A DNA stretch of 30,094 bases from a virus: positions 1-30,094 of IMG/VR virus record IMGVR_UViG_3300044970_001347; one strand, 5' to 3'. Under the pieces are notes generated by a model that was not told where the DNA came from, ran no database searches, and was given only the letters and a program-made list of their open reading frames with translations. Positions within the stretch are counted from its first letter, which is position 1. Every line of letters starts with the position of its first letter. Positions 1 through 30,094 of this stretch are shown piece by piece. A program made the translations under genes and the position numbers.

Positions 1-151
1 GGCGCTCGTGCGCCTCATCCAGCGATTGGCTCAGCCATGCCCGATCGGGGTCACTGTCGACGGTCAGGCCCTCGACGAATGCTGCGGCTGGGTCATGGCC
101 GGACGGAGCGCAGATCCACTCGCGGCCGCGGCGCAGGTAATAGCTGATCAC
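1..151 (-). CDS. Small hypothetical protein, cut by the left edge
   Basis: This reading frame starts at a GTG (149-151) that overlaps the TGA stop of the upstream gene (148-150), the same coupled junction seen through most of this operon. The first 50 codons are open to the window edge; the protein begins M-I-S-Y-Y-L-R-R-G and has a mixed soluble composition with many acidic residues. It is not recognised. The coupling to its neighbour and the clean frame are the reasons for calling it; the C-terminus lies outside the window. Confidence 0.55.
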   Translation of the reverse strand, partial: MISYYLRRGREWICAPSGHDPAAAFVEGLTVDSDPDRAWLSQSLDEAHER

Positions 152-360
152 TGGTCGATGATGGAGATTGGGATGGTGGACAGGTGGATGCGGGGGATCA
201 GCCACGCTGAGGCGTCGGTCGTGGCCAGCACCTCATACCAGGGCCAGCCACGGATTGTCAGCACCGCTGTGACTCGTGCGGTCTGCAGCGGCCCCCAGCC
301 GCGCACGTAGACGGTTTGGCCACGCTCGTAGCGTTGGCCGCGGCGGTGGCGTCTGGTCAT
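148..360 (-). CDS. Small basic hypothetical protein (70 aa)
   Basis: A 70-residue protein whose N-terminus is strongly basic (MTRRHRRGQRYERGQTVYV) and whose middle alternates hydrophobic and polar residues, so a small beta-barrel fold is possible. The phrase GQTVYVRGWG resembles the start of small KOW/SH3-like barrels, but this is only an impression. Its ATG overlaps the stop of the 50-aa gene upstream (ATGA), and its own stop overlaps the GTG of the next gene. No function is assigned. Confidence 0.55.
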   Translation of the reverse strand: MTRRHRRGQRYERGQTVYVRGWGPLQTARVTAVLTIRGWPWYEVLATTDASAWLIPRIHLSTIPISIIDQ

Positions 361-509
361 TGCTTCAGCGCCTGGCAGGCACGGACGACACCAGCTTGGC
401 AGTCCTTGCGCGTCATGTCGTCAAGGGTGGTGGTGAGGCACCACAAGGCGGCGCCGGAAAGGCCAACGGTCATGGTGCAGCAGGCAACGGTGCGGAGGAA
501 GAGGTTCAT
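357..509 (-). CDS. Tiny predicted membrane or exported protein (50 aa)
   Basis: A 50-codon frame beginning MNLFLRTVACCTMTVG and ending in QALKQ. Residues about 4-27 form a hydrophobic stretch rich in Ala, Cys, Leu and Thr, fitting one transmembrane helix or an uncleaved signal anchor. The remaining tail is short and polar with two more cysteines. The stop codon overlaps the start of the next gene (ATGA), which supports it as real. Phage operons often carry such one-helix proteins, but no spanin or holin partner is visible, so no lysis role is claimed. Confidence 0.5.
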   Translation of the reverse strand: MNLFLRTVACCTMTVGLSGAALWCLTTTLDDMTRKDCQAGVVRACQALKQ

Positions 510-639
510 GGGTCGATGGGGTGATGAGCCTCGCGGCTCGTGCGCGCATCATCGCGGCGGACTGCAGCGCCGCCAGCCCTGTTGTCGCAGTTCGTTACAT
601 GGCTGCCGCACCTAGCATCAGGCGAGCGGCTGGCTGCGG

Positions 640-939
640 ATGCAAGCGCGGATTGATGACACCGAGTTCGTCCCAGCCCGCACCGCCCGCCATCGATTCC
701 GAGCCAGCATCTTCGAGGCCTGGGAGCATCGCTGCGCCTACTGCGACGCGCCGGCTCAGTCGCTCGATCACATCTGGCCCAAGGTGAAGGGCGGCCTCAC
801 CGTGCGCTCAAACCTGGCGCCGGCTTGCCTTCCTTGTAACAGGCTTAAGGGACACAAGGAGGTGTTCAGCTGGTGGCGTGAGCAGCCGCATTGGAGCGAG
901 CTGGGTCAGGCCCGGCTGCTCGACTGGCTCACCCCATAA
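640..939 (+). CDS. HNH endonuclease
   Basis: A 99-residue HNH nuclease. The beta-beta-alpha-metal core is intact: a first zinc knuckle CAYC near residue 32, the catalytic histidine in LDHIWP, a glycine-rich turn and an Asn in SNLAPAC, and the second knuckle CLPC followed by NRLKG. The ATG at 640 is the first good start after an in-frame TAG (613-615); no strong ribosome site is visible. It is the only plus-strand gene in the first 8 kb and its end overlaps the converging gene by 34 bases. HNH enzymes in phages serve packaging or homing; here it is far from the terminase, so a free-standing homing-type nicking enzyme is more likely. That is inference. Confidence 0.85.
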   Translation: MQARIDDTEFVPARTARHRFRASIFEAWEHRCAYCDAPAQSLDHIWPKVKGGLTVRSNLAPACLPCNRLKGHKEVFSWWREQPHWSELGQARLLDWLTP

Positions 940-1397
940 AGCGAGCACTCGCTGGCAAACCACGGCTCGTCGACCGCCTCAGGGAAGCCGAAGGCGCAGG
1001 AGCCGTTGCCGTAGTGCTCACAGCTGGAGCAGTAGCGCTTGTTGATCGGGCCATCAACCAGGCGCCACGTCTTGCCCGTCACAATCTGCTGGATCGTCTG
1101 CCGGCGCACGTTGAACTCGATCGCCAAGTCACGCTGAAGCACGCCGCGTGCTGCGGCATTGCGGATCACCAGCACTTCATCAGCGGTCAGCTTCTGCGGT
1201 TTCGGCGCGGTGGGCTTCGTGATCACCTCCTGGGCCAGGCGCTCGTGCTTGCCAGGCTCTTGGATGGTGCGAATGAGAGCGCTGCAGTGGTTGCAGCGTC
1301 GCAGCCGCCGCCGGTGGCCGTTTGCCAGGGTGTAGGTGCTGTCTGTGCCGATGCCGCGCGTCGCTCCGCAGCATGGACACGCCAATGGTTTGCGCAT
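906..1397 (-). CDS. Zinc-ribbon/HTH protein with C-terminal cysteine cluster
   Basis: A 163-residue protein in three parts. Residues 1-45 form a zinc ribbon (cysteines 7, 10, 35 and 38) with a basic run HRRRLRRC that recalls the NrdR-type ribbon, but no ATP-cone follows. The middle (about 68-112, starting LTADEVLVIRN) looks like a helix-turn-helix with the pattern 'L..DLAIEFNVRRQTIQQIV'. The tail has a second cluster, CSSCEHY, with further cysteines, of unknown role. The start is uncertain: ATG at 1397 is preferred because the ribbon follows at once; a GTG at 1436 would add 13 mostly hydrophobic residues. Likely a DNA-binding regulator; exact role unknown. Confidence 0.65.
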   Translation of the reverse strand: MRKPLACPCCGATRGIGTDSTYTLANGHRRRLRRCNHCSALIRTIQEPGKHERLAQEVITKPTAPKPQKLTADEVLVIRNAAARGVLQRDLAIEFNVRRQTIQQIVTGKTWRLVDGPINKRYCSSCEHYGNGSCAFGFPEAVDEPWFASECSLYGVSQSSSRA

Positions 1398-1537
1398 GAT
1401 GGTGTAAAGAATGGCCGGGCCTCCGATACCGCACACTGCGGCAGCCAGGACCCCAGGCCTGACTGCGGCGGTGCTCGCCCTTGCGGGTGGAGCCGACCCG
1501 GCTGGGGGTCAGGTTAGGTGGTGAGCGGTGGGGTCAG

Positions 1538-1720
1538 TCATTCCTGCACCTCCAGCGCCAGGCGGATGTCGCGGCCTATGCCGACTGTGCCCCAGCGGAC
1601 GTAGCGCAGCACTCTTGGAATGCCGATGCCAAGCGGATCAAGTGCTTCGAGGATGCTGGTGTCCGAGTTGATCCACCAGAACGGGCCGATGCGGCCTTGG
1701 TCTGAGTCGATGCTGATCAT
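1538..1720 (-). CDS. Small hypothetical protein (60 aa)
   Basis: A 60-residue protein starting MISIDSDQGRIGPFWWIN. Its ATG lies inside the stop of the RlpA-like gene (ATGA overlap), so it is probably translationally coupled to it. A longer in-frame version reaching to 1876 would run through the RlpA-like coding region and is rejected. No known family is recognised. Downstream, 1437-1537 holds no convincing gene; a ten-codon frame overlapping this stop (about 1505-1540) is too short to support. Confidence 0.5.
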   Translation of the reverse strand: MISIDSDQGRIGPFWWINSDTSILEALDPLGIGIPRVLRYVRWGTVGIGRDIRLALEVQE

Positions 1721-2073
1721 TGATGCGAGATGCGAACAGTGGCGATGCCGTCGAGCGGCACATTCAAACGATGGGCAGCACCGGCGCTCAGGTCGATCGA
1801 GCTGCAGTCGCAGCGATCCGTGACACGGACCGTGAGCCGGCGGCCCTGGTGGCGCACCGTCACCGGCGTGCCACACGGCAGCCAGGGATGGGCAGCGCTG
1901 ACACCCCAGTGCTGGTAGGTGCCGCCGCAGTAGGTGACGCGGCCGTGAAACCAGCTGTCGTAGACGGTTGCGGTCACAGGGCGGCCGTGGCCGGCGCCGT
2001 GGTGAGCTTCAGCAGGGGGAACAGGCACCAGCTGCTGCAGCACGGCAGCGAAGGTGATGAGGGTTCGTTTCAT
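1717..2073 (-). CDS. RlpA-like double-psi beta-barrel exported protein
   Basis: A 118-residue protein with a signal peptide (MKRTLITFAAVLQQLVPVPP, likely cleavage after AEA near residue 23) and one RlpA-like double-psi beta-barrel. Visible family features are ATVYDSWFHGR, the phrase GTPVTVRHQGRRLTVRVTD, then DRC and IDLSAGAAHRL. RlpA-type barrels bind or cleave peptidoglycan glycan strands lacking stem peptides, outside the inner membrane. There is no SPOR domain. It sits in the early operon, coupled by ATGA overlaps on both sides, rather than in a lysis cassette. Function in the phage could be cell-wall remodelling or exclusion; this is inference. Confidence 0.75.
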   Translation of the reverse strand: MKRTLITFAAVLQQLVPVPPAEAHHGAGHGRPVTATVYDSWFHGRVTYCGGTYQHWGVSAAHPWLPCGTPVTVRHQGRRLTVRVTDRCDCSSIDLSAGAAHRLNVPLDGIATVRISHQ

Positions 2074-2282
2074 CTCAGAGTCGGATTGCGTTCTTCAGCA
2101 GTCAGGCTTGGGTGATCCTCTTCTGGCTCAGCGCAGGCGTCGTGCTCTTCGACCCACTGCTCGCCCAGCCATGCGGCTTCGTGCAGTGGGATCGGCAGCT
2201 CTAGCTCCTGCTCAGCGCCGCAGATCTCGCAGCGAAACACCGGCGGCTCGGCGGCCAGGTCAATGACGCAATGATCGCTCAT
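2070..2282 (-). CDS. Small zinc-knuckle-like protein (70 aa)
   Basis: A 70-residue acidic protein starting MSDHCVIDLAAEPPVFRCEI. It has one CxxC pair (CEIC, residues 18-21) followed by a helical segment and a second metal-ligand candidate, WVEEHDAC, giving a possible C-C-H-C zinc site. This arrangement (short beta segment, CxxC, about 25 residues, HxxC) is common among small phage proteins. Start and stop both overlap neighbouring genes by four bases (ATGA), which fixes the start at 2282 rather than the longer frame that extends upstream into other genes. Function unknown. Confidence 0.6.
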   Translation of the reverse strand: MSDHCVIDLAAEPPVFRCEICGAEQELELPIPLHEAAWLGEQWVEEHDACAEPEEDHPSLTAEERNPTLR

Positions 2283-2581
2283 CGCTCCACCCCGTTGAGC
2301 CGATCGGCCACCAGCTGCGCATAGCCAGCGATGTCGTGCCAGCTGTCGGCATAGTCGGGATCGCCGTTGATAATCCGGCCGATCTTGTGGCAGATCATGT
2401 CGAGGGCTTCCTGCTGGTCCGGGGCCAGGTGGTTGCCGTGTGATCCATCGGCTCTGGTCCGGCCCAGCGGTGTGTGCTCGCTGATGACGGTCTTCAGATC
2501 TTGGGTGATGCGTGCGTGGCCTATGAAGCGGCCGTAGCGCTGGCCCCGCTCGGTGAGCGTGGCGGTGATGTCGGTGGTCAT
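2279..2581 (-). CDS. DUF6378-type phage protein
   Basis: A 100-residue protein matching from memory the DUF6378 pattern: an N-terminal RGQRYGRF, then HARITQDLK, and a C-terminal block 'QQEALDMICHKIGRIINGD' followed by DSWHDIAGYAQL. The glutamate/lysine-rich helices and the DSWxDIAGY signature recall the all-alpha MazG-like NTP pyrophosphatase fold, but catalytic acidic clusters are not obvious, so enzymatic activity is not claimed. It is coupled to the methyltransferase upstream and the small zinc protein downstream by ATGA overlaps. Soluble, cytoplasmic. Confidence 0.7.
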   Translation of the reverse strand: MTTDITATLTERGQRYGRFIGHARITQDLKTVISEHTPLGRTRADGSHGNHLAPDQQEALDMICHKIGRIINGDPDYADSWHDIAGYAQLVADRLNGVER

Positions 2582-3996
2582 TTGGTCGTCGTGCGTGTGG
2601 ACTTGCGCCGGAGCTTCTCCGGCAAGGTGAGCCCCTTGATGCGTGCGACGCGCGCGTTAAGCGCCGCCCAGTCCTCGAGGGACTTAAACCGGAAGTGGCC
2701 GGTGCCCTTCTTGTAGACCTTGAACTCGAAGAAGCCCCAGTCGAGCCACACGCCGGGCTCCAGCCGGTTGTAGCCGCAGGCGGGATCCTCGACCTTGGCA
2801 TAGGGCCGGCCGGTGATGTAGCAGAGCGCCTTGATCAAATCCCTGATGTGCGGGAAGTTGCCGCTCCACTGCTTCAAGCTCACGGTGTGAGGCCGCCAGT
2901 CAGGCTCGGCGATGTAGGGCACGATGAACTTCTGGTTGAACAGGTAGGCGTCATTGGTCGCCCAGCCTTCAACCTGCCAGCGGTTCTCCTTCGTGTGGCG
3001 CGTGAGCTCATCAAACGCGGCTTCGACCGCGCGGTCGATCCGTTGCTCTGATGTGCCGGCAATGATCTGCAGCATCCGGAACAGGTTCCGCTCCGTGAAC
3101 GGCACCTTCGTCTGCTGCTCCACGAACGTGTTGATGTCCCCCTGGAGCTGGCTAGTGGCGATCTCGCGCGGCAGCATCTCGGCGATCACCGATTCCCAGA
3201 ACGCCTTCTGCAGCTCCTTGCGAAAGCTGTTGCGGCTGGCGGCGCAGCCCTCCATCGTGATCTGGAGGCCCAGCTCGCCTTTGTAGATGCCGCCCACCTG
3301 GGCCTGCAGGCGCACGCCGGCCTCGAGCTGCTGGTCGTAGATGCGGCAGGCCTCGACGTAGCGGTTCACCAGGTCGCGCGAGCGGCGGTAGCGGATCAGC
3401 CCCTGGCCCTGGGCCTCGATGTCGTCGGGGCCCAGGAAGAACCCGTCGAACTCGTCAGCGTCGGGCCGGCTACCAGGCTTGGTGAGGCGGACCAGGCCGA
3501 TCTCGCAGCGCGTCGTGCGCTCGGCATCCTCGAACACCGGGCCCAGGTTCTGGCGGCTGCCGTAGGAAGCGATCAACGTGCGCAGCTCCCGGCTGGCGCG
3601 GAACCCGTAACGGCTGTCGTCGATCGTGTTCCAGTTGCACAGGCTGACGATCTCGCAGCCGGCCGGGGCGATGGCCCAGGCGTGCAAGATGTGACGCTCG
3701 TCCGCGCTGAAGGGCGGGTTCATCACCACCAGGTCGGCGTGGCTGATCTGCTCAGCGGTGATGGCCAGCCAGTCGTTGCCAATCAGCCGGCTGCCCTGGA
3801 TGGCGGCGAGGATCGCCCGCAGCTTCGGCTCGGGCTCCACCGCCAGCACCTCGGCAGCGCCGCGGGCCATGGCCTCGGTGACCAGGTTGCCGCTGCCGGC
3901 GGATGGCTCCACCACCACCCGACCGCGCAGGTCGAGCGGGTCGAGCATGGTGGCCGCCACCTCTGGCGGCGTGGGGTAGAAGTCGGCGTTGAACAT
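2578..3996 (-). CDS. DNA methyltransferase-like protein with DUF4942-type C-terminus
   Basis: A 472-residue class I SAM-dependent methyltransferase. The N-terminus has FYPTPP (6-11), SAM-binding motif I VEPSAGSGNL (29-38), an acidic residue at the end of strand 2 (VEPEP) and the catalytic motif NPPF (93-96), typical of N6-adenine or N4-cytosine enzymes. The C-terminal two thirds, with GFFEFKVYKKGTGHFRF near the end, look like DUF4942, a domain found with phage and plasmid methyltransferases. The start ATG at 3996 has a strong GGGGGAGGAG ribosome site and a one-base stop-start overlap with the upstream gene; a longer frame upstream overlaps that gene and is rejected. Probably self-protection against restriction; the target sequence is unknown. 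Confidence 0.8.
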   Translation of the reverse strand: MFNADFYPTPPEVAATMLDPLDLRGRVVVEPSAGSGNLVTEAMARGAAEVLAVEPEPKLRAILAAIQGSRLIGNDWLAITAEQISHADLVVMNPPFSADERHILHAWAIAPAGCEIVSLCNWNTIDDSRYGFRASRELRTLIASYGSRQNLGPVFEDAERTTRCEIGLVRLTKPGSRPDADEFDGFFLGPDDIEAQGQGLIRYRRSRDLVNRYVEACRIYDQQLEAGVRLQAQVGGIYKGELGLQITMEGCAASRNSFRKELQKAFWESVIAEMLPREIATSQLQGDINTFVEQQTKVPFTERNLFRMLQIIAGTSEQRIDRAVEAAFDELTRHTKENRWQVEGWATNDAYLFNQKFIVPYIAEPDWRPHTVSLKQWSGNFPHIRDLIKALCYITGRPYAKVEDPACGYNRLEPGVWLDWGFFEFKVYKKGTGHFRFKSLEDWAALNARVARIKGLTLPEKLRRKSTRTTTK

Positions 3997-4259
3997 CACT
4001 CCTCCCCCAGCGCCCGCATGTGGTTCTCGACGATCGCCATCAGGGTGTGCGGCACCTGCGGATGCTTGGGCACCCAGCGCTTCGGATCCCAACCCGCACC
4101 GGTCCATCGCGCGGTCTGTTCCAGCAGCTTGCGCTTGCCGTTGTGCTTCAGGAACCGCACCACCATCGGGTCAGTCACGTAACGGGGCTGGCGCTCGACC
4201 GTCCACCAAGGACCGAATTGAGCGATGTCGTGCGTGTCGCGGTGGATCAGCTCAGCCAT
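3996..4259 (-). CDS. Small hypothetical protein, paralogue of the next gene upstream
   Basis: An 87-residue protein (MAELIHRDTHDI...). It aligns by eye with the 92-aa product of the adjacent gene at 4252-4530: both have a Trp-rich start (WWTV / GWTI), VRF followed by GKRKLLEQ or GQRKLLDQ, then RWVPKHPQVP or RWLPKPPVVP, and end with VENHM or VAHMS. This indicates an old tandem duplication. It overlaps its paralogue by eight bases and touches the methyltransferase start. The family is not recognised. Confidence 0.6.
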   Translation of the reverse strand: MAELIHRDTHDIAQFGPWWTVERQPRYVTDPMVVRFLKHNGKRKLLEQTARWTGAGWDPKRWVPKHPQVPHTLMAIVENHMRALGEE

Positions 4260-4530
4260 CGGCCCGATCCTCGAAGCTCATGTGGGCCACCACCTTGTCG
4301 ATCAGCCACTGGGGCACGACTGGCGGCTTTGGCAGCCAGCGACTAGCTGTCCAGGCTTGCGCGTAAGGATCCCACTCGGCGATCTGATCGAGCAGCTTGC
4401 GTTGGCCGGTGGTGCGGTAGAAGCGCACCAGGTTGGCATTGCGGCTGAAGGTCGGGTCTTGGGTGATCGTCCAGCCTGCGCCTGGCGTGTTGGCGTTGGC
4501 GGGCGACTGGTAGATGACGCGCGGTGCCAT
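4252..4530 (-). CDS. Small hypothetical protein, first copy of a tandem pair
   Basis: A 92-residue protein beginning MAPRVIYQSPANANTPG. The core from residue about 20 matches its downstream neighbour (see 3996-4259): conserved LVRFYR, QRKLLDQ, SRWLPKPP and a hydrophobic C-terminal helix. The ATG at 4530 is chosen because it overlaps the upstream stop (TGATG) and follows a GGGAGGTGG ribosome site; a GTG one codon earlier is possible. The conserved Trp, Arg, Lys and Pro residues suggest a compact domain of about 65 residues, function unknown. Confidence 0.6.
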   Translation of the reverse strand: MAPRVIYQSPANANTPGAGWTITQDPTFSRNANLVRFYRTTGQRKLLDQIAEWDPYAQAWTASRWLPKPPVVPQWLIDKVVAHMSFEDRADG

Positions 4531-4706
4531 CACGCCACCTCCCGGGGCCAGAATTGGCGCACGGACTCGATGTCCTCATCGCCGCGGGCCAGGAAACAGG
4601 CCCGGGCTTCGGCGTCTTCCAGGCAGTCGGCGTCGATCAGGAGGCCGCGGCCGATCACGTCACCGCTCGGTGCGATGTCGCGGTAGTGGATCTTGAACAG
4701 GGTCAT
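4530..4706 (-). CDS. Small hypothetical protein (58 aa)
   Basis: A 58-residue acidic protein starting MTLFKIHYRDIAPSGDVIG. It has an alternating beta-like first half and a helical second half (LEDAEARACFLA), an arrangement common in small phage proteins that bind other proteins or nucleic acid, but no family is recognised. The ATG at 4706 is preferred to an earlier in-frame start at 4748 because the upstream part codes for proline runs through the hairpin-bearing leader. It is the first gene after a 69-base intergenic space, so it may begin a sub-operon. Confidence 0.5.
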   Translation of the reverse strand: MTLFKIHYRDIAPSGDVIGRGLLIDADCLEDAEARACFLARGDEDIESVRQFWPREVA

Positions 4707-4722
4707 GGTTTGTTGAGGTGGT

Positions 4723-4769
4723 GGGGGTCGCCCCCCGTGATCTGACAATAGGGGCTGACGCTTGCCCCT
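4723..4769 (-). promoter_or_regulatory. Leader with two hairpins between early genes
   Basis: This 69-base gap is the longest clear gap in the leftward operon apart from the one next to the HNH gene. Read on the minus strand it holds a six-base stem AGGGGC/GCCCCT (4750-4769, eight-base loop) followed by ATTGT, then a GGGGG/CCCCC hairpin (about 4723-4735) just before the next start. The first could be a weak terminator or attenuator and the second could modulate translation. No convincing promoter hexamers are seen. Confidence 0.35.
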
Positions 4770-4775
4770 AGCGAG

Positions 4776-5246
4776 TCACCGTAACAACGCTTCACAATCC
4801 ATCGGTGTTGCCACGAGCTCCCACCGCTCACGCAGCACCCGCTGGTGGCCAGCGAGGAAGCTCCGCATCGTCTGGCGCGGGATCCCCTGGCGCTGCGCCC
4901 ACGCCCAGCGCCCGCTCACCGGGATCCGCACCGGCCGCTTGCGCGACAGGTCGCGCAGCATCCACGCCGGCTCATCCTCCGGCCGCGGCTGGTCACCTTC
5001 GGTGCGTTGCACCCACCAGATCCACGTGCCGCCGCTGTTGCTGATCGAGGCCCGCCGCAGCAGGCCCAGGTTCTCCAGCTTGCGAATGCTCCGGTTGAGC
5101 GTCGCCCGATCGGTGCCGAGCTGCTCGGCCAGGTCGTGCAGCGTGAGCCACCAACCTGGCGCGAGCTGCTCGAGCTGCACCAACACCAGCACCAGTTCGG
5201 CGCGGTGGCGCCGCCGCAGCGACGCCAGGAACGCAGGCTCGATCAC
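4776..5246 (-). CDS. Winged-helix DNA-binding protein
   Basis: A 156-residue protein with a MarR-like winged helix in the first half: helices around RAELVLVLVQLEQL, the helix-turn-helix LTLHDLAEQLGTDRATLNRSIRKLENLGLL split as 'LAEQLG' and 'RATLNRSIRKLE', and a wing with NSGGTWIWW. The C-terminal part (residues about 75-156) is basic, with QRQGIPRQTMRSFLAGHQR, and may contact DNA or a partner. The start is a GTG one base after the SSB stop; there is no alternative ATG before the domain. Likely a regulator or replication accessory of the early operon. Confidence 0.65.
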   Translation of the reverse strand: MIEPAFLASLRRRHRAELVLVLVQLEQLAPGWWLTLHDLAEQLGTDRATLNRSIRKLENLGLLRRASISNSGGTWIWWVQRTEGDQPRPEDEPAWMLRDLSRKRPVRIPVSGRWAWAQRQGIPRQTMRSFLAGHQRVLRERWELVATPMDCEALLR

Positions 5247-5247
5247 C

Positions 5248-5721
5248 TCAGAACGGGATGTCGCTCGCGGCCACGGTGCCGTTCGCTGGGTTCGGGGCCC
5301 AGCCGGCCGCGGCCAGATGCGCGGGCTGCGCAGCAGGTGCAGGCGCGGCGGCCGGAGCAGCAGGAGCAGCAGGCGGCTGCTGGATCAGCTGCCATTGCCT
5401 CACGATGCACACAAGCGCCACGCGATCCTCGCCGGTGCTCCGATCGGTCCAGCGGTCGGTCTTCACCCGGCCCACCACATGAACCTCCTGGCCCTTGCGG
5501 CACGCATCCGCAAACCGCTGGCCATCCTCTCCCCAGATCTCCAACTTGATCCAGTCGGGCTCTTGGCCGTCGTCCTTCTTGGCGCCTGGCCGGTTGATGC
5601 CGATGCTTGCGTTGCAGACGCTGTTCCCGTTCTGCAGGAAGCGCATCTCAGGATCGCGCCCCAGGCGGCCGATGAAGTGATGCGAGCTCGCCCGCAGCAG
5701 GGTGTTGATGATTTCGCTCAT
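5248..5721 (-). CDS. ssb: Single-stranded DNA-binding protein
   Basis: A 157-residue SSB. The OB fold spans about residues 1-112 (FIGRLGRDPEMRF, GNSVCNASIGI, WIKLEIWGEDGQRFAD, GQEVHVVGRVKTDRW). An Ala/Pro-rich flexible linker follows and the acidic tip ends DIPF, the conserved tail that recruits partner proteins. The start ATG (5719-5721) overlaps the upstream HTH gene stop; 13 further upstream residues in frame are rejected. It sits with RecT- and RecE-like genes, fitting phage recombination and replication on single strands. Confidence 0.92.
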   Translation of the reverse strand: MSEIINTLLRASSHHFIGRLGRDPEMRFLQNGNSVCNASIGINRPGAKKDDGQEPDWIKLEIWGEDGQRFADACRKGQEVHVVGRVKTDRWTDRSTGEDRVALVCIVRQWQLIQQPPAAPAAPAAAPAPAAQPAHLAAAGWAPNPANGTVAASDIPF

Positions 5722-5933
5722 GCTGATGGTTGTGGTTGTTCTTCCTCGTTGCCCAGCCATTGCTGGCTGAGCCTCTCGAAAGCGTGGATCCCCTCAGAGG
5801 GGTAAAGCACCCGGGCGCCAACCCGGATAAACGGCGGGCCCTTGCCCGCATAGCGCCAGTTGGCGAGCGTCTGGTCGCTGAGCCGCCATCGGTCGGCGAG
5901 CTCCTTAGAGGTCAAGTACGCACGTTCGCCCAT
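5718..5933 (-). CDS. AlpA/excisionase-type helix-turn-helix protein
   Basis: A 71-residue MerR-like HTH of the AlpA/excisionase type: YLTSKELADRWRLSDQTLAN gives the recognition helix, followed by WRYAGKGPPFIRVG and VLYPSEGIHAFE, the usual winged turn. The ATG at 5933 has an AAGGAAGG ribosome site and follows 16 bases after the RecT stop; a TTG one codon earlier is possible. Such proteins act as Xis-like architectural factors or transcription regulators. No integrase is present in the window, so the excision role is unproven. Confidence 0.8.
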   Translation of the reverse strand: MGERAYLTSKELADRWRLSDQTLANWRYAGKGPPFIRVGARVLYPSEGIHAFERLSQQWLGNEEEQPQPSA

Positions 5934-5949
5934 CAACTAAACACCTTCC

Positions 5950-6690
5950 TTAAAACGGATCATCGACGTCAATGACCTCTGGGGTTTCTGATTCGTTGCT
6001 TGGCGTTGCTTCGGCGACAGGTTGTTTCTCGCCAGAATCCGACTCTGACACCGCAACGCTTGCGGCGATCTGCCGGTTGAGATCGGTGACCACATCACCA
6101 CTGCTGGCCGGCACCTCAGCGACGCTCACCGGCCGCACCTCGGCTTCCTCACGCACACCCAGGCCGAACAGCACCTCAGGCATGTAGAGGTTGATCAGCC
6201 GCGTGGCCGCACGCCACCGCAGCATCTGCTCGGGGATGGACTGGTACTTGGAATTGCGGGTCCAGCCGTCGGCCTTGGCCTCCTTCATGGTCACAGTCGC
6301 GGTGATCACCTCGCCGGTCTCGCGCATCACCGCCGAGGCGGTGACCTCCAGTGCCTGATCCTGGCCCTTGCTTTTCCAGGTGACCGGGCCCTGGAGCAGG
6401 CCGCTCTTGTTGGCGCGGCTGATGGCAAAGCGGGCCGAGGTGTTCGGCCTGCCGTTGATGATCGATACCTCCTGGAACATCACCATCGGATGCTCGCCCA
6501 GCTGCTGGGCGTACATCAGGGCGACCATGCAGGCCTCGGGCTTGCCTTGGAAGTGGCCCGGCACCATGCCGGACATCGAGAACGCCTTGCTCACCCGGTA
6601 GAGGTGATCGAGCGCAGCGCCGTCGTGCAGGAAGGCCAGCGTGCTGGCCGGCTGCTGGGTTGTGGTCGTGAGGGCTGTGGAGTCACTCAT
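5950..6690 (-). CDS. RecT-like single-strand annealing protein
   Basis: A 246-residue RecT-family protein. The recognisable core is CMVALMYAQQLGEHPMVMFQ then VSIINGRPNTSARFA, later TVTMKEAKADGW and SIPEQMLRWRAATRLINLYM, matching the family order of 'substrate-level' helix, INGKP motif and Arg-rich C-terminal helix. The last 60 residues are acidic and end DVDDPF, resembling an SSB-type tail. It would anneal complementary strands made by the RecE-like exonuclease two genes upstream. Its start overlaps the 69-aa gene by eight bases. Confidence 0.82.
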   Translation of the reverse strand: MSDSTALTTTTQQPASTLAFLHDGAALDHLYRVSKAFSMSGMVPGHFQGKPEACMVALMYAQQLGEHPMVMFQEVSIINGRPNTSARFAISRANKSGLLQGPVTWKSKGQDQALEVTASAVMRETGEVITATVTMKEAKADGWTRNSKYQSIPEQMLRWRAATRLINLYMPEVLFGLGVREEAEVRPVSVAEVPASSGDVVTDLNRQIAASVAVSESDSGEKQPVAEATPSNESETPEVIDVDDPF

Positions 6691-6892
6691 GGATTTGTTG
6701 CTGTTGTCGTTCGTTGAGGATGGCCTCGATGTGATCGGCGACCTGGTCGAGGCGAGGGTGAGGCACGGAGGCCTCGTCGTATTGCTCGGCCGTCAGCCTG
6801 AGCATCTGCACCACGGTGCGGCCGCCATCGGCGAACGACTCGCGATGCAGCTTCAGCAGCTGCTGGTAGGTGAGCCAGCGGCCCTCAGTCAC
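6683..6892 (-). CDS. Small hypothetical protein between recE-like and recT-like genes
   Basis: A 69-residue mostly helical protein starting MTEGRWLTYQQLLKLHRESF and ending in a Gln-rich tail (ERQQQQIHE). It starts with GTG inside the RecE-like stop (8-base overlap GTGACTGA) and its end overlaps the RecT-like start by eight bases. The position between the exonuclease and annealing genes suggests a recombination accessory, but no family is recognised. Confidence 0.6.
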   Translation of the reverse strand: MTEGRWLTYQQLLKLHRESFADGGRTVVQMLRLTAEQYDEASVPHPRLDQVADHIEAILNERQQQQIHE

Positions 6893-7694
6893 GGCACCAC
6901 CCCGGCAGCTCGATCGGCTCCGCCACCAGGTCGCCGTAGCCAGGCCAGATGCCTGTCTGCCAGCACTCGGCCAGGAGCGTCATCGCCGCTTCGATCCGCC
7001 GCTGACCGGCTGCGATCATCGCCCCGCTCGCGGGATAGACGGCCACGGCATACGGTCTGGTGGACTCGACCGCGATCGTCAAAAACTGCTGGGCCTCGAG
7101 CGCAGTCTGGTTCCACGCCGCCTGCACGTGGTAGTCCAGGTTGGCGATGCTCTTGGCGAACTCGGCCCGGCTGGCGTCCCTGGTGGTCTTCACGTCCACC
7201 ACGATCCGGCGATCTTCGCTGTGCCAGTCGGGGCGCGTCTTGCACTCCAGCCCCGTGGCTGGATCGTTCCATGTGTAGCTGGCTTCCCGCCGGCCTGGGA
7301 GCTCCAGCAGGAAGCCAGCAGCCGGGTGCTTCCGCACCTGGTCAGCCATCCGGCGCACCTGGTCCGCATCGTCGGGGCTGAGCACGATCTTGCCGGCGCT
7401 CTCGCGCTCGAACTCGGCGGCCAGCTCCTTGCCCACCCTGCTGCGACGATCGAAGGCCTGCTTCGGCACCGCGATGGTGCTGTCCCACAGCTCGGGCTCC
7501 AGCACCGCCGTGTGCAGCGCCGTGCCCATCAGCATGGCCGGGGTCGGCTCACGCTTCTCGCGGTCTTCCGCCAGGAACTGGTCGTAGTAGTGCAGCGGGC
7601 TGCGCCCGAGCACCTTGATCTGGCTGGGTGAGACAGCCTTGAGGGCGTGATAGGCCTCGTTGGTCAGGCCGGGGTGGTGGATCAGCTCAGACAT
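6885..7694 (-). CDS. RecE-like PD-(D/E)XK exonuclease
   Basis: A 269-residue nuclease of the RecE/PDDEXK exonuclease type. The N-terminus has NEAYHALKAVSPSQIKVLGR and SPLHYYDQFL, the usual opening of this family, then MLMGTALHTAVLEP. Active-site candidates are the Asp in CKTRPDW and the DVKTT strand (D-x-K), followed by a conserved YHVQAAWNQTA helix. It would degrade one strand at duplex ends to load the RecT-like protein. ATG 7694 is chosen because the domain begins at once and it overlaps the upstream stop by eight bases. Confidence 0.85.
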   Translation of the reverse strand: MSELIHHPGLTNEAYHALKAVSPSQIKVLGRSPLHYYDQFLAEDREKREPTPAMLMGTALHTAVLEPELWDSTIAVPKQAFDRRSRVGKELAAEFERESAGKIVLSPDDADQVRRMADQVRKHPAAGFLLELPGRREASYTWNDPATGLECKTRPDWHSEDRRIVVDVKTTRDASRAEFAKSIANLDYHVQAAWNQTALEAQQFLTIAVESTRPYAVAVYPASGAMIAAGQRRIEAAMTLLAECWQTGIWPGYGDLVAEPIELPGWCRD

Positions 7695-7941
7695 GCGAAG
7701 GACCCTGGGGCAAGGGCAGGCCGCGGCGACGCAGCTCCGGATAGGTGACGGCACCGCCCCATTGGATCGAGGCGTGGGTCAGCTCCTTGTCGGTCATGGC
7801 GCGCAACCGAGCGCGCTGACTGGCTGCGCGGTCTCGGTCCCTGGCCTGCAGCGCCAGCACCGACCAATAGGTGCGCCAGGCCATGGCTAGCGCGTGAATG
7901 TGGGCCCTCATCTGTGAATAGCGGGGGTCAGCCCTGACCAT
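7687..7941 (-). CDS. Small hypothetical protein, first gene of the leftward operon
   Basis: An 84-residue basic protein (MVRADPRYSQMRAHIHALAM...) with two helical segments and RDRDRAASQRARLRAM, then TDKELTHASIQWGGA. Two starts are plausible: ATG 7941 with a perfect AGGAGG ribosome site five bases away, or ATG 7959 (six more residues) with GGAGG. The first is chosen. No family is recognised. Being promoter-proximal and overlapping the RecE-like gene, it may be a recombination accessory or regulator. Confidence 0.55.
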   Translation of the reverse strand: MVRADPRYSQMRAHIHALAMAWRTYWSVLALQARDRDRAASQRARLRAMTDKELTHASIQWGGAVTYPELRRRGLPLPQGPSHV

Positions 7942-7980
7942 AAAGACCTCCTCTGCCATACCTCCGCCTCCCGCTGCATC

Positions 7981-8000
7981 CCGTCACATACCTTCACAAT
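7981..8000. repeat. 20-bp imperfect direct repeat, copy 1 (copy 2 at 4779-4798)
   Basis: The sequence CCGTCACATACCTTCACAAT here matches CCGTAACAACGCTTCACAAT at 4779-4798 at 16 of 20 positions, in the same orientation, with the last nine bases identical. Copy 1 covers the -35 element of the rightward promoter; copy 2 lies over the end of the winged-helix gene just before an intergenic leader. A shared regulator site is possible; chance plus coding constraint at copy 2 is the alternative. Confidence 0.35.
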
Positions 8001-8021
8001 GCGTTGATTTCGCGGGATAAT
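7993..8021 (+). promoter_or_regulatory. Sigma70-type promoter for the rightward genes
   Basis: TTCACA (7993-7998) and GATAAT (8016-8021) each match the sigma70 consensus at five of six positions and are separated by exactly 17 bases. The predicted transcript would start near 8028, about 35 bases before the helicase ATG. The site lies in the divergent gap between the leftward operon and the helicase, the expected place for early control. No equally good leftward promoter was found in the same gap. Confidence 0.6.
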
Positions 8022-8062
8022 CTGCGATCCTGCGGCCACGGTCAACCCCTACCGTGGCAGGC

Positions 8063-9469
8063 ATGTCAGTTACCCTCAGACCCTTCCAGGCTTCAGCCGT
8101 CGCCGAGATCCGCGGCGCCTATCAGTCCGGCCAGCGGCGCGTGCTGTTCGTGCTGCCGACCGGCGGCGGCAAGACCTACACGTTCGTCTACATCGCCGAG
8201 CAGGCCGCCATCCGCGGCAATCGGGTGTGCATCCTCGTCCACCGCCAAGAGCTCGTGGATCAGGCCAGCCGCTCCCTGCACGCCATCGGCTGCCAGCACG
8301 GCATCATCGCCGCCGGCTACCGCCAGGACCTCCGCCAGGGCGTGCAGGTCGCGTCCGTCCAGACCCTGGCCCGGCGGCTCCACACCATCCCGGCCGACTT
8401 CTTCCAGCTGCTCATCGTCGACGAGGCCCACCACGCTGTCGCCGGCACCTGGGGCAAGGTGCTGGCCCACCATCACCGCGCGCATGTCCTCGGCGTCACC
8501 GCAACGCCCGAGCGCCTCGACGGCCGCGGCCTGGGCGATCAGTTCGAGACCCTGATCGAGGGCCCCGACGCCGCCTGGCTCACCGAGCAGGGCTTCCTCG
8601 TGCCCGCCCGCATCTTCGCCCCGCCTGGCATCGACCTCTCAGGCATCAAGCGCTTCGACACTCGCAAGGGCCACCAGCAGTCCGAGGAGATCCTGCGCCA
8701 GGGCCAGGCCATGGGTGATGCCGTCTCGCACTACCGCCGCACGATCGAGCCGGTGCACAACGGCACCGCCATCGCTTTCTGCTGCTCCGTCGCGCACGCT
8801 GACGCCGTGGCCGAGGCCTTCCGCGCCCAGGGCATCAGCGCCGCCCGCCTCGATGGCTCGATGGATCGCGGCGCTCGCCGCCGCCTGATCGCTGACCTTG
8901 GCGCTGGCGTCGTGAAGGTGCTCACCTCCTGCGACATCATTTCTGAGGGCACCGATATTCCGTCAGTCACAGGCGCCATGCTTTTGCGCCCCACCGACAG
9001 CCTGGGCCTGCACCTCCAGCAGATCGGCCGTGTGCTTCGCCCATCGCCCGGCAAGCCATACGCGATCGTCAACGACCACGTCGGCAACACTCTCCGCCAC
9101 GGCCGCCCCACCGATCCGCGCGACTGGAGCCTCGAGGGCCAGACCAAGCGCAAGCGGGCCGCCAGCGATGCGCTGCCCATCAAGGTCTGCGACAGCTGCT
9201 TCTCCGCCATCCCATCGGCCTCGCCGAGCTGCCCCGAGTGCGGCCACGTCTTCCCCCAAGCCGCCCGCCGTGAGCTGGCGATCGTCGAGGGCGAGCTGCA
9301 GGAGCTCCCGGCAAGCGTCATCGCTAGGGGAAAGCGCAACGCTGTGGCACAGGCCCGCACCCGCGACGAGCTCGAAGTCATCCGCCTGGAGCGCGGCTAC
9401 TCTCGCGGGTGGACCGATCACATCCTGCGAGCACGAGGAAACAGGCATGGCGCGCGAGCGGTCGGATGA
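8063..9469 (+). CDS. Superfamily 2 DEAD/DEAH-type helicase
   Basis: A 468-residue SF2 helicase with all core motifs: Walker A PTGGGKT (about residue 33), motif II DEAHH (about 119), motif III-like VTATPERLDG (about 146), and motif VI QQIGRVLRP (about 319). A zinc ribbon (CDSC...CPECGH) follows the second RecA domain, as in phage UvsW/Res-subunit-like helicases. ATG 8063 is preferred to an upstream in-frame GTG (8054). It overlaps the nuclease gene by 23 bases. Likely role: branch migration or origin/fork remodelling with the nuclease and primase that follow. Confidence 0.88.
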   Translation: MSVTLRPFQASAVAEIRGAYQSGQRRVLFVLPTGGGKTYTFVYIAEQAAIRGNRVCILVHRQELVDQASRSLHAIGCQHGIIAAGYRQDLRQGVQVASVQTLARRLHTIPADFFQLLIVDEAHHAVAGTWGKVLAHHHRAHVLGVTATPERLDGRGLGDQFETLIEGPDAAWLTEQGFLVPARIFAPPGIDLSGIKRFDTRKGHQQSEEILRQGQAMGDAVSHYRRTIEPVHNGTAIAFCCSVAHADAVAEAFRAQGISAARLDGSMDRGARRRLIADLGAGVVKVLTSCDIISEGTDIPSVTGAMLLRPTDSLGLHLQQIGRVLRPSPGKPYAIVNDHVGNTLRHGRPTDPRDWSLEGQTKRKRAASDALPIKVCDSCFSAIPSASPSCPECGHVFPQAARRELAIVEGELQELPASVIARGKRNAVAQARTRDELEVIRLERGYSRGWTDHILRARGNRHGARAVG

Positions 9470-9797
9470 ACGGCGCATCCAGTCCGAGATCCAGCTGGCC
9501 GCCAACGGCCCGGCACGCCTCTGGCGCAACAACGTCGGCGCGCTACGCGATCAGCGGGGCCAGCTGGTGCGCTACGGCCTCTGCCCGGGCAGCTCCGATC
9601 TCATCGGCTACCGCAGCATCGTCATCACCCCGGACATGGTTGGCCAGCGCCTGGCCGTCTTCGCCGCCGTCGAGGTCAAGGACCGCGCAGCGCCGACGGA
9701 TCAGCAGCAGGCATTCCTGCAGCTCATCGAGCAGGCCGGCGGCCTGGCCGGCATCGCCCGCTCCGTTCCCGATGCGCTGTCGATCCTTCGACTGTGA
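9447..9797 (+). CDS. VRR-NUC domain nuclease
   Basis: A 116-residue stand-alone VRR-NUC protein (PD-(D/E)XK superfamily). Motifs are RLWRNNVGALRD near residue 25, the catalytic Asp in PGSSDLIGYR, and the EVKDR strand with Glu and Lys, then TDQQQAFL. Stand-alone VRR-NUC proteins from phages have been reported to resolve Holliday junctions. It overlaps the helicase end by 23 bases with a GAGG ribosome site, so the two are probably made together. Confidence 0.85.
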   Translation: MARERSDERRIQSEIQLAANGPARLWRNNVGALRDQRGQLVRYGLCPGSSDLIGYRSIVITPDMVGQRLAVFAAVEVKDRAAPTDQQQAFLQLIEQAGGLAGIARSVPDALSILRL

Positions 9798-9867
9798 CGG
9801 TTCGTTACGCACGCCGCTCAGACCTCACGTTGCGCCCGTAGCGTCCAAGAGCACCCTGGCAACCGCC

Positions 9868-10116
9868 ATGACACTCGCACCTGAGACGGCGCTTCACCGC
9901 CTCCGCAAGCTCTACCGCGACGCCCATCACTGCGAGCCCCCCACTGATCAGCACGCGATCGACTGGGCCGCCAAACCTGAGCTCTGGGCCGAGCATCAGA
10001 TCCGTTTCCGCAACTGGAGCTGGCACGCAACTGAAGCCACCGTCCGCGAAGCGCGTCGCCTGCACAACCGCATCACCGTCACCAGCCTGCCCTTGCAGCA
10101 AGAGGTGCAGGCATGA
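9868..10116 (+). CDS. Small hypothetical protein (82 aa)
   Basis: An 82-residue protein starting MTLAPETALHRLRKLYRDAH, mostly helical with several Trp and His residues (WAAKPELWAEHQIRFRNWSW). Not recognised. It follows a 70-base gap (9798-9867) that contains one CTCACG (9825-9830) of the TGAG type seen at 13151-13408. Its stop overlaps the next start (ATGA), so it is part of the replication operon. Confidence 0.55.
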   Translation: MTLAPETALHRLRKLYRDAHHCEPPTDQHAIDWAAKPELWAEHQIRFRNWSWHATEATVREARRLHNRITVTSLPLQQEVQA

Positions 10117-10310
10117 TCCGCTTCCACCGCAAGCAGCCGCCGCTCTTCCCGTTCACCGTCACCGCCCTGCGGCAAGACGAGCCGCCGATCCGCATCGGCG
10201 TGCTCGCGCCCGATAAAGCCCAGGCCACACTCACCGCCCAGGAGCTGTTCCCCAAACACATCCTCGGCATCGCATCCCTCGAGCCCGAGTGGCAGGACGG
10301 CCCCGCATGA
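10113..10310 (+). CDS. Small hypothetical protein (65 aa)
   Basis: A 65-residue protein (MIRFHRKQPPLFPFTVTALR...) with a predicted beta-alpha-beta pattern: FPFTVTALR, IRIGVLAPDKAQATLTAQELF, ILGIASLEPEW. Similar tiny proteins occur in phage replication modules but no named family is recognised. ATGA overlaps at both ends indicate coupled translation within the operon leading to the primase. Confidence 0.55.
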   Translation: MIRFHRKQPPLFPFTVTALRQDEPPIRIGVLAPDKAQATLTAQELFPKHILGIASLEPEWQDGPA

Positions 10311-10534
10311 CCACCGATACAGAACTGCGCATCCTTGAGCTGCGCGACTCTGTGGCCTGGGCTGCAGGCACCTCCTATGAGCGCCGCCGCGTCGGCGAGA
10401 TCCTGCGGCAGCGCATCAGCTCTCTGCAGATGCTTGAGGGCATCGCTGATCACCGCCAGCCTTCGCAGCGCTCGATCCGCGCTGTCATCGCCGAGCTCCG
10501 ACGGCTCACCTCCGTGATCGAGGAGGCGTCCTGA
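10307..10534 (+). CDS. Small helical hypothetical protein (75 aa)
   Basis: A 75-residue helical protein starting MTTDTELRILELRDSVAWAA, rich in Arg, Glu and Leu, with ERRRVGEILRQRISSLQM suggesting a helical hairpin or short coiled coil. It starts inside the previous stop (ATGA); an in-frame start at 10289 is less likely. It lies three bases upstream of the primase gene. Function unknown; a primase or helicase cofactor is possible. Confidence 0.5.
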   Translation: MTTDTELRILELRDSVAWAAGTSYERRRVGEILRQRISSLQMLEGIADHRQPSQRSIRAVIAELRRLTSVIEEAS

Positions 10535-10537
10535 CGC

Positions 10538-13150
10538 ATGGCGGACATCATCGACGCAGCTCGCGGCCGCTGGCCCGAGATCCTCGCCTCACTTGCAAGC
10601 CTCAGCGACAAGCAGCTCTCAGACGAGCATCAGCCATGCCCCCTTTGTGGCGGCACCGATCGCTACCGCTTCGATGATCTCGACGGCTCCGGCTCTTGGT
10701 TCTGCAACCAGTGCGGGGGCAAGCATCAATCCGGCGGCGCCGGCAACGGCATCGAGCTGCTGATGCGGCTCAAGGGCTGGGACTTCAAGGAAGCTGCCCG
10801 CCGCGTCGAGGAGCTCCTCGGGCTGCCAACAAAAAAGCCCTCGGCTTTCACCTCGAGGGCTCGGGTTCTGTCAGCCAGCACAGCAACCATAACCGACCCA
10901 CCGACGCGCGGCGCCGAGGCGTTCTGGCGCTACAGCGACACCTTCATCGTCACCCGTTTCCCCGGCAAGAAGATCAGGCCCCTCAGCTGGGACGGCTCAG
11001 CCTGGCGGTGGAAGGCGCCCCCAGCCCCACGGCCGCTCCTCAACCTTGAAGCTCTGCAGGCCAAGCCTGATGCGCCGGCCCTGGTGGTGGAGGGCGAGAA
11101 GACAGCCGACGCTGCCGCGAAGCTGTTCCCCGCCGTAATCGTCACCACCTGGCCCTCTGGCTGCAAGGCCGTCGACAAAGCCGACTGGTCGCCGCTCGAG
11201 GGCCGCAAGGTGATCCTCTGGCCCGACAACGACGACGTGGGCCGCTCCGCCATGGCGCGCATCGCTGAGAAGCTGCTCCCCATGGCGGGCACCACCGTCA
11301 AGGTCGTTGCCAACCCGCCCGACGCCCCAGAGGCCTGGGACATTGCCGACGCCGACTGGACCCCCCAGCAGGCCGCCGCCTACGCCCGAGCCAACACCAC
11401 CAGCATCGAGGCGGTGCTCACCGCATGGGGCGCTGATGCCTTCGCCGGCGCAGAACCCGAGCAGCAGGAGCTGCCGGAGCCCGAGGACACACCAGCTGAC
11501 CCGGAGCCGATCAAGCCCTCAGCCGGCGGCTACTTCACCTGCCTCGGCTTCGATCACGACGCCTTCTACTACCAGCCGCACCGCACCGGCCAGGTGCTCC
11601 GCCTCTCGCGCAGCAGCCACACCGGCACCAACCTCGTCGCCCTTGCGCCCTTGGGCTATTGGGAGACGCTCTACCCCGGCAAGTCTGGCCCCAACTGGAC
11701 TGCTGCAGCCTCGGACCTGTTTGAGCAGCAAGCCCGGGTCGGCATCTACAGCCCCGATCGGATCCGCGGCCGCGGCGCATGGTGGGACGGCGGCCGCTCA
11801 GTCCTTCACCTCGGCGACCGCCTGGTGGTTGACGGCGCTGATCGCTCGATCACCGACCGCATCAAGGACAGCACCTACCTCTACCAGCGCCTCAGCTCAC
11901 TTCAGGGCCCCGCAAACGCCACCCCGCTCACCGATGCCGAGGCCTATGTGCTCGCCGAGATCGCCGAGCGCTTCCACTGGGAGGTGCCAGCATCAGGCCT
12001 TCTCCTCGCTGGCTGGGTCACCCTCGCGCCGATCTGCGGCGCGCTCCCATGGCGGCCACACACCTGGCTCACCGCTGCAGCAGGCTCTGGCAAGTCCGCC
12101 ATCCTCGATCGCTACGTCACCCCGCTGCTCGGTGACATGGGCCTGATCGTCGCTGGCAACACCACCGAGCCCGGCATTCGCCAGGCGCTTCGCGCAGATG
12201 CTCTACCCGTCGTCTTCGATGAGGCGGAATCGAACGAGCGCACCGATCAGCAGCGGATGCAGGCCATCCTCGGCCTGGCCCGGGTGGCCAGCAGCGAGAG
12301 CAAGGCCCACACCCTCAAGGGCACGCCCGAGGGCGACACGCAGCGCTTCACGATCCGCTCGATGTTCCTGATGAGCTCGATCGCCACCAGTCTCAAGCAG
12401 GGCGCAGACAAGAGCCGCTTCGCGCAGCTCACTCTCCGCAACCCATCCGAGCTGCCCAAAGAGCATCGCCAGGCGCATTGGGAGGCCCTCGACCGCGACC
12501 TCGATCGCTTCGTCAGCGAAGAGATCGGCCGCCGCCTCCAGGCGCGCACCGTCAGCCTCATCCCCACCATTCGCGCTTCAATCCGCGTCTTCACCCGCGT
12601 TGCTGCTGAGCGCTTCGACTCCCAGCGCCTCGGCGACCAATACGGCACTCTGCTGGCCGGCGCCTGGTCGCTCCACAGCTCGCAGATCGTCACGCCGCAG
12701 CAGGCCCAGCAGCTGATCGACGACAACAACTGGGAGCCTTACAGCCAGGCCACCGAGGTGCCTGACGAGCGCCGCTGCATCCAGCGCATCCTCCAGCACC
12801 AGCTCCGCGTCGAGACGGACCGCAGCACGCTCACGCGCTCCATTGGCGAGCTGGTGGAACTGGCCCTGCACCGCGAGCACGATTTCAACATCGAGGCGTC
12901 ACACGCGCAGTCAACCCTGGGCCGCAACGGCATCAAGGCCGAGGAAGGTGGTTACGTCGTCATCAGCAACAACGCCGAGGCGATCGCCGCCATCCTCCGC
13001 GACACCGCATGGTCGAATTGCTGGCCCACAGTCCTCACGCGACTACCGGGCGCGACCAAAGCAGGCTCGATCTACTTCAAGGGAGCCGGTGCAACCAGCC
13101 GCGCCGTGAGAGTGCCCCTCGATGCGGTCGATAGCGCCGATCCGCCGTGA
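10538..13150 (+). CDS. Primase/helicase fusion protein
   Basis: An 870-residue replicative protein. Residues about 30-95 form a phage-type primase zinc finger (CPLCGG at 34-39, CNQCGG at 56-61) followed by the GIELLMRLKG helix. After a low-complexity linker (about 97-125), a TOPRIM-like domain follows: VVEGEKTADAAAKLF (about 182) and ILWPDNDDVG, giving the catalytic Glu and DxD-like acids. The C-terminal half (DUF927-like helicase) has Walker A AAAGSGKSA (about 513) and Walker B VVFDEAES (about 557). It would unwind the fork and lay primers, as in P4 alpha-type proteins. It ends by a terminator. Confidence 0.9.
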   Translation: MADIIDAARGRWPEILASLASLSDKQLSDEHQPCPLCGGTDRYRFDDLDGSGSWFCNQCGGKHQSGGAGNGIELLMRLKGWDFKEAARRVEELLGLPTKKPSAFTSRARVLSASTATITDPPTRGAEAFWRYSDTFIVTRFPGKKIRPLSWDGSAWRWKAPPAPRPLLNLEALQAKPDAPALVVEGEKTADAAAKLFPAVIVTTWPSGCKAVDKADWSPLEGRKVILWPDNDDVGRSAMARIAEKLLPMAGTTVKVVANPPDAPEAWDIADADWTPQQAAAYARANTTSIEAVLTAWGADAFAGAEPEQQELPEPEDTPADPEPIKPSAGGYFTCLGFDHDAFYYQPHRTGQVLRLSRSSHTGTNLVALAPLGYWETLYPGKSGPNWTAAASDLFEQQARVGIYSPDRIRGRGAWWDGGRSVLHLGDRLVVDGADRSITDRIKDSTYLYQRLSSLQGPANATPLTDAEAYVLAEIAERFHWEVPASGLLLAGWVTLAPICGALPWRPHTWLTAAAGSGKSAILDRYVTPLLGDMGLIVAGNTTEPGIRQALRADALPVVFDEAESNERTDQQRMQAILGLARVASSESKAHTLKGTPEGDTQRFTIRSMFLMSSIATSLKQGADKSRFAQLTLRNPSELPKEHRQAHWEALDRDLDRFVSEEIGRRLQARTVSLIPTIRASIRVFTRVAAERFDSQRLGDQYGTLLAGAWSLHSSQIVTPQQAQQLIDDNNWEPYSQATEVPDERRCIQRILQHQLRVETDRSTLTRSIGELVELALHREHDFNIEASHAQSTLGRNGIKAEEGGYVVISNNAEAIAAILRDTAWSNCWPTVLTRLPGATKAGSIYFKGAGATSRAVRVPLDAVDSADPP
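10831..10861 (-). terminator. Minus-strand intrinsic terminator inside the primase gene
   Basis: A perfect eight-base stem AGCCCTCG (10836-10843) / CGAGGGCT (10854-10861) with a ten-base loop is flanked by AAAAAA at 10831-10836. Read on the minus strand this is a stem followed by TTTTTTG, a canonical rho-independent terminator, pointing against the primase gene. It lies in the linker between the zinc finger and TOPRIM parts. It would stop antisense transcription coming from the right. Confidence 0.6.
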
Positions 13151-13408
13151 GAAGACCCCAAAGCGTGAGAAACGTGTGAGCCCCAAATCCCTTACGACAC
13201 AAGGGGTTTGGGGCTTTCTCACGTTCTCACGCTCACCCCCGAGAGAGAGCCCCCTATAGAGAGAGAGAGAAATGAATGAGAGAGACCCTCCTTGTATGTA
13301 TCTGTATCTCTGTAAAGGGTGTGAGAGTGTGAGAAGAGGGGCAAACCCCTTGCAGCGCAAAGGGTTCCGGTCTCACGCCGACCGTGAGACGACCGTGAGG
13401 ACCGTGAG
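13146..13408. repeat. Cluster of TGAG-core repeats (iteron-like) in a 299-base non-coding gap
   Basis: Between the primase stop and the next gene, the motif CGTGAG or its complement occurs eight times: 13146, 13164, 13218, 13226, 13372 and in three tandem copies of GACCGTGAG at 13380-13388, 13391-13399 and 13400-13408. GTGTGAG occurs three more times, including two abutting copies of GTGTGAGA (13319-13334). GA-rich tracts (13240-13287) and an AT-rich pocket (13292-13316) lie between them. I see no gene in 13151-13449. The layout resembles an iteron origin or a multi-site operator. Confidence 0.65.
13179..13215 (+). terminator. Strong terminator after the primase/helicase
   Basis: Arms AGCCCCAAATCCCTT (13179-13193) and AAGGGGTTTGGGGCT (13201-13215) pair over 15 positions with one G-U, closing a seven-base loop, followed by TTCTCACG. 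Imperfect pairing extends outward to GCGTGAGAA (13163-13171) and TTCTCACGC (13224-13232), so the whole element spans about 70 bases and its outer arms are themselves TGAG repeats. There is only a short T run, so termination strength depends on the long stem; it works on either strand in principle. Confidence 0.65.
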
Positions 13409-13449
13409 GGACGCAACGCGCCTACCCTGAACCCAGGAGCACCAGCCCC

Positions 13450-14007
13450 ATGGCCACCATCGACATCAGCGCCCGCGTCCTGGGTGACCGAGAGCTGGCT
13501 CAGACCCTCGCCAAGCTCTCCAGCCACGACATCCCCAAGGCCATCCGCTCAGGCGTTCGTGACGCTGCCAGAGCAGGGCGCACCACCATGGCCAAGTCGA
13601 TCGGTCAGCGGTACGCACTCACTGCCGGCCGCATCAAGCAGGACGTCTCCCAGGCGCAATTCAGGGACGGGGGCCAGACCGCGATCATCCGCACCAACCG
13701 CAAGCCCATCACCGCCATGCAGTTCAAGCCCAAGGAGACATCCCAGGGCCTGAGCATGAGCATCTACCGAGGCCAGCGCACCGTGGTGAAGTCGGGCTTC
13801 ATCGCCAAGGGCAAACCCTTCAAGCGTCGTGGCAAGGAGCGGATGCCCCTGGACGTGATCCATGGCCCCTCCATCCATGCCATCTACACGGGAGGCAAGT
13901 GGGCTCCAGCCCTCCAGGCGCGCACCGAGGTGCGCATCGAGGAAGCCCTGGAGAACGGCATCCTGCGGGCCCTGGGGGCCATGGGCAGGGGCTTTGGCAG
14001 GGGCTGA
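13450..14007 (+). CDS. Lambda gpZ-like minor tail protein
   Basis: A 185-residue basic protein of the minor tail Z type. The first part, ARVLGDRELAQTLAKL followed by IPKAIRSGVRDAARAG, is the familiar opening in which helical residues and an Arg/Lys-rich TTMAKSIGQRYAL segment precede a beta-rich core (AIIRTNRKPITAMQF). The end has the IHAIYTGGKWAPALQART and RVRIEE-like helix. In lambda, Z helps finish the tail tip for joining to the head. Here it is separated from all other virion genes by the cassette at 14312-18072 and is followed by its own terminator. Confidence 0.75.
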   Translation: MATIDISARVLGDRELAQTLAKLSSHDIPKAIRSGVRDAARAGRTTMAKSIGQRYALTAGRIKQDVSQAQFRDGGQTAIIRTNRKPITAMQFKPKETSQGLSMSIYRGQRTVVKSGFIAKGKPFKRRGKERMPLDVIHGPSIHAIYTGGKWAPALQARTEVRIEEALENGILRALGAMGRGFGRG

Positions 14008-14009
14008 GG

Positions 14010-14044
14010 CCCACCCCCACGCCACCCCCCCCCACCCCCATCCC
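14010..14044 (-). other. G-quadruplex-type tract just after the gpZ-like gene
   Basis: The plus strand has C runs of 3, 5, 9, 5 and 3 (14010-14012, 14014-14018, 14025-14033, 14035-14039, 14042-14044). The minus strand therefore has five G runs of three or more with loops of one to six bases, meeting the usual G4 rule. It starts within five bases of the stop codon and precedes the terminator at 14058. Confidence 0.5.
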
Positions 14045-14057
14045 TTTGGGTCCTTCT

Positions 14058-14095
14058 GGGGCTCAAGGCCTACGGGTCCGCGAGCCCCGATTTTT
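14058..14095 (+). terminator. Intrinsic terminator after the gpZ-like gene
   Basis: A perfect seven-base stem GGGGCTC (14058-14064) / GAGCCCC (14082-14088) with a 17-base loop is followed by GATTTTT (14089-14095). This is a standard rho-independent layout on the plus strand, 50 bases after the stop codon. It separates the gpZ-like gene from the ParB-cupin cassette, implying that a further promoter drives the cassette. Confidence 0.65.
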
Positions 14096-14192
14096 CGCTA
14101 GAGCCAGCCCTAAAAGCGGGTTCCCAAAGCCTTATGGGGACAGGGTTTCTCAATAGCCCGGCGTTATTGCGACAAACCAGCGAGAGTGCGGC

Positions 14193-14301
14193 GAGTCTCA
14201 CGAAACGTTTTTTGATCGCAAAGGAGCCGCCGGTAGTTGCGCAACCGGTTGCGCGCCCAGCGCTACCGTGGCCCAATCGGAGCCCTCCCTTCGTGAGACT
14301 C
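14193..14301. repeat. Nested inverted repeats and 16-bp palindrome upstream of the cassette
   Basis: The 304-base gap 14008-14311 has no supported gene. Its right half holds a perfect 12-base inverted repeat GAGTCTCACGAA (14193-14204) / TTCGTGAGACTC (14290-14301); inside it CGGTAG (14231-14236) / CTACCG (14263-14268); and at the centre a perfect 16-base palindrome GCGCAACCGGTTGCGC (14239-14254). The outer arms carry the same CTCACG/CGTGAG core as the array at 13146-13408. Candidates are an operator, the second half of a partition or origin site, or the cos region. Confidence 0.6.
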
Positions 14302-14311
14302 CAGGCGCCGC

Positions 14312-15031
14312 ATGACTTCTGTGACAATCCCGGCGATGGCCAAGCGCATCGAGCTCTGGCCCGTCGGGAAGCTGGTTCCGTACGAGCGCAACGCGCGCAC
14401 CCACTCGACTGAGCAGATCGGCCAGCTCGCCGCGAGCATCGTCGAGTTCGGCTTCCTCAATCCGATCCTGGTGGACACCTCCGCGGGGATCCTGGCGGGC
14501 CATGGCCGGCTGGCCGCGGCGCAACAGCTGGGCTTGGCGAAGGTGCCGGTGGTGGTGCTCGACCACCTGGATGAGCGGCAGCGCCGCGCCTACGTGCTGG
14601 CGGACAACAAGCTGGCGGAGAACGCGGGGTGGGACCTGGAGCTCCTGCGCCAGGAGATCAACGCGATGGAGATCGACCCGGCGGTGCTGGGCTTTGGCGA
14701 GGACGACCTGAAGCGACTGCACGACGGGCTGGAGCTCGAGGCGTTCGAGGGCATGGCGGAGGCCGGCACGGAGCGCGCGGAGCCGGAGCGGCAGCCGGGC
14801 CTGGGGCTGCCGGATGGCGACGACGAGGATGAGGCTGCAGACGCGACAGCGGAGAGCGGCGAAGTGGAGGAGCGGCACATCTTCAGCGTGAACCTGCTGT
14901 GGGATGACCGCGAGGTGGTGCTGGCTGCGGTGCGCGCGGCGAAGGAGCGCCATGGGCTGGAAGGAACGCCCGAGGCGCTGGTGCAGATCTGCAGGGAGTG
15001 GCTGGATGAGCAAGGCGCTGGAACTGATTGA
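14312..15031 (+). CDS. ParB/sulfiredoxin-fold protein
   Basis: A 239-residue protein. The N-terminal ParB-like domain (about 10-115) has LVPYERNARTHSTEQIGQLA, then FGFLNPILVD, the phosphoesterase/nucleotide-binding-type motif LAGHGRLAAA, and VLADNKLAENAGWD. This version usually forms the N-terminal part of phage DNA methylases, but no methylase follows: instead there is an acidic linker (about 150-190) and a short helical C-terminal domain, WDDREVVLAAVRAAKE. ATG 14312 is chosen; ATG 14336 is possible. It overlaps the cupin gene by 26 bases. ParB-fold domains can bind CTP or act as nucleases; which applies is unknown. Confidence 0.8.
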   Translation: MTSVTIPAMAKRIELWPVGKLVPYERNARTHSTEQIGQLAASIVEFGFLNPILVDTSAGILAGHGRLAAAQQLGLAKVPVVVLDHLDERQRRAYVLADNKLAENAGWDLELLRQEINAMEIDPAVLGFGEDDLKRLHDGLELEAFEGMAEAGTERAEPERQPGLGLPDGDDEDEAADATAESGEVEERHIFSVNLLWDDREVVLAAVRAAKERHGLEGTPEALVQICREWLDEQGAGTD

Positions 15032-15710
15032 GCTGGGGCATGGGCTGCTGCGCGAGCTCCCGGATGCCCGGCTGTGGGGCGTGGATGATGGGGCCCTGGT
15101 GCTGGGCGAGGACGCGACGCACTTCGTGTTCTGCTACCAGGGCGCGGTGACGATTCGGCAGAGCGGGGCATGGCCGCATGTGCTGACGGCGGGAATGTAT
15201 GCGTCGGCGCCAGGCAAGTGCGAGGTGCGGCCGGTGGGCCAGGACCTGAGCCGGGGCATCGTGATCAGCCGGCATCGCTGGCTGGGGGTGATGGTGATCG
15301 GCGGGCCGCTCGAGGAGCGCGGGCGGCTGCGCTACATCGACGGCTGCACCGACAGCCTGCTGGTGCCGCCGGTGCGGATGGGCGACCCGTGCCTGAACGG
15401 GCTGTGGTTTCCGCTGGGCACCGAGCAGACGATGCACACACACCCGAGCGTGCGTGTGGGGATGGTGGTGCGCGGGCGTGGGTGGTGCGAGACGCCGGAG
15501 GGCGAGTTCGAGCTGCGGCCTGGGATGGTGTTTGTGATCCACCCGCACGGTGAGCACCGGTTCAGGACGGGGCGTGATGCAGGGCTGACGGTGGTGGCGT
15601 GGCACCCGGACAGCGACACGGGCCCGACGGACGTGGATCACCCAATGCTCAATCGCACGATGGTTGCGGGCGTGTCGGCCGCGGCGATCCCGGAGCTGCA
15701 GACGCGATGA
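15006..15710 (+). CDS. Cupin-domain protein
   Basis: A 234-residue protein whose C-terminal half is a cupin barrel: metal-ligand candidates MHTH (about residues 142-145), the GMVVRGRGW strand-turn, and PGMVFVIHPHGEHRF with His ligands near residues 179-183. The N-terminal half (HFVFCYQGAVTI, VLTAGMYASAPG) has a similar rhythm and may be a degenerate second barrel. Cupins may be metal-dependent oxygenases, isomerases or sensors. It is coupled to the PAPS-reductase-like gene by ATGA. A cupin in this ParB/PAPS-reductase setting is not familiar to me. Confidence 0.72.
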   Translation: MSKALELIELGHGLLRELPDARLWGVDDGALVLGEDATHFVFCYQGAVTIRQSGAWPHVLTAGMYASAPGKCEVRPVGQDLSRGIVISRHRWLGVMVIGGPLEERGRLRYIDGCTDSLLVPPVRMGDPCLNGLWFPLGTEQTMHTHPSVRVGMVVRGRGWCETPEGEFELRPGMVFVIHPHGEHRFRTGRDAGLTVVAWHPDSDTGPTDVDHPMLNRTMVAGVSAAAIPELQTR

Positions 15711-16879
15711 CGCTGCGGCCGACGAGCACCAACCAGGACGTGATGACTGCAGCGCTGGATCGGATCCGGCGGATCTACGACCTGTTCGACCGCGTGGTGG
15801 TGAGCTTCAGCGGGGGGAAGGACTCGACGACGGTGCTGAACCTGACGGCGATGGTGGCGCGCGAGCGCGGCCGGCTGCCGCTGGACGTCTACTTCGTCGA
15901 TGAGGAGGCCTGCTACCCGGAGACGATCGAATACGTCGAGCGGGTGCGCGCCAGGGATGATCTGCGGTTCTTGTGGTGCTGCCTGCCGATCAAGCACCGG
16001 AATGCTTGCGCCAGGACGCAGCCGTGGTGGAACTGCTGGGATCCGGCAGCGCGTGACCGGTGGATCCGGCCGCTGCCGGCGGGCGCGGTGACCTTGCGGG
16101 ATGCGCCACGGTTTCGGATGGGGATGCAGCTCGACGATGTGGGCCCGGTGCTGTTCGGGCCTGAGTGCGGGACGGTGGCCGACCTGACGGGGATCCGTGC
16201 GCAGGAGTCGGTGCGGCGGCTGCAGACGGTGACCAAGAAGGTGCGAGACAACTACATCGCTGGCGCGCGCGAGGGCTACTACTTCAACTGCAAGCCGATC
16301 TACGACTGGAAGGCCGAGGACGTGTGGGTGGCGGCGAGCCGCGAGGGGTGGGACTACAACCGCGCCTATGACGTGCAGGCAATGATGGGCACCAGCGTGA
16401 GCCTGCAGCGGGTGACGCCACCCTTCGGCGAGGAGCCGCTTGGCGGGCTGTGGAAGTATCCGCAGGGATGGCCGGAGCTGTGGGAGCGGATGCTGCGGCG
16501 CGTGGAGGGTGTGGGCACGGCGGGCCGCTATGCGCGCACGGATCTGTATGGCGCGGCGCTGAAGGAGCCGCCGCCGGGCATGACCTGGCAGCAGTGGTCG
16601 CGAAGCCTGCTGGAGCTCTATCCGGCGAAGGAGCGCGCGGAGATCGCGCGGAGCATGGCGGGCGTGATCCGGATGCACCAGAAGAAAACGCACCGGCCGA
16701 TCCACGAGACGAAGGACGACGTGATGAGCGGCCTGAGCTGGCGGTACATCTGCCAGATGGTGAGCCGCGGCGACCTGAAGGGCCGGAAGAAGGGCCAGCT
16801 GACGCAGCGCGCGATCGCAGCGGCGAAGAAGGCGGGGCTGACGTTCGACGAGGTGAAGGCGCTGGAGGTGAAGCGATGA
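15707..16879 (+). CDS. PAPS-reductase-like PP-loop ATPase (IbrA-like)
   Basis: A 390-residue member of the phosphoadenosine phosphosulfate reductase-like group. The PP-loop SFSGGKDSTT (about 33-42) binds ATP and is followed by the VYFVDEEACYPETIEYV strand-helix and LTGIRAQESVRRL, the LxGxRxxES motif. Middle phrases FNCKPIYDWKAEDVWV complete the family order. The C-terminal 130 residues are helical and basic. It is longer than true CysH and lacks the usual C-terminal cysteine pair; in organisation with the following gene it resembles the IbrA/IbrB pair. It could activate a substrate by adenylation for sulfur transfer. That chemistry is inference. Confidence 0.85.
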   Translation: MTLRPTSTNQDVMTAALDRIRRIYDLFDRVVVSFSGGKDSTTVLNLTAMVARERGRLPLDVYFVDEEACYPETIEYVERVRARDDLRFLWCCLPIKHRNACARTQPWWNCWDPAARDRWIRPLPAGAVTLRDAPRFRMGMQLDDVGPVLFGPECGTVADLTGIRAQESVRRLQTVTKKVRDNYIAGAREGYYFNCKPIYDWKAEDVWVAASREGWDYNRAYDVQAMMGTSVSLQRVTPPFGEEPLGGLWKYPQGWPELWERMLRRVEGVGTAGRYARTDLYGAALKEPPPGMTWQQWSRSLLELYPAKERAEIARSMAGVIRMHQKKTHRPIHETKDDVMSGLSWRYICQMVSRGDLKGRKKGQLTQRAIAAAKKAGLTFDEVKALEVKR

Positions 16880-17400
16880 GCGTGGCGGAGCAGCCGGTGA
16901 GCAGGGTGCGATGGCTGCCGCGCGAACGGCTGCGGGGCAATAGCTACAACCCCAACGTGGTGGCGGCCCCGGAGCTGGAGCTGCTGGTGGTGAGCATCCT
17001 GGAGGATGGGTGGACGCAGCCGATCGTGACGCTGCCCGAGGACCAGGGCGGCAGCTTCCAGATCGTGGATGGGTTTCACCGGTGGACGGTGAGCGCAGAT
17101 CCGCGACTGCTGGCGCTCACCGGTGGCCAGGTGCCGACGGTGCAAGTGCGGCTCGACCCAGTGCATCGGATGATGAGCACCATCCGCCACAACCGGGCGC
17201 GCGGCACCCATGCGGTTCTGAAGATGGCGGACATCGTGCGGAGCATCGCTGATGACGGCGTGCCACAGAAGCAGATCCAGAAGCGGCTGGGGATGGAATC
17301 GGAAGAGGTGGTGCGGCTGGTAAATCGAGCCGGGATGCCTACCCAAGTGCGCAAGGTGGCGGCAGGATTGAACAAGGCCTGGGTGCCAGGGAAGGGCTGA
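16876..17400 (+). CDS. ParB-fold protein (IbrB-like)
   Basis: A 174-residue ParB/sulfiredoxin-fold protein. Visible features are WLPRERLRGNSYNPN at the start, VSILEDGWTQPIV, the catalytic-type loop IVDGFHRW (about 63-70) and an Arg-rich MMSTIRHNRARGTH, followed by a helix-turn-helix-like tail (QKQIQKRLGMESEEVVRLVN). It starts inside the stop of the PAPS-reductase-like gene (ATGA), the same order as ibrA-ibrB. The HTH tail suggests DNA contact. IbrB-type proteins are known as partners needed for activity in the Ibr regulatory pair. Confidence 0.82.
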   Translation: MSVAEQPVSRVRWLPRERLRGNSYNPNVVAAPELELLVVSILEDGWTQPIVTLPEDQGGSFQIVDGFHRWTVSADPRLLALTGGQVPTVQVRLDPVHRMMSTIRHNRARGTHAVLKMADIVRSIADDGVPQKQIQKRLGMESEEVVRLVNRAGMPTQVRKVAAGLNKAWVPGKG

Positions 17401-17795
17401 TGACGAACCGCGCTCCGATCCTGCAACTCACCTGGGCCGGCTTTGAAGCAGCGGTGGATCTGATTGCTGCGCAGTGCCGGCCTCGTGATCGCGCGGGCGT
17501 GCATGGCGTCGATCCAGCGGGGCAGCTGCTGGCCTATGAGCTCGGCGAGCGGCTCGGGTTAAACACGCTTTCGCAAGCAGGGCCCGGGACCATCGAGATT
17601 TATGGCCTGGCGATCAAGCCATCGCCCTCCACATGGTCATGGCCGGACGTCGAGGTGTGGGCCTGGGTCGACGCGACCGAGGCGCAGTCGGTGCAATCGG
17701 TGATGAAGGTGACGGCTGGCACGACGGTGCTCATGCCTTGGCAGGATGCGAGCGCGTCACAACGGCGAACGTTCGTCGCTGGATTTGATGATTGA
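17400..17795 (+). CDS. Possible phosphoribosyltransferase-like protein
   Basis: A 131-residue protein. The segments DRAGVHGVDPAGQLLAYELGERLGL resemble, over two short stretches (GVHGVDPAGQLLA), the 'GvprGG' strand and helix of type I phosphoribosyltransferases, and VEVWAWVDATEAQSV sits where the PRPP-binding acidic loop would fall. The acidic pair of that loop is not clearly conserved, so the enzyme may be inactive or the match fortuitous. It begins by a one-base overlap with the IbrB-like gene. Confidence 0.45.
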   Translation: MTNRAPILQLTWAGFEAAVDLIAAQCRPRDRAGVHGVDPAGQLLAYELGERLGLNTLSQAGPGTIEIYGLAIKPSPSTWSWPDVEVWAWVDATEAQSVQSVMKVTAGTTVLMPWQDASASQRRTFVAGFDD

Positions 17796-18072
17796 GATCG
17801 CGCGGATTACCTACGGCTGCCAATGGGATGAACATGGGCACGTGAGGGCCTGGCCGATGCGGATCAGCTTTGGCGCCGAGGGACCCGAGGTCACGGTGGA
17901 TCAGATGCTGGAAGGCCGCGGCCACACCGTGATGCTGATCGACCAGCTGGTGGAGCTGGTGTGCGGGATGACGCCGCAGGAGACGCCGATCCAGCTCGGG
18001 CATCATGCGCCGCCGGGCCTGGGCCGCAAGCTGGTCGATCGTGGCTTCTACGTTGAGTTGCTCCGCGACTGA
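17788..18072 (+). CDS. Small hypothetical protein (94 aa)
   Basis: A 94-residue protein starting MIEIARITYGCQWDEHGHVR and containing VTVDQMLEGRGHTVMLIDQL and a Gly/Pro-rich end. It starts eight bases inside the previous gene (ATGATTGA) and its stop overlaps the small terminase start by one base (TGATG). It physically links the accessory cassette to the packaging genes. No family is recognised. Confidence 0.5.
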   Translation: MIEIARITYGCQWDEHGHVRAWPMRISFGAEGPEVTVDQMLEGRGHTVMLIDQLVELVCGMTPQETPIQLGHHAPPGLGRKLVDRGFYVELLRD

Positions 18073-18638
18073 TGCTGATCAAGTTGGCCGAGTATGCAGC
18101 CCGCCATGGGGTGAGCCCGCAGGCGGTGCGAAAGGCCATCAACACGGGCCGGCTGCAGCGCAGCGTGCAGCGCGAAGGCAAGAGCTGGTGGATCGACCCG
18201 GAGGTGGCCGATATCGAGTGGGGCCGCAACACGGCGCCGGAGCAGCAACGCAGCAAGGATGCGATCAACGCGGGCAAGAAGGCGGCTCGCGGCGAGGCCG
18301 TGCCGCTGCCGCCGGTGGGCCCACCGGTGGGGAAGGGTGGCGCCACCTATGCGAGCGCGAAGGCGGCGGCCGAGGGCTACAAGGCGATGCTCCTCAAGCT
18401 CGATTACGAGGAGCGGGCCGGCAAGCTGGTGGACAAGGCGGCGGTGGAGCGCAGCTTCGCTGCTGCTGGAATGCAGGTGCGTGATGCGGTGATGCGCACG
18501 AGCCAGCAGATGGTGGGCGAGATTGCGTCAGCTGTTGGCGGGATGACGCAGGAGCAGCGCGCAGCGGTGCTGCAGGTGATCGACCGGCATCATGTGAGAG
18601 CCCTCGAGGAGTTGGTGCGTGCATCTGGCGTCGGCTGA
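18072..18638 (+). CDS. Terminase small subunit (Nu1-like)
   Basis: A 188-residue DNA-packaging protein of the Nu1 type. The N-terminal winged HTH (KLAEYAARHGVSPQAVRKAI, then NTGRLQRSVQREGKSWWIDP) would bind cos DNA; the centre is a long Ala/Lys-rich helix (KAAAEGYKAMLLKLDYEERAG) and the end is a helix for the large subunit. It is immediately followed, with a 20-base overlap, by the large subunit, as in lambda-type packaging. Its start overlaps the accessory cassette. Confidence 0.85.
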   Translation: MLIKLAEYAARHGVSPQAVRKAINTGRLQRSVQREGKSWWIDPEVADIEWGRNTAPEQQRSKDAINAGKKAARGEAVPLPPVGPPVGKGGATYASAKAAAEGYKAMLLKLDYEERAGKLVDKAAVERSFAAAGMQVRDAVMRTSQQMVGEIASAVGGMTQEQRAAVLQVIDRHHVRALEELVRASGVG

Positions 18639-20535
18639 TGATGCGCTGAAGGCGTTCTGGCGGACGCTGCGGCCTGACCCGCTGCTGACGGTGAGCGAGT
18701 GGGCGGATCAACGGAGGGTGTTGAGCCAGAAGGCGTCCAGCGAGCACGGTGAGTGGAAAACTTCCAGGACGCCGTATCTGCGCAAGCCGATGGATGACCT
18801 GTCGGCGACGAGCACTGTGCAGGAGGTGGTGCTGGTGTTCGGCGCGCAGATGGGGAAGAGCGAGATGCTCAACAACTGGATGGGCTACGTGATGGACATC
18901 CAGCCGGGGCCGGCACTGTTTGTGCAGCCGACCATCGACATGGCGAAGCGCTACAGCAAGATGCGCATCGCGCCGATGATCGAGGCGACGCCCAGCTTGG
19001 GCGAGAAGGTGAAGGCGCCGCGCGAGCGCGACTCGGGCAACACGCAGCTGATGAAGGAGTTCACCGGCGGCTTCCTGATCCTGGGCGGGGCCAATGCAGC
19101 GAGCGGCCTGGCGTCGATGCCGATCCGGTTCCTGGGCGGCGACGAGATCGACCGCTGGCCGGCAGACGTGGACGAGGAAGGCAGCCCGCTGGCGATCGTA
19201 AGCGCGCGGACGCGGACGTTCGGCGTGCGGAAGAAGCAGGCGTGGACATCGACGCCAACGATCGCGGGCCGCAGCCCGATCTGGTCGAAGTGGGAGACAA
19301 GCAATCAGCAGCAGCTGAAGCTGCCCTGTCCGCACTGCGGGCATCAGCAGATGATCGAGTGGGACCGGATCCGGTACGACCCGAAGGATCCGGGCCTGCC
19401 GAACACGCTGCGGACGCCGCCGGTGCTGATCTGCGAGGCGTGCGGCGAGGGCATCAGCGAAGACGCGAAGGCCTGGTGGTATGACCCGGAGGTGTTTGAC
19501 GAGGAATGGTGGGAGCCGCTGTTCCCTGACCGCGAAGTGCAGGGCTACCACTGCTCGGCGCTCTACTCACCCCTGGGCTGGTTCAGCTGGACTGAAGCCG
19601 CGGTCGGCTATGAGCAGGCGAAGGACAACCCGGCGGACTTGAAGCCGTGGTGGAACACGGTGCTGGCCGAGTGCTGGAACGACGACGGCGAGGCGCCGGA
19701 CTGGGAAGCGCTCTACAACCGGCGGGAGCTCTACGAGCTGGGCACGGTGCCCGACGGCGTGGTGTTCATCACCTGCGGCGTCGACGTGCAGATGGACCGC
19801 CTCGAGCTGGAGGTGGTGGGCTGGGGCCCTGGGATGGAGAGCTGGAGCCTCGACTACCAGGTGCTCGCCGGAGACACTGCGCAGCCGGCCGTGTGGCGGG
19901 AGCTGACGAAGTTCGTGCGCTCGGAGTTTGGCCGCGGCGACGGGCAGCGGCTGCCGATCAGGATGACGGCGATCGACTCGGGCTTCAGGAGCCAGGAGGT
20001 CTACCGCTGGGTGCGTGGCCAGGCCGGCAACAGCGTGATTGCGATCAAGGGCCAGGAGAGCCAGACAGCGATCATCGGCACGCCGGGCCGCGTCGAGGTG
20101 CTGCGCAATGGCAAGGCGCTGCGCGGCGGCGTGAAGGTGTGGCCGGTCGGCAGCAGCACGGCGAAGAGCGAGCTCTACGGCTGGCTGCGGCGGCCGATGC
20201 CTGACGACGGCGATGGCCTGCCGCATGGCTGGTGCCACTTCCCGCAGCACGGCGAGGAATATTTCAGGCAGCTCTGCGCCGAGCGGCTGACGAACACGAT
20301 CGACCGGCGGGGCTACAACCGGTTTGAGTGGATCAAGACGCGGCCGCGCAACGAAGCGCTGGACTGCCGGGTGTATGCGCGGGCCGCGGCGGCGCTAGTC
20401 GGCGCTGATCGCTGGAGCGAGGATCGCTGGGAGACAGAGCGCACCGGCGGGTTGCAGCGTGAGGAGCGGCGGCCTGCGCCGGTGCAGGAGGATGAGGCGG
20501 CGCCGCGGCCATCAGGATCGAGCTTCTGGGACTGA
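18619..20535 (+). CDS. Terminase large subunit (GpA family)
   Basis: A 638-residue GpA-type terminase. The ATPase has a Walker A-like FGAQMGKSEM (about 73-82) and Walker B FLGGDEIDRW (about 171-180); a zinc-finger-like pair, CPHCGH and CEACGE, lies near 237-275, and the nuclease half has GVDVQMDRLELEVVGWG then AIDSGFRSQEVY, which carry the metal-binding acids. The start is GTG with a GAGGAG ribosome site inside the small subunit gene. It pumps DNA into the prohead and cuts at cos. Confidence 0.93.
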   Translation: MHLASADDALKAFWRTLRPDPLLTVSEWADQRRVLSQKASSEHGEWKTSRTPYLRKPMDDLSATSTVQEVVLVFGAQMGKSEMLNNWMGYVMDIQPGPALFVQPTIDMAKRYSKMRIAPMIEATPSLGEKVKAPRERDSGNTQLMKEFTGGFLILGGANAASGLASMPIRFLGGDEIDRWPADVDEEGSPLAIVSARTRTFGVRKKQAWTSTPTIAGRSPIWSKWETSNQQQLKLPCPHCGHQQMIEWDRIRYDPKDPGLPNTLRTPPVLICEACGEGISEDAKAWWYDPEVFDEEWWEPLFPDREVQGYHCSALYSPLGWFSWTEAAVGYEQAKDNPADLKPWWNTVLAECWNDDGEAPDWEALYNRRELYELGTVPDGVVFITCGVDVQMDRLELEVVGWGPGMESWSLDYQVLAGDTAQPAVWRELTKFVRSEFGRGDGQRLPIRMTAIDSGFRSQEVYRWVRGQAGNSVIAIKGQESQTAIIGTPGRVEVLRNGKALRGGVKVWPVGSSTAKSELYGWLRRPMPDDGDGLPHGWCHFPQHGEEYFRQLCAERLTNTIDRRGYNRFEWIKTRPRNEALDCRVYARAAAALVGADRWSEDRWETERTGGLQREERRPAPVQEDEAAPRPSGSSFWD

Positions 20536-20563
20536 GTAGCATGGCCGGGAGGAGGCAGCTGGG

Positions 20564-20773
20564 ATGAGCACGTTCACGCAGGCGCATCTGGCCGCCATCG
20601 AGGAAGCGATTGCCGGCGGCTACCTGGAGGTGCGCTACGACGACAAGGTCGTGAAGTACCAGTCGATGAGCGACCTGATGCGCGCGCGCAACCTGATCGC
20701 CAGCAGCCTGGCGGCCGCCACTGCGCCGGCCGTGCGGATCGACTACCCGGCCGTGGTGCGGGATTACGAATGA
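20564..20773 (+). CDS. Head-to-tail joining protein, lambda gpW-like
   Basis: A 69-residue gpW homologue: LAAIEEAIAGGYLEVRYDDK then VVKYQSMSDLMRARNLIASS, matching the helix-hairpin-helix of lambda gpW, which sits under the portal and closes the head for tail joining. The start has a GGGAGGAGG ribosome site. Its stop overlaps the portal start (ATGA). Confidence 0.85.
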   Translation: MSTFTQAHLAAIEEAIAGGYLEVRYDDKVVKYQSMSDLMRARNLIASSLAAATAPAVRIDYPAVVRDYE

Positions 20774-22323
20774 ACCCTTTCGAGCAGCTGCTGGCGACGA
20801 TCGCACCGCGGATGGCGCTCCGGCGCCAGGCGGCCCGCTTGCAGCTCGATCAGATGCGCCGCTACGACGCGGCGGCGCGCGGCCGGCGGACAGATGGCTG
20901 GATCACGCAGGGCAGCAGCGCTGACTCAGCGAGCGCGCGTGGCTTCGGCATCCAGCGGGATCGTGCGCGCGACCTGGTGCGCAACAACCCCTACGCCAAG
21001 AAGGCGATCGAGAGCTGGGTGACGAACCTGATCGGCGCCGGCTGGAGCTTCAAGGCGAAGCAGTCGCGTCGCAATGGGCGCCAGGGCGAGCGCGTGACGG
21101 AGCTGATGCGCGGGTGGATGGCAGACCCGCGCCAGTGCGACTACCACGGCCTGCTGAACTTTGACGGGCTGATGGCGCAGGTGGTGCGCTGCTGGAAAGA
21201 GTCGGGCGAGGTGCTGATCAGGATGCGGACGCCGAGCCGGGCGACGATGCAACGCCTGGGCCTGACGATCCCCCTGCAGCTGCAGGTGATGGAGGGCGAC
21301 TGGATCGACGAGAACCACGACACGCCGGGCGCAACGGGCCAGGGGTGGACGAAGCGGGGGATCGTCTACGACGCCGAGGGCCGCCGCGAAGCGTTCTGGA
21401 TCTACAACTACCACCCGGGCGAGAGCGCGGTGCAGGCGACGAGCATCGTGAGCAACACGGTGCCGGCAGATCAGATCATCCACCTGTTCACGCCAGAGCG
21501 GCCCGGCATGACGCGAGGCGTGAGCTGCCTGGCGCCGGTGATGGTGCGGCTGAAGGACCTGGGCGACCTGCTCGATGCGCGGCTGATGAAGGAGAAAGTC
21601 GCGGCCTGCCTCGCGGCGGCTGTTGTGGATCTCGACGGCACGAGCGATCAGAAGAGCACGATCGGCGATCGGATCGAGCCGGGCGGCATCGTGCGGCTCG
21701 GCCCCGGCCAGGACATCCGGACGATCAACCCGCCAGCAGCGGGCGAGATCGACCGGGTGATCAAGACCTACCTGTTGGAGATCGCGGCCGGCATCGGCAT
21801 CACCTACGAAGAGCTCACGGGCGATTACAGCGGCGGCAGCTACACCCAGGGCCGGATGGGCTGGATCGGCTTCCAGCGCCGGCTGCAGAGCGACACCTGG
21901 CAGGTGCTGGCGCCGATGGCGTTCGACCAAATCTGGAACTGGTGGGCGACGCAGGCCTCGAGCGCTGGCGTGCCGACTGAAGGGCTGAGCGCCGACTGGA
22001 CGCCGCCGCGCCGTGAGCTCTACGACCCGCAGAGCGAGACGAGCAGCACCATCTCGCGCGTGCGCGCGGGCCTGCTGCCGCCGCAGGAAGCGATCCGCGC
22101 TGATGGCTATGAGCCGGACGAAGTGCTGCGGCAGATCCAGGAATGGAACGGTCAGCTGGATGCAGCCGGCATCGTGCTCGACAGCGACCCGCGGAAGGTG
22201 AGCGCGGCCGGCCTGACGCAGGCGCGGCCGATGGGATCGGTGCAGCCGCCGACCGGCGAGCCACCGGTTGAAGCTGAGCAACCGCCAGCGCCTGCAGCGC
22301 CGAGAACCCCTGCTGCAGGCTGA
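20770..22323 (+). CDS. Portal protein (lambda gpB type)
   Basis: A 517-residue lambda-type portal. Typical phrases are ARDLVRNNPYAKKAIESWV, WKESGEVLIRMRT, GDWIDENH, VPADQIIHLFTPERPGMTRG, LLEIAAGIGITYEELTGDYS and WQVLAPMAFDQIWNWW. The N-terminus is basic and the last about 50 residues are Pro/Ala/Glu-rich and disordered. It forms the dodecameric DNA channel. The order after gpW and before the protease-capsid fusion follows lambda W-B-C. Confidence 0.93.
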   Translation: MNPFEQLLATIAPRMALRRQAARLQLDQMRRYDAAARGRRTDGWITQGSSADSASARGFGIQRDRARDLVRNNPYAKKAIESWVTNLIGAGWSFKAKQSRRNGRQGERVTELMRGWMADPRQCDYHGLLNFDGLMAQVVRCWKESGEVLIRMRTPSRATMQRLGLTIPLQLQVMEGDWIDENHDTPGATGQGWTKRGIVYDAEGRREAFWIYNYHPGESAVQATSIVSNTVPADQIIHLFTPERPGMTRGVSCLAPVMVRLKDLGDLLDARLMKEKVAACLAAAVVDLDGTSDQKSTIGDRIEPGGIVRLGPGQDIRTINPPAAGEIDRVIKTYLLEIAAGIGITYEELTGDYSGGSYTQGRMGWIGFQRRLQSDTWQVLAPMAFDQIWNWWATQASSAGVPTEGLSADWTPPRRELYDPQSETSSTISRVRAGLLPPQEAIRADGYEPDEVLRQIQEWNGQLDAAGIVLDSDPRKVSAAGLTQARPMGSVQPPTGEPPVEAEQPPAPAAPRTPAAG

Positions 22324-22353
22324 CCCTAGAATCGTGGCGATGAAGGAGTACAC

Positions 22354-24243
22354 ATGAGCGACGGTCTCCTACAGACCCGGGCAATGTTCGCCCCCGAGAC
22401 GATCAACGTCGAGGAGCGAACCGTTGAGCTGGTCTGGTCGACCGGCGCGCAGGTGAGGCGCGCCAGCTGGTCGCGCGGCGACTACATCGAGGAGCTCAGC
22501 ATGGTGCCTGGCGCCGTGCGTTTGGACCGTCTGAACAAGGGGGGTCCGCTGCTCGATGCGCACGACTCCTTCTCGCTGCGCAGCCAGATCGGCGTGGTGC
22601 AGCGAGCATGGCTGGATGGCAACAAGGGCCGCGCCCTCGTGAAGTTCAGCCGGCGTGATGACGTCGAACCGATCTTCCAGGACGTGATCGACGGCATCTA
22701 TCGCAACGTGTCTGTGGGCTACAAAGTCCACAAGACCGAGCGTGATGAGACCGGCGCTGTGCCGGTCGAGCGCGCAGTGGACTGGGAGCCCTATGAGCTC
22801 TCGCTGGTCCCGATCCCGGCCGACGCCGGGGCCCAGGTGCGCTCAGACGAGCCCACCCCCACCCAACTCCAACAGGAGCGATCCATGGACGAACTGAACC
22901 AGGGGGCGCTGGCCGCTGAGGCTGCGCCCGAGAACAAGATTGAATCCCGCGCTGCTGCGCCTGCTGCGCCCGTGGTGGATCTGGAGGCCGTGCGCGCTGA
23001 AGAGCGCCGCCGCGCCGCCGGCATCCTCGACGCCGCTCGCAAGCTGCAGGTCGGCGACGAGCTGGCCCACAAGCTGATCGCCGATGGCGTGGCGCTTGAC
23101 GAAGCCCGCATGCAGCTGATCGACGCTCGCTCGGCCGAGGAGCGCAAGACCCCGGCTCAGAGCCGCATCGAGGTCACGCAGGATCACGGGCAGAAGCGCG
23201 CAGCCGCCAAGCTCGACTACCTGAAGGTCCGCGCTGGCCTTGCCACCCTCGACCAGGCTGAGGCTGCCCGCGAGTATCGCGGCACCACGCTGCTCGACAT
23301 GGCCCGCGAGTCGCTGGACATGGCCGGCATCAACGCCCGCGGCATGGACAAGAGCGAGATCGCAGTGCGCGCCCTGCACAGCACCAGCGACTTCCCCCTG
23401 CTGATGGCGAGCATCCAGCGCGTGACGCTGAAGGCTGCCTACGGCGAGGAGCAGCAGACCTGGCGCCCCCTGGCGGAGCAGCGCAACCTGCCTGACTTCC
23501 GCGAGATGAAGGAGATCGAAGTCGGCGGTCAGATGATCCCCGAGGAGATCAAGGAAGGTGGCGAGTACAAGACCGGCACCTTGCAGGAGCAACAGGGCGC
23601 CTGGAGCCTCACCGAATACGGCAAGAAGCTGGTGATCGGCCGCCGCCTGATCATCAACGACAACCTGGGCTATATCACCCGCGCTGTGCAGGTGCTGGCC
23701 CGTGGCGTCGCTGTGCTGGAAGCCAACCAGATGTGGGGCCTGATCACCGGTAACGCCAAGTGCATGAGCGACGGCGTGGCCCTGTTCCACGCCAGCCACA
23801 ACAACACCGGCACCGGCGCCATTGGCGTGACCTCCATCTCGGAAGCGCGTCAGAAGATGCGCAACCAGAAGGACTTCACCGGCAAGAACCCCCTCTACGT
23901 GGTGCCTCGGTACATCCTGCTGCCGACCACCCTGGAGACCACCTTCGAGCAGTTCAACGCACCCTTTGCGCCGACTCAGACCAGCAATGTCAACCCCTTC
24001 ACCGGGAAGCTGACGGCGATCGTTGAGCCCCGCCTGGATGTGAGCAGCACCAGCCAGTTCTACATTGTGGGCGATTACCCCGGCGTAGACAAGCTGGTGT
24101 ACGGCTACCTTGAAGGCGAGGCCGGCCCGACCATCGAGAGCGAGATCAAGCGCGACCCCGATGGCATCACCACCTACCTGCGCCATGACTTCGGCTGCAT
24201 GGTGAGCCAGCACCAGGCCTTCTACCGCTCCACCGGCGCCTGA
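22354..24243 (+). CDS. Prohead protease-major capsid protein fusion
   Basis: A 629-residue fusion. Residues about 1-175 are an HK97-type prohead protease: the His lies in LLDAHDSF (about 66-71), the Ser in NVSVGYKVHK (about 120) and the fold ends SLVPIPADAGAQVR. A scaffold-like Ala/Glu-rich helix linker (about 185-300) follows, then the capsid domain (WRPLAEQRNLPDF, GKKLVIGRRLIINDNLGYI, MSDGVALFHASHNN, ending QHQAFYRSTGA). The protease would cut itself free and remove the linker during maturation. Such fused proteins are known; no separate scaffold gene lies nearby. Confidence 0.88.
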   Translation: MSDGLLQTRAMFAPETINVEERTVELVWSTGAQVRRASWSRGDYIEELSMVPGAVRLDRLNKGGPLLDAHDSFSLRSQIGVVQRAWLDGNKGRALVKFSRRDDVEPIFQDVIDGIYRNVSVGYKVHKTERDETGAVPVERAVDWEPYELSLVPIPADAGAQVRSDEPTPTQLQQERSMDELNQGALAAEAAPENKIESRAAAPAAPVVDLEAVRAEERRRAAGILDAARKLQVGDELAHKLIADGVALDEARMQLIDARSAEERKTPAQSRIEVTQDHGQKRAAAKLDYLKVRAGLATLDQAEAAREYRGTTLLDMARESLDMAGINARGMDKSEIAVRALHSTSDFPLLMASIQRVTLKAAYGEEQQTWRPLAEQRNLPDFREMKEIEVGGQMIPEEIKEGGEYKTGTLQEQQGAWSLTEYGKKLVIGRRLIINDNLGYITRAVQVLARGVAVLEANQMWGLITGNAKCMSDGVALFHASHNNTGTGAIGVTSISEARQKMRNQKDFTGKNPLYVVPRYILLPTTLETTFEQFNAPFAPTQTSNVNPFTGKLTAIVEPRLDVSSTSQFYIVGDYPGVDKLVYGYLEGEAGPTIESEIKRDPDGITTYLRHDFGCMVSQHQAFYRSTGA

Positions 24244-24279
24244 TCGCGCTGACGATTCCAACCCATTGAGGATTGATCC

Positions 24280-24612
24280 ATGAAGAACTTCGTTCAAGAG
24301 GGCCGTTACGTGGAGGTGGCGCTCCCGTACGCCCGTCTGTCTGGTGAGGGCGTGCTGGTTGGCAGCCTGTTCGGTGTGTGTGTGGTGGACGGCGCTTCTG
24401 GCGCCAGCATCAACATCGACACCGAAGGCGTGTACGACCTGACGTCCGCCACCGGCGCCAGCACCGACGCCACCGTGGGCGCCATCGCCTACTGGGATAA
24501 CGCCAGCGGCGCACGTCGTGTGACCCCAGTGAGCACCAACAACACGCGGATCGGCGTGTTCCTGGCGGCGAAGGCCACCGCTGATGCGGTAGCTCGTGTG
24601 CGGCTCGACTGA
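24280..24612 (+). CDS. DUF2190-type capsid cement protein
   Basis: A 110-residue beta-rich protein of the DUF2190 type: MKNFVQEGRYVEVALPY at the start, VLVGSLFGVCVV, EGVYDLTSATGAST and AYWDNASGARRVT, with the final NTRIGVFLAAKA. Such proteins decorate or staple the capsid after expansion. A GAGG ribosome site seven bases upstream and its place right after the capsid gene support the call. Confidence 0.85.
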   Translation: MKNFVQEGRYVEVALPYARLSGEGVLVGSLFGVCVVDGASGASINIDTEGVYDLTSATGASTDATVGAIAYWDNASGARRVTPVSTNNTRIGVFLAAKATADAVARVRLD

Positions 24613-24938
24613 TGCGGACTGACCTGGCAAGTCGTGCTCTTGGCGCTGTGGTGAGCGTGATGGGGGAACCTGTCACGCTCACCCGGGGCCAGAGCACGGC
24701 TCAGGTTCGTGGCGTGTTTCAAGCGAGTCATGTGAGCCTGGATCACGAGACCGGGGTTCAGGTCCGCTCGACGCAGCCGGTTGTGCTGGTCGATCGAGAG
24801 AGTATGCCCTGGGATCCGAAGCAGGGCGACACCGTGGTGGCGCGCAGCACCACCTATCGCGTGAGAGACGCGCAGCCTGACGGTCACACCGGCTGGCTGT
24901 TGATGCTGCACAGAACCAACACCGGAGGATCGTCATGA
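24612..24938 (+). CDS. Head-tail connector, lambda FII-like
   Basis: A 108-residue protein with two beta-barrel-like parts: LGAVVSVMGEPVTLTRGQST, VRGVFQ, and PVVLVDRESMPWDPKQGDTVV, TYRVRDAQPDGHTGWLLMLH. This pattern of a Val/Gly-rich barrel in which a parameter is required by 'RPSV-like' phrases matches small lambda gpFII/phage attachment proteins, which sit between head and tail. It starts inside the previous stop (TGATG). Confidence 0.65.
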   Translation: MRTDLASRALGAVVSVMGEPVTLTRGQSTAQVRGVFQASHVSLDHETGVQVRSTQPVVLVDRESMPWDPKQGDTVVARSTTYRVRDAQPDGHTGWLLMLHRTNTGGSS

Positions 24939-25492
24939 GCCTGCTGCTTCATGTTTTTGACAGCGCGACCAATCAGTGGGTCGCTGCGACCAGCGAGCTG
25001 CTGAACAGCGTCAAAGCGGTGGGCTTCCAGGCCACCGTCAGCGCATCTTTCACGCGCCCGAGCGACACCACCGCCTATGCCGCTGGTGATGCGGTGAGCA
25101 ATGCGACCAGCTCGCCCACGATCTTGACGTTCAGCGGTGCATCGCGTGCTGCCAGTAGCAGCGGAATGATCCTGTCAGCGCGACACATCAAGAACAACAC
25201 GACGGCTGCGAACTTCCGGCTGTGGCTGTATCGGGACACAGTGGCAGCGGTGAATGACAATGCGCAGTTTGCGCTGCTGTGGGCAAACCGTGCAAACCGG
25301 ATCGGGTTCATTGACTTTGCGCATACCACTGGCGGCACTGGCAGCGACAGCAGCAGCAACCTGGCCACGTTTGTAAACCTGCCGTTTTCGGCAGCCGGCA
25401 CTGCGCTGTTTGGTCAGCTGACGACGACTGGAGGGTACACACCGGCCAGCGGCGAGCAGCACTTTATCGAACTGTCGATTGCGCAGAACTGA
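24935..25492 (+). CDS. Virion-associated hypothetical protein (185 aa)
   Basis: A 185-residue protein beginning MSLLLHVFDSATNQW. The phrases ASFTRPSDTTAYAAGDAVSN and LTFSGASRAASSSGMILSA, then LWLYRDTVAAVNDNAQFAL, recur in hypothetical structural proteins of many tailed phages, usually near spike/fiber genes. The Ser/Thr/Gly/Ala-rich, aromatic-dotted composition fits a beta-sandwich that could sit on head or tail. It overlaps its upstream neighbour by four bases. Confidence 0.6.
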   Translation: MSLLLHVFDSATNQWVAATSELLNSVKAVGFQATVSASFTRPSDTTAYAAGDAVSNATSSPTILTFSGASRAASSSGMILSARHIKNNTTAANFRLWLYRDTVAAVNDNAQFALLWANRANRIGFIDFAHTTGGTGSDSSSNLATFVNLPFSAAGTALFGQLTTTGGYTPASGEQHFIELSIAQN

Positions 25493-25494
25493 GC

Positions 25495-26775
25495 ATGAGT
25501 TTTCCCCTGCTTTTGCGTCGAGCCGCTCTGCTCACTCCGCCCTGGGCCCGTAATGAGCTTTGGCGCCGCGCCAGGGCAGTGCCCAGCCTTGACCTACGCC
25601 TAGCCGAAAGCAAAACCCTGACCGACGCCGTTAGCGGCCAGCCCCTCGTCACCTTCACCCGCGCCAGTAGCGGCACGTTTGTGGGCAGCGACAGGCTGAT
25701 CAAGACCGCGACGACGAACGAACCCCGCTTCGACCACAACCCCACGACCGGCGAAAGCCTTGGCCTGCTGGTGGAGGAGGCGAGGACGAATTTTGCCACT
25801 CAATCTGAGTCGTTTTCCGGGTGGACTGTTGGCAACCTTGTTCAATCGACGGCAACAGTTACAAGCCCGTCTGGTGGCTCTACTGCTCAGTTGTTTGTAG
25901 AAGATACAGCAACTTCGTCACACCGACTATTCCTTTCGCCAACAACAGGACAGCTCACTAATTCATTTTCTGTTTGGGTAAAACCAGCTTCTGGTACAAG
26001 GCTTTTTTACATTGAATCTGATGGACCTACGGGAACAAGGCGAACTTTAAGATTTAACCTACAAGCCGGAACAGTTGACTTTACTGCTGGCGACTGGACC
26101 AATCCATTTATTACTGCGTATGCAAACGGGTGGTTTAAGGTTGGCGGCACAATCACAGACAACGGCGGGTCTGTTTTGTTTATTGTCGGCAGCTCAAATG
26201 GCGCGGCCAGTTCGTACACTGGCGACAGCACAAGTGGTTTTTACCTCTGGGGCGCCCAACTAGAAGCCGGAGCTTTTCCCACCAGCTACATCCCCACCAC
26301 CACCGCCACAGTTACCCGCAGTGCTGACGTGGCCAGCATCACGGGGGCAAACTTCAGCAGCTGGTATCGGCAGGATGAGGGGACATTGCTTACTGATGCG
26401 ATTAACCCAGCTGCTAGTACAGCTCTTTACGCAGCATCTGACGGAACTTCAAATAACCGTATTCAAGCGGACACTGGTACAAACACCCGCATTGCCCGTG
26501 TTGTAGCAGGAGGCACAACTCAAACAAATAATAGCATTGCCTACACATTTGGAACGCAACAACGGTTCGCACTTTCCTATGTACTGAATTCAATTAACTT
26601 TGCAAATGCTGGAACGCTTGGAACTGAAGACACAAGCGCAACAATTCCAACTGTTGATCAACTAAGAATTGGTGCCAACCCGACAGGCGCAAACGCTCTC
26701 AACGGCACCATCAAACGCCTCACCTACTGGCCCCAGCGCCTTTCAAGCAGCACCCTTCAGGCGGTGACCCAATGA
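25495..26775 (+). CDS. Head-spike/fiber-type decoration protein with AT-rich core
   Basis: A 426-residue protein. After an N-terminal Arg-rich segment, it has the head-spike/fiber-type signature FTRASSGTFVGSDRLIKTAT followed by EPRFDHNPTTGESLGLLVEE, then a beta-sandwich that resembles a carbohydrate-binding module, a repeat of the signature type (FYLWGAQLEAGAFPTSYIPT) and a C-terminal LamG-like sandwich. Such proteins decorate the capsid or bind surface glycans. Base composition drops sharply inside (about 25798-26240 and 26385-26690) while the shared flanks stay GC-rich, indicating domain exchange. Confidence 0.75.
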   Translation: MSFPLLLRRAALLTPPWARNELWRRARAVPSLDLRLAESKTLTDAVSGQPLVTFTRASSGTFVGSDRLIKTATTNEPRFDHNPTTGESLGLLVEEARTNFATQSESFSGWTVGNLVQSTATVTSPSGGSTAQLFVEDTATSSHRLFLSPTTGQLTNSFSVWVKPASGTRLFYIESDGPTGTRRTLRFNLQAGTVDFTAGDWTNPFITAYANGWFKVGGTITDNGGSVLFIVGSSNGAASSYTGDSTSGFYLWGAQLEAGAFPTSYIPTTTATVTRSADVASITGANFSSWYRQDEGTLLTDAINPAASTALYAASDGTSNNRIQADTGTNTRIARVVAGGTTQTNNSIAYTFGTQQRFALSYVLNSINFANAGTLGTEDTSATIPTVDQLRIGANPTGANALNGTIKRLTYWPQRLSSSTLQAVTQ

Positions 26776-27029
26776 CCCACTACCTGCGCTTCCCCGACGA
26801 AGCCACCGGCATGGCCGCGCTGACCCAGGTCGGCTTCACCGACGTTGATGGCACCGTGCTCACCGCCAGCCACACCCACGCTCTGGACGTTGTGGGCGTG
26901 ATCACCATCGGCGGCGACACACCCACGGTGCTGGACGGCTGGCACGTCAACTACATCGGCGAGCTGCCCGAGGACTGGGCCTCCTACGTGGTCACCCCCG
27001 AGCAACCGGTGCGGGTGTTTGCTGCTTGA
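26772..27029 (+). CDS. Small virion-module hypothetical protein (85 aa)
   Basis: An 85-residue protein (MTHYLRFPDEATGMAALTQV...) with an acidic, aromatic composition and GWHVNYIGELPEDWASY near the end. Similar small proteins commonly follow fiber/spike genes in tailed phages, but the role is unknown. It starts inside the previous stop (ATGA) and its end runs near the start of the tail-terminator-like gene. Confidence 0.6.
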   Translation: MTHYLRFPDEATGMAALTQVGFTDVDGTVLTASHTHALDVVGVITIGGDTPTVLDGWHVNYIGELPEDWASYVVTPEQPVRVFAA

Positions 27030-27033
27030 TCCC

Positions 27034-27666
27034 ATGACCCATCCCCGCACCCAGATCCGGAGCGCATTCGTCGCAAGACTGAGCGCGAACCTCACGCCCC
27101 CGCCGGCCCAGGGCCAGCAGCCTGGTGCGCCCACCTATCGCACCGCTGCCGGGCCCCGGGTCTACAGCGGCCGGCTCATGCCGATCGATGAGCCCGAGCT
27201 GCCGGCGATCGTCATCCACACCCGCGAGGCTGAGGAAGTCCAGGGCCGCAGCATCTCCGGCTGGAACGGCTTCGAGCGCCGCCGCTGCATCGTCTCGATC
27301 GTCTGCATCGCGCAGAGCTTCGACGACATCGACGAAGACCTCGACACGATGAGCGGCCAGGTGGAAGCCGCTCTGCAGAGCTGGATCATCCCCAGCTTCG
27401 AGTCGAGCGATGCCCTGCTGCTCGACACCAAGAGCGACGACCCGGAGTTTGATGGCGCGCTGACGACCGGCGCTACGACGTTGCGCTACGTCGTGACCTA
27501 TCACAGCCCCTACCGCGACGGCCCCAACCCCTACGTCATCGACGGCGACGATCCCCTGGAGCAAAGCGGCGCCTATCCTGGTGGCCAGATCACGCCCGAT
27601 GGCCAGTCCGGCGCGGCCTGCCCCGTGGGCAACGCCACCATCTACGGCAACAGCGAGAAGCTCTGA
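27034..27666 (+). CDS. Tail terminator/gpU-like protein
   Basis: A 210-residue protein. The phrases TQIRSAFVARLSANL, GPRVYSGRLMPIDEPELPAIVIHT, and RRCIVSIVCIAQSFDDIDEDLDTMSGQVEAAL match the general pattern of minor tail U-like tail terminators (helix, beta strand, 'd.iDe.l d' acid helix). The last about 50 residues are a Gly/Pro-rich extension. The start is ATG 27034; a TTG at 27019 overlaps the previous gene. It would cap the tail tube at the head end. Confidence 0.6.
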   Translation: MTHPRTQIRSAFVARLSANLTPPPAQGQQPGAPTYRTAAGPRVYSGRLMPIDEPELPAIVIHTREAEEVQGRSISGWNGFERRRCIVSIVCIAQSFDDIDEDLDTMSGQVEAALQSWIIPSFESSDALLLDTKSDDPEFDGALTTGATTLRYVVTYHSPYRDGPNPYVIDGDDPLEQSGAYPGGQITPDGQSGAACPVGNATIYGNSEKL

Positions 27667-28025
27667 TGGCCACCACCCGCAAGCGCGCACGCACCGCTGC
27701 CGGCCAGTTCCAGTCCGACGATCCCGCCACCCCGGAAAGCAACGAGGCCTACTCGCAGGATCTGCCGCTCGACGTGGCCAGTCTGGCGGCCTTCATGGAG
27801 ATTGAGCAGCCGGACCGCGAGCGCCTCGGCCTGGCCCTCGAGCTGGCCAAGCAGGCCGCACAATCGGCCACCGGTCAACCTGTCGGCGACATCGTCCCGC
27901 ATGGCATCCGCCACGGCGTCCACATGCTCGCCGCGCAGCTGCTCATCAAGGATCAGCTCGAGGCCACCCCCCAGGGCGTCGAGATCCCCGGCGTCGTCCG
28001 CTACCTCTGGAAGACTGCAGCCTGA
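27666..28025 (+). CDS. gp6-like head-tail connector/head completion protein
   Basis: A 119-residue protein. After a basic, disordered start (MATTRKRARTAAGQFQ) there is an all-helical part, LDVASLAAFMEIEQPDRERL, then LALELAKQAAQSATG and IRHGVHMLAAQLLIKDQLE, which follows the order of HK97 gp6-like connectors. Its position after the U-like gene rather than before is unusual. Start overlaps the previous stop by one base. Confidence 0.6.
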   Translation: MATTRKRARTAAGQFQSDDPATPESNEAYSQDLPLDVASLAAFMEIEQPDRERLGLALELAKQAAQSATGQPVGDIVPHGIRHGVHMLAAQLLIKDQLEATPQGVEIPGVVRYLWKTAA

Positions 28026-28543
28026 TGCTGGGCATCAACCGCTCCGATCAGCTCACCAGCGGCGTCGGCTCACCCGAGAGCACAGACCACTCCCGCCGGC
28101 TGAGCAACGTCGCCCGCTACGGCACCGTGCACGAGGCCGACTACACCGGCGCGACGGCGGGCTTCCCGGCGATCCGCGTGCAACTGCAGGACGGCGAGAT
28201 CCTCTCCGACTGGGTGCCCTGGTTCACGCCGCGCGCTGGCAAGGATCGGGTCTGGGATCCGCCCGAGGTCGGCGAGGTCGTGATGCTGCTGGCCCCCTCT
28301 GGTGAGCTCGCCAACGGCGTCGCCATCCCCGGCCTGTTCTCCAACGGCAATGCGAACGGCGACCGCGCTGGCCTGCAGCGTCGCACCTTCGACGACGGCA
28401 CCGTGGTCGAATACGACCGCGAGGGGCACAAGCTCTTCCTCGACGTCAAGGGCGACGTGAAGATCAAGGCCAGCGGCAAGATCGAGATCGAAGCCACCGG
28501 CGACCTCAAACTGGTCGGCGGCAGAATTGACCTGAACCCATAG
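28025..28543 (+). CDS. Baseplate spike protein V (P2 gpV-like)
   Basis: A 172-residue gpV-type spike. The OB-fold (VARYGTVHEADY, PAIRVQLQDGEILSDWVPWF, DPPEVGEVVMLL, NGVAIPGLFSN) is followed by a C-terminal beta-helix stem with repeated strand phrases (LFLDVKGDVKIKASGKIEIE) forming the membrane-piercing needle. In P2-like phages gpV punctures the outer envelope. This is the first clear sign of a contractile tail. Confidence 0.88.
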   Translation: MLGINRSDQLTSGVGSPESTDHSRRLSNVARYGTVHEADYTGATAGFPAIRVQLQDGEILSDWVPWFTPRAGKDRVWDPPEVGEVVMLLAPSGELANGVAIPGLFSNGNANGDRAGLQRRTFDDGTVVEYDREGHKLFLDVKGDVKIKASGKIEIEATGDLKLVGGRIDLNP

Positions 28544-28553
28544 GAGGCGGGCC

Positions 28554-28892
28554 ATGGCCGGCATGAGCCGCACAACCGGCGATGCCCTCGGCGGCTTCGA
28601 CCATTTGCGCCAGTCGATCCAGGACATCCTCACCACGCCGATCGGCACGCGCGTGCATCGCCGCGAATACGGCAGCCGCATCCCGCGCCTCGTCGACCGG
28701 CCGATCAACAACAGCCTGATCTCTGAGCTGGTGGCCGCCACAGCTGAGGCATTGGAGCGCTGGGAGCCGCGGTTGAGGCTGGAGCAGATCAAGATCGACA
28801 ACGTCACGGCCGAGGGTCAGATCAGCCTTAGCCTTGTTGGGTACTACCTGCTCAATGGGCAGCGAATCGAGATTGAGGGGCTGGTGGTCTGA
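28554..28892 (+). CDS. Baseplate protein W (gp25-like)
   Basis: A 112-residue protein of the gpW/gp25 lysozyme-like baseplate family: LRQSIQDILTTPIGTRVHRR then EYGSRIPRLVDRPIN, and ERWEPRLRLEQIKI, the conserved order. It forms part of the inner baseplate wedge. ATG 28554 follows AGGAGG at seven bases. Despite the similar name it is unrelated to the head protein gpW at 20564. Confidence 0.88.
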   Translation: MAGMSRTTGDALGGFDHLRQSIQDILTTPIGTRVHRREYGSRIPRLVDRPINNSLISELVAATAEALERWEPRLRLEQIKIDNVTAEGQISLSLVGYYLLNGQRIEIEGLVV

Positions 28893-29731
28893 TGGCGACG
28901 ATCGACTTCAGCAGCATTCCCGATCCGACGATCATCGAGGAGCTCGACTTCGAGACGATCCTCGCGGCGATGATCGCCGACCTGCAGGCGCGCGACCCGT
29001 CCTACACCGAGATCCTCGAGTCAGACCCTGGGGTGAAGATCCTCGAGGTGGCCGCCGCCCGCGAGCTGATCCTGCGGCAGCGAGTCAACGATGCGCTGCA
29101 AGCCACCCTGCTGCGCTATGCCGCTGGTGCTGACCTCGACAACCTGGCGGCGTTCTATGCCGTGACGCGGCTGGAGGATGAGAACGACGAAGCGCTGCGC
29201 GCGCGCGTGATCGAGCGGATCATGGGCAGCAGCACCGCCGGTGGCGCCGCCTGGTATCGCTTCGCCGCGCTGAGCGCTAGCCCGCTGGTGAAGGATGCCG
29301 CGGTGAGTAGCCCGGCCCCCGGCGAGGTGCTGGTGAACATCCTCTCCAGCCAGGGCAATGGCACGCCGAGCAGTGGACTGCTGAGCACCGTGAACACGGC
29401 CCTGCAGAGCGACAGCGTGCGGGTGATCACCGACGCGCTGACCGTGGCGGGCGCCACCATCAACACCGTGCCGGTGACGGCGCAGGTCTACCTCTACCCT
29501 GAGACGCCGATCGAGGTGTTCAACGGCCTCCAGGCTCGGCTGACGGCCGCCTTCGCTGCGGCCTCAGGCCTGGGCTGGGACGTCACCCGCTCCTGGCTGA
29601 TCGCTCAGCTGCACCCGGCCGGCGTGCAGCGTGTCGTCTTGACGGCGCCTGCAGCTGATGTAGTCTGCGGCCCCAGTCAGGCCCCAGCCCTGGGCGCCAT
29701 CACGCTCACGATGGCGGGGCGTGACCGATGA
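28892..29731 (+). CDS. Baseplate wedge protein J
   Basis: A 279-residue baseplate J protein: PTIIEELDFETILAAMIADL, SDPGVKILEVAAARELILRQ, RYAAGADLDNLAAFYAVTRL and ALRARVIERIMGSSTAGG, all in order. In P2 it forms the wedge with W and I. The last part (TINTVPVTAQVYLYPETPI and DVTRSWLIAQLHPAGVQRV) is the conserved C-terminal half. One-base overlap with W and ATGA overlap with the next gene. Confidence 0.9.
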   Translation: MATIDFSSIPDPTIIEELDFETILAAMIADLQARDPSYTEILESDPGVKILEVAAARELILRQRVNDALQATLLRYAAGADLDNLAAFYAVTRLEDENDEALRARVIERIMGSSTAGGAAWYRFAALSASPLVKDAAVSSPAPGEVLVNILSSQGNGTPSSGLLSTVNTALQSDSVRVITDALTVAGATINTVPVTAQVYLYPETPIEVFNGLQARLTAAFAAASGLGWDVTRSWLIAQLHPAGVQRVVLTAPAADVVCGPSQAPALGAITLTMAGRDR

Positions 29732-30094
29732 GCCGCTACGACCTACTGCCGCCCAACGCGACGCAGCTAGAGCGTGATCTTTCCCGGGCCACATCCGGCC
29801 TGCAGCGCATCGGCCCGCCGGTGCCAACCATCCGCACGGCGAAGCGCACCAACATCCCCGACTCGGTGGTGCCGTGGCTGATCTATGAATACGGCCTGGG
29901 TGAAATCCTCCCCTACCTGGGCGACGACCAACGGCGGGCGCTGGCGGAGGGTGTGCTGTGGCAGCGGATTCGAGGCACTCCCAACTCGGTGCGGATCGCC
30001 CTCGGATGGATCGGCGTCACGGGCCTGATCGAAGAGTCCGAGGGCGGCACCGCTCGATGGGCTGAATACCAGCTGGGTCTGGCTGCTGCGACCA
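29728..30094 (+). CDS. Tail protein I (P2 gpI-like), cut by the right edge
   Basis: The first about 122 residues of a gpI-type protein: LLPPNATQLERDLSRATSGL, NIPDSVVPWLIYEYGLGEIL, and GVLWQRIRGTPNSVRIALGW, typical of baseplate wedge protein I. The remainder lies beyond the window. V-W-J-I is the P2 gene order, and tail fiber, sheath and tube genes are expected to follow to the right. Confidence 0.85.
   Translation, partial: MSRYDLLPPNATQLERDLSRATSGLQRIGPPVPTIRTAKRTNIPDSVVPWLIYEYGLGEILPYLGDDQRRALAEGVLWQRIRGTPNSVRIALGWIGVTGLIEESEGGTARWAEYQLGLAAAT

Follow-up and report, generated by a model that had tools for sequence, protein, structure and literature searches.

A conserved ParB-cupin-IbrA-ParB cassette lies ahead of unrelated phage terminases and may serve DNA modification

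Introduction

The IbrA/IbrB pair consists of IbrA, a protein with PAPS_reduct and DUF3440 domains, and the adjoining ParB-fold protein IbrB. It occurs in hundreds of phages as well as in bacteria, it is usually annotated as sulfur genes, and no biochemistry was found for it. We take IbrA/IbrB of E. coli to have their counterpart in YbdN/YbdM of K-12 and their phage form in PHROG 2302 plus a ParB protein. The pair is associated with the activation of host target genes of the eib type, and we know of no DNA modification reported for the cupin-less pairs of bacteria and prophages.

In phage papers, genes of the IbrA type are annotated as sulfur metabolism (PMC10434257). Among enzymes that act on DNA, CmoY, a ligase resembling asparagine synthetase, hypermodifies phage DNA and has ParBc neighbours (PMC12783734), and DpdB is a ParB-like ATPase that takes part in DNA 7-deazaguanine insertion (PMC12839542). 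The phage locus described here contains the arrangement of the IbrA/IbrB pair, from which it differs by a constant cupin, a second ParB upstream and a position before the terminase.

Results

Gene layout of the locus

The window analysed is a complete viral record of 30,094 bases. Between positions 14312 and 18072, six plus-strand genes with short overlaps continue into the terminase, and every gene of this run was found where the first-pass annotation had placed it:

14312..15031, plus strand: ParB1, ParB/sulfiredoxin-fold protein of 239 aa, core cassette gene 1 (Pfam ParB_N 4.5e-9, PHROG 620 1e-51)
15006..15710, plus strand: bicupin of 234 aa, core gene 2 (Cupin_2 8.6e-8)
15707..16879, plus strand: IbrA-like PP-loop ATP-pyrophosphatase of 390 aa, core gene 3 (PAPS_reduct 4.9e-13, DUF3440 1.9e-11, PHROG 2302 1e-86)
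16876..17400, plus strand: ParB2, IbrB-like ParB-fold protein of 174 aa, core gene 4 (PHROG 2159 7e-56)
17400..17795, plus strand: g5, 131 aa, outside the core cassette, N-terminal half faintly PRTase-like
17788..18072, plus strand: g6, about 94 aa from a conserved ATG, no known family
18072..18638, plus strand: terminase small subunit, TerS (PHROG 57 2e-22)
18619..20535, plus strand: terminase large subunit, TerL, lambda GpA type (GpA_ATPase 5e-77, GpA_nuclease 3e-88)

The cupin starts at an ATG and overlaps ParB1 by 26 nt, the start of IbrA overlaps the end of the cupin by ATGA, and g5 overlaps ParB2 by 1 nt. As the M15 of the mechanical open reading frame of g6, which begins at 17746, is invariant among aligned relatives, the start of this gene was put at the ATG at 17788. 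Positions 1999-2021 match IbrA over 23 bp, but they lie antisense to a short open reading frame of the minus strand, and the match was dismissed as chance.

Conservation of a four-gene unit

A neighbourhood survey for variation of the cupin and ParB1 genes independent of the IbrA/B-like pair found the unit intact, with ParB1, cupin, IbrA and ParB2 all kept in 47 of the 53 testable viral cupin contigs. Gene order and overlaps were kept across about 40 viral loci, and pN/pS ranged from 0.06 to 0.33 when the four core genes were compared with those of the four closest relatives. Chance gene order is ruled out by this conservation across phages and by purifying selection. When phages of the window lineage did not carry the unit, it had been lost as a single block, with a cupin stub alone remaining.

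The genes g5 and g6 were limited to the phage lineage of the window, and therefore the unit comprises four genes and not six. Of the six-gene unit that had been proposed, the part that travels together is ParB1, cupin, IbrA and ParB2, whereas g5 and g6 are lineage-specific. These results support a conserved unit that is real, smaller and more widespread than first proposed.

The label 'PRTase-like' given earlier to g5 gained little support. No match to g5 was found in Pfam, PHROG, NCBIfam or PDB; a local hhalign match of residues 10-53 to a PRTase profile (prob 81%, single-comparison E=1.2e-5; controls, 0.16 for the reversed sequence and 0.011 for g6) was the only similarity, and the PRPP-binding loop (an acidic pair, then TG[RKT]T) was absent from the g5 alignment. 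An active phosphoribosyltransferase was rejected on the missing loop and the weak profile similarity.

In the open-access literature searched, no account of these four genes as a cassette was found. The cassette is a real, conserved and new form of the known IbrA/IbrB pair, with a function that we infer below, and we propose that it is mobile among phages. A tblastn search with the cupin against 50,697 INPHARED phages gave no matches, so no cultured phage of that collection offers a ready test case.

The cupin and its partners

The AlphaFold2 model of the cupin (pLDDT 95.3) had its nearest folds in EF2996/YlbA/ureidoglycine aminohydrolase/BacB (Z 18-20). The two-barrel fold is the same as in the bicupin enzymes ureidoglycine aminohydrolase (YlbA/UGHY), BacB and AerE (Z 17-20), but the cassette protein is 9-16% identical to them, has a signature of its own (YIDGCTD...GDPCLN...HTHPSxR) and carries an invariant Arg150 in place of the Glu of cupin motif 1. 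The N-terminal barrel is degenerate and the C-terminal barrel has invariant H144, H146 and H184; these metal-ligand histidines of both cupin motifs, a putative metal site, were conserved at about 100% in phage and bacterial copies, and C114, C129 and C161 were also conserved. Phage and bacterial copies were not cleanly separated in the cupin tree, so transfer between them may have gone either way.

The cupin was recurrently paired with ATP-pyrophosphatases of three PP-loop kinds: IbrA in phages; in bacteria an asparagine synthetase, which lay no more than 4.5 kb away at 44 of 75 loci; and a distinct SGGxDST PP-loop protein common to phages L023/L024 and Lewinella. Further genes were each present in a minority of cassettes, namely a class II glutamine amidotransferase (MCGI, GHSR and HNGN motifs) inserted in L162 and L165, a DNA methyltransferase inserted in L141, and a radical SAM gene with an extra ParB in L020 and L032; a second PAPS-like PP-loop protein was added in about eight loci. 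In a motif scan, methyltransferases near the cassette were not enriched over cupin-less loci.

As the cupin is paired with asparagine synthetase in bacterial chromosomes, where no phage DNA is around, the cassette might instead make or destroy a small molecule or free nucleotide, blunting host defence or tuning infection; IbrA would adenylate a metabolite, the cupin would convert it and the ParBs would be NTP-sensing switches. This reading agrees with the small-molecule enzymes found as the nearest folds of the cupin (ureidoglycine aminohydrolase, BacB, AerE) and with the binding of ATP, GTP or CTP by ParB folds (PMC12704722). However, the presence of two ParBs and the tight terminase linkage point to phage DNA, one cassette contains a DNA methyltransferase, and we regard a small-molecule role as unlikely.

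IbrA and the PP-loop family

The IbrA/B-like pair recognized in the first reading of the locus was confirmed, as a PAPS_reduct plus DUF3440 protein adjoins the ParB-fold IbrB of PHROG 2159 through an ATGA junction. In the IbrA tree, the cassette IbrAs fall on one side of a branch (SH-aLRT 100), and no cupin was detected at any of the 84 sampled IbrA loci of the cupin-less type, IMG/VR loci having been sampled as the best 80 per query.

The PP-loop of IbrA (SFSGGKDST, residues 33-41) was invariant across homologues, in which SGGKDST is conserved. The IbrA model (pLDDT 85.8) matched the FAD synthase PAPS domain, CysD and APS reductase with Z 14-16, and comparison with CysH/APS reductases gave Z 13-15; phmmer against PDB sequences gave no match, and only profile and fold comparison did so. 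VIA-align rows barely reach past about residue 258 of IbrA, which should not be read as a sign of a new fold.

By the names of its Pfam and PHROG families, IbrA would be a PAPS reductase with an auxiliary metabolic function, raising sulfate assimilation in the host. PAPS/APS reductase (CysH) does share the PP-loop fold, but ECGxH, the C-terminal catalytic cysteine motif of sulfonucleotide reductases, was found in none of 98 IbrA sequences. The extra DUF3440 domain, the constant ParB and cupin partners, and the asparagine-synthetase-type alternative partners of the cupin also argue against such a role, which we consider extremely improbable; with the motif absent and the partners ill-fitting, a sulfate-assimilation gene was rejected as the main reading.

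Since PP-loop enzymes belong to Dnd, Ssp and BREX type 4, and PADLOC gave distant BrxP/DndC matches to IbrA, we also considered that the cassette might be a moron-like module defending against rival phages (superinfection exclusion), a role with which the clean loss of the block in relatives would agree. Nevertheless, the cassette is embedded in the packaging operon, and overlaps into it, across many lineages and is not free-standing, no recurrent nuclease or toxin effector was found in it, and we judge defence to be very unlikely. Membership of Dnd/Ssp was rejected because IbrA gave distant PP-loop matches only, with 22.4 bits against DndC TIGR03183, far below the cut-off of 290, and 31.7 bits against the PADLOC DndC, in the N-terminal PP-loop only.

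ParB-fold proteins and the terminase

ParB1, which precedes the cupin at most viral loci, retains the P-motif-type G63..R66 and N99. ParB2 carries the motifs DGFHR (65-69) and RHNRARG (N106) and matches ParB/Noc/Spo0J among PDB entries, although its Pfam ParB_N score (E=1.4e-5, 25.4 bits) was slightly below the cut-off of 26.3. In alignments, the P-motif Arg (R66/R69) and the box III Asn (N99/N106) were kept at 0.98-1.00; these residues are common to the canonical ParB CTPases, and nucleotide binding is predicted for both proteins. No ParA partner was seen among the genes examined near the cassette.

The reported coupling to the terminase extends well beyond the window, where the unit runs into TerS/TerL: at 72 of 77 viral loci a TerL, from one of at least four unrelated families, lay directly downstream, compared with 13 of 57 cupin-less IbrA loci. 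This adjacency may reflect nothing beyond shared late transcription. It would also suit a late regulator or packaging helper, in which ParB1 and ParB2 would prepare packaging or set its timing as DNA clamps or nickases dependent on NTP, with IbrA and the cupin supplying or sensing a cofactor; DNA nicking and NTP hydrolysis are among the activities of ParB/Srx proteins (PMC12839542 and references there). However, such a role leaves the invariant PP-loop enzyme and the cupin unexplained, the terminase is intact in relatives that lost cupin-IbrA-ParB2, and we find it quite unlikely.

Discussion

Proposed function

Gene order, co-inheritance, terminase linkage, protein families, folds and intact active-site motifs are the observations from which we infer the chemical steps, the DNA target and the benefit. 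Among the functions listed in the first-pass annotation, modification of DNA still leads, whereas sulfur chemistry is disfavoured because IbrA has no ECGxH and the cupin has asparagine-synthetase and amidotransferase partners. Because of these other partners, transfer of nitrogen (amide or amine) is somewhat likelier than that of sulfur.

Our preferred, tentative reading is that the cassette uses ATP to modify covalently either phage DNA or the nucleotides that will enter it. The cassette would be expressed together with, and directly ahead of, the packaging genes. IbrA would split ATP into AMP and PPi, adenylating a base or precursor at an oxygen or carboxylate, and a donor group would then displace the adenylated group or become joined to it. 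The cupin, as a putative metal enzyme with three histidines, may prepare or finish the donor or the product. The two ParB-fold proteins, by binding nucleotide and DNA, would direct the chemistry to phage DNA or gate it, the role proposed for DpdB and DndB in other modification systems. Escape from host restriction would be the likely benefit. No base-modifying first step (e.g. a C5-carboxymethyl or hydroxymethyl transferase) was found conserved with the cassette.

A more specific and more doubtful version is an undescribed phage DNA hypermodification, in which IbrA, the cupin and the two ParBs might install a new base or backbone modification through adenylation, probably with nitrogen transfer, just before packaging. 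If true, it would give the widespread and long-unexplained IbrA/IbrB pair its first molecular function, and would reveal in uncultured phages both a further pathway of DNA modification and a further way round restriction. With the fixed gene set before unrelated terminases and the link between cupin and asparagine synthetase, what was a vague annotation becomes a hypothesis on virion DNA that can be tested.

Comparison with known modification systems

Dnd (DndBCDE), Ssp (SspABCD) and BREX type 4 (BrxP) resemble the cassette in combining a PAPS-reductase-family enzyme with a ParB-superfamily protein (DndB), and no cysteine desulfurase/DndA, DndD, DndE or Ssp partners were present among the annotated or clustered cassette neighbours. 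The Dpd system (DpdA/DpdB) uses a ParB-like ATPase for base insertion, which recalls the cassette ParBs, but no TGT-type DpdA or DpdC was seen near the cassette. In CmoX/CmoY (carboxymethylcytosine, PMC12783734), a PP-loop AMP-forming enzyme is found near ParBc proteins in phages, as here, and versions containing an amidotransferase are known, like the cassette variants. In contrast to CmoY, IbrA belongs to the PAPS-reductase branch and not to the asparagine-synthetase branch, matching PAPS_reduct and not Asn_synthase; the cassette has a cupin, for which asparagine synthetase is the partner in bacteria only, and no CmoA/CmoX conserved with the cassette was seen in the motif scan, the L141 insertion being the one methyltransferase. 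CmoY is the closest tested precedent for the cassette.

Gene content of the cassette

The record is that of a complete virus of 30,094 bases, in which six plus-strand genes, from 14312 to 18072, share overlaps of 1 to 26 bases and lead into the small and large terminase subunits. HMM searches bore out the gene list of the first-pass annotation for this region, the label of the fifth gene (g5) apart.

Genes of the cassette region
14312-15031, +, gene 1, ParB1: ParB_N (HMM search)
15006-15710, +, gene 2, cupin: cupin family (HMM search)
15707-16879, +, gene 3, IbrA-like: PAPS_reduct and DUF3440; PHROG 2302, E=1e-86
16876-17400, +, gene 4, ParB2, IbrB-like: PHROG 2159, E=7e-56
17400-17795, +, g5
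17788-18072, +, g6
18072-18638 and 18619-20535, +, terminase small and large (TerL) subunits, downstream of g6: lambda-GpA-type (HMM search)

No family was matched by g5 or g6 in the HMM searches, and in a profile scan of the fetched loci both were confined to the lineage of this phage and its close relatives. For g5, labelled PRTase-like, profile comparison gave an N-terminal similarity only, at a probability of 81% and a single-comparison E of 1.2e-5, with much weaker controls, and the PRPP loop is absent, so the label can be kept only tentatively. A further candidate DNA methyltransferase is encoded elsewhere, on the minus strand (2578-4107; 509 amino acids, N-terminal methyltransferase-like domain plus DUF4942), and a short ORF on that strand (1717-2073), RlpA/expansin-like judging by its sequence, lies opposite a 23-bp chance match to the IbrA DNA.

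Conservation of the cassette and its linkage to the terminase

Loci related to the cupin and IbrA (L-numbers) were taken from viral contigs and scanned with a profile of each gene; these IMG/VR sequences come from uncultured viruses and are often fragments, and gene calls outside the window were mechanical. With the best 80 matches retrieved per query, which biases counts towards relatives of the window, ParB1, IbrA and ParB2 accompanied the cupin, by strict count, in 44 of the 53 viral contigs that reached far enough to either side of it, and in 47 of 53 when L035, L164 and L166 were included, where ParB1 lies in a frame that the overlap filter missed but the profile scans list. This neighbourhood survey upheld the proposal that the cupin and ParB1 travel with the IbrA/B-like pair. 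The six exceptions comprised two deletions (L025, L027), two contigs with another partner (L023, L024), one with the order IbrA-ParB2-cupin (L140) and one with ParB2 beyond the contig end (L165); as an order variant, the cupin comes after ParB2 in L146-L148, L152 and L155.

In L025-L027 and L028, a deletion that begins inside the cupin and ends inside g5 leaves ParB1, g6 and the terminase in place. Therefore, cupin, IbrA and ParB2 are lost as one block, which ParB1 can outlast. In L028 (99-620), a phage also without that block, ParB1 is itself internally deleted (173 amino acids), which looks like decay.

Compared with the four closest relatives, the core cassette genes have pN/pS values of 0.06-0.33, showing purifying selection. 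Matches to the cupin family are frequent, with 273 in viral sequences and at least 81 in genomes, but there are 0 among 50,697 INPHARED phage records. The cassette is real, widespread and conserved, a novel variant of a pair that was already known, though unexplained, and no published description of the four genes together was found in the open-access literature.

Terminase seeds of several kinds were used (PHROGs 15, 2/3717, 9 and 38). TerL, from at least four unrelated families, was found 0.3 to 3.4 kb downstream of the cassette in 72 of 77 judgeable viral loci, compared with 13 of 57 cupin-less IbrA loci, in which the same seeds may miss other terminases. Therefore, the coupling to packaging noted in the first-pass annotation is a general rule of the cassette and not a local accident.

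For the pair without the cupin, the best 80 viral loci obtained with a Microcystis phage IbrA query were combined with four phage records; IbrA was present in these 84 loci, almost always with a ParB protein, and the cupin in 0/84. When 82 IbrAs were placed in a tree, those linked to the cupin fell on one side of a branch (SH-aLRT 100), a split that shows clustering and not a dated origin, as the cupin-less sample consists mostly of one query's relatives. In L017 (2378-2905), a LAGLIDADG homing-endonuclease-like gene separates IbrA and ParB2.

Predicted folds and conserved motifs

The cupin was confidently modelled as a bicupin (pLDDT 95.3), with EF2996, YlbA/ureidoglycine aminohydrolase and BacB as the nearest folds (Z 18-20). 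Phage and bacterial copies show essentially no variation at H144, H146 and H184, nor at C114, C129, C161, Y110, D112, Q141, R150, H200 and H212, the motif-1 glutamate being replaced by Arg150; from these residues, the protein is predicted to bind metal.

The IbrA model (pLDDT 85.8) has a PP-loop (ATP-pyrophosphatase-type) fold with a conserved SGGKDST; its nearest structures are the FAD synthase PAPS domain, CysD and APS reductases (Z 14-16). As the sulfonucleotide reductase motif ECGxH was absent in 98/98 IbrA sequences, IbrA is an ATP-pyrophosphatase-type enzyme but probably not a PAPS reductase. Both ParB1 and ParB2 retain the box III asparagine and a P-motif-type arginine; in a published survey of ParB-fold proteins, NTP binding was found to require the P-motif arginine (PMC12704722).

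Partners of the cupin and added genes

Among 75 bacterial chromosomal loci, the cupin lay within 4.5 kb of an asparagine synthetase in 44 and of a TOPRIM-like protein (zinc ribbon, membrane segments) in 33. The three occur together in L051, L072, L094, L112 and others within L048-L123, in Planctomycetes, Competibacteraceae, Methylococcales and others, apparently as an undescribed bacterial operon. In two phage contigs, the cupin overlaps (ATGA) a different PP-loop gene, with SGGxDST, a relative of which (33% identity, E=1e-40) precedes the cupin in Lewinella. Therefore, one cupin family is partnered by three PP-loop families: IbrA, asparagine synthetase and the SGGxDST protein. Some cassettes contain further genes, and a second PAPS-like PP-loop protein is also added in cassettes other than L162 and L165.

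Alternative partners and added genes
L023:4119-5707; L024:603-2173; L056:6931-8699 (Lewinella-type bacteria): pair of the cupin and an unassigned SGGxDST PP-loop protein, without IbrA or ParB
L162:4386-4919; L165:9432-9965: stand-alone class II glutamine amidotransferase (N-terminal Cys), between cupin and IbrA, beside a second PAPS-like PP-loop protein
L141:8799-9512: DNA methyltransferase (PHROG 757), between cupin and IbrA
L014:2777-3913: ParB-DUF4417 fusion, between ParB2 and g5
L020:10433-12290; L032:5388-7258: third ParB gene and, behind it, a radical SAM-like protein (CxxxCxxC), both inserted downstream of ParB2; again a ParB paired with a partner enzyme

Because of the cupin's alternative partners and these added genes, ATP-dependent group transfer, perhaps of nitrogen, is favoured over sulfate reduction.

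Proposed mechanism and known systems

The gene order, co-inheritance, terminase linkage, folds and conserved motifs are observed here, and the substrate, product, DNA target and benefit are inferred. By analogy with the systems below, IbrA would adenylate a target, the cupin may prepare or finish the transferred group, and the ParB proteins would bring this chemistry to phage DNA ahead of packaging.

ParB-like ATPases belong to other DNA modification systems, DpdB to 7-deazaguanine insertion and DndB to phosphorothioation (PMC12839542). Among biochemically tested systems, the closest precedent for the cassette is CmoY, an AMP-forming ligase resembling asparagine synthetase; it attaches glycine to carboxymethylcytosine in phage DNA, and ParBc-domain genes are frequent in its neighbourhoods (PMC12783734).
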